A stretch of DNA of 64,000 nt, taken from NCBI GenBank assembly GCA_030248295.1, contig JASANH010000606.1:1302001-1366000 (forward strand), in the 5' to 3' direction. The translations under genes were made by a program, and so were the position numbers. This document shows, in pieces, positions 1-64,000 of the stretch. Numbering within the stretch: the stretch's first letter is position 1; every line of letters starts with the position of its first letter. The notes beneath the pieces were generated by a model. It was not told where the DNA came from. It ran no database searches and was given only the letters and a program-made list of their open reading frames with translations. The DNA comes from Mesodorylaimus sp. YZB2_4. Its lineage: Eukaryota; Nematoda; Enoplea; Dorylaimida; Dorylaimidae.

Positions 1-1294
1 AGGCTGCGAGGAGAGGCGGGGGCTTAGTGCAAGAGTATTACCGGCGGGCGTACAATCTGATGTATTCTGTCGGCACTTGCCGAGTGCCATTAGTGGCAGT
101 GATTGACGGAATCGTCATGGGTGGAGTAAGCATCCACGTCCATCAGATGTGTTCACTCTAATATCAGGTCCCTAATTTCAGGGTGCCGGCATCTCAGTCC
201 ATGGCACGTTCAGAGTAGCCACAGAGCGAACATTGTTTGCCATGCCTGAAAACGCCATAGGTAGCTTTTTGGATTTCTCATGTATTCGTTCCAGCTTGTA
301 CTAAACTTTCAACTAGGATATTTTCCTGACGTCGGCAGCAGTTACTTCATGCCTCGTCTGACAGGAAAGCTTGGTCTTTTCCTGGCGTTGACTGGATTCC
401 GTCTGAAAGGACGAGATTGCGTGGATGCGGGAATCGCCACTCACTTCATTCATAGTCATCTGGTAATGTCCGATCTCCATTGCTGGCCAGGCTGGTGAGG
501 GAGACGATGTTTCCTGGTCCATAGCTGCAGGCGGCAACGAAGAAACCATGTTGCTGAACAAGTGCTAGCATCTCTTTGCAGCTCAAGGACGCCGAGTCGG
601 AACTGCTGTCTATCAAATCGGGAAAAGTCAACAAGAATACAGTTGATCAAGTGCTGTCCAAATTCCAAAAAGAGGTACTCGACAAGGTGAAGTCTTTTCT
701 TATCTCTCATGTCAATTTCCAGAGTGTCGCTGGCAAAAAGCATCAATACACGTTGCAACCTCATCTAGAAAAGGTCAACCAATGCTTTGGTGCTAGATCG
801 ATTGAGGAGGTGTGGAAACGGTTGGAGCAGGACGGCTCACCATGGGCTCTGGAGCAGCTGAGGATAATGCGTAAAATGGTGAGTGAGTATAGCGAGAGCA
901 ATCAGCAAGAGTTGACAACTTTCGAGCAAGATCTATGTATGCAAAATGGTGAGGGCCGAACAGTCGATCTGTTTTTTAGTCGCCGACTTCCATGAAAGCG
1001 ACCATGCGTCAACTGGAATATGGGGCTAGAATGCCATTCAAGGACTGCTTCAAAATGGAATATCGCATGGTTCAACGATTCCTTGGTATTCAAGACTTTC
1101 ACGAGGGGGTTCGGGCTGGTAAGACTCCTTCCCAAAATTCTTTCGTTTCTATAGCTTTTTTTCTTATAGTGGTGATCGACAAGGACAATTCTCCAAAATG
1201 GAACCCCGCCACATTAGAGGGCATAACTGAGAAGCACGTCAACTGGTTCTTCTCGCCTCTACCACCTGACGAAGAACTTGTGGTTTTGGACTGA
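1..1294 (+). CDS. hibch: 3-hydroxyisobutyryl-CoA hydrolase, copy 1 (5' end outside window)
   Basis: This gene encodes the mitochondrial valine-catabolism enzyme that hydrolyses 3-hydroxyisobutyryl-CoA (crotonase/enoyl-CoA hydratase fold). Visible exons are <1-125, 182-260, 317-462, 582-686, 723-878, 980-1118 and 1170-1294 (TGA). All junctions are GT-AG and phase-consistent. Recognisable family segments in order are [71 protein letters not shown] and [10 protein letters not shown]. They match HIBCH more closely than generic crotonases. The 36-nt intron at 687-722 is a multiple of three and has no stop, so retaining it would add 12 residues in frame. The first exons, including the transit peptide, lie upstream of the window. 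A second complete copy follows at 4218-6911 on the same strand. Family identity is very secure; whether both copies are expressed is unknown. Confidence 0.93.
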
Positions 1295-2230
1295 TCATGA
1301 AGGCGTTCGAAGACAATCTTATGATATGTATATCTCTGTACGAGTATGCCGAGTGCTGCACTTGCCTGGTTTATGTGGTCCTCGTCGTAAAGAAGAAGCG
1401 AGGTGTTTTACTTGCATGACATGCGACTCTGATGCTAGAAATGATAGATGTATTAGCTACCCACAAGCGAAGAAGAGAGCTTGAGAAGCTTTGACCGACT
1501 TTCTGAAGGTCGACAGGTCTCGTGCGAATGCTACATAATATACATAATCACTAAATCGCTGCAAAATAACCATATCCTTGACAAGTAAACTTGGCGCCTT
1601 GACTTTACTGGACTTTTCTGCGCACCAATTCAAATTCTTATAAATTGCCGCTTACAAATCCTTGTTTCGCTTTATCGGTCTTTGTTTACATGTCCTCTGC
1701 CGTTCAAGTGCACTGCTAATCGTAATTGTTCAGCCAGAGAGTAAATAGCATAGCAGCAATATGCGTCCCTGAATCTATAGTCTCGGGCAATGGTCTTCAA
1801 TTTATTGCTACCTGGCGCGCATTTTACCTTTAGCTGCATTCGCAATTATTCTGTGTACTTGTTTTGCACTTGGACCAATAATTTGGTGTTTGGTAAAATC
1901 GATTAGAGCTCTGTGCCTTCTATACATGGGAACCTCACTAGATCCACTACCGTCAGAAAGAAAAGATAGTTGCTTTATCCACTTTGAGACAGTATACGTA
2001 GCACTAATCGCAAGCTTAGGGAGAGTTTATCCACAGTACGCCTATTCCACTTGTTAATATTAATGACTGCAATGTGGAATCTCCTAATGCACTTACCATG
2101 GTCTATGACGCCCAAGCAGAAAGCGTTTCAGATTGCTGGATCACACGAAGCTCCAGGCAGCCAAAACAAAATTCTCCGCAAGGATTGAAATTTAATTTTT
2201 TAAAATAACTCAATAATTCTAAATAACATT
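1295..2230. other. intergenic DNA between HIBCH copies
   Basis: This stretch is AT-rich and lacks convincing coding exons. The first ~150 nt are a diverged counterpart of the sequence after copy 2 (6912-7080). They share scattered blocks such as CGAGTATGCC and GCATGACATGCG-like words, so this is duplicated 3' flank. Confidence 0.5.
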
Positions 2231-2231
2231 A

Positions 2232-4022
2232 GAGCAGAAATATGCGTTTATGTGTCTATGTCTGCATTCTTAACAAAATTTGTATGATACTTCTAGACAG
2301 CATACTGATGCCCAAGCTGGACTCGACTTAGCAACCAGGACTCGTGAGAGTACCTGTAAGGAATTGTTTTTCATTCCAGCTAGATGATATATCATGTAAA
2401 TGGTGTGAAGCGATAAGAAATCAGTTGGCACTGCTCACTTCTCGTGCAGGCAATACAAAAAAGAAGTTACTAATCGGCAGTCAATCAGAAACACGCATTG
2501 CCTCGGCAGTCATTCCGAGGACAATGCCGTCTTCGACATGCAAACCCATCAAGGTTGGCTCCTCTAGCACAACTATGTGTCTGCCACCACTGAAATCCAG
2601 TTTTGACAACAGATATTGTCGAGTTAGAGCTTTCGCAACATTATGCTCTTAGGCTTTATCTGAATGATTTTAGCATTTCGTATCAGGATGCCCTAGTCAG
2701 ATCTGGATGGTCGTCACTTTATAAGAGAAGAAAGTGTTTGAAAGTGTGCCAGTTTTATAAGTTTTATCGCGGTTTTCTGGATTTTACCAATGCACGTCTT
2801 AATGACACATATTTTTTCCGTGCTGGCCGCAGGGCCTGTGAGCCGCGCCATCTTGTTTTTCCTAGACTAAACTTTAAAGCTTATCGTTAGAGGCAGAGCT
2901 TTATTTGATCAGCTATTAATTCATGGAATGATGTTTTTTTGGAAACTGCTTGGGCGTCAAGTGATTTTTTCTAGGTATATGAAAGCAAGAAATTTTTTAA
3001 ATTGCCCTGTACCGATAATTGTTGTGTTTCATAGACTTTGAGCGCGCATCCTGCGTTTGTCTATCGAATAAACAGTAAATGAATGAACTACAAACGATTA
3101 GCATATTAAACTATGCGTCTGACTACGATCCACTAACAGTAAGCCATAGCCAGCATTTTAATCTCGGGGGTTGTACCGTACAAGTATTCGAGGGGGCGCA
3201 ATCAAAATAAGGATGTCGCTGTTTCTGTTTTTCTTTACGCAACCAGGGAGTGAATACCCCAAAGAAATTGGCTGTCTCAACATTTCTGCCACTCCAATGG
3301 GGTGCAGTGATTCAAAGGATCAGTCAAAGGCTAATACCACCGACTAGTCTATCAAACCATGCATCAGAGTGTGGTCCATTACGCGCACAGCTATACAGTC
3401 AAATACAAACAGGAGAAAATTGGAACCAAAAAACCCAAAAAAAGGTGTAATCTATAAAATCAAACTGTAAAGTAACTGCTTGCTTTAACTTATAGGCAAT
3501 TTGAATTTCACGCATTTCACGCGAGAATTTCTGTAAGCAGTATCAGTAGTCAAAGCCTTGGTTTGATAGACTGATCCTTAGTAATGGCAGACACATAGTT
3601 GTACTAGAGGAGCCAACATTGATGGGTTTGCACGTCAAAGACGGTATTGTCCTCGGATGACTGCTGAGGCAATGCGTGTTGCTGATTGACTGCCGATTAG
3701 TAACTTCTTTTTTGTATTGCCTGCACGAGAAGTGAGCAGTGCCAACCGATTTCTCATCGCTTCACACCATTTACATTATATATCATCTAGCTGGAATGAA
3801 AAACAACTCCTTACAGTTACTCTCACGAGTCCTGGTTGCTGGGTCGAGTCCTGTTTTGGCATCGGTATGCTGTCGGGGAGTGGCATACAAATTTGTTAAA
3901 GAATGCAGTCGTCTCGTCATCAAAACGGGTCTGGAGCTTTTTTCTAACTGTTTGATGGTAGCGCGTCTTCAATTCCCGTTCTTTAACGTAGACTTAGACG
4001 CACAAACGCATATTTCTGCTCG
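2232..4022. repeat. large imperfect inverted repeat enclosing a LINE fragment
   Basis: The left arm, about 2232-2588, is the reverse complement of the right arm, about 3583-4022. Matching landmarks are GAGCAGAAATATGCGTTT (left) against its complement near 4005-4022, CATTCCAGCTAGATGATATA (left, 2374-2393) against the right arm near 3778-3797, and ACAACTATGTGTCTGCCA (left, 2571-2588) against 3583-3600. The arms are diverged, and about 75 nt of the outer right arm is missing from the left arm. The roughly 1-kb centre holds a non-LTR retrotransposon 3' end (2603-3085). The structure could be a foldback or long-TIR DNA element, or an inverted duplication. No transposase is visible. Confidence 0.7.
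2603..3085 (+). mobile_element. LINE (non-LTR retrotransposon) 3'-end fragment
   Basis: The conceptual translation at 2640-2890 contains RLYLNDFSI, SGWSSLYKRRK and QFYKFYRGF. These correspond closely to RLYLNDWSI, CNWASLFDRRK and QLYKFYHGF near the C-terminus of the longer LINE at 31628-33953 (- strand). Only the last ~90 codons and the 3' tail are present, as expected for a 5'-truncated insertion. The tail ends in an A-rich ATGA-type simple sequence near 3070-3090. It lies inside the large inverted repeat. Frame damage shows it is inactive. Confidence 0.75.
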
Positions 4023-4217
4023 AATGACATCACTTTCTCAAGTGGTGGAACTTTTCCGCGTATATGTAAGAAGTCAGTCCTAAAGTGTGAAGGAATACCA
4101 GCGAACAGTATGTGGTTAGTGGCTGGCTTTTGTGCTGCACTAGGTTATATAAAATTTTAATTGCAGCTCGCTAAGATTTCTGTTTTAGCTGCCTGGAGCT
4201 TCGTGTGATACAGAAAT

Positions 4218-6911
4218 ATGAAACGCTTACTGCTTGGTGGTCATGGACCGTGGTACCATTCAATGGTAAGTGCATTTGGAGATCCCACAATGCAGTCACT
4301 GTTTCTGATAATGGAGGATCTAGTGAGGCCCCGCGTAGATACGGGTATCTGTCGGGTATCTGCCCTGCAGGGATAATAATAGTCGAGCTATCTGTAACTT
4401 CCACAGCACTGCAATAGGAATATAGTTTCAGCACTTTCCGTTTATTACTCGTGTGTCATCCACAATGGACGTTCATTTCAGAAAAGGCATGCGGCAGATT
4501 TAGCAGCCTCACAACTTCGAGTATTTGCCAAATTGGCTGACAAAATTGATGCCGACCTGGGGCAGAATATGGGCGATATTCTAGCCTCTAATGTGAATGG
4601 CAAGCGTATTCTCGTTGTCAGTCGCCCTGAAGTGTTGAATGCTCTCAGTTTTCGAATGATCAGCAAGATGTACTCTCTCGTGAAGGCGAGTGAATTCAGT
4701 TCCCATCGGTTTTTTTGGCCTCATTTTGAATGCGAGCATGTTTTAGAACGTAGATGGAGTCGACATGGTCATCGTGAAGGGTGATGGCAACAAAGCGTTC
4801 TGTGCTGGTGGCGATGTTCGGTGTAGGTAGTTTTCCTTTTCTAGCTTACAGTACGCGCCACGAAAAAATGGTCCCGTGACGATTCACCCATTTGGTCGCC
4901 CGCCCCCCCCCCCCCCCCCCCCCCTACTGAATCAGCTTTCCTATTACCAGACACAGTTTGGAAATCGACTCACGTCACTAAGACAAGCGACGTTCCCCCA
5001 CTGTGTCGCTTCATCCACCACCCCCACTATAATTTTCCGCCTGATGCGCAAGTACGCGATTTGGGCAGCAGAAGACATTTTTTCATATTTTGACACGCTG
5101 CCAATTTGAGCTGTGCGACTCGACTAGACCAGCTTTCCTCTACTAATTAAAGGAAGTGCAAATCTAGGCAGAGGTACTTTACTAAATTCATCAGTGGCAG
5201 CGGTAGATTTTGGCGAAGCAGTTTTCTCAATTATGGAACATTAGGCTCGTTGGTCCAAGGAAACAAGCGCAATGCAAACGCTTTTAAATCGCTTATTGGA
5301 TCGCTAAAATGGAATATCGCATCGCAGTGGCAATCGAATGATAATTCAAAAAATCATGGAGCGTTTTAGGCATATTTCGTATCTTCTAGGATGAATGACG
5401 ACGATTAGCGCATGTGCATGTGTGCATACCCTATGATCCTAGACGAAGGCAGTTTTTGAAATTCTCAAAGTTTGGATAGCCGCAATTTCGCAACACGATT
5501 GGTGGGAGAACCGTCACAGAAAGGGCAACGTTGCATGTCTTATTGAGTCGATTTCCCAACAAGACTCAGTGGCGAATCGTCTCACAATCAAAAAATATCC
5601 TCATTTCAGTCATCACTGAAGCTGCAAGGAGAGGCGGTGGCTTGGTGCAAGAGTACTATCGACTGGGGTCCAATCTGTTGTATTCCATTAGCACTTGCCG
5701 AGTGCCAATAGTGGCAATAATTGACGGAATCGTCATGGGAGGAGTAAGCATCTAGCAGCTATGATCCCTCCAGTATCAGGTCCCTAATTACAGGGTGTTG
5801 GCATCTCAGTCCATGGCACGTTCAGAGTAGCCACAGAGCGTACGTTTTTTGCCATGCCTGAAAACTCCATAGGTAGCTTTTTGGATTTCTCATGTATTCG
5901 TTCCAGCTTATACTAAACTTTCAACTAGGATATTTTCCTGACGTCGGCAGCAGTTACTTCATGCCTCGTCTGACAGGAAAGCTTGGTCTTTTCCTGGCGT
6001 TGACTGGATTCCGTCTGAAAGGACGAGATTGCGTGGATGCGGGAATCGCCACTCACTTCATTCATAGTCATCTGGTAATGTCCGATCTCCATTGCTGGCC
6101 AGGCTGGTGAGGGAGACGATGTTTCCTGGTCCATAGTTGCAGGCGGCAACGAAGAAACCATGTTGCTGAACAAGTGCTAGCATCTCTTTGCAGCTCAAGG
6201 ACGCCGAGTCGGAACTGCTGTCTATCAAATCGGGAAAAGTCAACAAGAATACAGTTGATCAAGTGCTGTCCAAATTCCAAAAAGAGGTACTCGACAAGGT
6301 GAAGTCTTTTCTTATCACTCATGTCAATTATTTTCCAGAGTGTCGCTGGCAAAAAGCATCAATACACGTTGCAACCTCATCTAGAGAAGGTCAACCAATG
6401 CTTCGGTGCTAGATCGATCGAGGAGGTGTGGAAACGGTTGGACCAGGACGGCTCACCATGGGCTCTGGAGCAGCTGAGGATAATGCGGAAAATGGTGAGT
6501 GAGTATAGCGAGAGCAATCAGCAAGAATTGACGACTTTCGAGCAAGATCTATGTATGCAAAATGGTGAGGGCCGAACAGTCGATCTGTTTTTTAGTCGCC
6601 GACTTCCATGAAAGCGACCATGCGTCAACTGGAATATGGGGCTAGAATGCCACTTAAGGAATGTTTTAAAATGGAATATCGCATGATTCAACGATTCCTT
6701 GGTATTCATGACTTCCACGAGGGGGTTCGGGCTGGTAAGACTCCTTATCTGAAAAATTTTCGTTTCTTCAGATTTCTTTCTTACAGCGGTGATCGACAAA
6801 GACAATTCTCCAAAATGGAACCCCGCCACGTTAGAGGGCATAACTGAGAAGCACGTCGACTGGTTCTTCTCGCCTCTGCCACCTGACGAAGAACTTGTGG
6901 TTTTGGACTGA
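4218..6911 (+). CDS. hibch: 3-hydroxyisobutyryl-CoA hydrolase, copy 2 (complete)
   Basis: This is a complete HIBCH gene of ten exons: 4218-4265, 4482-4679, 4747-4822, 5610-5743, 5794-5872, 5929-6074, 6194-6298, 6339-6494, 6596-6734 and 6787-6911. The phases join to a protein of about 401 residues; human HIBCH is 386. Motifs include AFCAGGDVR (oxyanion-loop region), [30 protein letters not shown] and FHEGVRA. The N-terminus starting MKRLLLGG is basic and compatible with a mitochondrial transit peptide (inference). The exon 3 donor is GTAGGT at 4823. The nearer GT at 4821 would break frame. Intron 7 (6299-6338) is only 40 nt and is 4 nt longer than in copy 1, so here retention would shift frame. 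The exon 5-8 block is nearly identical to copy 1, introns included. Confidence 0.94.
4903..4924 (+). repeat. poly(C) tract, 22 nt
   Basis: An uninterrupted run of 22 C lies inside intron 3 (4823-5609) of HIBCH copy 2. Homopolymer length may be unreliable in the assembly. Confidence 0.9.
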
Positions 6912-7732
6912 TCATGATGCTTACAAAGACAATGCTGTGGTATGCTCTACTCGGTGTAGTCTGCGAGTATGCCAAGTGCTGGGCGTGCCTGGTTTGTCTG
7001 GTCCTTTCCATGAAGCGTAAGCGAGGTCTTTTGATTTCATGACATGCGGAGCTGAAACCAGAAATGATATGTAGAAGTAGGGGATTTCTTATCAGTATTC
7101 TGTATTGTATTAGTATGGACTGAATCAGCCGTTATGATGGTCAGAGCTTAGGTGATCAGTAATGTTACGGTTCCAGTATTTATGTACGGTTGGTTGGTAG
7201 TTTTATGCTGTACTGTACTTATTGCTGGCTGTACATGTAAAAGCGTTTGTTGCAAGTGCACATGAAGAGGGAAGAGGGGAAATACATGACTAGTCTGCGC
7301 AAATTTTATTCTCTCGCAACAGCGTAGAGACCCGAAAAAAATTGTGATAGTGATCGGGTATCGATGCGCAGGTAGGGGCAACACAACTCACGGCTGATGA
7401 GACGGCACAAAAACGATTAAGCAAGCTGTAACAAGCCATCAAAGTGCGTTTTCAGCTTGCATACGGACAACGACACAATGACAGACTCACAAAACATGCA
7501 TCACGAATGAGTACACCAAGTACGGGTGAGTTTCAGTGACGGTTACGAAATTCGCCTGATGGCTTTGAATGTTTTTCGGTCGGGACGCAGAAAGTCCATT
7601 CCCGGTGGTCACGTATTCGTCGCTCAATCATACACGTCGGTGCAAGTGTGTCTGGATTGCAGTAACAGACGCTTTCTCTAAAATGCGAACCTGTCAAAGG
7701 CAAAGTAGTAGGGTAACAGAAAATCTGTAGGC
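6912..7732. other. intergenic, convergent 3' flanks
   Basis: This separates the + strand HIBCH copy 2 from the - strand mucin-like gene. The first ~170 nt resemble the copy 1 3' flank. A TACTGTAC motif lies at 7211-7218. No coding exon was recognised. Confidence 0.5.
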
Positions 7733-10700
7733 TTACGTGATTTGAATAATGGTTCCCACGCCGGACCATTCTGGTGGCTCTCGGTAACCAGCGCAATCGT
7801 CATTTTTTACGCAGGAGTGGAACTTGCCAGAAGTATAGGAAATTTTGCCTGGCGCCCGATGCCAAAATCGTCTCGGTGTTGGTTTGGTTTGCCAGTTGTG
7901 TAGTTGAAAGAATTCGGGTGATAACATATCCTCGAATTGGGACCCTGACGCCACGTCGGCCACGTGAATTACTCTGTCACCAGTTACAATATTGACGAGG
8001 GATAGGGTGCTGGTCGGTGTTGTTAAAGGGCTTATGCTTCCTGTAGTTGCGGTCGTAGTTGTGTTTGGGTGGACCTTCTTCGCTGGAGTCACTTTGGCTT
8101 TGGATGGATGCCTGGGTGGGGGTGAGAGTGTTTCGAATGGGGCCACAGCTTCAGCATCTCGTTGACTCTTATGAGCAAACCGCCTTTGGGCTGCAGCCGC
8201 TGCGACTGCTACTGCACTGGCCTCAGAAAGAAGCAGGAATGCTGACCTTCCGGAGCCTGGAGGTGGCTGTTGTTGGCTGGGACTTCCACCACCGCCCGGG
8301 AATCCACCGTACAACCCAGCTGCTCCATAACTGCCGCTAGGTCCAGGCGCGTAGTTGTAAGTTGGACCAACACCTGGTCCAGGTTTCGGCAGATTTCCAG
8401 GAACTGCATATGGCGCTGGTGGTGTGGGCAAGCCCGTGAAGCCGGGTGGAGGAACATAGTTATTATAACCACCAGGGTATCCGTATCCGACCACTGGGGG
8501 GTGTGTTGGTGCTGTTCCTGGCGTCGGTGGGAGCGGTGGCGGAGGGGTGCCTTCAGTTGGTGGCGGTGGACCTTCAGTTGGCGGAGGGGTGCCTTCAGTT
8601 GGTGGAGAGGTGCCTGCAGTTGGTGGCGGTGGACCTTCAGTTGGCGGAGGGCTGCCTTCAGTTGGTGGAGAGGTGCCTGCAGTTGGTGGCGGTGGACCTT
8701 CAGTTGGCGGAGGGCTGCCTTCAGTTGGTGGAGAGGTGCCTGCAGTTGGTGGCGGTGGTCCTTCAGTTGGCGGAGGGCTGCCTTCAGTTGGTGTAGACGT
8801 GCCTTCAGTTGGTGGCGGAGGACCTTTGGTTGGCGGAGGGGTGCCTTCGGTCGGCGGTTGAGTTCCTGTACCCTCAGTTGATGCAGAAACAGCAGGTGTT
8901 CCAGCTGCTGGGGTTCCCTCATCAGTGACAGTCGTTTCTACGATTGGTGTTCCTGGCAACTCTGTTCTGAATACAGCATCTTCTGTAAAAGGTGTTTCTG
9001 AGGCTGGCGGACTGGCAGATGTCGCACCCTCGCTTGCAGTTTCAGCTGGAGCAGTTGTCTCCCTCGTTATTCCACCATACGTTGGAGTAGCAGGCACCGT
9101 AACCTCGCCACTGGGTGATGGAGCTGAAGAAGCTTCTGTAGTTTCGACATAGCCAGGCTCAGAAGCAGTAGTTTCTGCCGCCACAGTAGTCTCTGCGCTT
9201 GAGATTCTGGGTGTCTTAGGAGCCTCGGATGTCGATTCTGGGGCATGTGTCGTCTCTTCCGGTCCGCTAGAAGCTTCCGTCGCTTCAGGAGTGCTCTTAT
9301 TTGGAGATCCAGGAGTGGATCCTTCTTGTGCGCCTGTCGTTGTCACTTCTGGAGTCGCTGCGGGAGTGCCAGCCGTTTCAACTGATGTGGGTTGGGGTGA
9401 GTATCCGCCAGGTGGTGGTCCTTCTGCCGTATATTCTGTCGCTGGCGTACTTGGTGCTGGTGGTGGCTCGAGTGTTGATGCTGGAGCAGTACTTCCCGCA
9501 GGAGCCTCTAGAAATGCGAGGGGTGAGAACAGACTATTCCTTAAAACACATTCTTACCAGATGTAATCGGTGCTGGCGTTTCAGCAGGGCCTGAGGTGGC
9601 TGGAGGTTCTTCTGCCGGAGGGGTTGATTGAGCTGGGGTGTCAGTGTGACCAGTTGTCTGAGCTGGAGTCTCCTCGGGAAATGGGGTTTCGGCAGGAGCT
9701 GTCGTCTCCGCTGGACCTGATGTCTCGAAAGGACTGGAGCCTAGTGTCTCTGCAGGAGTTGACGCATGAGTTTCGGCTGGACCAGGTGTCTCGACTGGGC
9801 CTTCAGTTGTTGGTGCTGGAGTTCCGGCTGGACCTGGGGTGCTTTGAGCTGGTGTCTCTGCTGGACCTTCAGTGGTCGGTGCTGGCGTTTCGGCTGGAGT
9901 AGAACCAGGCGCTCTAGAAGCGGGAGTTTCTGGTGGAGGAGGAGCTGGCGTTCCAGGCTGGCCGTAGCCAGGTTGAGGTTGCTGGCCATAGCCGCCTCCA
10001 TAGCCACTGCCTCCATAACTGCCCCAGGCAGCTGGTGCGCCATATCCACTTTGATCAGAGTCTCCTCCTGGCTGGACAAAGCGTGATGTCGGGCATGAGG
10101 CGACTTGGTCTAAAGCAAAGAGACCCTATAAGGACTTGCTGATTGGTTGCAATGTCTTTACTGGACTGCGCAGCCCAACCGACTCCATGTGCCACCTCTG
10201 TTTTATCGTCCCTATAACATGTGTACGTCCTTGTCTGGATTCGATTCGATCCAGTACATTAGGCATTTATGCGTGATTTGTCAACCAATCCTATGTATGT
10301 GTGTTCACAAAGCCAGCAATGCGATTCTTCTCGCCAGGAAGTATGTCCTTGATTTATCCGCGTGTTCACGAAGGCCAAGTGGCAGTTCAGACATTTGACG
10401 CTCTATTGACCTGATCGACAATAAACCAGTACACTCGTGTCGTATCGCAATAAATTTTAGACGCGTTCAATTTGTAAAAAGCACTATTCAAAAGAAAGCA
10501 CCTGCACGACCAGCAAGAAAGCTCACTGAGCCGCTGTGTGGCCGATATTCCACCAGTCATAAGTGTGCAGCGAAAGAGAACTTAGCATTTGTCATTCATC
10601 TGTCTTATGCGCCAGTATAGTAACAATTAGCGACGATTCGGGGGCGGTGACACGGGCAACCAGGGAGACCCGAAAAAGAACATGGCCCGAATTTGTTCTC

Positions 10701-12096
10701 GACTAGAATAGTGCACTCTCATCTTTCAGACATGCGCCAACGACACCAAATCGATGAATACCTTTTTGGAGCTCATTTTCAATACTACTGTCATGGTCCG
10801 ATAAACTTTCGTCGGCTCGATCCTACATCGCCTCCTTATGCTCTTCATTCTTTGACAACAGACAATGCCCTCGTTTCGCCCGTCACTTGACGCCTTTTCT
10901 TAAAGTATAAGGCCATAAACTCGTCACAACCATCAATGACTTTTTTCGCGACATATGTTGGACAACGGCGCCTTTCTCAGCCACCGGAATTTCTGGTACA
11001 GGACAAAACCTGTGTCGCGTTTGGACGCCTTGAAATTACATTCAGAGCGTGTATCGGACGCGCGTGGTCGATCACTGCCGATCAGGGCTTCTTTTTGACA
11101 AGGAATACCGAAAAAACTAAACTACAAACTATGGCGCTCCGAAAACGAAAATCTCACGGTTCTCCTTAATTCAGGAGTCAAGTAGTCAAAAAGGCTGGCA
11201 ATTTTATGTGCCTCAGGCCAGCCGCACTGTTCGCCCGCGGGTAGTCTGGCAGATTCTTATTGACGCATTTGTTTCTTTGGCCGCCAACACACGAGGAAAG
11301 AAAAGACTGCATTCAATAGTTCGAATCGGCTCATTGTTACTCTTTTTTTCAGATTTCCACCAGACGGGCAGTAAAATGCAGGGCTGGTTCCGCCTTCTTG
11401 ATAGCCATATTTGGTAAAAACACGCTAACACGCTTGAAAGAGCAAAATTTGGACAGACATTGCCCGCCTACTAAATGGCAAAGGCGATATTTCTACTCCA
11501 ATAAGCTTTATACCACCGATTAGGTAAATGGCATTTTAGTATCATATCATGAGTCAAGGCATAGAAAATTGGAAGTACCTCTGGGAGCTTACTTGCCATA
11601 AGCCGCGCTCGCCATCTTCACGATCCTAGTATCTTCACGTATTCTGAATAAGACGATGCCTAGGTGTGTGCTTGATAGTGGCAATGTTAGAACATGTTGC
11701 TGAACACTATGCATTGGCTAATTGGAGCACCAGCGAGCACAGAGCACAGAATATATGCTGCAATGTGCTTATTTTGCTCATTTAGATGGGATGATTCATT
11801 ACATCATTAGCATGATCTATTCAAGCACCTGAGATGCAACCCGAAGCCAGCTTGGGTAGGGACCTCGACTTACCGGGACAGCAGTATCCGGGCATATCAG
11901 GCTCTCTAACCAGGCAGAAATAGTTATCGGGACACTTGGCAGTCTTGGGCACACATCCACACGAAACCACGTGGCCGTCGTTGAGCAGGACGTTTCCGAT
12001 CGGACATTTAGCTTTGGACGGGGGAAGGGTTTGAGCCGTGGACGTCCAAAGAGGTAGCCAAAAGATGACGATGATAGGACTGGGACACAGGATCAT
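7733..12096 (-). CDS. secreted Lustrin-type cysteine-rich, Pro/Thr-rich mucin-like protein
   Basis: Three exons join in phase: 12096-11874, 10109-9558 and 9507-7733, giving about 849 residues. Exon 1 encodes a signal peptide (hydrophobic stretch near residues 6-18) and a cysteine-rich module with the pattern CPxG...CGC...CPDNYFC...GYCCP. This resembles the Lustrin-type cysteine domain common in nematode secreted proteins. Exon 2 and most of exon 3 are low complexity: a GYG/Q-rich stretch, then hundreds of residues of P, T, E, S, A and G with ETPAP- and PTEG-type words, then a 21-residue tandem repeat at 8570-8820. The C-terminus is less biased, contains CVKNDDC and ends in IIQIT. The composition predicts heavy O-glycosylation or a cuticle/extracellular-matrix role (inference). 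The 1.76-kb intron 1 may hide further exons. The join of exon 1 to exon 2 rests on phase and on the shared CCP-D context. Confidence 0.75.
8570..8822 (-). repeat. 63-nt coding tandem repeat (about 4 copies)
   Basis: A 63-nt unit, 21 codons of PTEG/PPPP/PTAG type, recurs about every 63 nt (starts near 8570, 8633, 8696 and 8759 on the + strand) inside the mucin-like gene. The last copies vary slightly. The unit length keeps the reading frame, and several other frames also stay open, which explains spurious antisense ORFs here. Confidence 0.85.
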
Positions 12097-14424
12097 GACT
12101 GCGAGGAAATCTCTCTCGTCCTCTGTTAAAACCGTCTCTCTCGAAATGGTAACTTTTCAGTGACGAGGTCCTATCGGGGCGCGAGTGGGATGACGGGAGG
12201 AGGGGCGACTGTTGTTGGTTTTCTTCTTTTAAAGTTCGTTTCGCGTCGGGCGATAAGAGGGATGGCGGGTCGCAGGTAATGTTTCCCACCGTATCACTGC
12301 TGGGTTCAAGAAATCGAGTCGCCCCTTGGGCCGAAAAGTGAACACTTACGTTGCAGCGTGACGTAAGTGTCCGCCTAGGATATACACTGTCGAAAGTGTA
12401 AAATGGATGCAGACGTTTTACCGAAATCCAACTGAATGACGTGAGCCCAACGGCCAAGGAAACGCTTGGCCAGAATTCTTGGGCCTGCACCCAATGACGA
12501 ATCGTCTGCGTTTGGCGAATGGGTGTTTTATAAACGTACACTACCTAGAACAAAAGCAAGTTTCCAACTGTTCTCAATTTCGGAAAGTGAAACTGGACGC
12601 CTAAGTTATTCCAAAACGGTCACGCTTGTCTTGGGCAATAAAACATAGTGGCTGCCTCGACTCGATTTCAGTTTGGAAGACAGTGATTGTAATAGTTGCG
12701 CCCGGAAGAGTTCATTGTGGGCGCAAGGCAATGATTGGCCGACAATGCCCGCCAGTGGGCACTCCGAAACTGCCCTGGGCTATGCATTTTACGGAGTCTA
12801 ATGTTTCTGAAGCGATGACAAACGTATGCCTAATGGACTGGGCAGTAAGTTAGGAACAATTAGTTATCCGAGTAGAGAATGGGAACGCCGAGTGCCAGCA
12901 CACCGTCGGCCTTATCACGTTCATAAAACCCTGTCCAGTCGTTCACCTACCCGCCGGCCAACACTTCCCTTACGAATCCTGGCCAAGAATAAAATAGTGT
13001 TTGGTCGAAAGTAATTGTCCTTTTCAAAAGGCCTTGTTTTTTCTGTAACCGGAAGGCGATGGGGGGGAGTAACTGGTGGCGAACTTTCTTGGGAGCCCAC
13101 CTTTGCCAGAAAGGAAAAGGCGGCGTGATTTATGGAGCCAAGTAGGGTATATGCGTGTTAGTCAGTGAATGTGCATACCCGTATGTAGGTAACCTATAAA
13201 AGCGTCGTGTCCAAGAGGATGTGCCTGGACTGGGCCAAGACTGCCTCACTCGTGGATGAAGTGGTTTTCGTTTGAAATCTAGCAATAAAAAATATATGGT
13301 GTTCTCTTTATCTCGTCCTCTTTTCATTCCGCGAAAAATGTATGCTGACTTGTGATGACGATTAATCAACAGGCGCATGACAATTGTTCCAAGTAGAGTG
13401 GCACGATGAAATTACAAGTTGTAGTTTGATGAAGCGGTAACGAGACAAAGCATGTGCGGCAACAGACCAAGGACTGGTCAATTATAATCACAAAAGTGCC
13501 GCGTGGAAATTCGATAAAAATCATAAATGACAGGATGCAGAAAAAAGAAAGCAGTCCATGATTCGAGATGCGCACTCACCATTAAACAGTGGAGACGACA
13601 AGACAAAAGGGCCATAGTTTTCCGAACATGATTTGGAATTGCATACGCGTCCCTCATCAGCATGAAGTACTGTCCCATACTGTATGCGCATCTGAAATCA
13701 GTGCTGCTGAGAATACACGGGAATTCGGGCTACATTGTACGTTTGACAGGTTCAGGGGCAAGGGCAGAATCCAAGTACTCGTACCTCCAGTAATTAGCGG
13801 CCCTGCTAAGAAACCCCGTTCGAATGTGGCAGGTGGCAATGAGAAAGTGCAAATAACTGACCATTGCACAGCTCCTCAAAGAATACAGGCGCTTGTAGCT
13901 ACCAGCCTGAAAAGGACTATCGGAAAGGACCCGTCCAAGTGCATGGCAAGCGGGTCGCTCAGGTGATGGGAGGTAGGCCCGAGCGAAGTAGCCTTTGTTA
14001 TTGAGTCTGGCTGTACGGGTACATGTACTGTACATACAGTAATAGAATTTAGTGCCTTATATTTAGTGCTCTTGCCCTATAACAGTCAATCTTGGTATCT
14101 GACTCAGGGATAGTCAGTCGACGATGGGGTCAGATGGGCGGATATATTTGAGCGCCGTGGTGAGTATGAACCCAAAATTCGTATGTGAAAGTTCTGGCCA
14201 CGAAGGCTGCATAAACAAAACCACAGTTTCAGAAGCAGTCAGCCAGGGAGCTTTATTTCTGTTTTTATTGACTCAGACAACGATACCTATTACTCTATGT
14301 GTCCTACCGGTTTAATAAAAGAATTTTTCCTAATCTGAATTTCTCGAGCAGCTGCCATAAACGGCGGTTGCGGGCGTGGCTCCAAGCCACAAGTAGAGAA
14401 CGTGTAACAGGAGACACCATCACA
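12097..14424. other. gene-poor region
   Basis: About 2.3 kb without recognised exons. Several medium ORFs exist (for example 12008-12541 on - and 13589-13966 on +) but show no domain, signal or splice support. The part next to 12096 is probably the 5' flank of the mucin-like gene. A TACTGTAC motif lies at 14026-14033, within a GTACATGTACTGTACATAC cluster. Confidence 0.4.
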
Positions 14425-14709
14425 TCACACGTACTCTTCGTCTTCGTTTCTATCGTCTTCAGAAATCGAATTACTGACAGAAGCAGCATCGCGGACCGCC
14501 GTCGCAGAATGATCCAGTTTCTGGTCAAATTCGGCGCATTGCTTTCTAGCCATCATGCAAATATACTTTAGCATGACCTCGGTCATTATCCTCCCCTGTC
14601 CATTAGACTTGTCAACTCGGAGAGGTAGCCTGGGATATGCTCCGCAAGGAGAAATCACATCTGTAGTCACGGTAGTAATCATGATCAGTATCAGAGCAAG
14701 AGCTGCCAT
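14425..14709 (-). CDS. small putative secreted protein (94 aa)
   Basis: A single ORF has an ATG at 14709 and a TGA at 14425-14427. It begins with a strong hydrophobic segment, MAALALILIMITTV, typical of a signal peptide. A short basic middle with two cysteines six residues apart (ICMMARKQC) follows, and the tail is acidic (EDDRNEDEEYV). No family was recognised. It could be a small secreted peptide precursor or a chance ORF. The signal-like start and polarised composition argue mildly for a real gene. Confidence 0.35.
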   Translation of the reverse strand: MAALALILIMITTVTTDVISPCGAYPRLPLRVDKSNGQGRIMTEVMLKYICMMARKQCAEFDQKLDHSATAVRDAASVSNSISEDDRNEDEEYV

Positions 14710-15491
14710 GATGGCAGGATGAAAGAACTGGGATACGACCTGGCGAGCAAGATCTGTTCCTGAATCGAGTCCAAAGTAGAAATCGAACCAGTCACAAGGA
14801 TATCAAGAGGCGATTCTCGGTACAGCTGAATGGGAATACACGGATCCTCACGATCAACAATGCAAGGTCCGATTGAATGGATGGGAACACGCTGGAGGAT
14901 CTTATCATTAGACGTCTATACTGATTTTATTTATATTCTCGCCAGAGATTCGATAAAGGCGAGCCGTAGGATATGTAACAGACAACATCCGCGCTTAGGT
15001 CTGGTACGACTTGTGTGCCTGTGTGTGAGTCGTTGGATCTACTCCCTCCCGGCAAACTTCATGGCCATAATTGCCTCTATAATAGAGTTTTATTGGACGG
15101 GCGACATCAATCCCGCAGGGTGTTTCGATGGAAAGGTCAAAGACGAAGGAATACCACCTATAGTTTTATTTATGGTGTGGGTCAAGAGGGAATTTCTTTA
15201 TCGTCCTTATCTACGTCAACATCAAGTCAAGCAAGCACATAATATAAATTTTTGCCACAAAAGAAGCACGTCAACGAGGAGCTGGGAATCATGAGTATAT
15301 CATGAGTAGAGAATCGATCAGCACCGTCTTTTACATTTTTGTACTAATGAGATTCCGTGGCACCTTCGCTGACAGTTTAATACATCAAGCACCGTACAAG
15401 TTACACATTGAATTTCTGTATATGGCTACGAGCACACAACACCGAATCTGCATAATGTAGGCGTTCATCGACTCCCATTCTTTGGTCCATC
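14710..15491. other. intergenic
   Basis: No supported exon. One 154-codon + strand ORF (14830-15294) lacks recognisable features and is treated as chance. Confidence 0.4.
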
Positions 15492-16139
15492 TTACTTGCT
15501 TTTCAGACATTCATTAACGCGCTTCCAATAAGCGTCAGTGGCTGGTTTCCAACATCCACCTGGCCCACCAAAGTGTTTGCGAGCGTGGCTTTCGCACAGA
15601 CTGATTTGAGGCTCTCCGCCAGCTGGATCGCACTGCTTGCCGAATGTCAACCAGAGCTAAAGAAGTAAGCGCAGTTTACTTGAAGCAGTCACCACTCGTA
15701 TTGTAAGTGTCGCGTACATTGATGCACGATTCAGCGCACTCCTTTTCAGAGGCGCACCTTTCGAATGCCTCGTCTTCTGGCTCTTTCGTTTGACGACCAA
15801 ATTCGCCGCATCCCTAAAAAGCGCCATGAAAAATCATAAGGTAGGTTGCAACCATGTCATGTACTCACTCTGTAATAGTGTTTGTTGATCTTGTACCAGC
15901 CGCACGCAGGCCCACCTCCGAACCGATCCGCTTCTTCAGTACAGTTGCTGTTGGTACACCCACTGTCTACTTGGCATAAGCAGTTCAGACAGTCCAGTTC
16001 GATCGGTTGAGGAGGACGAGCACGAAAGTGTTGGCTTACTGAAAAAAGAGCTGGATCAGCAGAATCATTGTGGGATCATCTTACATCACGTACCAGCCAC
16101 AGCCACCACAGACAAGAGCACCAGGGCGATCTTCTCCAT
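15492..16139 (-). CDS. i-type (invertebrate, destabilase-like) lysozyme
   Basis: Four exons join in phase: 16139-16094, 16038-15869, 15813-15718 and 15656-15492. The product is about 158 residues. Exon 1 supplies a signal peptide (MEKIALVLLSVVAVA). The mature protein has the family cysteine framework: CLNCLCQ, ACGWYKI (family SCGxFQI), CAESC and GGPGGCW, with TDAYWKRVNEC at the end (family HNGGPxGC...YW). i-type lysozymes cleave peptidoglycan, and some also cleave isopeptide bonds; they are secreted digestive or immune effectors. In the usual CxCxxES motif the catalytic Glu is Asp here (QVDSGC), so muramidase activity is doubtful. The Asp in the next conserved segment appears to be kept (EADRFGGG). 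The exon 3 donor is GTACGC at 15717, chosen because it restores both phase and the CAESCIN alignment. Confidence 0.88.
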
Positions 16140-16799
16140 TCTTACCACACTACCTTCTCTGACACTGATCTCCGAATCGCTCAGGTTTATATGGAGGATA
16201 AAAGACACAAGGTCAGTCCAAGTTCTTCGCGTTTCTGGGACATTCCAAGTCGGTGCCATCTCAAGGTTTGACCTGTCTCGATCCGGGTGCACATGGGCGG
16301 CCCAGGCTGGTATATCATTGCCAAAAACACAAATCATTGTTGTCTGTTCTCATTTCATCGCCTACTTTTGAGCTGTCAATAAGACAACAAATTAGTCAGA
16401 TGATATAATGTGCGGAGAATACATAGATCATATACTGCGCCTTTTCAAGGCGGAGCAATTTTCATTCGGGCCATTTTTTCATATGATGGACGTAACTCAG
16501 CAACGCACCCTCTTTTGTGACAAGACGACCGCGCATGTCAGTTGTTGTCCAGATCGCAAAAATTTCAGCCCCGCAAACACAAATTTTTACAGCAGCCATA
16601 AAACTAACTAGCCTACTGACTTACTTTGAAGATACACTATTGTGTTATAAGAAGCTAAAACTTGCTGAATTGTCTGCTAAAAGCGGGGAAAGCAATTACG
16701 TAGACGTGATTGGTCGGCCTAATCGATGACGGCTGGGATTAGATAAATAGTGACGTGAAATCGATATCAAAGCTTGGTATTCTTTCTTGTGTTATCATC
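16140..16799. other. intergenic between divergent lysozyme and mrpl11
   Basis: A divergent 5' flank of about 660 bp, likely holding promoters for both neighbours (inference). No coding or repeat structure recognised. Confidence 0.4.
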
Positions 16800-18363
16800 A
16801 TGAGCAAGTTGGCAAAGAGCGGTCAAAAAGTGATGGGTTTAAAAGCGAAACTCATGCCAAAACCCCAACCTAGTCCTTATATGGAATTCGAGATCAAGGC
16901 GAATCAAGTAACTCCGGCTCCTCCATTGGGCCCTGAATTGGGTGAGCGTGGTGTTAATGTGGCTCAATTCTGCAAAGACATCAACGAAAGAACAGCGCAC
17001 ATAATCGATGGCGTTCCGTTGGACGTGAAATTATGGGTGAATCCGGATCGGTCGTATCGAGTGATCACGAATACACCGCAGACATCGTGGTTGATAATGG
17101 TATGTAGTGCTGCGATATTTGATGGGGCCATACAAATATGGGAGGGGAGGGGGCTAGATGCTCTGTGCAAATGTGTATGTAGATACCTTCTTGCAGGCAC
17201 ATAAGTACCTATCGGTTCTGGGGCAGGCATGTAGTATCCGTCAAGGAATGGGCTGATAATGCCAAACTAAGCACTTGTGGTAAAACCTCCCAGCAAGGCG
17301 GTGAGGCAATTATGGGCATACGCGTCATCTATTGACGGTCAGTGAGAGATTTTTATAAAATAACCCACCCGTTGTACAAACTGACTAAAAGAAAGTGTCG
17401 AATTTGTTCTTTATCAAAAAATTCTTGACAAGCGGTCCTATAGTACATCCCATTCCATCTTCTGTTACTGATATATAACTCGAGAAGACCATCTTGTCTT
17501 AACTCAACGATCATTTCGGTGACTTGAAAAGACGTATTTGTCCAGTCACGAAACTGGAAGGCGTGGCATTGCATTGGGAAGCCCAGCCTTTTGATCGTGA
17601 GCAAAATCTGCAGTGTATCTTAGGAGAAATCAGCTAATGGGGGGATCTGTTCATAACTACGATGTTGTTTAGGGGGCAATATAAAAACAATTTTTCACGA
17701 CCGTGTTCAAAAATTGTCCATTTGCATAAGGTCGTATTTGTATGACCCAGAGACTCAACCTTTGCCAGGCCGCAGTCTGGCAAAGGTTGGTGCCCGACTC
17801 CAGCTTACCAGAATGATTGTTGGGCTGTAGAGTGCTAACCGTTAAAAATGGCATTGTTCCAGGACCCAGACTTCCACTCCATGCCGAAGTGCTTATAGAT
17901 AGGTATTCCTGTAAATGTGACTGCAGAGGTGGGCAAGCAGTAGGTGAATAAAATCGAAATGAAGCTCGTGCACCACCTCTTCGCAACAATTTTGTCTCGG
18001 TTTTTTATCTCGTTCGTTCTCTAACACGGTTATGACGTTTTTCAGAGAGCGGCTGGAATTCGTTTTCCGGCACCCGAAGGTACAAGAGAAATCGCTGGCT
18101 TCATCACGCCGAAACACGCGTACGAAATCGCCAAAATCAAACAGCTAGATTTGGGACGCAAAGGTGAAACTTTAGAGTCGTTGACAGAATTTGTTATTCG
18201 AAAAGCCTACACGATGGGAGTTCGAGTCGTTCCTCACTTAGATCCAGAGGATTATCGAGAATTCTTGGAATATCGCAAAGTACGATTAGATGAATATTTC
18301 AAACAATTGGAAGACGAAAGATTAGCCAAAACGTTACGTATGGAAGGTGGAGCAAAGAAATAG
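16800..18363 (+). CDS. mrpl11: mitochondrial large-subunit ribosomal protein uL11m
   Basis: Two exons, 16800-17099 and 18046-18363 (TAG), are joined at phase 0 into about 205 residues. The L11 signatures are clear: TPAPPLGPELGERGVN near residue 38, FCKDINERT, VPLDVKLWVNPDRS, then the C-terminal helix domain with ITPKHAYEIAKIKQ. The C-terminal extension has the acidic and coiled composition of metazoan MRPL11. The protein binds the L7/L12 stalk region of the mitoribosome 23S-like rRNA. An in-frame ATG at 16755 would add 15 residues; the start at 16800 gives the usual MSKLAKSG-like N-terminus. The intron is 946 nt, much longer than most here, and contains a short perfect hairpin at 17757-17788. 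Confidence 0.93.
17757..17788. repeat. short perfect inverted repeat in mrpl11 intron
   Basis: AACCTTTGCCAG is followed 8 nt later by its exact complement CTGGCAAAGGTT, giving a 12-bp stem. No function is assigned. Confidence 0.6.
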
Positions 18364-19023
18364 TGTTAATGGTAGGTCTCTGCTTTCCTTTTCTGTTCTT
18401 CCTAGAGTTTGAATTCCTTAGCCCATGGAATTATTGAAATATTGCCGTGCCTAAAGATAAAAGTTTCTTATCTGTGCATTGCTCACAGTCGTTACCGCAC
18501 CGAAACCTCAACTAACGGATGACGTTGTGCGTCGACTACAGGACTCTTGCATAGGCTAAATTGCCTCTGGCTTGCTAGGCGTTCCCCTGACTTTTTGCGA
18601 AAATAGTATTTGCTCACCGTGAGTCTTGTTGCGTCATCCAAGTACACACCTAATCGAACGGAATGTTTATCTTATCCCGCACAAGCTAGTACAAACTGCC
18701 TAGGAAACAGCTCCACAGCACTGACAGATCGATAGCTTTCCCTGCTTCAACTCGCCATCACGGGCTTAGGCTGGTTCTCTTCGTCACAGAAGCTGGCTTC
18801 AGTACTGCCACGTGCACGGATCGGATAACACTCGTCCCTGTTTCTTTTTGGCAAACGCGACATTTTGCGCTATTTCGTCTTGAACACGTGGCCGGGCCTA
18901 TTTTATTTTTGGCATAAACAAAATCGGCGCACCACGTGTCTCACTTCATTACCCGGCTGCGCCTCGACGAGAACGGTCGTTCCTCGCAAAATAGATATAC
19001 TCTGTAAGAAAGGATAGTGAAGA
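18364..19023. other. intergenic
   Basis: About 660 bp between mrpl11 and the methyltransferase gene on the same strand. It presumably contains the 3' UTR of the former and the promoter of the latter. Nothing else recognised. Confidence 0.4.
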
Positions 19024-22000
19024 ATGGGAGACCGCGATCAGTTAAAATCTTTCTGGGAAAGCCGTTCGGACTCTCCATCGATCGAAACTATGATGTTGAA
19101 CAAGGATGCAGAGGCGTTCGATGAACTCGACAGAAGGGATATTTGGACGGCGCTGCCCGATTTGAAGGGGCTGAGAGTGGTCGAAATTGGAAGTGGTATT
19201 GGGTAAGGAGCAGCGTGTACGTTACCAAGGGCAGAGACAAGCTTAGGTATTGACACCAAAACCAGAGGTACGTGGCTCTGTACTGTACACAGTAGGTCTA
19301 TCGCAAGATACCCTTGACCCGCCAGAGCTAGTGTTCTAAGTCCACTTTGGATAAAGCTGCGAATTGGCTGATGCATTTCGCTTTGCAGCCGGTTCACTGC
19401 CGGTCTTGCCAGCGTGGCCAAGCACGTACTGGCTACAGATTTTGTGCAATCATTCATCGAGAAGAACCAAGCAGACAACGAGCATCTGGGTAATGTCAGC
19501 TTCAAGTGCGCTGATGCTGCGCATTTGAATATGGAACGGGAGAGGTGAGACTGAGGGCATGTTTTGTCTGCATTCATCTCTTTGTGAAGTCCACTTTTTT
19601 ACAGTTGCGACTTCGTTTTTACGAACTGGCTTCTGATGTATTTGACGGACATGGAAGTGGTACATTTTTTGGAATCAGTATTACGTTGGTTAACGCCGAA
19701 TGGCTATCTGCATTTTCGAGAATCGTGCTCAGAATCGTCCAGTAAGGATGCACGGGCGCACCACACATGATGCACATAATATCGCGGTCCATGTGTTCCA
19801 ACTCCGGACTCAAACAGGGAGGAACAACTGATTGTGAGCGAAACACACCGTACTGCATTTCTGAAGGACGACATTTTCTTTTTGTTGTTGTTGAGAATTT
19901 CTGTTAACTTAAACCAGGTAACTTTATCACCTTACAAAAATCTCTGCTCCTGCTCTCACCTATAGTTTTTATTTTGAATGAGGAAGCTCTGTATGATGGC
20001 GCAACTTGTGTGGATGTACAGGTCGTTATCCCGGCAGGGAAGGCTGTGCAGTGACCGCAGATCTGACCATGTGGTCCGTCTCACTCTTACCCGTATACGA
20101 TTTGGCGTGAGCTACTTGCGGCTGAATGCGGTTGACTGACCACAATCTTTTTGGCATCGCGCAGGAATCTCTCAACTCTTGCTAAGCAGATGTGGATACT
20201 GTCTGGATGTTCCTCTCAGCTAAATTCATTCGCTTGCAGAAAGAACGCCCACAAACCCAAACGATGCCACCAACCCAACCCACTATCGCCATATCTGCCA
20301 GTACCTGACTCTCATCGAGCACATCCGGGTCCTCGATGAACAAAGTGGTAGGCTGATGCGATTCGAAGTATTGTGGGCGAAATCAGTGGAAACTTACGTG
20401 CGAGTATGTCTCCTCAACGGGCCAACCCCGTCTTGTATTTGTACACAATCACGTACGATTTAGCGTCCTTCTCATAAGGTCATCCCCAACTGGCGGCAAA
20501 TTCACATGTTGCTACGGAAGGTATGGTCGGACGATGCCGTCCAAACTGGATCGATGGAGGACTCGAGTTTGGTTCAAGTATTGAATGAAGATTCGATAAA
20601 AGAGAAACACAAATTCGAAAGAGAAATGAGCGTCAGGAATGACTTGTGGAGTGCCAGAAGCCCGGTGGAGCAGTACTTTTTGCAGGTATAGTTTTTCCAG
20701 TCGTAAGTAGCATACTCTCTAGAGTGCGAAGTGAATTTTTTGTATTTTCTAGCTGCTGCGAGAGAAAGACATTGTGTCGTCCTCCAGTTCCGTGTTGACG
20801 GTATTCCCAAATCATGCAGCTGCTGTTTCGCCTTTCATGATTGCTGAGGTAAGAGTTAGTTTTCTGGGCCCCGCAAAACTCTGTACGTTTTTATCTTTCA
20901 GACTTTTGGATGTTCAATCCAAGATTTGGACACATGTTTCTGGATGTATGATTACAATCTAGCTAAAGCGAATGCTATAGGCGACAAGCGGTTGCGCTTT
21001 CAATACGTGCCTGGCACTGTTCACGATACCAAGCTGTGGCAATATGTGCCCGATGGCCATTTTGACATCGTCGTTGGTTGTCTATTAAATGAATCAGTGG
21101 GAAAGTTGGAGGACGCTCTGTCGGTCCTTTCGGTAAGAAGTTTGAATGCTTTGCGAGACTTGACTGCTCGACTCTTCCCCTTCTTGTACACATGACGTTG
21201 GGTACAATAAATACTCATAATATTCGGGAAAATTATTTTCTCAAAGGTCCGAGGGGGAATCAAAATGTGCAACACATTTTGACATGCCAGTTCTACGTTA
21301 GAATTAACAAGCTTACATGCTCCCAAAATCAACGCAGGCACCCTTGCAGTGCATGAAACTCACTCAATTAGCAGTTCCCCTCCTTCCCCTCTGAATCGTG
21401 GCAGGATCCATACGATAGGACTCTGATTCGCTGTCGCAGGACAAAGGTACCGCACACTACCCAGGGGAACTATTATAGAAAAAGTATAACCGAATTGGTC
21501 GAGGACAGGAACTAACGGTACTGTAAATTACATTCAGTTGGCCCGTTTGGGTCATTGGAACAGCTAAAAGTCTTCCATCTCACAGTCAGATTAAAGACCA
21601 TACATTTTATATTTTAGGGTAAACTGAAGTCGGGCGGACGAATAATTTTATTGGAAAAGGTTTCTGGCAATTGCAATACGGGTTTGGATGCGCATGTAAG
21701 TCTGTGAAACTCGGGAGCGTCAGTCAGAATGGGGCTATAGAGAATCAGGTTTACTGGGGGGTATTGGCATGGTTCAGACGGGGCATAATATTGATAAGAC
21801 CTCGCTTTTAAATTTGTACTTATAAATCTGTGATTTCACTCTAGAGCTGATCATTCCTGATTCCAACTATAGATAAGCCAGTCAATGGAATTTGGATCAG
21901 TTGAGGCGCAGGACGTCACGAAATCAGTCAGTTCATTTTTAATGGCAGCCGTCACGCAATTGGGAAAAACTGTAAGTTACTTTTTGCGTGCTGTATATTC

Positions 22001-22116
22001 TTTTCTATACTTAATACCTTCTCGTTGCGCAGTCCGAATTGAAAGAACTGCAAGGCCTGTATCAGAAATGGCTGAAAGACACGAAATGGCACCTCGAATC
22101 GGTGACAGTAAAATGA
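19024..22116 (+). CDS. pmt-1: phosphoethanolamine N-methyltransferase, PMT-1 type
   Basis: Ten exons join in phase: 19024-19202, 19389-19544, 19605-19741, 20240-20403, 20479-20685, 20753-20848, 20902-21132, 21618-21695, 21873-21971 and 22033-22116. The product is about 476 residues, the same size as C. elegans PMT-1. The N-terminal domain is a class I SAM methyltransferase with motif [12 protein letters not shown] (near residue 52), then [18 protein letters not shown] and NPTHYR. All of these are characteristic of the MT1 domain of plant and nematode phosphoethanolamine methyltransferases. The second half has a Rossmann-like remnant ([14 protein letters not shown]) without a full SAM motif, as in PMT-1 proteins. 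The expected role is the first methylation of phosphoethanolamine on the route to phosphocholine and phosphatidylcholine. The partner PMT-2 is not in this window. Identity is secure from architecture and motifs. Confidence 0.93.
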
Positions 22117-22820
22117 GGCAAGAATGGTCTTACCGTGTGGTTTGTGCATTCGAAAATCATGTCTATCATTCCTTGGATAACTGAGTACTCTAGTGGACAA
22201 TAATATTGGTTTGGCTCTGGTATTTAAGTTTTGCTGTTAATTTTTTTACTTGCATAGCCTTCACTAATAAACAGATCTTTCAAAAATCCCTGCATGGGCG
22301 GATCAGGAAAAAGCCAAAGGTGTGTTGTAAAAGCATTTATTGCTACTCGCCGATCATGTCGCCAGATGCATGTGGAAATGTGTGCTTTAGCCGCTTCGCG
22401 ACTGAAGAATTGCTTTTACTCCCTGGTTCCAACACGCCGTCGCAAGTTCAAGTACAATTGATGATTTGATAACCTACCTGCCACTTTTTGTAATCATTTA
22501 TTTATCAACCTGTAGCTTTCTTGGGTGATCAGTCATGCTTGTCTAACGCAAGACTACGAAATATCTGCTCTGACCCCACAAATATTTCTAGGCTACTCCT
22601 CTCCCTCAGCTGTTACGTCCCTTGTTACCACCAAACAATACTGGTGTCACTTGTGACGTAAACAGTGGCGCAACTGTCTCTTCCCATTGAGAGGTGTACT
22701 CCAGGCAAACACCACTGCGTATCCGGTTTTTGCAAAGTTGCAGAGCGGTTGGAGAGAACGAGATCTCCTTGACACTTCGAGAGCAGTTCAGCGACTCACG
22801 ATCAATCGAGTCTTTTGAAA
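22117..22820. other. intergenic
   Basis: No exon, RNA gene or repeat recognised. Confidence 0.4.
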
Positions 22821-23365
22821 ATGGCGGACAAAATACAACAGATTAATGATATCAACCAGCTGCAGCAGATGGTAAGTTGGTAAGCTGCACGTGACAGGCT
22901 GCAAGACTGTGGTTTACAGCTGGACACGACCGAAAACGATGAACAGCGGAAGGCTATCAGACATCGACTGATTGAACTGAAGAAAAAGCAACGAGGTATA
23001 TCTGCTGATGGGATGGAGTTGTTTTTAGTTTGTTTGTCTAATGAGCTGCAGCATACTAAAGGTTTCGGCGGCCTTAGGGTGCCTTTAGCATGAAACTGCT
23101 GGTCCTTGTGAGTTCCTACGCGACATTGTTTCCACGACTGACCTCCTATCTAAAGGTGGCATCTGCATTGACTAAAAACCCTCTTCTCGAAACAGAGCAA
23201 ACTGAGAAAAATCTAAAAGATCTGGCTGAACGCCGTGAGAAGCGAATTGGTGATAAGAAGGCCGAAGCAGACAGAGACAAAGAAATGAAAATGGATTTTT
23301 ACGATGAGATGGGCAAGACGGGGAATATGAATATGGACAAGTACAAGGGTGGTGCTACAAAGTGA
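22821..23365 (+). CDS. smoothelin-like N-terminal module, short form
   Basis: Exons 22821-22871, 22920-22995 and 23196-23365 join in phase to about 98 residues ending in MDKYKGGATK. Residues 1-45 (INQLQQMLDTTENDEQRKAIRHRLIELKKKQR, split here across exons 1 and 2) resemble the smoothelin cytoskeleton-binding domain, which has an LDxTTDxxERRxIRxxxRELR pattern. The rest is highly charged and probably helical or coiled (ERREKRIGDKK). A calponin-homology module lies 1.1 kb downstream on the same strand. The two may form one smoothelin-like gene with alternative 3' exons, the stop at 23363 defining a short isoform. That connection is inference; transcript data would settle it. Confidence 0.6.
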
Positions 23366-24449
23366 TTCGCCTCTCATGTCTGGATACAGACGGCTTGTAT
23401 ATACTCTGGATCAGGGTCATAGTCTGGACATTGTCTAGTCCGTCTGACCCGAGTAATTTATGCATCCGTGTCTCTCTCGCATTACGTACATACTATGCCG
23501 ATAGGGCGCGTTGTGACCACCAGTAAAGCTAGATAGCTATTCGAAAACAATGCGCGTTATAAAGGTGTATGATGGATGAGACTGAAAATAGAATTGCCAC
23601 CGCTGCTTTGCGATTTTCGATGCTGGCATTGGCTGTCTAGCGATAAGATATAGCACGCGTAAACTTGGTGTAACTTGACGAGTTGAACGAGTCTGCTTCT
23701 CTGAACTATAGTGCAAACAACAAACCCGTGCTCGGTGTAAGACTCGGGGTCGATATAGAATTTGCTGACTCCTCCTCTCGTGCTTTCTTGACGTCAGCTG
23801 ACTGAGCTGAATATTGAGAACCAGAAACCAGAGAAAACTATGGCAATTGTATACTCGTATTGGGTCCTCGTGCCCTCTCTCGTTTCCCTCTCGACTTGAA
23901 AAACGAATGACACACCATTCCTGCCGATGTTTTTTGAAAACTTTGTGATTTATAAATACTAACTCAAGCATTCCGAGCCATGCTTCGGGTTGTCGACCTT
24001 TTAGAAGCTCAACTGAGAACCAAGATAGCTAAAAAGTTCAGCTTCATAGGAAAGATCTTTCTATGGTGAAACGCGGTCTGAATAAAAAGCCTTTTTTGTT
24101 TCCTTTTCAGCCTTGCCATTCGTATCCAGGATCTACACGCACGCGTAGCACACGTACTTGACTCCAGGATCGCCAGCACTCGAGAATGAACCGCACTGGA
24201 CAAAACAATGCAAACTCGCAGTAAGTTTTGACTTTATCCTCTTCAATGGCCATCCGAAATCAAGTTGGGGATGGTTCTCGCGGACAGTCCCTTACTGTTG
24301 TTGGCGGACTGGCTGGGCGAGGTTCGGGGCCAGAGGCTATTATTAAAGAGGGTGCGTGACTTCAAGGGGCCCGCTCGATGGACTCTCCCACACTCAGTTG
24401 ACCCCAGGTGAAACAACAAACTGTTCTTTGTATTGCATTGTGACTGTAG

Positions 24450-24918
<469 letters not shown>

Positions 24919-25168
24919 TAATGCTGGAATGGCGGGGTGCCAGACGCAGAATCTGACTTACAGTAAGCGCTTTATTGGCGCACCTACCCGGACTATAAAC
25001 TGGAAAATATTACGTGGATGAAATTCCATTTATCGTTACGTCTCACAAGGACTATTTATGCTGTTTTTTTTTTGTGTGCTGCTAAAATGTAAACTTTTGA
25101 GCACCTTATTCTAAGTACCGTTTGAACGTGGAAGCTCCTTACAAGTCGACATTGAACCCCTAACGCAG

Positions 25169-25574
25169 GCGGCGGGGATAGGTTTTACAAGCAAACTGGA
25201 GAGATGGCTGAAACATCAAAACGGCTGGTCTGACGCCTTTCTCCGGGAAGGAGAGTATCGACTCGCAAGCTTATGCAGCATAAGGTAGGCACAGCAAAAT
25301 GGCCTCCCTCAAAACAAGTGATAGCTAATCGTAAGACTTGAGCAAAGTGAACGTGAATCCACGAGACTCAACAGAATGAAGCAAGCAGAGGAAAAAGTGC
25401 AGAAAAGTGGACCCCCGCCCAGGCGGGAGCGCTGGACAAAAAGACAGTCCTCTAATCGTAAGTCATAACATCATCCCGCCCCGGGATGTACTGTACTTTG
25501 CAGGTACGCTGCGTCTGGAGAATAAAGCTCGACGACGATATAAGGCGCGCCACGGTGCCGCGAACGCACCTTAA
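25169..25574 (+). CDS. unidentified small three-exon gene segment, highly charged
   Basis: Exons 25169-25284, 25336-25457 and 25504-25574 (TAA) join in consistent phase, ending NKARRRYKARHGAANAP. The translated segment begins after a good acceptor, so the 5' end is missing. It contains KLERWLKHQNGWSDAFLREG, then a Glu/Arg/Lys-rich helical stretch (SERESTRLNRMKQAEEKVQK), then basic residues. No domain was recognised. Three correctly phased GT-AG introns make it likely to be real coding sequence. It may be a 3' part of the upstream smoothelin-like gene or a separate gene. Confidence 0.45.
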
Positions 25575-25719
25575 TGTTGGCCTTAGCAGCAAGGGGTTCC
25601 AAGCTGGCTGCCGGCTTGCAGTAGAGTGGGTTATGACCATTAATCTCGCATCATTAACGCAAGCACAGCGTAGTCTAAACTCCAGTCAGCAGCTACACTA
25701 CGATCAGATACGATGCAAG

Positions 25720-26751
25720 TCATGGCCTTTTCTTCTTGCTGCGAGTACTCTTCTTCTTTCCGTCGTCGACGATGGAGGCTTCTTTGCTTGTTGCACCAAC
25801 GGTTGCAGACGCGTTGGAGATCGATCGGATCGAGGCACTGGTCTTTCCTTGGTACAGCGAGCCGGCGGCCATCTGAGTCGCACCGAACGCATCGTCCAGG
25901 CCGACCAGACTGCGGTACGCGGGATCGTCGGAAGAAACGTGATCGATAGAGGGCCTAGGCTGCGCAAATGCTGAAACCAAAACGCGCTCTGCACGGTCTA
26001 AAGGGCAAGAAAAATGGATTCAGACTTACGACCACCGCCCGCCCTTTTTGCTCCTGCTTTCGGTGCGATCATGGATGGTAACATCCTGAAGAGCTGCTAA
26101 ATCGGTATCATAATTCACATATACTGCAGGAGAACACTTACTTTGGTGATTTCCCAGATTTGAGCATGAAGTCATCTTCAGGCGTAGCTGCTGGCACTGG
26201 CTCACTCGTTGGTGGCGGGGGCCGAAACGATTTCATGGGGGCTGGAGCCGTTTCAGCAGGTGCTTTCGGAGGCGGAGCTGCCGTTGCTAACTTCAGCGAT
26301 TTCTTGGCATCGACCGATGCGGGCGGCGATGGGACCTTTCCAAGTTGCAGCGACTTTTTCATTTCGGCAGACAGTTTTGGTTCAATGCTGGATTTCTTTG
26401 AGGGAAGTTGCACTGACGGTGCTTTCGATTCCTTCGCTTTGCCAGATATGTTCAGCGACTTCATCGACTTTTGCGATGAACCCTTCGGTTCAGCTAAGGC
26501 CAGTTCGACTGGTGCTGGGGCAGCTTCCTACAGTATAAGAGCATCTGCACGGATATTTTTACAGGAGGTAGAACCCCGTCACTCACTTTTTCTTTCTCTT
26601 TCTTCCCTTTATCGTCGTCCTTCTTACCGCAACACGCGCATGCTACGATTAGAAGAGATAAAATCGTGCCGCCAGCCAACGTGCCACACACTGACCACGC
26701 CTGATTCGACGTCCATGCTCCTTGATTCTCATTCACGATCAATGGAGCCAT
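25720..26751 (-). CDS. unidentified single-pass membrane protein, Lys/Pro-rich cytoplasmic tail
   Basis: Four exons join in phase: 26751-26587, 26527-26142, 26085-26030 and 25997-25720, giving about 294 residues. After a short N-terminus with a possible extracellular segment (NENQGAWTSNQAW) there is one membrane helix (VCGTLAGGTILSLLIVACAC). A basic-acidic stop-transfer run (GKKDDDKGKKEKEK) follows. The rest is a long disordered tail rich in Lys, Ser, Pro and Ala, ending in a basic cluster KKKSTRSKKKRP. No family was recognised. The ATG at 26751 is the first in the open frame; an upstream exon is possible. The phases strongly support the model even though the function is unknown. Confidence 0.6.
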
Positions 26752-27269
26752 CAAACCCAAAACATGAAACACCACCGTTCTTATCGTCGTTGAAACAAGA
26801 GAGTGTCAAGGCGACTCCTTGTTGTTTCGATAATGTAAAGAAGTCATGTGACCTGGCCATGGTTGCCTGCACCTAGATAACTATCGCTCTGAGAGAGAAT
26901 TTACAGAGACAAGTCGATCAATGGTGGCTGGCAATCGGATTGACCCAACCCAGTCGTAACCCAGTAACCCAGACCTCGCTTGTTTGTCAACAACATCTTA
27001 CGCTATCATTCAATGCTTTGGTTTGACTAACGATCAGTTCATGTTCTAGTAGCGGATTTCCTCGTAACTGGCAATATGCTAGCTAGTATACTCATTGGCA
27101 TCCATAACTGCTGTGAAGCTTTTCTCTGATTTGGACAGCTGTTAGATTTTTGAACGAGCATAACTCTCCGAATTCACAAACGAGCGTAGAAAATTGCACA
27201 TTCAGCACGGGTTAGTAGTTAGCAGGGCTAGAAATCACAGTCTTTCTTGTCATTTTCACGGATTCAGTT
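26752..27269. other. intergenic
   Basis: The 5' flank of the membrane-protein gene and the 3' flank of the Argonaute gene. Nothing else recognised. Confidence 0.4.
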
Positions 27270-30200
27270 TCACACGAAGTACATGGCCAGTTTCAGCGAT
27301 TCGGCCACCGTGGCTCCAGCGATCAGTTCGTCTTCGGGCACGGCGCTTTGGTTGCTTCCGTTTCCACCGCTGTTGTTCGACATGGTCTCGTTGCCGAAGT
27401 CTCCCCTGCAAAGCAAGTCCTCGTAAAGGATGCGATGCCCCAGCCAGGCCCAGCCCTTCTTACACTTTGTCCAGTAAGTGGTAGCGGGCGCGAGTGCAGG
27501 CCAGATCGGCGTAGTAGACGGGAGCCGGGATGCTGACCGAGCGAGCGCACCGGGCGTACATGTGGCACATGGCGTACGTGATCGATTGCAATTGGTCCGA
27601 CGAGAACTTCGAGTCGTCGCACAACACGTGGTAGCGAGTCGGACGGCTGGTGCCCTGAAATCAGGCACTCGAGGAGCACGGGGTGACCAATGCACATTGA
27701 TTACGTACCTGGATTCCAGCGTGGCTGCACAGGTAGAAGTCAAAGCACTCGGGGCTGCTGATGACGTTGTCAACGGTGGTGCCGGGAGGGATGTTGCGAC
27801 TGCGGCCGGTAGCGTCGCCCTCGTTGGCGCAGAACAGACGAGTGTGGTGGCGTTTCTGGGTCACGATGAACGTGATCGGCGGCTTGTAGTCGGAACTCAG
27901 CGTCAGACAAGCTTCGCGCAGACCACGCAGTTCTTCGCGGATGACCTGGAACCAAAGGAAAGTTGCCATCTGTCGCCGATGAAGCTGTGGAATCTGCTCA
28001 CCTCCTTGAACTGCCCCTCGGCCACTCCGTCGCGGTAGACGATGATGCGAGCCGGTTTGGTCTTGGTCGTGTTGTAGAAGGAGACCAGTCGCTCGCGCAT
28101 GACGTCGACCAGGTAGACCAGGGCCTCGCGACGGTGCTTCTGCACTTTGATGGTGGCGGCGAAACGCATAGGAGTCAGGTCCACGTTGCTGACCACCTGG
28201 AACAGAAAAGGAGGTTGGAAAAGGATGACCGAAACAGCGCACATCTTACAGCGGCAATGGACGGCGACCTCTTGTCCATTGGAGCCGGATGCGTCACGTC
28301 GACCCCCATGAACATCGTCGGCTGATCGACAACCACATTGCGGATCCTAAAAAACAAGGATCTATCGATAGAATGCAGGGGATCCCAAAGAGGCAAGGCC
28401 ACTTACGCATCGTCCACGAGCACCTTCGAGTTGATGCCGCCCATCTTCATGTTCAGCTTCAGGGCGAGGTTCTGCGCAGTCTGCATCTTCCCCTTCTGCG
28501 CCACGTCCAGCACGCTCTTCATCAGCACGACCTGAGTGATCACGCCCAACTGCACTTCGCCCACACGCTTGACCTCCGCTGCAGAAGAAAGAGTCAGTCT
28601 AATAGGAGCAAGACCGGAGGAGACTTACAGTAGAACTGGGTGCTCTTCTGCGGCAGGATTGCCATGATCAGCTCGCACTCCTTGCCAGCAGCCTCCGCCT
28701 CTCGTTTCATTTTCGCGAACGCCGGCTCCACGTCGGCCACCATTTGCACGGCCTCAACGCGATCGGGCCATTCGGGGATGCGCATTCCGAGCTCGTTGCA
28801 GCACCTGGACAGCTTGCTGATGAACTGCCTGAAACGGGACGAGGATGCACGAAGATCGGGCACCTCGAATGCAAGCCGACTTACAGCACGATGGGATCGT
28901 CCTTGCGACGTCCAACAACAAGCAGACCGAAACCATTCACGGTGGCCGGAACGAAGAACTTCTGGCCGTCGAAGCGCCACACGCCTTCTCGGGGCATCAC
29001 GACCGATTCCTAGAACGGAAAGTCAGGACGAGAGATCATATGGCCAAAAGGCAACTTACGCCAGCTCGGTTTCCCCCGCCGTACTGCAGCTTGGGTGGAG
29101 GCAAGATGCGGCCATCGAAGTCGACCAGTCGCATGTCCACCTGGATTCCGAAGGCGTTTAGCCATGGGTCCTTGTCGAACTTGGCGTCGCGGGCCAGGCT
29201 CTGGATCTTGCGCATCCGCATCGGGGCATCAGAGGCCGCTTGCTGAAACGTGTAGATTTTAGTTTGCTTTCTAGGGAAAGCGGAAGCTAGACTCACCTTG
29301 ATCATGGTCGAGGTCTGCCGCTCGGTCAGTTTCTTCGTCACCTTCTGATTCTCCGCCAAGCAGCAGTGCTAAAAAAGAAAAACGTGACTCAGAGCAGAAC
29401 CAAATCGGAAAAAGCTTACCTCGATGGGGATGTAGGCGGTGCGGCGTTTCGATCCGACGTGCAGCACGGGAAACTTGGGGAACTGCAGCGGTCCGTAGCG
29501 TTCGGCGAAGTACTCGGCCACCGACTTGCGCTCGCCCGTCGATTCGTCCACTTCGAAGTATAGGGAAACGGCCGAGCCAGGCACGCTGTTGACGCGGAAC
29601 TCGCGGACGGAACCCGGACGATGAGTGACACGAATGCGCAGGCCTGAAACAGGTAGCTTTAGCTTTAACCGATTGGCCGTGTAGGCGCTCACCTTTGATC
29701 TCCTTCTCGAACACTTTGCGTTCGATGTCGCTCAGCTCGACGCCCGCGTGCAGCTGCTTGCGATTGTAGCCTCCGCCCGAGACGGCGTTCAGGATGTCGA
29801 TCAGGTAGTCGACCACGTTGACCGGCTTCACGAAGGCGCTGTGAGACACTGAAACGAGAAAATGAGAGTGGTACTCGTAAGAAAGAGCCAGTGACTTACC
29901 GTCCATGTTGACCATGGGCTTGTAGCCCTGAACGACGTGGGCCGAGGTGAACAGACCGTGCCAGATTTCGCGTCCGCCGCCCAGATCGACACCGAGTTCA
30001 TCCGGAATCTTGTACACGCTGTGACCGAACGGGTACCATTCTTTGGCTTGACTGAAAAAGAAAGAACAGATCAAAAGTGACTCATGCCCAACAAAGAGCC
30101 CACTTACTCGTACAAGATGGAGTTGGAGCGACCTTGGCGCAAGATGACGTCGATGGCTTGGATGGGGATCATGGAGCGATCCGTCAGGGCGGCCGTGTGC

Positions 30201-31249
30201 ACCGTGCGCAGATCGAGCACCACTGGACCGACGTTTTGGAACAGGACGGCCACTTGACTCGGCTTGTCTTCACGGTTCAGCTGGATCTCGAACTCGAACT
30301 TGTACTGCAAGAAGATCAGTTGGCCGAAGAAATACTGCAGAGAGCAGGGAGAACTGGCTTACCGTGGTGTTGTCGTTCGGGAACTTGAGGTGGTTCAGCG
30401 AGAAACACTGGCGCATGCCATCGAAGGCCACGGCGAACGGGCTCGGGAAGATGGCTGGATTGTCGGCCACCACACGCCAGAAGCACACGCGGTTCTCGTC
30501 GCTGAAACGAGACGCACCCTTACATCACGTACAGATCGAGGTCATGGGCACTTACCGAGTCAACTTCAGGCGAGGGTGCGTGATTTCGATGTGGTATTGC
30601 GTCAGCGTGATCGATTTTCCGCCGGAGATCTTGACTTCGAAGTGATTGGCCAGCAGATGAATGCGGCGACCGACCATGCCGAAACTCGGGCGCTTGGCGA
30701 GTTCGGCCTGGAAGCGGAGTTTTTGTCGAGATCAGAGCCCAGCCCTTCGTAGAAAAATGAACTCGACTCACCAGTTCCATCTTCTTCAACTCTTTCTCGA
30801 TGTTCCGGTCGGGACTGATGCCGGAGGGCGATGAGCTGCTAACGCGACGCTCGCCATTCATTGACTTTCCGAACGAAGCATCGCCACCACCGCCGGGTTT
30901 CGGGTCACCTTTTTGAGCACCGATGACGCGACTTCCACGACCGCGACCAGGAAGACCAGCAGCCTTGCTCTTCACGCCATTCACGATCACTGAAACGAAA
31001 AAGGGAATGCGCCACAGTAGTCACTTACAGTACGTCTGTGAGCTCACAGACGTACTGTAAGTGACAATTGTAGTTACCTCGATTGGAGTTCAGCGACGAG
31101 TCGCGCTCATTCTTTTCTTCGCTTTGGCCATGAGCCTCGTGCTTCTCGATCCGATTGCCGCGACCGGCGCCTCGGCGCATGGCTGAAAAAGAAACATCAC
31201 TAGGGCGGAACAGGAGATAAACGAGCTTACTTTGCACGATGTCAGACAT
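27270..31249 (-). CDS. alg-1: Argonaute (AGO1/ALG-1-like, slicer residues intact)
   Basis: Nineteen exons join in phase: 31249-31231, 31182-31078, 30989-30772, 30707-30556, 30501-30363, 30304-30108, 30051-29900, 29848-29693, 29643-29420, 29368-29297, 29242-29060, 29009-28885, 28828-28629, 28578-28407, 28346-28250, 28196-28002, 27945-27709, 27654-27464 and 27405-27270. The product is about 989 residues. The domain order is a Gly/Arg-rich N-tail, N domain ([20 protein letters not shown]), PAZ ([14 protein letters not shown]), L2, MID and PIWI. The PIWI catalytic tetrad is present: Asp in GVDVTHP, Glu in HRREAL, Asp in [11 protein letters not shown] and His in [10 protein letters not shown]. The protein ends in MYFV, close to the family MYFA. 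This indicates a miRNA-class Argonaute able to slice (family knowledge). Codons are markedly GC-rich compared with neighbouring genes. Intron 2 carries a perfect palindrome (31020-31065). Confidence 0.96.
31020..31065. repeat. 46-bp perfect palindrome in Argonaute intron 2
   Basis: The sequence equals its own reverse complement over 46 bp with no spacer and is centred on GAGCTC. Each arm contains TTACAG next to TACGTCTGTG, so it carries acceptor-like and donor-like words in both orientations. It could extrude a cruciform or fold the pre-mRNA intron. Confidence 0.9.
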
Positions 31250-31627
31250 TGGGATTACTTGCTCGATGTAAGTACAAAAAACCGAGATTTTACAGAATAC
31301 AACGCAGACGACCGCTCGCAATGAATGCAAAAGTGAAAATGGGATCTAGAAGGCAAAAGATTCTAGTTGGGGTATTCAACCAATCACAAGACGCCACGAT
31401 GGCCAGCGGGCAGAAAGATATTGTAAAGTAGATAGGTAGGAGGTGGTAGGTGAAGCACCATCTTATTCACAGCACTTCACATTAGGGACATTTCCGCGCT
31501 TTGGAAAAGATGACTTGATATTTCTCATATTAATCTATTCCTAATTGCGAGCTAATGCAGGAGGAAACCAGTGGGTAGATATATAAGTGCGTATGTAGAT
31601 GAAAAGGAAATCTTTAACACTGTCTTA

Positions 31628-33953
31628 GATAGATAGATATTTTATCATGGTCCCAAGCATCACAGGTGAGCACTAGCGGGCATGAACATATCAAAACATG
31701 CGTGATAAAACACAATGGAGTAGCTATTAAACAAATGTCATCGAGAAAATCTCTTTCTTAAAACACGAAAAACTAGCAGAAACGAGATCGTCAGATAAAT
31801 TGTTCCACAGCACAACAGTCGATGCCAGAAAAGACTGATCATGCGATTTTTTGTGACGTTGAGGTAAGCGTAAGTGGTGGGCTTCTACGTTCCGGCTACT
31901 TTCGCGAAGATCTGTTTTGTGAGTAAAATTGACGTTCCTAAAGTCGTGAAACCCATGATAAAACTTGTAGAGCTGAGCCAACTTGAGCTGCTTCCGGCGG
32001 TCAAAAAGCGAAGCCCAATTACAACGTTGTAAAATATCCGACGATTTGATCGACCAATCATTGAGGTAGAGACAAGCAGCGTGTAATTGCGAGCGTTCCA
32101 AATGATCAATATCTTTCTTTAGTAATGGATCATAGGCGCAAGATCCATAATCGATAACGGACCTTATACACGTTTTATAAACAGTGCCCATAACCTGGCG
32201 GTCGATGTTTCGACCTAATTTTCGACGCAACGCCCCAAGCATCATGCGGGCTTTTCTTGAAATATCAGTAACATGCTCAGTGAACTATTTGGCGAAAATT
32301 TTATTCCGAGATAAGCAAAGCAGTCGGAATAAGCCAAAGATTGACCATGAAGACAGATCTTCGGGGGGTCAATGTTATAATAGACCCATAACGAAAAATC
32401 ATAGCTTTGGATTTTTGAATATTCAGTTCGAGACCGATTGCTCTAAGCCATGAATCGATAAAATCGAGAATCGGCTGAAAACAACAATCAATATCGGCAA
32501 CGTTTCTGATTGGTAGCAATACGAGCAAATCGTCCGCATATCCGATTAATTTCACATTGAGAAATACTGATGGAGACTTCGAAATTTGGAAATCCGATTC
32601 CTGATAGTCTGGAAATCGTTGCAATAATGAATCGATATGACTGATAAAAAGAACTGGTCCTAAGATTGAACCCTGAGGCCCACCTGATGTGACAGGCATG
32701 AGTCGAATGAGCCTCATTGACCACCACAAACTGGGACCTGTTTGATAAATATGAACTCAACTATCGTAATAATTTCGCTGGGACGTTGTGGTTAAACTCT
32801 AAATTCCGCAATAACAAAGCATGCGGGACGCGGTCGAACGCCTTCTTGACGTCCAGAAAGATGCCGGTGACTTTTACAAATTTCGGGTCATCTAGGCGGT
32901 CGTGAATGTATTGCGAGGCTGTGATTAACGCCGAGTTCGTTCCTCGTCGTTTAGAAAACCCATACTGATGCGAAGATATATTGAGACGAGGACGTAACAG
33001 TCGTTCGACGTGGCGCTCGAGTAACTTCGAAATAACGGGCAGCAGTGAGACAGGGCGATAAGCGTCGGGAGAAGATTTATCGCCACCCGCTTCCGGGATT
33101 GGTATAATCTTGGCAATTTTCCATGACGTGGGGAACTCGCCCGAATCCATAATCTTATTAAAAAGAATCGATAAGGGCGTTGAAATCGACGTCGAAATTT
33201 GTTTCAGTATTGCCGCAGTCATACCATCGCCACCCGGGGCGCTATAATTCTTTAATCGATCAATTTCGTGCTCGATAAATGCCGACGAAACCGAATACTC
33301 AGTAAAATCGTCTGGGTCGTCAGGCGGCGGGCAGTATTTTCCGTAATTAGACGAATTGAAATTTGCTGCAAAGCGTTTATTCAGCTCCTCCGCTTTTTCA
33401 AACGGCCCAATCAAATCAACATTAAAATCTTTTTGCAGTGTCGGTATTGCCCGATCCTGTGGGGTGAGGCGACAATAATTAGCCCAGAACTCACCAGAAG
33501 TGTGACAGTTAGCGAACGAATCAGCTATATAATTCGACTTTGCTTTCAAAACTTTCTTCCGACACGACTTCGCAAGACTGATAAAACGAAATCGATCTTG
33601 ATCAGATCCAGAGGCCTTCCAATTTTTATACGCTTCGTTCTTAGCATTAATAAGCGATAACAAGTCTCGAGTCATCCATAATTTCCGTTTATCCATACGA
33701 ACAGATTTCTTCGGCCATGAACATTGATGATGACCATAATTGACGAAGTAAACGATGAACACGCCTCATCGATTGAGCTAGCCGAAATAATCAAATGGCT
33801 TAAATCGCAATCAGATATCAACCGATTAATAAGAGCCCAATCTGCCTTAACTGCCCAACCCAATCTGCCCAAACCAATCTGTCTTACACCTCTAACACCT
33901 AAAAAATTCAGCTGCATTGGAAATGGTGCAAGCACGATTCGTGATATGCGCAC
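31628..33953 (-). mobile_element. decayed non-LTR retrotransposon (LINE), RT region to 3' end
   Basis: Reading on the - strand from about 33953 to 31727 gives, in order, the linker after the endonuclease (WALINRLISDCD), the RT fingers and palm blocks (SAPGGDGMTA, YRPVSLLPVISKLLERH, FLDVKKAFDRVPH), GGPQGSILGPVLF, the catalytic YADD, and a C-terminal region with YDPLLKKDIDHLERSQ and RLYLNDWSI. Together these are diagnostic of Jockey/CR1-like LINE reverse transcriptases. The frame is broken near 33720, near 32740 and near 32280, so no intact protein exists. The endonuclease and ORF1 are missing (5' truncation). The 3' end is followed by a short ATCT/TAGA tandem tail at 31620-31640, typical of LINE tails. 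A second fragment of the same family lies at 2603-3085. Confidence 0.9.
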
Positions 33954-34587
33954 CCTTGCTTGCTATCCTCCAGGGAAGTAGCTATTTTCGGTCCACCAGA
34001 CACTGACACCTGGAATGACCAAGGCGGTGGTGCTAATGAAGGCATGGGAATGGTCACAGCAGCAAGGAAACTACAGATAACTAGAGGGCACGATAAACAT
34101 TAAGTCAAGCAAACGGGCGGCGGAGGAAACGTTGCACCAACGAGCAGAATATTGAGAAGGAGTTTATTGACCCTGGAATGTTCAGTATGAATTTCAGAAC
34201 AGGCTGAAGATACTATGCTACCATTTTCTATAGCGAATTCGGTGGAGCTGATCAGGAAAGACACGGTAGCACCCTAAAAAAGACATAAAATGCAAAACTT
34301 TCCGTATGGCTTTGGACTCACATTGTAGTATGCGTGGGAATCATCAAATCAAGCACTCATTTGCTAATTAAAAAATTTTAGCAGAGCTACGCGAAACAAG
34401 ACTAAGATACATATTTTTTACATCACAAACAGGACTGCCTATCGCTCGTATGATCAGTCTTTTCTTTATGCACATAGCTATAGTTACACTGCATCAAACC
34501 TACTTCCGTTTTCTTATATCAAACTCCGTCACATGTTCCGAATTTCTTGACATTGTGAGGCTGTGATCGATTTCTGCCTCTGATCTG
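33954..34587. other. intergenic
   Basis: No exon recognised. The part near 33954 may be further decayed LINE. Confidence 0.35.
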
Positions 34588-34869
34588 TTATGCAGCGTGT
34601 TTCCTTCTCCCGCCTTCCCGGGCTTTTCTTTCTACAACAACAGAGTTATTCTCCATTAGTCGTCTAATCGTGAGCTCTCCGCAGCTTACCTTCTTTTTAC
34701 GTCTTTTTTTCGCCTCCATGGCTTCTGACGCATTGTCCGCTTTTCCTGTCGTTTCCTCGTTGACATAGCATCGTGATCCCCAACAGTATATGATTACCAA
34801 ACAAGCTACTATGGCAACTACGGGGATGAAAGCGTGTATGCTTTCGAGAAGTTCATAAACCACATCCAT
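34588..34869 (-). CDS. small single-pass membrane protein
   Basis: The ORF starts with the ATG at 34869 and has one membrane helix near residues 14-31 (FIPVVAIVACLVIIYCW). A polar segment and a strongly basic run (KKRRKKK) follow, the usual inside-positive pattern. Uninterrupted it encodes 93 residues. An alternative is splicing at GTAAGC directly after KKRRKKK with an acceptor about 60 nt downstream (TTGTTGTAG), which continues into a different tail reading KEKPGKAGEGN. Family not recognised. Confidence 0.45.
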   Translation of the reverse strand: MDVVYELLESIHAFIPVVAIVACLVIIYCWGSRCYVNEETTGKADNASEAMEAKKRRKKKVSCGELTIRRLMENNSVVVERKAREGGRRKHAA

Positions 34870-35377
34870 CCTCGACCCTGACCATTTAAGCTGCAGGACT
34901 TATTTTGATCCGCATGGCATTACGAAACACGAGAGAAGTGTCCAGTCTTCATGTCCATGCAGCCGAAAATATTTTTAGCTGCGCTTAGCACGAACTACTC
35001 GTAATCCTTCGCGCCCAGCTTAGATCAAAACCCAGAAAAGGAAAACGCTGCGAGTCCGTTTAGCCAAAGCTTCTCCCGCTGTTACGTCTTCATGGGCGGG
35101 GTAAGGTCTACTAGGCGCCTCTACAGATCAATATGCGGCCAGCAGCATTGACTGAACGATTTTTCAATGAACTAGGTTCGCTATGTGGCACGTGATGAGC
35201 CTGAGGCGTGATGGCTCACAGCGGTTTACAGAAAGTGCAAAACATGTGTACATGTAATGACGCATTTTTTTGAAAAGTAACCTGGACATGATAGCGCTAG
35301 GAATGACAGCGTTTACAGGAAACCATCTGATGCATGCATTGCTCACAACCAGCAAGACCCGTAGTACTAATCTAACT
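34870..35377. other. intergenic
   Basis: Nothing supported between the two membrane-protein genes. Confidence 0.4.
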
Positions 35378-36031
35378 TCAGACACTATACGGCGGCGGGG
35401 CATCTGACATGACTGCACTGGCACTCCGCCTTCTAGCTTTCGCTCTCATACATTTAAAAGCCGATAAGACAACGACAAAAAACCAAATTTGTAAAACGGC
35501 ATAAATGATCGAAATGACCAAAGATGTTATCAAATAGCCTTTCGCTTTCCAAAATGCAGTTTTGGCCTCACCAACTGGAGTTAGTCCGCCATCTGGGAAT
35601 GGGACGGCTCCATGCAAGGTGGCCTGACCTGTGGCTAATGTGATCAACGCAATGATCAGAATGCATGCCATCAATAAAGCAAGGAAAAAAAATGAGACGT
35701 CTTTTATCAAGTGGAAAATCAGAAGCCACGCTTTTTCCCAACGTAGGCCTAGAAACAATGGTCCGACAACCCCGATCAGATTGATGATAATGAGAGAATA
35801 GACAACCACCAGGACCTTCCGACCATAATAGCCGTCCTCCTCAGTCCGAGCATTCATGATAACGGCCGAGATTATAAAATAAATTATGCCTATCGTTTCT
35901 AATATGCCTACTAGGCCAGCAGCGTAGGTTGAACGCAGACAACCACAGCAGCTTCTGTACTCGAGATCTTCTTCATCTTCGGCCTCAATCGTCCACGTGA
36001 TCCTTTTCCTCAGGTCTTCTATGGACGGCAT
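35378..36031 (-). CDS. four-transmembrane protein with C-terminal PPPY motif (LAPTM-like)
   Basis: Single exon, ATG at 36031, 217 residues. After an acidic N-terminus (EAEDEEDLEYRSCCGC) there are four hydrophobic helices: near AAGLVGILETIGIIYFIISA, VVVYSLIIINLIGVVG, DVSFFFLALLMACILIIALI and a last one before SAFKCMRAKARRR. The tail ends APPPYSV; PPxY motifs recruit Nedd4-family WW-domain ubiquitin ligases. Topology, the CC pair before helix 1 and the terminal PPxY recall lysosomal LAPTM4/5 proteins (inference). The family assignment is tentative, but the long intact ORF and topology make the gene convincing. Confidence 0.7.
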   Translation of the reverse strand: MPSIEDLRKRITWTIEAEDEEDLEYRSCCGCLRSTYAAGLVGILETIGIIYFIISAVIMNARTEEDGYYGRKVLVVVYSLIIINLIGVVGPLFLGLRWEKAWLLIFHLIKDVSFFFLALLMACILIIALITLATGQATLHGAVPFPDGGLTPVGEAKTAFWKAKGYLITSLVISIIYAVLQIWFFVVVLSAFKCMRAKARRRSASAVMSDAPPPYSV

Positions 36032-37740
36032 CGCACTTAAGAGATGGCTGTGGGATCCTGGTGACTGCACAGTCCGCTTCCACGCAGCAACCTTTTATAG
36101 CGCCAATATAGATCCCTCGTGTAGAAACCAGCCAAGGCCAATTGGAATACGCTTCATTGATTTCGCGAGGACTCCCAAGAAGCTAATGCACGAGACGGAA
36201 AATAGGGAGGTGTGACGAGGCTCTAAAAAAGCATTGAAAGAAAACGCCTCGTCTATGTACTGAGCAACCAGGCATGACACTCCCAGCTGAGTCACCAGCA
36301 GCTGACTCGAAACCTTGAGGGCCTGACGATGAGTCAGTCCTCGAAAAGAAAGGCCACTGACCTCTGCTTAAATTATACTACCTGTATTTTCAAAATGAGC
36401 GGCAATGAGGTGGCCACAATTGTCTGGGAGATGGAAAATATTGACTCATCGTCAGACGATGAGTAATTATTGACAGACGGCGACAGCTTGTATCCGTGCG
36501 ACAAAGCCTACACGATATAAGGTTTGATACTAGCGTTACCTTCACTCGTTACCAGGGTTTGTATGAGTCTTTTCTCTGTGCCGCGATGCAGTTAGCAGCC
36601 ACTGGATGAGTCCCTCGATGACAGTATTCGCCAGACTTTCATGCTAGTGCCACCGTTATTCGACCAAGAGGCAGACTATGTGCTTGAGAAGGCGAGGCTT
36701 CTAAACGATGGTGAATAAGAGGGGAAAAATGACAGGCAGTCGAGCAAATATGTACATACTGTACATACAGTATATGTAGGGTAGTGCCTCGTTGATGTAC
36801 GAACGAGAATGTAAAACTTTTGTGAATGCTGTACGCCCGTAATATCTTGCTAATGTATTGTACGTACTGTCATAGTACAGGGTAACATACCTTCCAAAAA
36901 TTGCTGCATGTGCTCTACTCATAATTAAATATATGTTAGCATATTCCTTGTGTAAAGAACTGGCGTAGCATCAGCAAAAGCAGGCATGATCCTGTTCATT
37001 GACTTTTTTGACGATCAGTGCCTGCAAAGATTTGTGGTAGTGTGCTTGCAACTCAAGACTGAACCACCACTACATTGGTGCAGTAAGTTTTTATTCTCGT
37101 CAGAAATGTACGCAAATCCAAATTCGTTTCGTTTTTCCATAGAATTGCACAGCATCAGGATTTAACCCAAACCGAATGTGGGGGGCTTAGATTGCTATGC
37201 CTACTGTCCACTCACTTGGCCCTTTTACGCGTCGATCATCAGAAGCACGTTTCTGTCTAATCGTAGCAGCTTGTCAAATCTGATGCAATACTTTGCTCTC
37301 CGCTGAACACGGGTAACGTTTGGAAATTTATTTTTCGGCCTTGCTTTCTAATTTCAATAAACAGTCCATGTTTCCTCAGTGAAGGTCGCCCAAACAAACA
37401 ATGACAATTGCAGAAGGTCCATTAGTACCCGTAGTGGCCTGAGGCGGGATCGCGCACATCTTACACCCAACTGTGAGGAAACGAGTGTCATAAATCCTTG
37501 AGTCATTACACATCTGCCCGCCGTTCACTGCATCCATTTTCTACGCCTACTAATCAACCTTTGGTCGCTGAATGGGTCGCCCTAAAATGCGTCAGCCTGT
37601 ATTTTGACTGGACTAAAAAGTAGAAGCATAAGAAAACGATAAGCTGGGCGATGTGTAGTGTTTAGTTGCAGAAGGAAGAAAAGGTTTCAGGTCGTCCTCA
37701 TTTCTCGACCTCAGGAACAACGGCAAGAAGACGACACAAC
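36032..37740. other. intergenic, no supported gene
   Basis: About 1.7 kb. A short ORF starting at the ATG near 36393 encodes a Ser/Asp/Glu-rich peptide ending SSDDE. It resembles the acidic N-termini of some piggyBac-type transposases but continues into no transposase. TACTGTAC lies at 36757-36764 in a palindromic cluster. Confidence 0.4.
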
Positions 37741-39407
37741 ATGGCATCAAACGCGATTCGTTGCGTCACGATCCTATTGCTGGCCGGATTGAGTATGTCA
37801 TTTTTAATAATCTGGTGGACTTGTTATAACAAGGACATTTCAGGCGCGAGCCAGAAGGAGTGTACTCAAGATGTGTGTTATCTAAATGACACGTCGCTGC
37901 GGTTCTTTCTAGTCGGCGATTGGGGAGGATTGCCTGGTAAGAGAGTACCCAAAACTTATTTTGATCATACCATAAAATGTTAATTTAGTCTGGCCATACT
38001 TCACACCGGCCCAAAAGGCAGTGGCCCAAGCCATGGAAACAATAGGCGAAGTGCAAAAGACACATTTCCAGATGGCCCTGGGTGACAACTTTTACATGAT
38101 CGGGGTCACAAATGCCCATGATCCAAGGTTCCAGGTAAAATCCTTCGAAGCCTAGCAACAGGACCAAGAAAGCCACCTTTTCATCCTTTAGTCTTCATTT
38201 GAAAACGTATTCAGTTTGGGTGAAGCGAATGAAAAGCCTTGGTATGTGCTGGCTGGAAATCATGACCATTATGGCAACGTTAGTGCTCAAATTGAGTACA
38301 GCAAGAACAGCAGTCGGTGGTAGGCCGTCTCTATAAATCTGTGCGTGACAGGATGTCCCAGGCGCGTCTTTGAAGGATCTTCCCCAACTATTATTACGCT
38401 ATCAAGTACCAGCTGAGCAATGGTGTCAGGATCGAAATCTACATGATTGATACTGTGCAGTTGTGCGGGAACACAGTTGAAGGACAGTACGGCAACCTGG
38501 CCACCTACATGCTTTGGGGAGCGAAGAGACGCTCGCCACAGGGTCCAGCTGATCCAGAAGTGGCCGATGAGCAGTGGAGATGGTTGGAAGCTAATTTGCG
38601 CAGATCGAAGTAAAGAGCTCATTATGACGATAGGATGATCTGTACTGTTTGCTATAAACTTTCTGTAGAGCCGACTACCTGTTTGTGGCAGGCCATTACC
38701 CAGTTTGGTCAGTTGCTGAGCATGGACCCACGAGGTGCCTGGTGCGACGCCTTAGGCCCCTGCTTCAGAGATACCACGTCAACGCCTACTTTTCGGGACA
38801 TGATCACAACTTGCAGGTAAGTGGCAGTCAAGCGCTAAGTTTCTTATTTGGTGTTCGACGGAGCAATCCTGAAACCAAAGCCGTTCACAAATTCAAGCAG
38901 CCCATTTGGTAGACTTAGCATACATAGTCAGTCAAACCACTGATAATGAACCGTTGGTGATGGGTACTAGCATCTTGCGGATTCTCGTACCTTACGGTAC
39001 CCATGCAAGTCTCGCACGAGGCCATACGCCATACGCCTTGCGTGCTGTAACTATACTGTACATAGCACAACGCAGACCAGACGTCTCCATTTCAGCATTT
39101 GAATGAAAGTGGGTCCAACGGATGGCGGGTTGACTATGTGCTGTCGGGTGCAGGCGCTTACGAAGATAATTCGAATAAACATAAGAAAAAGGTGCCATCT
39201 GGTTCCAGCACATTTTTTTATCCAACCAGTAATTGGGACGATTTTATTGGACAAGTCGGGTTTGGGAGAGGAGGATTTGTTTTTGTGGAAATAATGCCTG
39301 AATTCGCTTGGTTTCGCTACGGCTTGGGCGATTTGAGGGAGGTTCATTCATTCAAGTCGTATCGCAGAGCGCCTTTCGATTCAGCTACGCCTGAACGGAG
39401 ATCGTAG
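37741..39407 (+). CDS. acp5: tartrate-resistant (purple) acid phosphatase
   Basis: Six exons join in phase: 37741-37936, 37989-38134, 38192-38319, 38376-38609, 38669-38816 and 39096-39407 (TAG), giving about 387 residues. The N-terminus has a hydrophobic segment near residues 10-28 (signal peptide or membrane anchor). All metal-ligand motifs of the binuclear iron phosphatase are present in order: [27 protein letters not shown] and GHDHN. Near the C-terminus are YVLSGAG and VPSGSS, as in vertebrate ACP5/TRAP. The predicted activity is acidic phosphomonoester hydrolysis in a secretory or lysosomal compartment. The protein is about 60 residues longer than human ACP5, mainly at both ends. Identity is secure. 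Confidence 0.94.
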
Positions 39408-40559
39408 AATCTTGGGTTATAAATTGCCGAGTATACAGTACCTGGCTTAATGCATTTTTGGTTGCATTAGCTCACCTTTTCTAATCGTTAGTGTACCTTC
39501 GTATACTATTGTGATTTCTCTACATATACTTACTGTAAGCCGTGTTAACCTACGAACCTAGCCACGCTTGCCTGGCTATGGGGTAAATCGGGAATAAACT
39601 CGCGTGCAAATAACGAGCCATGGGATGACGTCTTTACTCGAAATGGTCAACATACCAGTGGCGTGAAACGTACGTATGGTACTGCCTTACATAGATTCCT
39701 TCCCTGCATCGCATGTCTAAAGATAGCATAAGGATAGCAAAAGTGTCGAGTGTCGACGCTATGTAAACTGATACGCGTAATATAGTTACTATACTGTACA
39801 GCGGCCAAGTCCTGCGGCTTGTACATGGCTGCAGATCTGCGTGATTCGTGTTTGATGAAGAACACGAAGGCCGAATGACTGATCGTAAGAACATAAACGA
39901 ACGACAACCTCGAGATCTGTTGTGATTCAAGACGCCAGATTGGGGAGACGTGCTTCTGCATTTCTCGTTAGAGCGTCGTACTGACCGTTTTGGGACACTA
40001 AAGACAAGGACTTCGAGGCACGTTATGGCAACAAGTGGCGAGCGTTACCTTATGACCTGAGATCAGAGATTAATCATTGGTGCGAAGCCGATTTGGACAA
40101 TTTTTCGCAATGTGTACAACTTCCTCACATGCGTAACATTTTTCTAAACCGCTACGGGCATGAATTTTGAGTTATGGTCTTCTATTGCAGGGACGCTAAT
40201 GCTGGCACAGAATTTGGTGGAGATGCCGTTGAGTTGGTCACCTCACATCCTTGCTTATCATCATGACGGATAAGCAGTGCAATGGGCTGGAAGACCCGCC
40301 CAACACAGGACCGCCTCATACATTTAATGGTATCTCTCCAAGTCAGAGAGTCTGTATACACTACCAGCTCAAAATAGCCTTTGTTACAAAAGGATCAGGT
40401 CTTCCGCCCAAGGCAAGAAATGTCCAGTGGACTGTTTGGTACAGAATACGTGCCCTGCCTGCAAGCACTGCCTCAGTGCATCACACGACCAGCCGCTGGT
40501 CACTGGGAGCCTCTGATAGTCAGCCCATCCTAGTTAGTTGGTAAGCATCAGGCACCAGT
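39408..40559. other. intergenic
   Basis: No supported exon. TACTGTAC occurs at 39792-39799. The same motif also falls at 39054-39061 in the acid phosphatase intron. Confidence 0.4.
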
Positions 40560-41330
40560 GAAGGTCAGAACCCACTGCCGCCGCCAGGCAAACTCAACCA
40601 CCCGTCGCCCGCGACGCCTACGCATGAAGCTCATGAAGCTGCGGGCTGAAGATAACGTAAGTTGGCCAGTCTAACTCAGCCCTGCTCCTACCCACAGCCT
40701 CCCTCCATCTTAGATTCGAGCCGACCCGAAGAATAAGAAAGCCGTCGACGGCCTGATCGCCGCCGATGCCAAGGGCAAGCAGTTTGACACCGCAGCAACT
40801 GCTCGAGATCTTCGAGAACCTGGCCGAGGGAATGAGGCTGACGCCCGAGGCTGCAAGCCATCCTCGACGTGAGACCCTCTATACCCTATGAGGTCCGTTG
40901 TCTCATACCAGTCTCCTTTTCAGCTGATGTGCACCAAAATGCGGGCCCCTATGAGAAACGGAGCTGCAATAACGCTTCCGCCAGAATCCGCCGCGAGATC
41001 CCAACGACGTCGCGCGCGAGGCGGCCTGTGTGCGAAAGGAACAAGAGGACCTGGCTCGACAAGGCAGATGGCTGGCTGTTTCCAGGTCAGGGCTTATCAG
41101 GGGTCAGCGCACGCGGCTCTCGTAACCGAGCCCTGTTTCAGGTCTTTCCGCAAGGACATCCCGCGTTCGGAACTCGACCGCCGCCGACGACTCAGTCGAA
41201 GGAAGTGGGAATGCGCGCCGGGCCTGCCAACGTCGAGTGGCACCGCTACCAAGCCCTGGTTCGACGGTTCCTGGTTCGACACTTCCGATCGAGGATAGTC
41301 GAACACTGTCCCGACTAGCAAAAACGCACT
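40560..41330 (+). pseudogene. GC-rich, frame-broken gene relic of unknown family
   Basis: GC content and codon style change sharply here. An open segment reads LRMKLMKLRAEDN up to a GTAAGT donor at about 40659, then after TTAG continues IRADPKNKKAVDGLIAADAK. From about 40780 the plausible coding frame shifts to one reading QQLLEIFENLAEGMRLTPE, and after another possible intron (about 40870-40921) plausible protein appears in different frames (MCTKMRAP; later DPNDVAREAACVRKEQEDLA). Alternating frames with protein-like composition suggest a decayed gene rather than noise. No family recognised. The alternative is a live gene with mis-assembled indels. Confidence 0.4.
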
Positions 41331-41999
41331 TTGAGTTTTAACTCTATCTTGTTTGGCAGATAAGCGTCAAGACCTAATTTTGGCCAATTGCATTTTCGCG
41401 GCTATTGCATAATAGTAGAGGCGTTGGGGTGGTAATTGCGAGGTATGTTGTCCTCGACTCACGGACCTCGTACCAATACACGAAGGCAATCCGGACTTCA
41501 ATTAAATCGGACCGACCGACCAAGGCAGAAAGATCGACCCACCTATGTAGTCGACAAGCACACTCGTTGAATACCTATTCTATGATAAGACATGGGAGAT
41601 CACTCACTTCTTACGTGCAGGCACGGAAACTGACAATACTAATCAGATAAGGCGTTGAAAAAAGGCAAAGATAAGGTGCATGTCACACGGCAAGCATGTC
41701 AGAAACAAACTGATGCACAGTATCTACACGCCTTGACTCGGAAGTCGCTCGAATTTCGCTGTGTATTGTACGGTGAGATCTCTTCACTTCAAATTTCCAA
41801 GCACTTCACGCAAAAATGCAATGGAAATCCGATACGGGATTAGTGAGTGGCTCATAGGAGCTGATCGAAACCGAGTATTGTATTGTCAGCCTTCAAGTTG
41901 TAATGGTGTAGCTTGCAACGGGGCTGTGATACAAATAATTCCAGTGTGATGAGAGCGTGTGCACAGACAACAGAACTACACTAACCATGGTTGTGCTGG
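41331..41999. other. intergenic
   Basis: No supported feature. Confidence 0.35.
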
Positions 42000-42016
42000 T
42001 CAAGCGGACCCGAGAT

Positions 42017-42328
42017 AGATAACTGTGATCACACAGACGACTGCCACTCCAACAAGGACATAGGCCAGCATCTGCCGATCGGAGGGGTGGATCGACTCCC
42101 AACCTGATCCTACCATAACCAGAAGCAATATATACATATTTCTGTGTAAATTTCTGCACAACACATACCGCTCAAGGCCACCAATGTGGTTAGACCACCA
42201 CGACGCACGTAGATGGCGTTTACTAGATAGGTCAACCCAACGTGAGTCCAAAACAAGACACACAAAGCTCGGGAAGTCGTCCTGTCCACCCAGGCATGTT
42301 CGGCCGTCGCCTATCTCCGCCCCCTGCC
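42017..42328 (-). CDS. small multi-pass membrane protein, 3' part
   Basis: Two exons are supported, about 42328-42173 and 42114-42017 (TGA). The first encodes HAWVDRTTSRALCVLFW, then THVGLTYLVNAIYVRRGG. The second encodes SGWESIHPSDRQMLAYVLVG, then VAVVCVITVIYLGSA at the end. They join at phase 1 across a 58-nt intron (GTATGT...TATGGTAG). The segment has at least two hydrophobic helices and an Arg pair between them. It starts at an acceptor, so upstream exons exist but were not found. No family recognised. It lies just downstream of the trypsin-like gene on the same strand. Confidence 0.45.
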
Positions 42329-42619
42329 TTAGGCTGGCTTTGGAGAGGCGGGGCGACGTTTGAGCCACTTGGTGAGACAAGGCGGCTTTCCTGCATCCCT
42401 CTCAAAAAATGTTGCTCACCGCTACCGAGTGGGACATGGTCACTTCGCCCCTTGCCTTTTTTGACCTACATAACTTATATTTCACATATGTTTTTTTGCA
42501 TACGTAGAAACAAGTTGATATATCACTAGCATGGCACCAAATTCAAAACATCTACATTTTACAAGAGCACTACGAACTGTGTGCTTATGAAGCACTTTGC
42601 GAGAAGCCAATTGGACCAA

Positions 42620-43345
42620 TCATTCACAAAGGTCCTGCCGCACGTTGTACGGGTGAACATGAAGATAGTTTCTGAGCAGTTGCAACAATCCAGTCCGAGT
42701 AGAACCTGACTCGAGAATAAGTGGCAGGATGACCGCCGAAGAGCCCGGATCACTGTAAGACACGATGCCTTGCTGCACTTGACGACCATCTGCCGCGCGG
42801 CAGACAAAAGGTCCACCAGAATCACCCTGAAAAGATGCGCGTCTCAATCGGGACTCTGCCAAGAGAGGCCGGGGCTTACGCTGCAGATACTCCCAACTGT
42901 CCCAGCAGCGCAGAAGTTATTGCCATACTCGAACTTCTTATTGTTGCAAGCCTGGAGTGTGACGGGCAGTTCTTGCAAGGCACTGTCTGAAACAGATGAG
43001 CACGCTATTAGGATTTAGGCCCGAAAAGAGCTGGCTCTTACTCTGATTCAGACCCCATCCAGTTGTGGTGCGCAGGGCATCATGTTCCAGGAGGAAGCCC
43101 TGAGGGGGCAAATCCACTGGTTTTATCCGGTCGCTGAATTCTAACTAATTGGATGCTGGTCCAAACACGGGACTATCTACCGGAAGCAATGTGCGGCAGT
43201 GAGACCCACGTCAGATCGGGTCAGATTTGGATAGGCACGAATCAGGAACGCCCCGCAGCCGTGGAATCCAGTGCCATTGTGGATAGACAACATCCAAGGG
43301 GCCGCGATCACCGGGTCCAACCAACGGGCTGGAAACGGTGATCGC
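42620..43345 (-). pseudogene. trypsin-like (S1) serine protease homologue lacking the catalytic Asp segment
   Basis: Four exons are visible: about 43335-43177, 43140-43042, 42986-42880 and 42826 to about 42630. Exon 1 carries a degenerate activation region (DPVIAAPWMLSIHNG) and the catalytic His (GLTAAHCFR). Exon 2 starts directly at FSDRIKPVDLPPQG, so the roughly 45 residues that normally hold the catalytic Asp are absent. Only a short intron (43141-43176) separates the two. Exon 3 continues to SGDSGGPFVC, where the catalytic Ser is present. After GIVSYSDPG the frame runs into unrelated residues, while the typical S1 C-terminus (TYSRVRFYSDWI) is in the next frame. A single-base indel near 42715 is implied. 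It is either a pseudogene or a non-catalytic homologue with an assembly error. Confidence 0.75.
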
Positions 43346-43402
43346 GAAACACCCTTGGATATTAAGCAAGCAGATAAACAGGTTCGCGAAACACCCTTGG
43401 AG
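43326..43402. repeat. short direct repeat near protease 5' end
   Basis: The word TCGCGAAACACCCTTGGA occurs at about 43342-43359 and again at about 43384-43401, a 42-nt step. This looks like a local duplication. Confidence 0.6.
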
Positions 43403-43470
43403 GCTATCCTTATCGTAGTTATCTTTTTAGGGTTCGTCCGAGATGGGATACTCTTCATCTCACGCCGACA

Positions 43471-43920
43471 GTGGTTCACTTCTCGCCCGAGCAAGATCAT
43501 TCACTGAAAGAAGCGGATGTGAACGAGCGCAATCGAAGAAAGGTCGAAGATACGAGTCGACCAAAGACGAGTCGTAATTCAAACGTGATTGTAATCTCAG
43601 ATCAGTCTTCTGTTCCCGATCAGCCCGTGCTCGATGTCGTAACTTGCAGTGACGCTGTCACTCCGACCAAGTCCAGCCTTTGCGTCGATGTCGAATCATG
43701 TGAGGTCAAGGCGACATTATTGGACATGGTGGAGGATGGCTCGATGCCGATGATGGCCATCCCAAAATTTGTGCGCAATATGAAGAGAATAAAGGCACTT
43801 GCGGATAAGTACGACTCGACGGTGGTCGCGGTGATCAGATGCGCGGAAAAAGTGAAATCGTTGACTGCAGTGGAGGAAAAGCTGAAAAGCAGGTTTGGGA
43901 AGACGGGCAGGCGCGTGTGA
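43471..43920 (+). CDS. unidentified ORF, possibly element-encoded
   Basis: The frame is open for 150 codons with no internal stop. The only Met in the first half is late, so an upstream exon or chance must be considered. The composition is protein-like: polar, Ser/Asp-rich N-terminal half and a helical basic end (PKFVRNMKRIKALADKYD, then AEKVKSLTAVEEKLKSRFGK). It is immediately followed by repeat-rich DNA (43930-44010), which hints at a mobile-element origin. No family recognised. Confidence 0.3.
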   Translation: MVHFSPEQDHSLKEADVNERNRRKVEDTSRPKTSRNSNVIVISDQSSVPDQPVLDVVTCSDAVTPTKSSLCVDVESCEVKATLLDMVEDGSMPMMAIPKFVRNMKRIKALADKYDSTVVAVIRCAEKVKSLTAVEEKLKSRFGKTGRRV

Positions 43921-43958
43921 AAGTGGGTTGCTTTTGGTGGTGGTAGTGGTGGTGGCAA

Positions 43959-45441
43959 AAAGTGGTCAGCTGCGGTCGGGGGAGGGGGAGGGTTGGCGGC
44001 CAATGGTCGACCGCAGCAAATTTTTAGACTTTTGATGATAAAAAAACACCTTTCATCTTCACCAGTAGTGCGCGTTCAAACCTTTAAAACTTTTTGTCTT
44101 CCCTTCTCCTTGGTCGTTCATTCTCGATAATGCAATTTCGGCTTCATCAGGACTCTTATTCCCAACTGGAATGGCATCTGATCCGAAAGGGAAAAGTTGG
44201 GAGGCGATGGCCAAGCTGATTTAGGCGTTGATCCGCCCTGCTGGCCCGCAACCGTGACTGGGAGGCCGAGGTTCTATTCCGACGGAGGACGGCAGTTTAG
44301 TAGCTTGTCGCTGGTTTTGGACACCTGGCTCCGGGCGACACCACGTTACTGTCAAACGGCGGACGCCCACCCAAGGGGCAGAGAATTGGGAAACTGTCTT
44401 CAAACACCAGTCGAGATGGTTCATAAGCCCAAGCCCCTTCTCACCCAGTATGCCCTCGTGTTGAGGTGCTCCCAGTGAAGACACAGGAACCTGCCATGAG
44501 AGCTGGTCAGCTCTAGGGATGGGTCGGGATCACCTTTTTCCAGGATCGAGATCAGGGTAAGCCCGATCGGGATCGGGATTTTTTGTTTGAGGTCGAACAG
44601 TTTGCACGCACGAAGGAGATGAGTCTATTTTCCAGACTAAAGCTCACTTTAGTCATCCAGGTTTTTTATCAGGTCGAGTTTCAGTCATTATAAATAAGCT
44701 GAAATTGATGAGTACCGTATTTCCTCGAAATTCTCCCCGCGGGAGAAATCTTTTCAAATGGGTCCCAGACGGGGAAGAATTACCAGAGGCGGGATGATTT
44801 CCAGAGGGGGGAGAATAAAGTTCAATCGGGGTCCAGACAGGGGAGAATAACCAGAGGGGGGAGGATTTCGAGGAAATACGGCACATTCGCAGTTTCGATA
44901 CGCGTCCAGCAAGGTCAGCCTAGGCTAAGTAAAATTAGTGTTGCTATCATTATCGATTTGAGCCGATGTTGCTGTTGCCTCTTCATCGCTACTACTTCAT
45001 GGCAGATATGATGGATCAGAGTGTACCTGCCATGCTTATGCATATCATAATTATTAGCAGAATCCCGATGCCTCAATGTCAGGAGCAGGATCGGGATCCC
45101 AACCTATCCCTCACAGCCGCGCTTATCATCTCATGACTGCTTGCCAGCTAATATGATTGAAAGTCCCGTAGAAAACTGAGCCGGCGCGGCCCAGTTCGCA
45201 AAACTTTTAAAAAATATGGGGAAAAGTTTGTGGAGGCTTTTACAAAATAGAAATCCGCTCCATAAATCAAAAACGATTTGTCTTCGAAGGAGATGGCATC
45301 TTGTCGAGCTCAAGAAAGCATGAGACAAAACATTTAACAAAACTGCGTTTGGAAGGGGGAGGGTGTCTGGCTGAAGTGGTCGACCATTTTTGAGGGGGGT
45401 TCGCGATAAGTGGTCGGCATGCGGTCAGGGGGGGAGGGGGG
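43959..45441. repeat. dispersed G-rich direct repeats
   Basis: A ~33-nt motif beginning AAGTGGTC, containing TGCGGTC and ending in a G-rich run, occurs at about 43959-43992 and 45408-45441. A related half-copy (AAGTGGTCGACCATTTTTGA) lies at 45374. Simple G-rich and GATCGG repeats occur at 44520-44580. The copies look like ends of small non-autonomous elements. Confidence 0.5.
44713..44882. mobile_element. MITE-like element with 19-bp terminal inverted repeats
   Basis: The left end TACCGTATTTCCTCGAAAT matches the complement of the right end at 44864-44882 with one mismatch. The ~170-bp interior is purine-rich and itself made of decayed repeats of AGAGGGGGGAG and GGGGAGAATAA types. There is no coding capacity. 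Size and structure fit a miniature inverted-repeat transposable element. The target-site duplication is not clear. Confidence 0.75.
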
Positions 45442-45940
45442 TCAAAAAATGGAGATTTTGTGCGGTCGACCTTTATGGATGGCCCCCAACCGTAAAGAGT
45501 TGCTGCTGACCACTGACTACTGTATGCTCGAGAAATCGTTAGGCCAATCGACAATACTTTCTCACAACCAGTTCCAGTTGCATAAATCTCAAACAGTGTT
45601 TACTTCTTTATGCACCCATATGGAAGTCGCAAAATCACCCGGAAAGCTTTCGAGGTGTCCGAACTATGTTTTAAGACCTACAATTTAAATTCCCGCCCTT
45701 GAAGTACTTATGTCAATAACAGCAGACATTACTGTATATCTGCGGGAAAAGAGATTACCCGCTTTGCAATCGATTCTGCTTGCGCCACGTCGGCTAAAGG
45801 TTTCTTCGGTGTGAAGCAGCTTGTTTTGGCCTTTTAAAGCAATTGCCTTCCTCGAATTATTCTTTCTCGTTATTACTTTATGTATATAGTCATTAGGTTA
45901 GATATTGCGTCGTCTGGATGCTTCTAGAAATATTTTCAAG

Positions 45941-48900
45941 ATGAAATATTCGTGTAACCTTTTACTGTGTCTAACGTATGCCCTAAACGCAGTCCACTCC
46001 AAGTACATTGCCGATGAAGTGAATTCGGTTTTGTACGATGTGGCTATATCCGCTATTCCATTGAATGAAGACGCAAATGGCGGCGTAAGTGATTTGAGTC
46101 TGCCTGTCCCCCCAGTATCCACCTACAGTATCCTCACTCAGATATATAACAGTACTGTACAGGGCCATGGTCGCTTCATTGGACTCTTTTAAGGAAGTTC
46201 CGAATGTTTCGGATGAAGTACGATTGGCACAAACTGATTTCGTCGCAATCGGAAACAAACACGGCCAGAAATATCACTGTCGGTTTCCGACTTTTCTAGA
46301 ACGTCCCCCCGGAAGTGATGAAGGTTTATTAGATCCGCCGGATTCAATAAAGGTCACAAATGAGGAAATTCGTGAAGTTCTCGATCCTATTTTGAAAGGA
46401 CTTTGCTTCAAGAATACAAGAGACGTGAGTTACGTTAGATTTCGAAAACACTGTTGGACAATGCTGGTTCGTTTTAGAAAGGCGGTTGGTGGACGTATGA
46501 GTTCTGCTACAAAGATTCAATAATGCAATATCATCTTGAAAGTAACTTTGGTTTGTTCAGCAGAAATGCAAATACGCCCGTAAAAGATTCAGTTTAGATG
46601 ATAACAAGAAAACTGGTGAAACTATTTATTTGGGTCGTTTTGAATCAGAGAAAGATTGGTCATCACCGCAAGCCACAGCTGAACTCGCTGGAAAGCGAAA
46701 AAAGACATTGTATCACAGCCATTACTTCACCAATGGGACGGTCTGCGACTTGACAAACAATTTTCGCCGAGCTGAAGTTCGAGTAAGGCTGCATGTTTTG
46801 TGTTCTAGTAGCTAAATTCGAGTTTACGCTTAAAATTTTGTTGTAGTTTGCATGTTACGAAGAAATGGCGGCCGGTGCATTTTTGCATTCTGTGGAGGAA
46901 CCAGAATCGTGCGAATATATTCTGACCATCTACACGGCTGCGCTATGTCGTCTGCCTGCCTTCCTTCCAGTCGATAAACAACCAGCTCCGTTGAAAATTG
47001 AATGTCAGCCGGCATTGGCTGCTCCAGAATACGACAAATATTTGAAAGCGAAACAGAGTAACCTAGTGGAATTTCTAGCATTATTTTAAAAAATTACTTT
47101 TCGTTGCAGTCGAGGAAGCAAAAAAGGAAGAAGAAAATGCTCGAAAAAAGCAAGAACTCGAATCAAAACAGAAATTCGATGAGGAAAAGAAGCATTTGAA
47201 GCCAGAAGCGGGGAAAACGCCTGCTACTGAAAATGAATCAGAATCGAATTCGGTCAAGACGACTCCTAAGTCAAAGGAGAACCCAGTGTTGGATATATTA
47301 GGTCGTCAAAAGTCGGATGTTATGAAATATATTATGAAAAAAGAAGCCGACGCTGCCGCTGGGAAATCGACTGATGCAGACCCTGTGGCTTCGGCGTCAT
47401 ACAGCGGCGAAAAACTTATCGGAGCGATGGGTACGATCGAGTATGAATACATGACACATTGGTTAGAGCACGAGTTACAAAGTGAGTATTCCTTCTGTTC
47501 TGCTGTGTTTTTTATGATGAAGCACTTTCTAGACCTGGAAATAGACGAGCAAGCTGGGGACATTGATGAGTATCCTGAGTTGGAAAAGGATGCCCACTTG
47601 GACAGTAAGTTTAAATTAAAACTGTGCGTGATGTCCGTGCTAAATAACTTAAACCGTTTTAGAGTCTAGCACAAACGAAATAAAACGAACTTCACGTCGG
47701 TTTTCTTTGCTATTTGCATTTGATGCAAGGCTTGAGGATGCAACAGAAGATGTAAGTGGCTCGCTGTGGTAGTCTTTTCTCTGTTATTAGTTTCCTCTTT
47801 AGGTATTCTTCACCATCACGCAATATGACGATCGAGCAAAAGCGCTGAGCGGAGATAGAAGGGAGTTGGCGATAGAAGAAATTAAAGCTGCTCTGACTGT
47901 AGCATTGCATAATTTGATCAACGAGTTGGACGCAGTTGAGCGCGATATGGAGATGCTGGGTGAAAAGACGTCCAGTTTGCTTGCACTTGCAAGACTGCGT
48001 AAGTGCAGTCTACTTTACATGCTGTTTGCTCGAAAGCATCCGCGGAGTTAGTGGCGGAATTTTGTAATGTATCAACACTGTCCCCCTCAGTTATACCCTC
48101 TTTTGGAAGTTTAAAAAGTATCCTGCATGAGGATTTCGAGTAGACGTGGTGTTAACTAAACAGAGATTCCGTAACTAACCCGTTTGTTTAAGGAGAGATG
48201 ATTGAAGGAAGACAGAAGCTCTTACAAGAACTTGAAGACAGTCAAATGAGCGCTTTGGAATTTGTTAAAGCTAAGATCGCTGGTAAGTAATTTCCTTGGT
48301 AGCAGGAGGCATGAATCGTGCTGCGTATTTCTAAAGCACTTCCTGACTCATCAGTGAGTTTGTCGAGTCAAGACGATGTGAGTTCATTTTAATGGTTATT
48401 TGCGTTCTCAATCGCCAGTAGGTACCACTCGTAGGTACTGGCGATTGAGAACGTAGCACTTGCCATGACGTGCTTCATCGAAGGTGTAGTACTGAACTGT
48501 CTTTATCAGCTATGCAACCTATAACGGAGGAAGAATTGGATCACTATCATCGTCTTGAATCGGACGGGGACCAGGGCAACCTTGACGCAGTGAAAAGTGG
48601 AAATTCGCATTCAAAGACTGCCAAAGACTCGCACCAAGCAACGTCGAATAAAGACAGCTTCAAGAAGGCGTCGGAAGGACAAAAGTCAAAGAGTAGCTGG
48701 TTGGAGAGAGCGAGTCAAAGTATGCCTGCAATAGCCTTTTTACCTTAGCAGTGACGAGTGTCTGAAGGGGAAAACTTAGGCATTGATTGAGAAATACTGT
48801 TAGTGACTCATTGTTCTTTCTATCTTGAATGTATTGTTTGTTTGCTTTTTCCTTTTACAGGACACAATGCCGATAGTAAAAAAGTCCCCGAGGAGGCAAA

Positions 48901-50009
48901 GGCAAAAGATTCGGTCGAAAACGCTGGTAAGCTGCGCCAGTTTTACTCCTTTGAGGGAAACTAAAGAGCTGGTTTGGCCGATTCGTTTCAGACGTTGTGA
49001 CTGATGCAAAAACGAAAAAGAAGACATTTCGGCAAGAAATGGAAGATCAGTTGGGCCACATGATTGGAGATGTAAGTATATTTCACTGGAGGAACTCATA
49101 GGTCTCGTGACTCAGGTATTCAAGCAGGATTGATGATGACCAGACGATTCAGTTCGGCTTTTCAGGTTGAACGAGAGCTGAAGGAAGAAGGCGTGTTTGA
49201 TGATCTGAACGAAGAGGAAATAGCCGAAGTAAAGTCGGAAGCGTTTCGCTCACTCGCCAGAACTCTGACCAATCTATTGGAAAAATTGGACGAGCAAGAT
49301 GTCGATGTGGCCACCGAACAGGTGGAGACCGAAAAAAAGTTTCAAAAGGATTCCAAAAAATTGTCGCCCTCAAAATCCAAACGATCCAAGAACTTAGAGG
49401 CTGAAAGAAGACTAAACGTTTGGAAAAAACTGGTCGCAGGATTAGATGACGAGGAACAGACCGACCCTGCCGACGCGGCTCAAAGAAAGCCGCTGGGAAA
49501 AATGCACGTAAAGCGAGGTGATGCTGTCAAGTCGAAATCGGATGTAGGCGATGGTGTGCATGTGCGTGTGAGCACAGTAAAGCGAAAAGAGGGAAAAGAT
49601 GAGCAGGCGGTCTCAGAAACGTCGAAATTGGAGAAAAAGCTGGCAGAAAAATTGAAAGCCGCTGGGTTTGACACCCAAGGTAAGGTCTAAAATGTCTTGG
49701 TTGAGGTTACCTTGCTGCACATGGCTCTCACTAGGTCGTCCAGTGCAAGTGAAGATTATAACAAACTTCGATTTGGACGAGAACTCCAACAATCTGTTCC
49801 ATTCGTTGAGCGAAGAGGAATCGGAGCAATTCACCAATGTTATATATGCCATATTGGGCGGAGCGGGTGTTGAGCAAACGACTGAGCAACGTCGTCAGCA
49901 GTCCCTGGAGCAAAATTACAATTTCGGGGCCACCGATGACGATGGTGCGGCAGAAAACAAGAAATCGGGGCCAATGACGACGGTTGTTATCGGTGGTAGA
50001 CGTCCGTGA
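45941..50009 (+). CDS. os9: OS-9 / erlectin family ER lectin (MRH domain)
   Basis: Fifteen exons join in phase: 45941-46084, 46194-46424, 46478-46541, 46598-46782, 46847-47057, 47110-47481, 47533-47604, 47663-47751, 47803-47998, 48193-48282, 48510-48719, 48861-48926, 48992-49071, 49166-49679 and 49735-50009. The product is about 932 residues. It has a signal peptide (MKYSCNLLLCLTYALNAVHS), then the mannose-6-phosphate-receptor homology domain with WWTYEFCYKDSIMQYH, TIYLGRF, GTVCDLT, AEVRFACYEE and SCEYILTIYTAALC. The C-terminal part has the OS-9 VQVKIITNFDLDE block. OS-9 recognises trimmed N-glycans on misfolded proteins and delivers them to the HRD1 ERAD ligase. The protein is about 270 residues longer than human OS-9. 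The extra length is mostly charged, disordered or helical sequence (Lys/Glu-rich, exons 6-14). Exon 4 begins at 46598; nearer AGs break the frame. Confidence 0.92.
48403..48453. repeat. 18-bp perfect inverted repeat in an OS-9 intron
   Basis: CGTTCTCAATCGCCAGTA at 48403-48420 is exactly complementary to 48436-48453, with a 15-nt loop. It lies in the intron 48283-48509. Confidence 0.85.
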
Positions 50010-51339
50010 CTTGAGCGCTTCGTTGTTTGAACTTGCGGGTTCGTATTGAGCATGTGCAAGAGGCCGTGTTTTTTGTGAGGCCTGCAGTATGTAACTAGTA
50101 CAGTAGCTTCCTTGTGTCGAATTGTGATGGAAGCTCTGATTGGAGGCTTTATGGTGTGGCTGTGTGGCTAGAAATTTTGCAGCACGTTTATTACGAGTGT
50201 TTGGTCAGCATTTGTGATTGAGACACCGCATCTCCTCAAAATCAGCCATTGGATCAGAGGGGACCGTTTGAGAGGGCTCTTTTGGTTGCCGCAAATGTGC
50301 ATGAGGGAGGTACCCCAGCCGCAAAACGACTACTTATTCAGTGAACCTGATGCATTTTCCGACTGTAGGGTGGCACATGCCTGCGCTCCTCCCATTCACT
50401 GCCACCGGAATGAAATGTACTCTCGTCAAATAAGATTCTGTGAACCAGCCCTGGGACGAGAAATTGGCTTCAGGAAGTTCTAGAATGGAGATGAATTGAA
50501 GGATTTACGGTGTCCCACGCAGATGAGTGCATTGCAGTGAAGTTGATGTTTTTGTTTGACTATTAGGGTCTGCAATCAGGAAATGTCTCCGCTGGTCGAG
50601 TATTTCGGTACGTGATAACAATGCGGCGAGCTCCTCGGCTGCAGCGGTTGGCATGCGAAGAGGATAGGGTAAAGGAAAAAAGATCCCTAGGGACTCGGTT
50701 GACCAGAACTGGCACCCGAAATTCGATGCCACCTTTTGAGACGGAAATCGGAGACGGACCCGTTTGGGTTACACTTTTTCCTTTTGCTGAGAGATCAAAT
50801 TTTGGTGCCGTAAGGTACGGGTCTAGTCGGCACATGGATGTTATTGTGATTGGATTGGGAGCAGTTAGGTGATCTAAGGTGCAATAATACGGTAGGAGCC
50901 GGGCAAAAAGCTAGCTCGGATGCGAGTACGAGAAGACCGTGACGGCGGACGGGTATCGGCTTAAATTACGTATCTGTAAGCCAAACATCCTCGTTCTCGT
51001 CCCTGGGCGAAAGAAGAGCCGCGAGCATTCGAACAGTCGGCATGGAGCCTTCGACAAACAGGATTCATTTTCGCGAACCCAAACGAAAACGAAAAGTGTG
51101 GTGTCGAATTTCTTTCTCCTCGGCCGAGCCTTAGCGAAAACAGAGAAAATCGAGGCGATGACTGGGACGTGCCGCCGATACCCGCTCTCCCCTTGTAACA
51201 CGAGAACGAAGACCCGAACTCGGCTTCGTCTTTCCCCTCTCCCCTTCACCATACCATGTGGCCAGGGGAAAGCAGTCGTCAATGCTCGTCACCGCGCTCG
51301 TCCAAGACAGTCTGTGCCAGTCCACCCTGAACCCCAACC
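50010..51339. other. intergenic / SOBP upstream region
   Basis: About 1.3 kb between two + strand genes. The part from about 50880 is GC-rich and CpG-containing, compatible with a promoter or 5' UTR of the next gene (inference). No exon recognised. Confidence 0.4.
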
Positions 51340-53079
51340 ATGACCGACGACGAAAGAAGTGCTGATATCGAGGTAAATACGTGCGAGCAGGCTGCGGATA
51401 CTTCACTCCCCTGCAGGGATTTGATAGGACTGCCGGGGTTACTGCGGGGACTTATGGGGCGATAGATTCACCCCCTCTCGCCCAGTTCAATTTTCTGTTG
51501 CTTAATCGATAAAAGGCTTGCCTAACCGTAAGAAGACAGACCTTTGGTCATTTTAGGACCTTGCCGAAGACGCAGTCAATGAGCTATTGGGCATGTACGG
51601 CTACGAAGGCGTGGGTAAAAACGAACTGAAGGCATCGTTGAAGAAAAGAGGCCTCTCACTTGCGTCGAATGAGTTCAGTTTGCCAGCCAGCAGCTATCAC
51701 CCTTACCTTGAAGCATTGCCAGCCAATCGCCTTCTCATCACAGCCTCGTCATCAGGCAATAGTTTCAAACCTGCGGCTGGTCAGGCAACGAACAAGGCTT
51801 CGAACATAGTGAAAGGAACGAAAGGAAAGAATTCATCCGCTTTGGGTGGAACCGTTTCACATTCAATGTCTGGAAACGCTGCTGGCAAGAATATGCAGCT
51901 GTGCCAGTGGTGCAAGAAGGTAAGACGAGATGAGAGTGCTTCATGCTGCAGGTTTGTCCACTTATCCCATGACATCAGGCCACATAAAGTAAGTACCTGT
52001 TTCTGTCTTTTTAGGATAAAGCGCAAATTATTGAGACAGTGTTGCCTCCAGCCAATCCATCGACGCAGTCTCCAGCCAGCACCAAACTCAAGTTTTGTTC
52101 TCCTTCTTGCCTGAACGCTTACAAATTGGATATCATTCGTCGAGAGACAGAAGCTTGCTTACGTAATGCTAGCGGCTCCCCAAGTTTTAATAAAGATGAG
52201 GAGCTCACTGTCGTGGCCGAAAGATCTGTTCCGGCCAAACCGGTTATTGAAAAACCGATTCCTGACAGTTTACCTGCAAGAATAAATGGCCAGCTACGCC
52301 GGCCAAGGAAGGAGTCCATTACAATTACCGCACCCACGCCCAATGGTGTGAGCGATCTGTGGACAACGGCTGTTGGAAATGGGAAGAAACACGCGGGAAG
52401 AACGGCCAACACCTGCAAGATCGATCACGTTATTGCTCCTGATCGCAAGCAAAGCACGACTGAATCGAATAGTCCGAAAGCTGCTTCAACCACAGCGCGA
52501 AAACCACAGCAACGTTCAAAGAAGCGATCAGCCCCGCCCAGACCTCATCCTTACTACGCTTTGAACAAGAAGTACTGGATGACCATCCGTGGCAGCACCG
52601 AGTCTCGAGACGGTGCTCGGGATAGAGAAGACAGTTCGAACGGGGATACGATCGATGATGCGCGATACGTCTCCAATATCACCACCAGTAGACCTGCACC
52701 TGTCATTAACACTGAATCAAAAGAGTTATTGTCTGAAACACGAACCCTCGGAGATTCGACGTCTGATCAAGGGTCCAGAACACCTACGACCCCAGCGGGC
52801 GACAGTGAGCAGGCAATTAACGCCCAGCTTGGACAACCATCATCAACAGCCGCAAAGCCGGCCAAAGCAATTGTGGACGAGCATTGCCCGACTGTCTCGA
52901 CGAGCCGATGCGCACCCACTTCACTGACCAGTTTATTTTCGTCATTGCCATTAAATCTGGTGTGGATCCCAGTGCCCATCCCTATCCCGTTACCTGTCCC
53001 AATTCCCATTCCAGTGTCCCCCGTCGGCGGGCAGCGAAAGGTGGAAAGCAACTTCAATGACGATTGCCCCCAGGATTAA
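51340..53079 (+). CDS. sobp: sine oculis-binding protein (SOBP)-like zinc-finger protein
   Basis: Three exons join in phase: 51340-51372, 51557-51919 and 52015-53079 (TAA), giving 486 residues. The N-terminus (VNELLGMYGYEGVGKNELK) resembles the conserved SOBP start. A split FCS-type zinc finger follows: CQWCKK at the end of exon 2 and FCSPSCLNAYK early in exon 3. A long disordered Ser/Thr/Pro region comes next. Near the C-terminus is a run of PIPxP repeats (WIPVPIPIPLPVPIPIPV), like the proline-rich tail of vertebrate SOBP. SOBP proteins are nuclear cofactors of Six-family homeodomain factors and bind SUMO (family knowledge). Assignment rests on the combination of three features and is fairly strong. 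Confidence 0.8.
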
Positions 53080-53515
53080 CCCTGTGATAAGCATGCACTT
53101 TTGTGTACTGTCAATAACGGCACCTAATCGATATGCTGCATGCATTATATCGTAATAAACTTTGCACATGTTGTTGCTTCTCCTAGCAAAGCCGTCGCAA
53201 GGACGTGAACAGTCAGCATTGAATCATACGAAAACCGCTGTTAAACCCGAGTTAAGCCTTAAAATCTACAGCGAAAGCCTAAAGCCTGTACGTAAATCGG
53301 GTGACAAAATTACAACTGGAAATTGAAGACATAGAGCCTGCAAAATTGTTTCAATGCGGTTGACCGCAAAGGAACTACATTATTCAAAGTATGCTGGCCG
53401 CTGGGTTGCTGTTTTTTTGGCAAGCTGCTTGAGCTGTCGAAAAGACGGAGATCCCAAGTTGACGATCGGAAGCTAAATGAGATAACAAGTCATCATTATG
53501 GACTCCATTCAACTA
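53080..53515. other. intergenic
   Basis: Convergent 3' flanks. An AATAAA-type signal (GTAATAAACT) follows the SOBP stop at about 53150. Confidence 0.4.
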
Positions 53516-54551
53516 CTATGGGCTTTCAACGTTCACGGTGGATCGAAGGTTGTCTTGACCGAGCTTCAGCAGCCGCATTTTCCTGTGCTCTGTGCTTAAA
53601 CCTACAGACCCGTCGCCGGTAAAAACATCGATTAGCATGTCGCCATATGTCTCATAAAATTGAAATACAGTTCGCGCCACCTTCAAGTGAACGTCAACGG
53701 GGTCCTCGCACTGATCTCGATGCATTTCAGTTGACGTTAAAGATTCAGACGGTCTGCTGGTATTCTGAACGCGTTCAACTCGTTTTACCTAACTGCTGAA
53801 TGTGCCATATTGCCACGTCTCCAAAACCTCCAAAGTCTTTTCTTCCTCCTCTAATCGTTGCTTTAATGCGACGTACTGGTATGTTGAAAACGATCGGTCC
53901 CCTGGGCGTGCGGGCTAGTCGCACACAAGCCTATCGTTTCGGAGACTAGATACTAGTACGTATCCGCCCAACAGTGATTCTGTGATTTCTGCTCCTACTC
54001 TATGTAGCATCCCAGCCATGGCATCAATCATGACTATCTGTCGCATAATTGTTTGCGCTGTGTCTTGTGGTCTTTTTAAGATCAAAGAAGCTATCCATAC
54101 CATAATAAGCCGCGCAGCTGTGAACTAACAGTTATTTTAAAATGCTAAACTTGATGAAATATCCGTAGCTATACTCACGTCTGAATATCTTGCTCCTGCA
54201 CGAAATTTTCGAGAGATTTATGAATTCATAATGTTGATGGGCACTTTAGGTATCCAGTACACTCATTCGGGATAGCTAGTAGGGGTCACTGCGATCAAAC
54301 AGAAGTGTTGCTTGAAAACATCGAAAATATTAAGAACATGTTTTCTTTCTGCTGTTTTCTTTGCTCTTTCCGTCGCCTCCGTTTCGAGTGAATCTGCCGC
54401 CAAAGTCAAAATATGCAGCTCAATAATGGGCAGCCCTGTATGGTTCAACACAGGCATGCGGATTGTTGGACTGCTCTCGCTCAATTATACCGTACTCGAT
54501 CTGATTCGTTGCAGCTACATATATAATAGCATCACTCGAAGGAGCCCAAGA
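53516..54551 (-). CDS. unidentified multi-exon gene
   Basis: Several exon-like segments are readable on the - strand. The pair 54551-54491 and 54435-about 54300 joins in phase (SWAPSSDAIIYVAATNQIEY, then GLPIIELHILTLAADSL) across a 55-nt GT-AG intron. Further protein-like pieces lie at about 54110-53915 (MRQIVMIDAMAGMLHRVGAE) and about 53870-53800 (LKQRLEEEEKTLEVLETWQY). The last, 53750-53516, ends in STVNVESP (MHRDQCEDPVDVHLKVARTV). Their exact joins were not resolved. The first part has the feel of a longin or adaptin-like beta-sheet segment, but no family is claimed. Confidence 0.4.
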
Positions 54552-55298
54552 CTGAAACTACCTAATTCCCTCAACGATCTTGCTGGCTGGGTTGCGCTCT
54601 CTGGTCCGTGGTTCGTGCCAATGGCATGAAAATGACCCTCTTACTTGTTTCTGCCGTAAACGGACTCTCTCTTAAATTAGGTGTGTCAGAAATACAGTAG
54701 GTATGTATTATGATGGCTGATCCGGTGAGCAAAGGTGTGACAAGTGGACCCCGCCTGCGGATGAAAAAAGTTTCTGTACGTCTTGGCTGTACAGTGAATA
54801 ACGATCGACGCTTTCCAGATAAGCCTGCATTTGGCTGAACTAACGATCACGATCGATGTTGAATCACATTAGGATTGATATACCAACAAAGTCTTTTAGA
54901 TTTGTTGCCCCTACACTATTTTGCAGGACAACCGTGAAATAGACACACAGAAGTCGCTGACTCCTTTGATTATATTTTTTCTGCAATAGCCGCAAACAAG
55001 CGTCTCATTCATTTGGCATGTGTGAAAGATGTGACATTAGGGGAACGAGGCGCGGCGTCTCAGTTTCACTGTCGACGCAGTAACAAGAGCAGCTTGGCTA
55101 ATTGTTCATATGGATGCGCGACAAGACGGCAGGGAAACATGATGATAGACACCTGGGTGACATAAATAGTGTGGGAAGTTGCCGAGTTGACATCAATGCG
55201 CCCTCCGTGAACTTTTGTGCACTCTAGGACTCTGAACGAGTACTTGCCACACGTTGTCAACTAATGGTCTCTTAAGCCGGCCCAATCATACGTTCAGA
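54552..55298. other. intergenic, possibly with 5' exons of the neighbours
   Basis: No secure exon. Upstream exons of the - strand gene are expected here but were not resolved. Confidence 0.3.
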
Positions 55299-55700
55299 AT
55301 GTTCTACGCTTTTCTGTGCATAGTTTTCAGCTTATTCATCGTGATTGGTGGTGTTACCATAAGTGCCATCGATATGAACAAGTACAATTTCGGCCTATAT
55401 TTTGCCCTTTTGGGTATTGTTGGGTTGATAGCAGGCGTGGCTATTTGCATTGCTCGTCCGGACACATGCTCCAGGGGCCCAGGCTGGTATCAAAAACTGT
55501 GCAAGATAGTTACAGATCCTTGCAAGACACTTTGCCAATCGGCAGGCCCTTGCCTAAATTTCTCCAATGACGGGGACGAGGAAGATCAATACCAAGAAGG
55601 GAGCCCCAATGGTGAGTCAGCGATCGAAGTGACCAGTTCACGAATAAACATCTCCTCAAAAATTGATGTACGCAAGGAGACGACGATTAAAAACAACTGA
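55299..55700 (+). CDS. unidentified two-helix membrane protein
   Basis: The ATG at 55299 opens a 133-codon frame; the open frame extends upstream without another ATG, so a 5' exon is possible. Two hydrophobic helices lie near the start (MFYAFLCIVFSLFIVIGG, then YFALLGIVGLIAGVAICI), separated by a short polar loop (SAIDMNKYNFG). The C-terminal tail is Cys-rich (CKIVTDPCKTLCQSAGPC) and then acidic. The cysteine cluster just inside the membrane could be palmitoylated (inference). Family not recognised; the arrangement recalls small TMEM proteins. Confidence 0.55.
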   Translation: MFYAFLCIVFSLFIVIGGVTISAIDMNKYNFGLYFALLGIVGLIAGVAICIARPDTCSRGPGWYQKLCKIVTDPCKTLCQSAGPCLNFSNDGDEEDQYQEGSPNGESAIEVTSSRINISSKIDVRKETTIKNN

Positions 55701-56368
55701 AGTGCCAATAGTCGGGAGGTGACGAGCAAGAAGACGCGGTATTTAGATAGCAGTGTGACTTTGCTCCTTGGTTTCTGAGCTGATTTTGCAGCAGCGTCTT
55801 TTCATTCAAAGCTGTTATCGAAATTTTATGGCACACGCATTTGCACCGATCATGATCCCTGTCGGAAGTAATCATTTTGCTGGATGGCTCTGCATGATCG
55901 CATTCAGTGACCACGATCATGCAAAGTGTGTCATCCCAGTATCCCGTTATGATGTCTTCTGACAAAACGTGGTTTTTGACCAGGTTTATATGTGCGAGTG
56001 CTTTCTGTGGGGTTGTGGACCGTGAAGGCCATGTCTGATGTCTCTGCTGAAGGCAAGCGCTGGAGTACGTGTTAGGCATACCATATTGGAAGCAAGTAGT
56101 GACCGACAGTGTCATGTGCGCAGTGAATCCTTGCAGTGCGTTTTCTTGATTAGCCAGTTGAAAGTCAAGCATGCTCTCTCCAGTTAGCTCGCGTCATGTT
56201 GACCCATACGAGATGATAGCCAACTTCTAGCAAAAACCTGTCGATAACTACAGCAGAAAATCATTCCACGACGAGTTAGCGTTGACAATATGCATCACAA
56301 ACGGAATTCAAACTAGAGCGTTCACTGAAGTCGCATCGCATCGGTGTCCACGTCACATGCTGGCGCTG
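55701..56368. other. intergenic
   Basis: A 161-codon - strand ORF (55687-56172) overlaps the 3' end of the previous gene and shows no features. Nothing else seen. Confidence 0.4.
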
Positions 56369-57025
56369 TCAAGGTTTGACCAGCTTGACCGGCACGTAGC
56401 AAAAGGTTTCCTTGCGCGCGATCATTTCTAACGCATTCATGGGAAGGAGAAGGATGGCGGCGCAGATCCCCAAAACGACGGCCCACATAAGCGAGAGGGC
56501 GCAAGTCCGGGCGAGTACTTTCGGCTCATTGTTAGGGCCTGTGACACGGCCTTGGACAGCTCGCATCTGCCTGTAGAGTGGCCTCCGCCTACGTTCCTCT
56601 CGCTTTTTCTTTTCTGCCGTCGATTGATCCTGGGCCGTGCGCGATGCGCTTTTTTGATCGCGCATTATTTGACTTCTATTCGAAGCTGCTCTTCTTGATG
56701 AGCTCTCGTGACGATCGGCTTTTTCTTTATCCAAAAACGATATCGTCTCATAGTGGCCACCAGGAGGCTCGGGCTCGCTGCGTGGTGAATTCTTCTCCAG
56801 TAAAATGGCCGGAATCACTTTCCGCTTCGACTCGATATTCGATTTGCCAAAATGTGCTTTCAATGCCGACTTTCGTAAGAACCCGAAGTCGTCATCTTCT
56901 GGCGGTAGTTTCTTCGCCGGCGTAGCGGCTTTGATGACAGTCTTGATCGCTGGTGTCTTTGGGGCGGCGACTGTCTTTTTCGGCGTCAGGTTGCATGCTG
57001 GTGGGCGTTCTGTCTTTGGCGGCAT
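56369..57025 (-). CDS. unidentified tail-anchored-like basic protein
   Basis: Single exon, ATG at 57025, 218 residues. The N-terminal half is basic and Pro/Ala/Lys-rich (KKTVAAPKTPAIKTVIK). The middle is charged and probably helical (STAEKKKREERRRR). Near the C-terminus is one hydrophobic helix (ALSLMWAVVLGICAAILLLP) followed by about 20 residues. This fits a single-pass protein with a long cytoplasmic or nuclear N-terminus. No family recognised. The intact frame and polarised composition make it a likely gene. Confidence 0.55.
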   Translation of the reverse strand: MPPKTERPPACNLTPKKTVAAPKTPAIKTVIKAATPAKKLPPEDDDFGFLRKSALKAHFGKSNIESKRKVIPAILLEKNSPRSEPEPPGGHYETISFLDKEKADRHESSSRRAASNRSQIMRDQKSASRTAQDQSTAEKKKREERRRRPLYRQMRAVQGRVTGPNNEPKVLARTCALSLMWAVVLGICAAILLLPMNALEMIARKETFCYVPVKLVKP

Positions 57026-59353
57026 GATGTTGACGCACAGCACAGCCGCACAGCAAGAGTCAATGAAAGCAATGTACACTTCCCCATTCCGTCTCATCCC
57101 ATCCTATCTGTACACCCCTTCTGTACACTGCGGCAATGGAGAGCACAGAAAGAATTTACTGCACACAAACATGCAGCAAGTTGGCTCTAGAGTTGTGAAC
57201 AATGGTTTCTTTGTGTGAGCTGTGCCCACTGATAAGGTGAAGGCACGTGCCTTTGTGTGGTTCTTGTACTGTACCTGATTGAGTGCCCTCTCTATCTTGT
57301 ATCCGCCGTCAGATTTACGCGCTATGCAGCCTATTTATTTCTTACTTTTGGAATTCAGCAACACTTACAACGTCAGCCTGCTGTGGCCACCCCTGCTTTT
57401 AGCTTGTTTGATCTTGAGCCATTGCTCGCGCACTGATCTCGAAGAGGATAATCGCTTCGTTAATGTTATTAAAGTACGTACGTGTCTTGATCTCACGAAT
57501 AAACGCAACACTATGTCGCCAATTGAGCTGGACTTCCGGCTGGTGTCACTTGTCAAAGTAACCGGATAGCTTGACATGGGCAAAAACTCATGTCAAAGTA
57601 GCTGGCCGATTACATGGACAAGTATCCAGGAATAATTTTTGAAGTTGAAAAATATTTTAGACTTGATATTTCTTTCTAACAAACACCAACTTTGTCAGCG
57701 AAGACATAGAACGTACAATACATGGTCAATATTCAAATACGGAGGAACAAGTGCAAGAAAATTCGGAGCGAAATCTACCATTTATACAAGGACTGAAAAT
57801 GCTGGTTTCTGTTCACAATGAAAATAGCTTCGCCAGATGTACATTTCTCTGGTGTAAACGGAACCCAGGCGAAACATTCTCCTGGAGGAGCAAAGCACCA
57901 AATCTGCGTTTCCATGACGTCGGCGGCCGCTTGCATCCCCACGTCGGTTCCTTAGGAGCACTCCTAATCTATTTGGCTGAACCTGATCGGCATCGGCCAA
58001 CCTTCGGCCCAAATGGTATCGATTTCCTGCCTTATCGATCCGCTCGCAAATAATCGCGCGTATCTTCGCGTGGTGGTCCTCCATGTTTGATAGGACGTGG
58101 CTCACGCTCTTTAAGTTCTTTACGCTCACGAGTCATTACGAGTTTTTCTGACACTGTAATTCACTTCGATTTCGCGATACCCACATTTCGTGTTCTGGGC
58201 TTTCGGAAAATTTCGCGGATGCTAATTTTCGCGGTTTCTGGCTCACCGTCAGTCAGCAGTATTATGCATGAGATGAATCTCCAGCTGATACTCCGGACTG
58301 TGTGCGAATGTTCTATCTTTTTAAAGAACGCAGTATCAGCTTCCGTTGTGTACCTGCTTTCCTGCATGAAGGAACTTCAACCATTCGATGAGATAAGGAG
58401 CCGCCTTGGTGGTGTGGCGGAGAAAGGCGTCTGTCACTCACAGTTTGCTTGGCAGAGCTGGAGACCCAGTCGGCCTGGATGCAGCTCTGGTCGTCTGCGA
58501 CCTTGGTAAAGTTTTCTCCGCGCTATGCACGCCTGGTGGTGGGTGACTCGCCCTTCATCCATTCGGGTCTCCATAAAGGTGGAGAGGCCTAATGGGGCAG
58601 TATGCTCTCGAATCTTGGTTCCCTCATAGGCCACGGGCTGGGTATGGTCCCCCTAAAGGGTCCCTGGAACAACCAGGATGGGTTGAAAAAAATTTGATGC
58701 GGAAGGAGCTGTAACGGATATGCCGCATTGAAGGATGAGTTTACTCGCTGGTACTCTGAAGAAATTCCGGAGAAATTAAAAATTGCAAGGCTACTTACAA
58801 TTTTTTAATTTCTTCGGCTAGTAGTCCTACTCACAGCACACTAACCCCTGTTACCCTACTCACATGAAAGAAAAACTGCAGATCCTTCAAAGCGAATGGC
58901 AGTCATGGAAATTTCATGAAGGATTCTATGGTAGTAGTTATTCTATCACTAAAGTATTTACTATTCGAGGACTAAAATATTCGCATGCACTCATCAGACT
59001 CTGCCGCAGTACCTAACAATATCATAAAAACTCTCCCTAATCTAGCGTCTATCTTTGGCAAACCTGAGAAAATACACCATCTTTGTACACTGGGCACCGG
59101 GTTCAGGTGCGAGCATACTGCGATACAGTTGCGAACCAAAAGCAACATGTTTCCTCACTACGTAGACTACGCTGACAAGACTCAACATACTTTTGTACAG
59201 TACGTAAAAGGCAGTGCCTTCGAAGCGATATTTGTGCCTATCAGATAATTTTGCCTCCAGCGATCGTCGATGCTCGGCAAAGCTGTGATATGTATCCGGT
59301 AGCCATCACAGTGAGTGGCTTGCCCAGCTTTGACCCGTCGTGAGTCTTGGTGT
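57026..59353. other. gene-poor region with possible repeat remnants
   Basis: No supported gene over 2.3 kb. The stretch 58380-58680 is GC-richer, and its - strand translation (AYEGTKIREHTAPLGLSTFM) looks protein-like but has no start or splice context; a transposable-element fragment is possible. TACTGTAC lies at 57267-57274 and its complement at 59195-59202. Confidence 0.35.
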
Positions 59354-59423
59354 TCACTCTTTGAACGACAATCTCCTCTCTTTTTCCTTCTCTGGTTGCT
59401 CTAGTTGCGCAACTTGCTGTTGC

Positions 59424-59492
<69 letters not shown>

Positions 59493-61909
59493 TGTTGTTG
59501 TTGACTACGATTGGAGCTGGAGGACAAATTCGAAGACATCCGCTGTATGCGAGAGTGGTGATGCTGAGATTTGGGTAGCACCAAGGGCACGAACACACTG
59601 CCTGTTCTTTTTAAGCCCTGACGCCTGGGCGGTCGATCTACTCGATCGGCTGTTATGGCAACGATATGATCTTCACCCGCCTGTGTTCTGGTTGAAGCCT
59701 CAGCTTTGATACCGACGGTTCGAACTCGACTCGGTCCTGCACCCGTCCCACTTTCAACATTGACCGCAGCCGAGGAAGTGATGGCACCCGCATCGTCCTC
59801 GGTCGATGTGGAATCGAGGTCCTGTTTGTTGTACAGTCTCCATAGGCATTCGACCAGTTCGGCCGTGAACATGACTCCGGCATGCATGGTCAACATTCTA
59901 AGCACAAAACATCCATCGATTTTGATAAATTCTAACGCGAAATCATCCAATTCCCTTTTCCTCTCAACGCTGCTGAACGTGGAATCGGCCAGCTCCAAAT
60001 GCCTGGCCACGAAACGGACTCGTTCAGTTGGTATGAACGAGACTGTCAACCAGAAGATCAAATTGGTGAACGTGGCCAGCGTAAGAATGGTGTACCACAA
60101 CCAGAGCAATATGAAGATCTTCTCGGTAAATATGTTGATCACAAGCACGCACTGAACCGTGTATCGATTCACATTGGCTAGGGTCCTGATTTGCATATCG
60201 CACAGAGTTACCCGAGGGAAGTTGCCTGAACTTTCCCACGGCCGACCGCCAAGTAAATCACGTAATACACCTATGCCGTACAGGTTGTAGTCATCAGTTT
60301 GTAAGAAGAGATTCATGAGGAATAATTGGCCTACGACGTTGGCCAAGTAGAGTAATTTGATGATGGTGTACAACGTGCTCATGTAGGCTTCGTAGTAGCG
60401 AAGGTTTAGGCACTTGAGGAATCGATGCATAGTCATATGCTTGCTGGCCAACTTGAACTGATGTCGGAACACGCTCTCCAAATGCAAGGCCAATGCTTTC
60501 AAGTGTTTTCGCCTGGTGTCGGGTTCGATGTTGTGCGGGTCGCGAGCTATGGATATGATATCTTGCATTCTTACGCCTAGAAATAGAACGAGAGCTTAGT
60601 TGTGTGCCACGCACGAATGTGTGCTCATTCACTTATCGCTAGAGCCTTTTTACCCTCGCCACATCAGCAAGCTTAGCTGAACTTATCGGCGTGAGCTATT
60701 ATGATCACGTTTCCGCTATCTGTATATAGTGGATTCTATTGCACGGCATTATTCAAGTGTATCCTAACAAGGCTACTGTCGGTGCTGTCAGACTGCCGCA
60801 CTGTCACGACGACGCTAGTCAAAGAAAGTTCAATTAAACATTGTATTGAATTCGTGTCATTAGCATGGGTTTTCATTTCCTGTTCGCCTTCCCTACGCCA
60901 CGTCCCATTCTCACGGAAAAGACAAACGGTCGGCATGAAGCGAAGCCGCCACGAAGCAAGGGAGTTGGGATGAGAGTTGCGTCTAAAGGAGCCAGAATGG
61001 GAGCAAGGTAAGAGCACGTTGAAACATTACGCTGTATTGATTGCGCGTTGAAAGAGGCTCTGTCGGTGTCCTTATCATTAGCATCGCTATATCAAGCCGA
61101 CATTGCGCGGCTGACCAAAATGTGATCAAAGTTGTATGCGAATCTGTACATTGCATGAAAGAAACATGCCTGACCGTCCCCCTCACCAAGAGTCGGTTAC
61201 GCGGCATGTTTGTGTGCTTCGCGGCTGGCGGCTTGCGTGGAGCCAGAGTGGTAGCACTCACCTGACTTATCGTTGAACAATCTCCAAAATAAGCACGGCA
61301 AATAGAAGGACATGGCCTCTATGAGCAAGAAGAATGGCACCCATTGATAATAGGATATATACCGATATTCCCGCTCGGCTATGTCCATGGGTATCTCCTC
61401 GTCGAACGGCACCCAATAGGTGCTCTGCGCCCAGCAGTACATTTCTATAAAGCACAAAACAGAATGCTAATTGGTCACATTTTCCTAATGGTTCACGCTA
61501 GAAAGCAACTGTAGAGCTGTAGCATCCTATCGCAGCCTGAATTGCCTCTCACCACAAAACAGGCACTGAGCACGAGCGAATGGAAGAAGTGCTTCGAGTG
61601 ATTGCCAGCGTGCAGGGTGCGGAAAATAGGACAGACAAGGATCGTTGGAAGCGTGAGACAGGAAAGCTAGCAAGGAAGCAGGATGGGCAGAGTACAGGCC
61701 CTTCGAATACCTGCGTATTGCTCCCAGTTTGTTTTGAATTCTGCAGGCAGCCAGCATTCGAGGGGTCGACCAGCGAACATTTTGAAACTGACTAATAGTG
61801 AGAGCACGATCAGGAAAGTAGTGGTGTAGAGAAAATGCAATCGGTCGATGCTATCGTCCTCCAAAGTGGGACTGAGGAAGGAGACGGTCTTGAGGATCTC
61901 CTTCAACAT
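59354..61909 (-). CDS. innexin (gap-junction protein), form using first exon 1a
   Basis: Exons 61909-61711, 61444-61262 and 60576-59354 (TGA) join in phase to about 534 residues. Four membrane helices are present. Exon 1 carries helix 1 and the family GRPLECWLPAEF. Exon 2 has the first extracellular loop (CWAQSTYWVP) and the innexin signature YYQWVPFFLLIEA. Exon 3 has RVTLCDMQIR, VQCVLVINIFTEKIF and the last helices, then a cytoplasmic tail. The tail ends in a ~30-residue polyglutamine run (59414-59503) and EKERRLSFKE. Innexins form hemichannels and electrical synapses; the sequence style is nematode-like. Two further first exons upstream (62921-63125 and 63723-63921) end in the same phase and have no downstream exons of their own. 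Confidence 0.93.
59414..59503 (-). repeat. CAG/CAA repeat encoding ~30 Gln in innexin tail
   Basis: Thirty consecutive glutamine codons, with a pure CAG block flanked by CAA-rich blocks, in exon 3 of the innexin gene. Confidence 0.9.
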
Positions 61910-62920
61910 GACCCGCGCTCAGCTCCCGCTCTGTTCCTTGTGACCACTTTTCTAATGTCGATGACAAGCAACAATTTGGAAAGTAATTGAGCCGGATGAT
62001 CTCTGGTCAAGTGATAGCATGTCTAGCCAGCCGCCTCGCCCGTTTCCCCGAAGAACAGTGTTTGTCACCGATGCCTGCAATGCAAGGGCGCCGTGCTTTC
62101 TGGTCAAGAAAAATCCATGAGCTAATCAGCAGTTAAACGGTTTTAACGTGCGGAAATATGGCAGCTAGCATAATGCGCGTCACCAATGGCGGGTAGGGTC
62201 GGCGGCAACGGCCGGACGGGGCGCATGATGAGCGAAAGAAGTGAGCCCTGAACGGCGACGCTGCAGCGCCTAGTGATGGAGGCGAACGATAGAAAACGGA
62301 CGAACTCGGCGGGAAGTCTTGGTGCGTTAGAGGAAAAAGAGGTAGGAGACAGCTCGAAACGAAGAAGCGATAAAAACCGTTCCAAGATCAATATCGGGAC
62401 AAGGTGAAGAAAGGTTATTAATGAACACAAGCGTATAACGTTAGAGCTCGCCGACTGACGGAACTCTGACTAAAGGTGCGTGTCCAGCGGGGCTCTCTGC
62501 GCAATTGGATTGTCTTTTGTTGCCTGGCAGCACTTGTTGTGCCCGTCCAAAATGGCCCGACTCCGTGGCCCACCGTTGGGACTGACTGCCGGTCAGGAGC
62601 CCACAGCTGAGCGGGCGTATAATGTGCGGGCCTGCACGAGAATGGCTCGAGCTAATCCATAATTAACGACCCCACTTGATGGACGTCGGCGCGCTCATGC
62701 GGGCCCTTGATGATAGCTAAAGACAACTAAAGAGCGCCATGACACTCACCAACTGAGCTCATCCTGACTGCCCCGACTAAGGGCGCAAGAGCCTGTCCAC
62801 TGCGAGCTGTCATGTGTTAACAAACAGTGCAAACCAAATGAAACCAAATCTGCTTCAAACATGAAGCTTGTACCGCTAGTGCGAGGCTAAGCTGTAACAA
62901 ATAAAATGTCTATTACAGAC

Positions 62921-63125
62921 CCGTATAATCTCTCCAACTTGTTTCGAATTCGGCCGGTACAAAGCACTCCAGCGGTCGACTGATAAACACTTTGAAACTG
63001 ACGCAGATGGTCATGCAGATTAATACAGTGGGTGTGTAGAAAGAGTGGAGGCAATCGAGGTTGCTATCCACCGAATACGGTCTCCAATTGCCCAGCGCTA
63101 ACCGCATTAACAACTCTGGGAACAT
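62921..63125 (-). CDS. innexin alternative first exon 1b
   Basis: The ATG at 63125 opens 68 codons plus one base, ending at a GTCTGT donor (62920). The translation is an innexin N-terminus: MFPELLMRLALGNWRP, helix 1 near FYTPTVLICMTICVSFKVF, then SRPLECFVPAEFETSW. This is equivalent to GRPLECWLPAEFKTNW of exon 1a. It ends in phase 1, the phase needed to enter exon 2 at 61444. No innexin exon 2 or 3 was found between here and 61909. It is therefore read as an alternative first exon of the same gene, or otherwise a truncated duplicate. Confidence 0.8.
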
Positions 63126-63722
63126 AGCACCAACTTGACCTATCGTGCCCCCGATGACCGCCGTTTCAGTTTTTTTCTTATCAAATATTAGCTTCGACGT
63201 TTGACAGCTTTTGCCCGATCACACGGTTTCAATGTCCATTTTTAGGGAAAGATCATTTCTTAGAGCGAAACGGGCAACAGTCATCTTGACGGTGATCAAA
63301 ATCGGGTAATGAGAGAAACGAACAAGCAGGAAAGGCGCCACTTGTACGCTTGATTGAATATTAGCTTTTTGTGCTCCGGTTGGGGCCATTTTTGGAAAGG
63401 GGTTGGAAAGACAACTCGTGCAATATACAGTACGAAGGCACAGCCGAACAATCGAATGCAGAGTCCAAGTGTGTATCCCTTGCGACCAGCATGAAATGGC
63501 GTGGTAGATGGGAAGAGCATTGGATAGGAATAGGACAGGTGTTAAAAGCCAAGTCATGGTGTAAATATACGAATGCTCATTTACATAATTAATATTCACG
63601 CCCAGGGATAAGAGCGCTCGTCCACGCCATCACAATAATCACCCAGGCTCTTTATTCGCTTTAAAGGATGCTCGATTTTTGCGCAGTGTTAGGCAACAAG
63701 AAATACTTGGATAGCGTCTTAC
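63126..63722. other. intron or upstream DNA between alternative innexin exons
   Basis: No innexin exon 2- or 3-like sequence was found here, which supports sharing of the downstream exons. Confidence 0.4.
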
Positions 63723-63921
63723 CAGTGTGCAGTTCCCAAGATGTCTTAAACTCGGGTGGCACCCAGCATTCAACCGGTCGCCTTGAGAAAGTCTTGTTAT
63801 TGACCAGTAAGGCCAAGACGATGGGGAGAGTGGTAGTGTAATAAGCATTCAACCTATCCGCCCAATCATCGTCCGTGGGTGCCCGAAGAAAGGACAAGTT
63901 CTTCAGCACATCGCTCAACAT
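63723..63921 (-). CDS. innexin alternative first exon 1c
   Basis: The ATG at 63921 opens 199 nt, exactly the length of exon 1a, ending at a GTAAGA donor in phase 1. The translation is MLSDVLKNLSFLRAP, helix 1 near TLPIVLALLVNN, then SRRPVECWVPPEFKTSWELH. It is clearly homologous to exons 1a and 1b. It has no private downstream innexin exons in the window, so it most simply splices to exon 2 at 61444. The promoter would lie upstream, near the window edge. Confidence 0.82.
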
Positions 63922-64000
63922 TATCAGCCCCTTTCACTATTTCTTTCGTCTACAAAATCCACGAAGGATCAAAGTTTGCATTCGAATGAGACCGAGTGGA

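Follow-up and report, generated by a model that had tools for sequence, protein, structure and literature searches.

Several innexins are already known whose isoforms differ at or near the N-terminus, and these provide the closest points of comparison for the gene described here. In Drosophila, the shaking-B variants ShakB Lethal, Neural and Neural+16 arise from one locus, share a common later part and differ over the first third of the protein, and the N-terminus has been reported to influence both gating and rectification (PMC5412853, PMC4197764). Rectification at electrical synapses is generally tied to molecular differences between the half-channels, as stated in the second of these sources (PMC4197764). 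Among nematodes, C. elegans unc-7 has L, S and SR isoforms, an alternative version of its exon 1 and promoter regions that are separate (PMC2694797), several cDNA isoforms of inx-10 and inx-11 have been cloned (PMC3793928), and inx-10a has an expression pattern of its own (PMC7489761). A further match for "alternative first exons" (PMC2213652) concerns olrn-1, not an innexin, and was set aside. Among the titles and abstract openings listed, none reports innexin first exons arranged in a tandem array, and an earlier description elsewhere is quite possible. We present evidence that one innexin gene of the nematode Mesodorylaimus sp. YZB2_4 probably carries four alternative first exons in tandem, with alternative transcription start leading into shared exons 2 and 3, a reading that we hold at a probability of roughly three in four. 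It is best read as an arrangement of the shaking-B kind, apparently expanded into an array that swaps the N-terminal helix, the first transmembrane segment (TM1) and half of the first extracellular loop (E1).

The gene lies on the minus strand of contig JASANH010000606.1 (hereafter C4), and unless prefixed with C4 the coordinates below are positions in the window, the whole 64,000-nucleotide stretch that was analysed. A preliminary description had placed three first exons here, each encoding an innexin N-terminus and a loop with an xRPxEC motif, and their coordinates prove correct: each begins with ATG, keeps an open frame and ends in phase 1 at a GT donor. Exon 1a (63723..63921; 199 nt, 66 codons plus 1 nt) codes for the N-terminus, TM1 and the first half of E1 and ends at the donor CTG/GTAAGACG; exon 1b (62921..63125; 205 nt, 68 codons plus 1 nt) ends at a weak donor, CGG/GTCTGTAA (GTCTGT); and the proximal exon 1c (61711..61909; 199 nt, 66 codons plus 1 nt) ends at CAG/GTATTCGA. 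Their scores against the Pfam Innexin profile (PF00876) are 33.4, 34.7 and 49.0 bits, respectively, for a cut-off of 25 bits. The count of three was nonetheless wrong, as a further alternative first exon, 1z, is found 0.9-1.1 kb past the window edge at C4:1367113-1366915 (equivalent to window positions 65113-64915). Each of the four exceeds the Pfam cut-off, matches the start of the profile and contains RPxEC with the first E1 cysteine. No fifth first exon was detected at E<=1 upstream as far as C4:1380800, and no second innexin body was found within C4:1351100-1380800.

Downstream, as had been proposed, there is one exon 2 (61262..61444; acceptor TTTATAG, donor GTGAGT), which codes for the rest of E1, including its second cysteine, and for TM2 with the YYQWV motif, and one exon 3 (59354..60576; acceptor TTTCTAG), which runs in a single frame from the cytoplasmic loop through the C-terminus to the stop codon. 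All four first exons join exon 2 in frame, such that 1a, 1b or 1c with exons 2 and 3 encodes an innexin without interruption, 534 or 536 residues long, and 1z with the same exons likewise forms an unbroken frame. The C-terminal tail includes a tract of 30 glutamines encoded by CAA/CAG (59414..59503, minus strand). Without this tail the shared part scores 251.6 bits against Pfam Innexin over profile positions 51-331, and in a search of solved structures the best relative was INX-6 (E 3.2e-44), the sole C. elegans innexin returned. No Rfam family reached its gathering score in the window.

Alignment to INX-6 also delimits the exchanged module. The isoforms had been predicted to differ only in the N-terminus and helix 1, but the swapped region reaches INX-6 residue 72, midway through E1, and takes in the first conserved E1 cysteine. 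In the INX-6 structure the pore narrows at two places, the N-terminal funnel and a small E1 helix (PMC5146279); the funnel falls inside the swapped exon, and the small helix probably does so as well. Both shaking-B and unc-7 had been offered as precedents, and shaking-B is the better analogue in having a shared later part and a differing first third (PMC5412853). As there, alternative first exons replace the N-terminus and TM1 and the remainder is shared, the likeness here being one of anatomy and reading frame. The shared part of shaking-B, however, is reported to start where TM2 reaches the extracellular side (PMC5412853), whereas that of the C4 gene starts in mid-E1, and the present case further differs in having four alternatives in one gene and arrays in four genes, as known from sequence. 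The comparison with unc-7 is weaker: it too is a nematode gene of this family with an exon 1 variant, but that variant, exon 1S, alters only residues ahead of the canonical innexin start, and TM1 and E1 are the same in its isoforms (PMC2694797), whereas the C4 gene swaps TM1 and half of E1.

A genome-wide survey places this gene among its relatives. Forty-six first-exon matches were listed, of which 4 with E>0.001 were dropped; each of the 42 retained is followed within 10 kb by an innexin body on its own strand, with no orphans. Together with the Pfam scores, the lack of orphans makes a chance origin of the first exons very unlikely. A single first exon precedes 29 of the 33 innexin bodies that have one, and several precede the other four, although these gene counts are lower bounds, since the best 100 candidates were scored. 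The four array genes carry 13 first exons in all (4+3 and 4+2) and are among seven genes in which E1 is where the first exon stops; the tree of innexin bodies comprised eight rows. One pair consists of the C4 gene and a paralogue on contig C1 with three first exons. The other, which we take to resemble INX-10, has four first exons on contig C51 and two on contig C7, with two matching exon pairs in the first-exon tree (support 95/89 and a weak 83/60). The first introns of the two array groups lie 7 nt apart and differ in phase.

The C4 gene was compared with its C1 paralogue. The two genes are 93% identical over 230 aligned residues of the exon 3 part, and their regions align by blastn (E<=0.001) at the exons, extending a few bases beyond; the only other alignments are two short ones, of 71 and 117 bases, located over 5 kb upstream of the distal exons. 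The distal C1 exon matches the distal C4 exon and the proximal matches the proximal, with order kept, and the first-exon tree pairs them accordingly (95/96 and 83/78); from this pairing, two or more of the alternatives were probably in place before the C4/C1 gene duplication. The protein encoded by exon 1c is 95% identical to that of the proximal C1 exon, with synonymous sites saturated. We give proportions of nonsynonymous and synonymous differences (pN and pS) in place of formal dN/dS because synonymous sites are saturated in most pairs: pN is 0.060 and pS 0.78 for the distal pair (compared over 51 of 66 codons, the C1 exon being interrupted by an extra 58-nt intron), 0.026 and 0.81 for the proximal pair (66 codons), and, similarly, 0.051 and 0.75 for a part of shared exon 3 (229 codons). 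As judged from these proportions, the distal and proximal first exons are under strong protein-level constraint. Their retention in the same order and under such constraint in a second gene strengthens the proposal that alternative first exons feed one shared body, which, the number of exons apart, stands as the best-supported reading.

The same data bear on the possibility that some first exons are disused relics of partial duplication, which we regard as improbable overall, if most plausible for 1b and less so for 1a. Exon 1b is the most diverged of the first exons, with the longest branch in the first-exon tree (1.53); in addition to its weak donor, it has Ser where INX-6 has Asp25, a position at which the other three first exons have an aligned Asp. 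Neither 1a nor 1b has a supported counterpart in the C1 paralogue, so what speaks for these two is that each keeps its ATG, its open frame, a donor and a match to the Pfam profile. Yet in simulated decay (substitutions only, 4000 runs each, a design that recent loss of function would escape), the chance of frame, ATG and GT surviving one neutral change per site was 0.0005-0.0013. Both exons are placed above the Pfam cut-off, none of the 42 matches is a first exon without a body, and for the distal and proximal exons the excess of pS over pN counts strongly against relic status. With its divergence and weak donor, exon 1b is the doubtful member of the array. An assembly artefact, in which tandem full innexin genes had their bodies lost or collapsed, is very unlikely. 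The assembly does contain near-identical pieces on separate contigs (C48 matches C528 at 99.6% identity along 7 kb), but the locus sits inside a 1.7-Mb contig, and arrays recur in four genes, which form two paralogue pairs with shared exons in matching order. A DNA search for an allelic copy, in which stop variants might show, found none: it returned the locus itself at 100% and otherwise matches of 67-90% identity. Contig C47 carries a 98.7% copy of 791 bases of the 3' end of the C1 gene; it is not a copy of the C4 gene.

How transcripts might enter the array can be approached from the regions upstream. A small acceptor matrix, derived from nine of these genes' own acceptors, which score 7.2-11.3, was run over 120 nt of sequence preceding each of 15 first exons. 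Acceptor-like sites were not enriched: 3 of the 15 first exons had a score >=5, compared with 35% of random windows, a background of unmatched composition. This fits first exons rather than internal cassettes, and a shared upstream leader exon was rejected as a general explanation on the same scan. Strong acceptor-like sites do precede two of the 15, the exons designated C51_2 (8.9) and C7_1 (8.3), and a moderate one (ATTTTGTAG, 5.6) lies 28 nt upstream of the ATG of exon 1a, making a leader exon or trans-splicing possible for some. Spliced leaders are used by nematodes; a genome search for SL1 gave no match, but neither did any control, so the result counts neither for nor against trans-splicing. 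It is conceivable, though unlikely, that one far-upstream promoter supplies a leader that is cis-spliced to a single coding exon of the four in mutually exclusive fashion, or that a spliced leader is trans-spliced onto each. Such schemes fare poorly for 1b and 1c, whose best upstream sites in the scanned 120 nt score 0.1 and -1.7, and with the lack of enrichment over the 15 regions.

Under the preferred reading of alternative transcription starts, each first exon would have its own promoter, and the transcript initiated there would be joined to exon 2 in phase 1. Cells could in this way differ in the pore funnels and voltage gates of their subunits, while the E2 loop, the cytoplasmic domains and the C-terminus would stay constant among isoforms. 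Given different pore fronts on a constant body, the junctions between cells using different exons might be asymmetric and rectify, like those of shaking-B variants. That each exon is transcribed, that the promoters are separate, that cell types choose among them and that gating is affected is what we infer from gene structure. Mammalian UGT1A and clustered protocadherin loci likewise have variable first exons in rows, which are driven by promoters of their own and spliced to constant exons, although they encode unrelated proteins, belong to vertebrates and form larger arrays.

Similar rows in three related genes suggest that cells could tune electrical coupling through the choice of transcription start. 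More tentatively, at somewhat less than even odds, two innexin groups may have built first-exon arrays (4+3 and 4+2), perhaps independently, that exchange the pore-constricting module, so that cells would pick conductance, gating and rectification by promoter choice; the analogy with clustered protocadherins or UGT1A would then lie in the manner of selection, and we hold it just as tentatively. The four pore fronts on a constant body, with the similar arrays in three related genes, would be natural chimaeras for mapping the residues of the N-terminus, TM1 and E1 that govern gating and rectification, and counts of innexin genes would understate the number of channel types available to a nematode.

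On the minus strand of contig C4 (JASANH010000606.1), three innexin first exons, 1a (63921-63723), 1b (63125-62921) and 1c (61909-61711), are each open from an ATG, end in phase 1 and are directly followed by a GT, and each alone matches the Pfam Innexin profile at its start with a score above the cut-off (33.4, 34.7 and 49.0 bits, respectively). These exons were thus correctly recognized in the preliminary description, as was the single downstream set of a shared exon 2 (61444-61262) and a shared exon 3 (60576-59354), also on the minus strand: joined to this set, any of the three first exons gives a frame of 534 or 536 residues with no internal stops. The count of three was wrong, however, because a whole-genome Pfam search of the assembly (145 Mb, 1067 contigs), together with a profile built from 11 first exons, located a fourth first exon, 1z, at C4:1367113-1366915 (minus strand), 0.9-1.1 kb past the end of the window, with the donor CTG/GTAAGACA and the phase of the other C4 first exons. 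No fifth C4 first exon was found at E<=1 upstream to C4:1380800. Identity to 1c is 61% for 1z, 55% for 1a and 45% for 1b. The nematode cuticle-collagen N-terminal domain gave 133 matches in the assembly, in keeping with a nematode genome. The innexin C-terminal tail includes 30 glutamine codons (CAA/CAG; 59414-59503, minus strand), a run whose length is probably variable. Elsewhere in the window, the minus strand carries an open reading frame resembling, by eye, a non-LTR retrotransposon reverse transcriptase (32761-33762) and a 537-residue frame with a mucin-like PPPTEGT repeat (7733-9346).

Comparison of the 1c protein with the genome returned 46 rows at E<=1, of which the 42 at E<=0.001 were used (C19:1002998, C19:1003176, C6:1145530 and the latter half of the distal C1 exon were dropped). 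With 39 hand-picked body anchors, each match was assigned to the closest downstream innexin body that shared its strand and lay no more than 10 kb away. All 42 matches found a body and none was left over; therefore, first exons are not scattered as debris in this genome. At least 33 bodies possess first exons, 29 exactly one and four several (four in C4, three in C1, four in C51 and two in C7), and six anchors have none; these body counts are lower bounds, as the best 100 innexin candidates were scored, and include a few near-identical contigs. The array genes are four among the seven genes seen with a first exon ending in E1; the innexin body tree comprised 8 rows.

The C1 paralogue (at 2.40 Mb) is 93% identical to the C4 gene over 230 aligned residues of part of exon 3. 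Its proximal first exon is 95% identical to 1c, and its distal one matches 1z apart from an extra 58-nt intron after RPL (L014:4886-4943), absent in 1z and likely gained within the alternative exon. On C47 (L027:3759-4547), the C1 innexin region has its 3' end copied at 98.7% identity over 791 bases. In a second innexin group, which includes the C51 and C7 genes, the first intron falls 7 bases earlier, in phase 0; the most distal C51 first exon is diverged, yet remains open from ATG to GT donor. Single first exons were found in C48, C258 and C1:955 kb. C48 and C528 (L018, L019) are 99.6% identical across 7 kb and bear the same innexin, reflecting either redundantly assembled haplotypes or a recent duplication. 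Two further C4 innexin genes with similar exon scores (566460-567658 and 619420-620618) are oppositely oriented and separated by about 52 kb, probably through a recent inverted duplication.

Between the C4 and C1 regions, blastn (E<=0.001) aligns the coding exons and a few bases beyond; the only other alignments, 71 and 117 bases (80% and 70% alike), lie upstream of the distal exons, over 5 kb away (L010:1437-1768 vs L015:8483-8826), and would be either relics of a duplicated neighbour or regulatory elements common to both genes. Differences affect 6% of the non-synonymous against 78% of the synonymous sites in the distal pair (51 codons), 2.6% against 81% in the proximal pair (66 codons), and 5.1% against 75% in the part of shared exon 3 compared (229 codons). 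In the first-exon tree, distal groups with distal (95/96) and proximal with proximal (83/78, under the star threshold). Because of this constraint and this pairing, two alternatives probably predate the C4/C1 split, both having been retained as protein. C51 and C7 likewise have in common a proximal exon (pN 0.13; weak tree support, 83/60) and a more distal one (pN 0.22; 95/89).

For 1a and 1b, no supported C1 partner was found in the first-exon tree. Exon 1b has the longest branch of that tree, a weak donor (GTCTGT) and a Ser at the position aligned with Asp25 of INX-6, the solved C. elegans structure used as alignment reference, in which, as reported, this Asp can make contact with the C-terminal domain (PMC6084585, PMC5146279). 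In a substitutions-only simulation with one neutral change per site, the probability of keeping frame, ATG and GT was 0.0005-0.0013, and in every computed pair with 1a or 1b the synonymous difference proportion exceeded the non-synonymous one. Both results count against decay of 1a and 1b, although recent disuse would be invisible to either. In our judgement, 1a is probably in use, and for 1b the balance tilts more gently the same way.

Acceptor-like sites (score >=5, within 120 nt upstream) precede 3 of 15 first exons vs 35% of random windows. This lack of enrichment suggests that the exons are genuine first exons, each with a putative start of its own. A leader exon or trans-splicing is nevertheless possible for C51_2 and C7_1 (second group), which strong acceptor-like sites precede, and for 1a, preceded by a moderate one; a genome search for SL1 gave no match, and the controls likewise gave none. 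For the first exons as a whole, separate putative starts remain the favoured reading.

By alignment, the exon 1/exon 2 boundary falls after INX-6 residue 72. Exon 1 thus encodes the N-terminal part and TM1 along with Cys58, the first of the E1 cysteines; the constant portion comprises Cys76, E2, the cytoplasmic loop and the C-terminus. The isoforms had been expected to differ only in the N-terminus and helix 1; both would indeed be swapped, but so would the first E1 cysteine. The N-terminal funnel is described as the narrowest part of the INX-6 pore and the small E1 helix as the second narrowest (PMC5146279); this helix, too, would lie within exon 1.

Among the matches listed from the open-access literature, no title or abstract opening describes an innexin first-exon array. 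Several cDNA isoforms are reported for C. elegans inx-10 and inx-11 (PMC3793928). Of the two analogues proposed earlier, C. elegans unc-7 differs, in that its alternative exon is described as changing only a stretch upstream of the canonical start (PMC2694797), whereas the C4 array swaps the N-terminal part, TM1 and a portion of E1. The other, Drosophila shaking-B, has nearly the same design with, as described, fewer alternatives, its variants having in common the portion from the extracellular end of TM2 onwards (PMC5412853). Judged from their sequences, the Mesodorylaimus arrays are predicted shaking-B-like alternative first exons, expanded in four genes.
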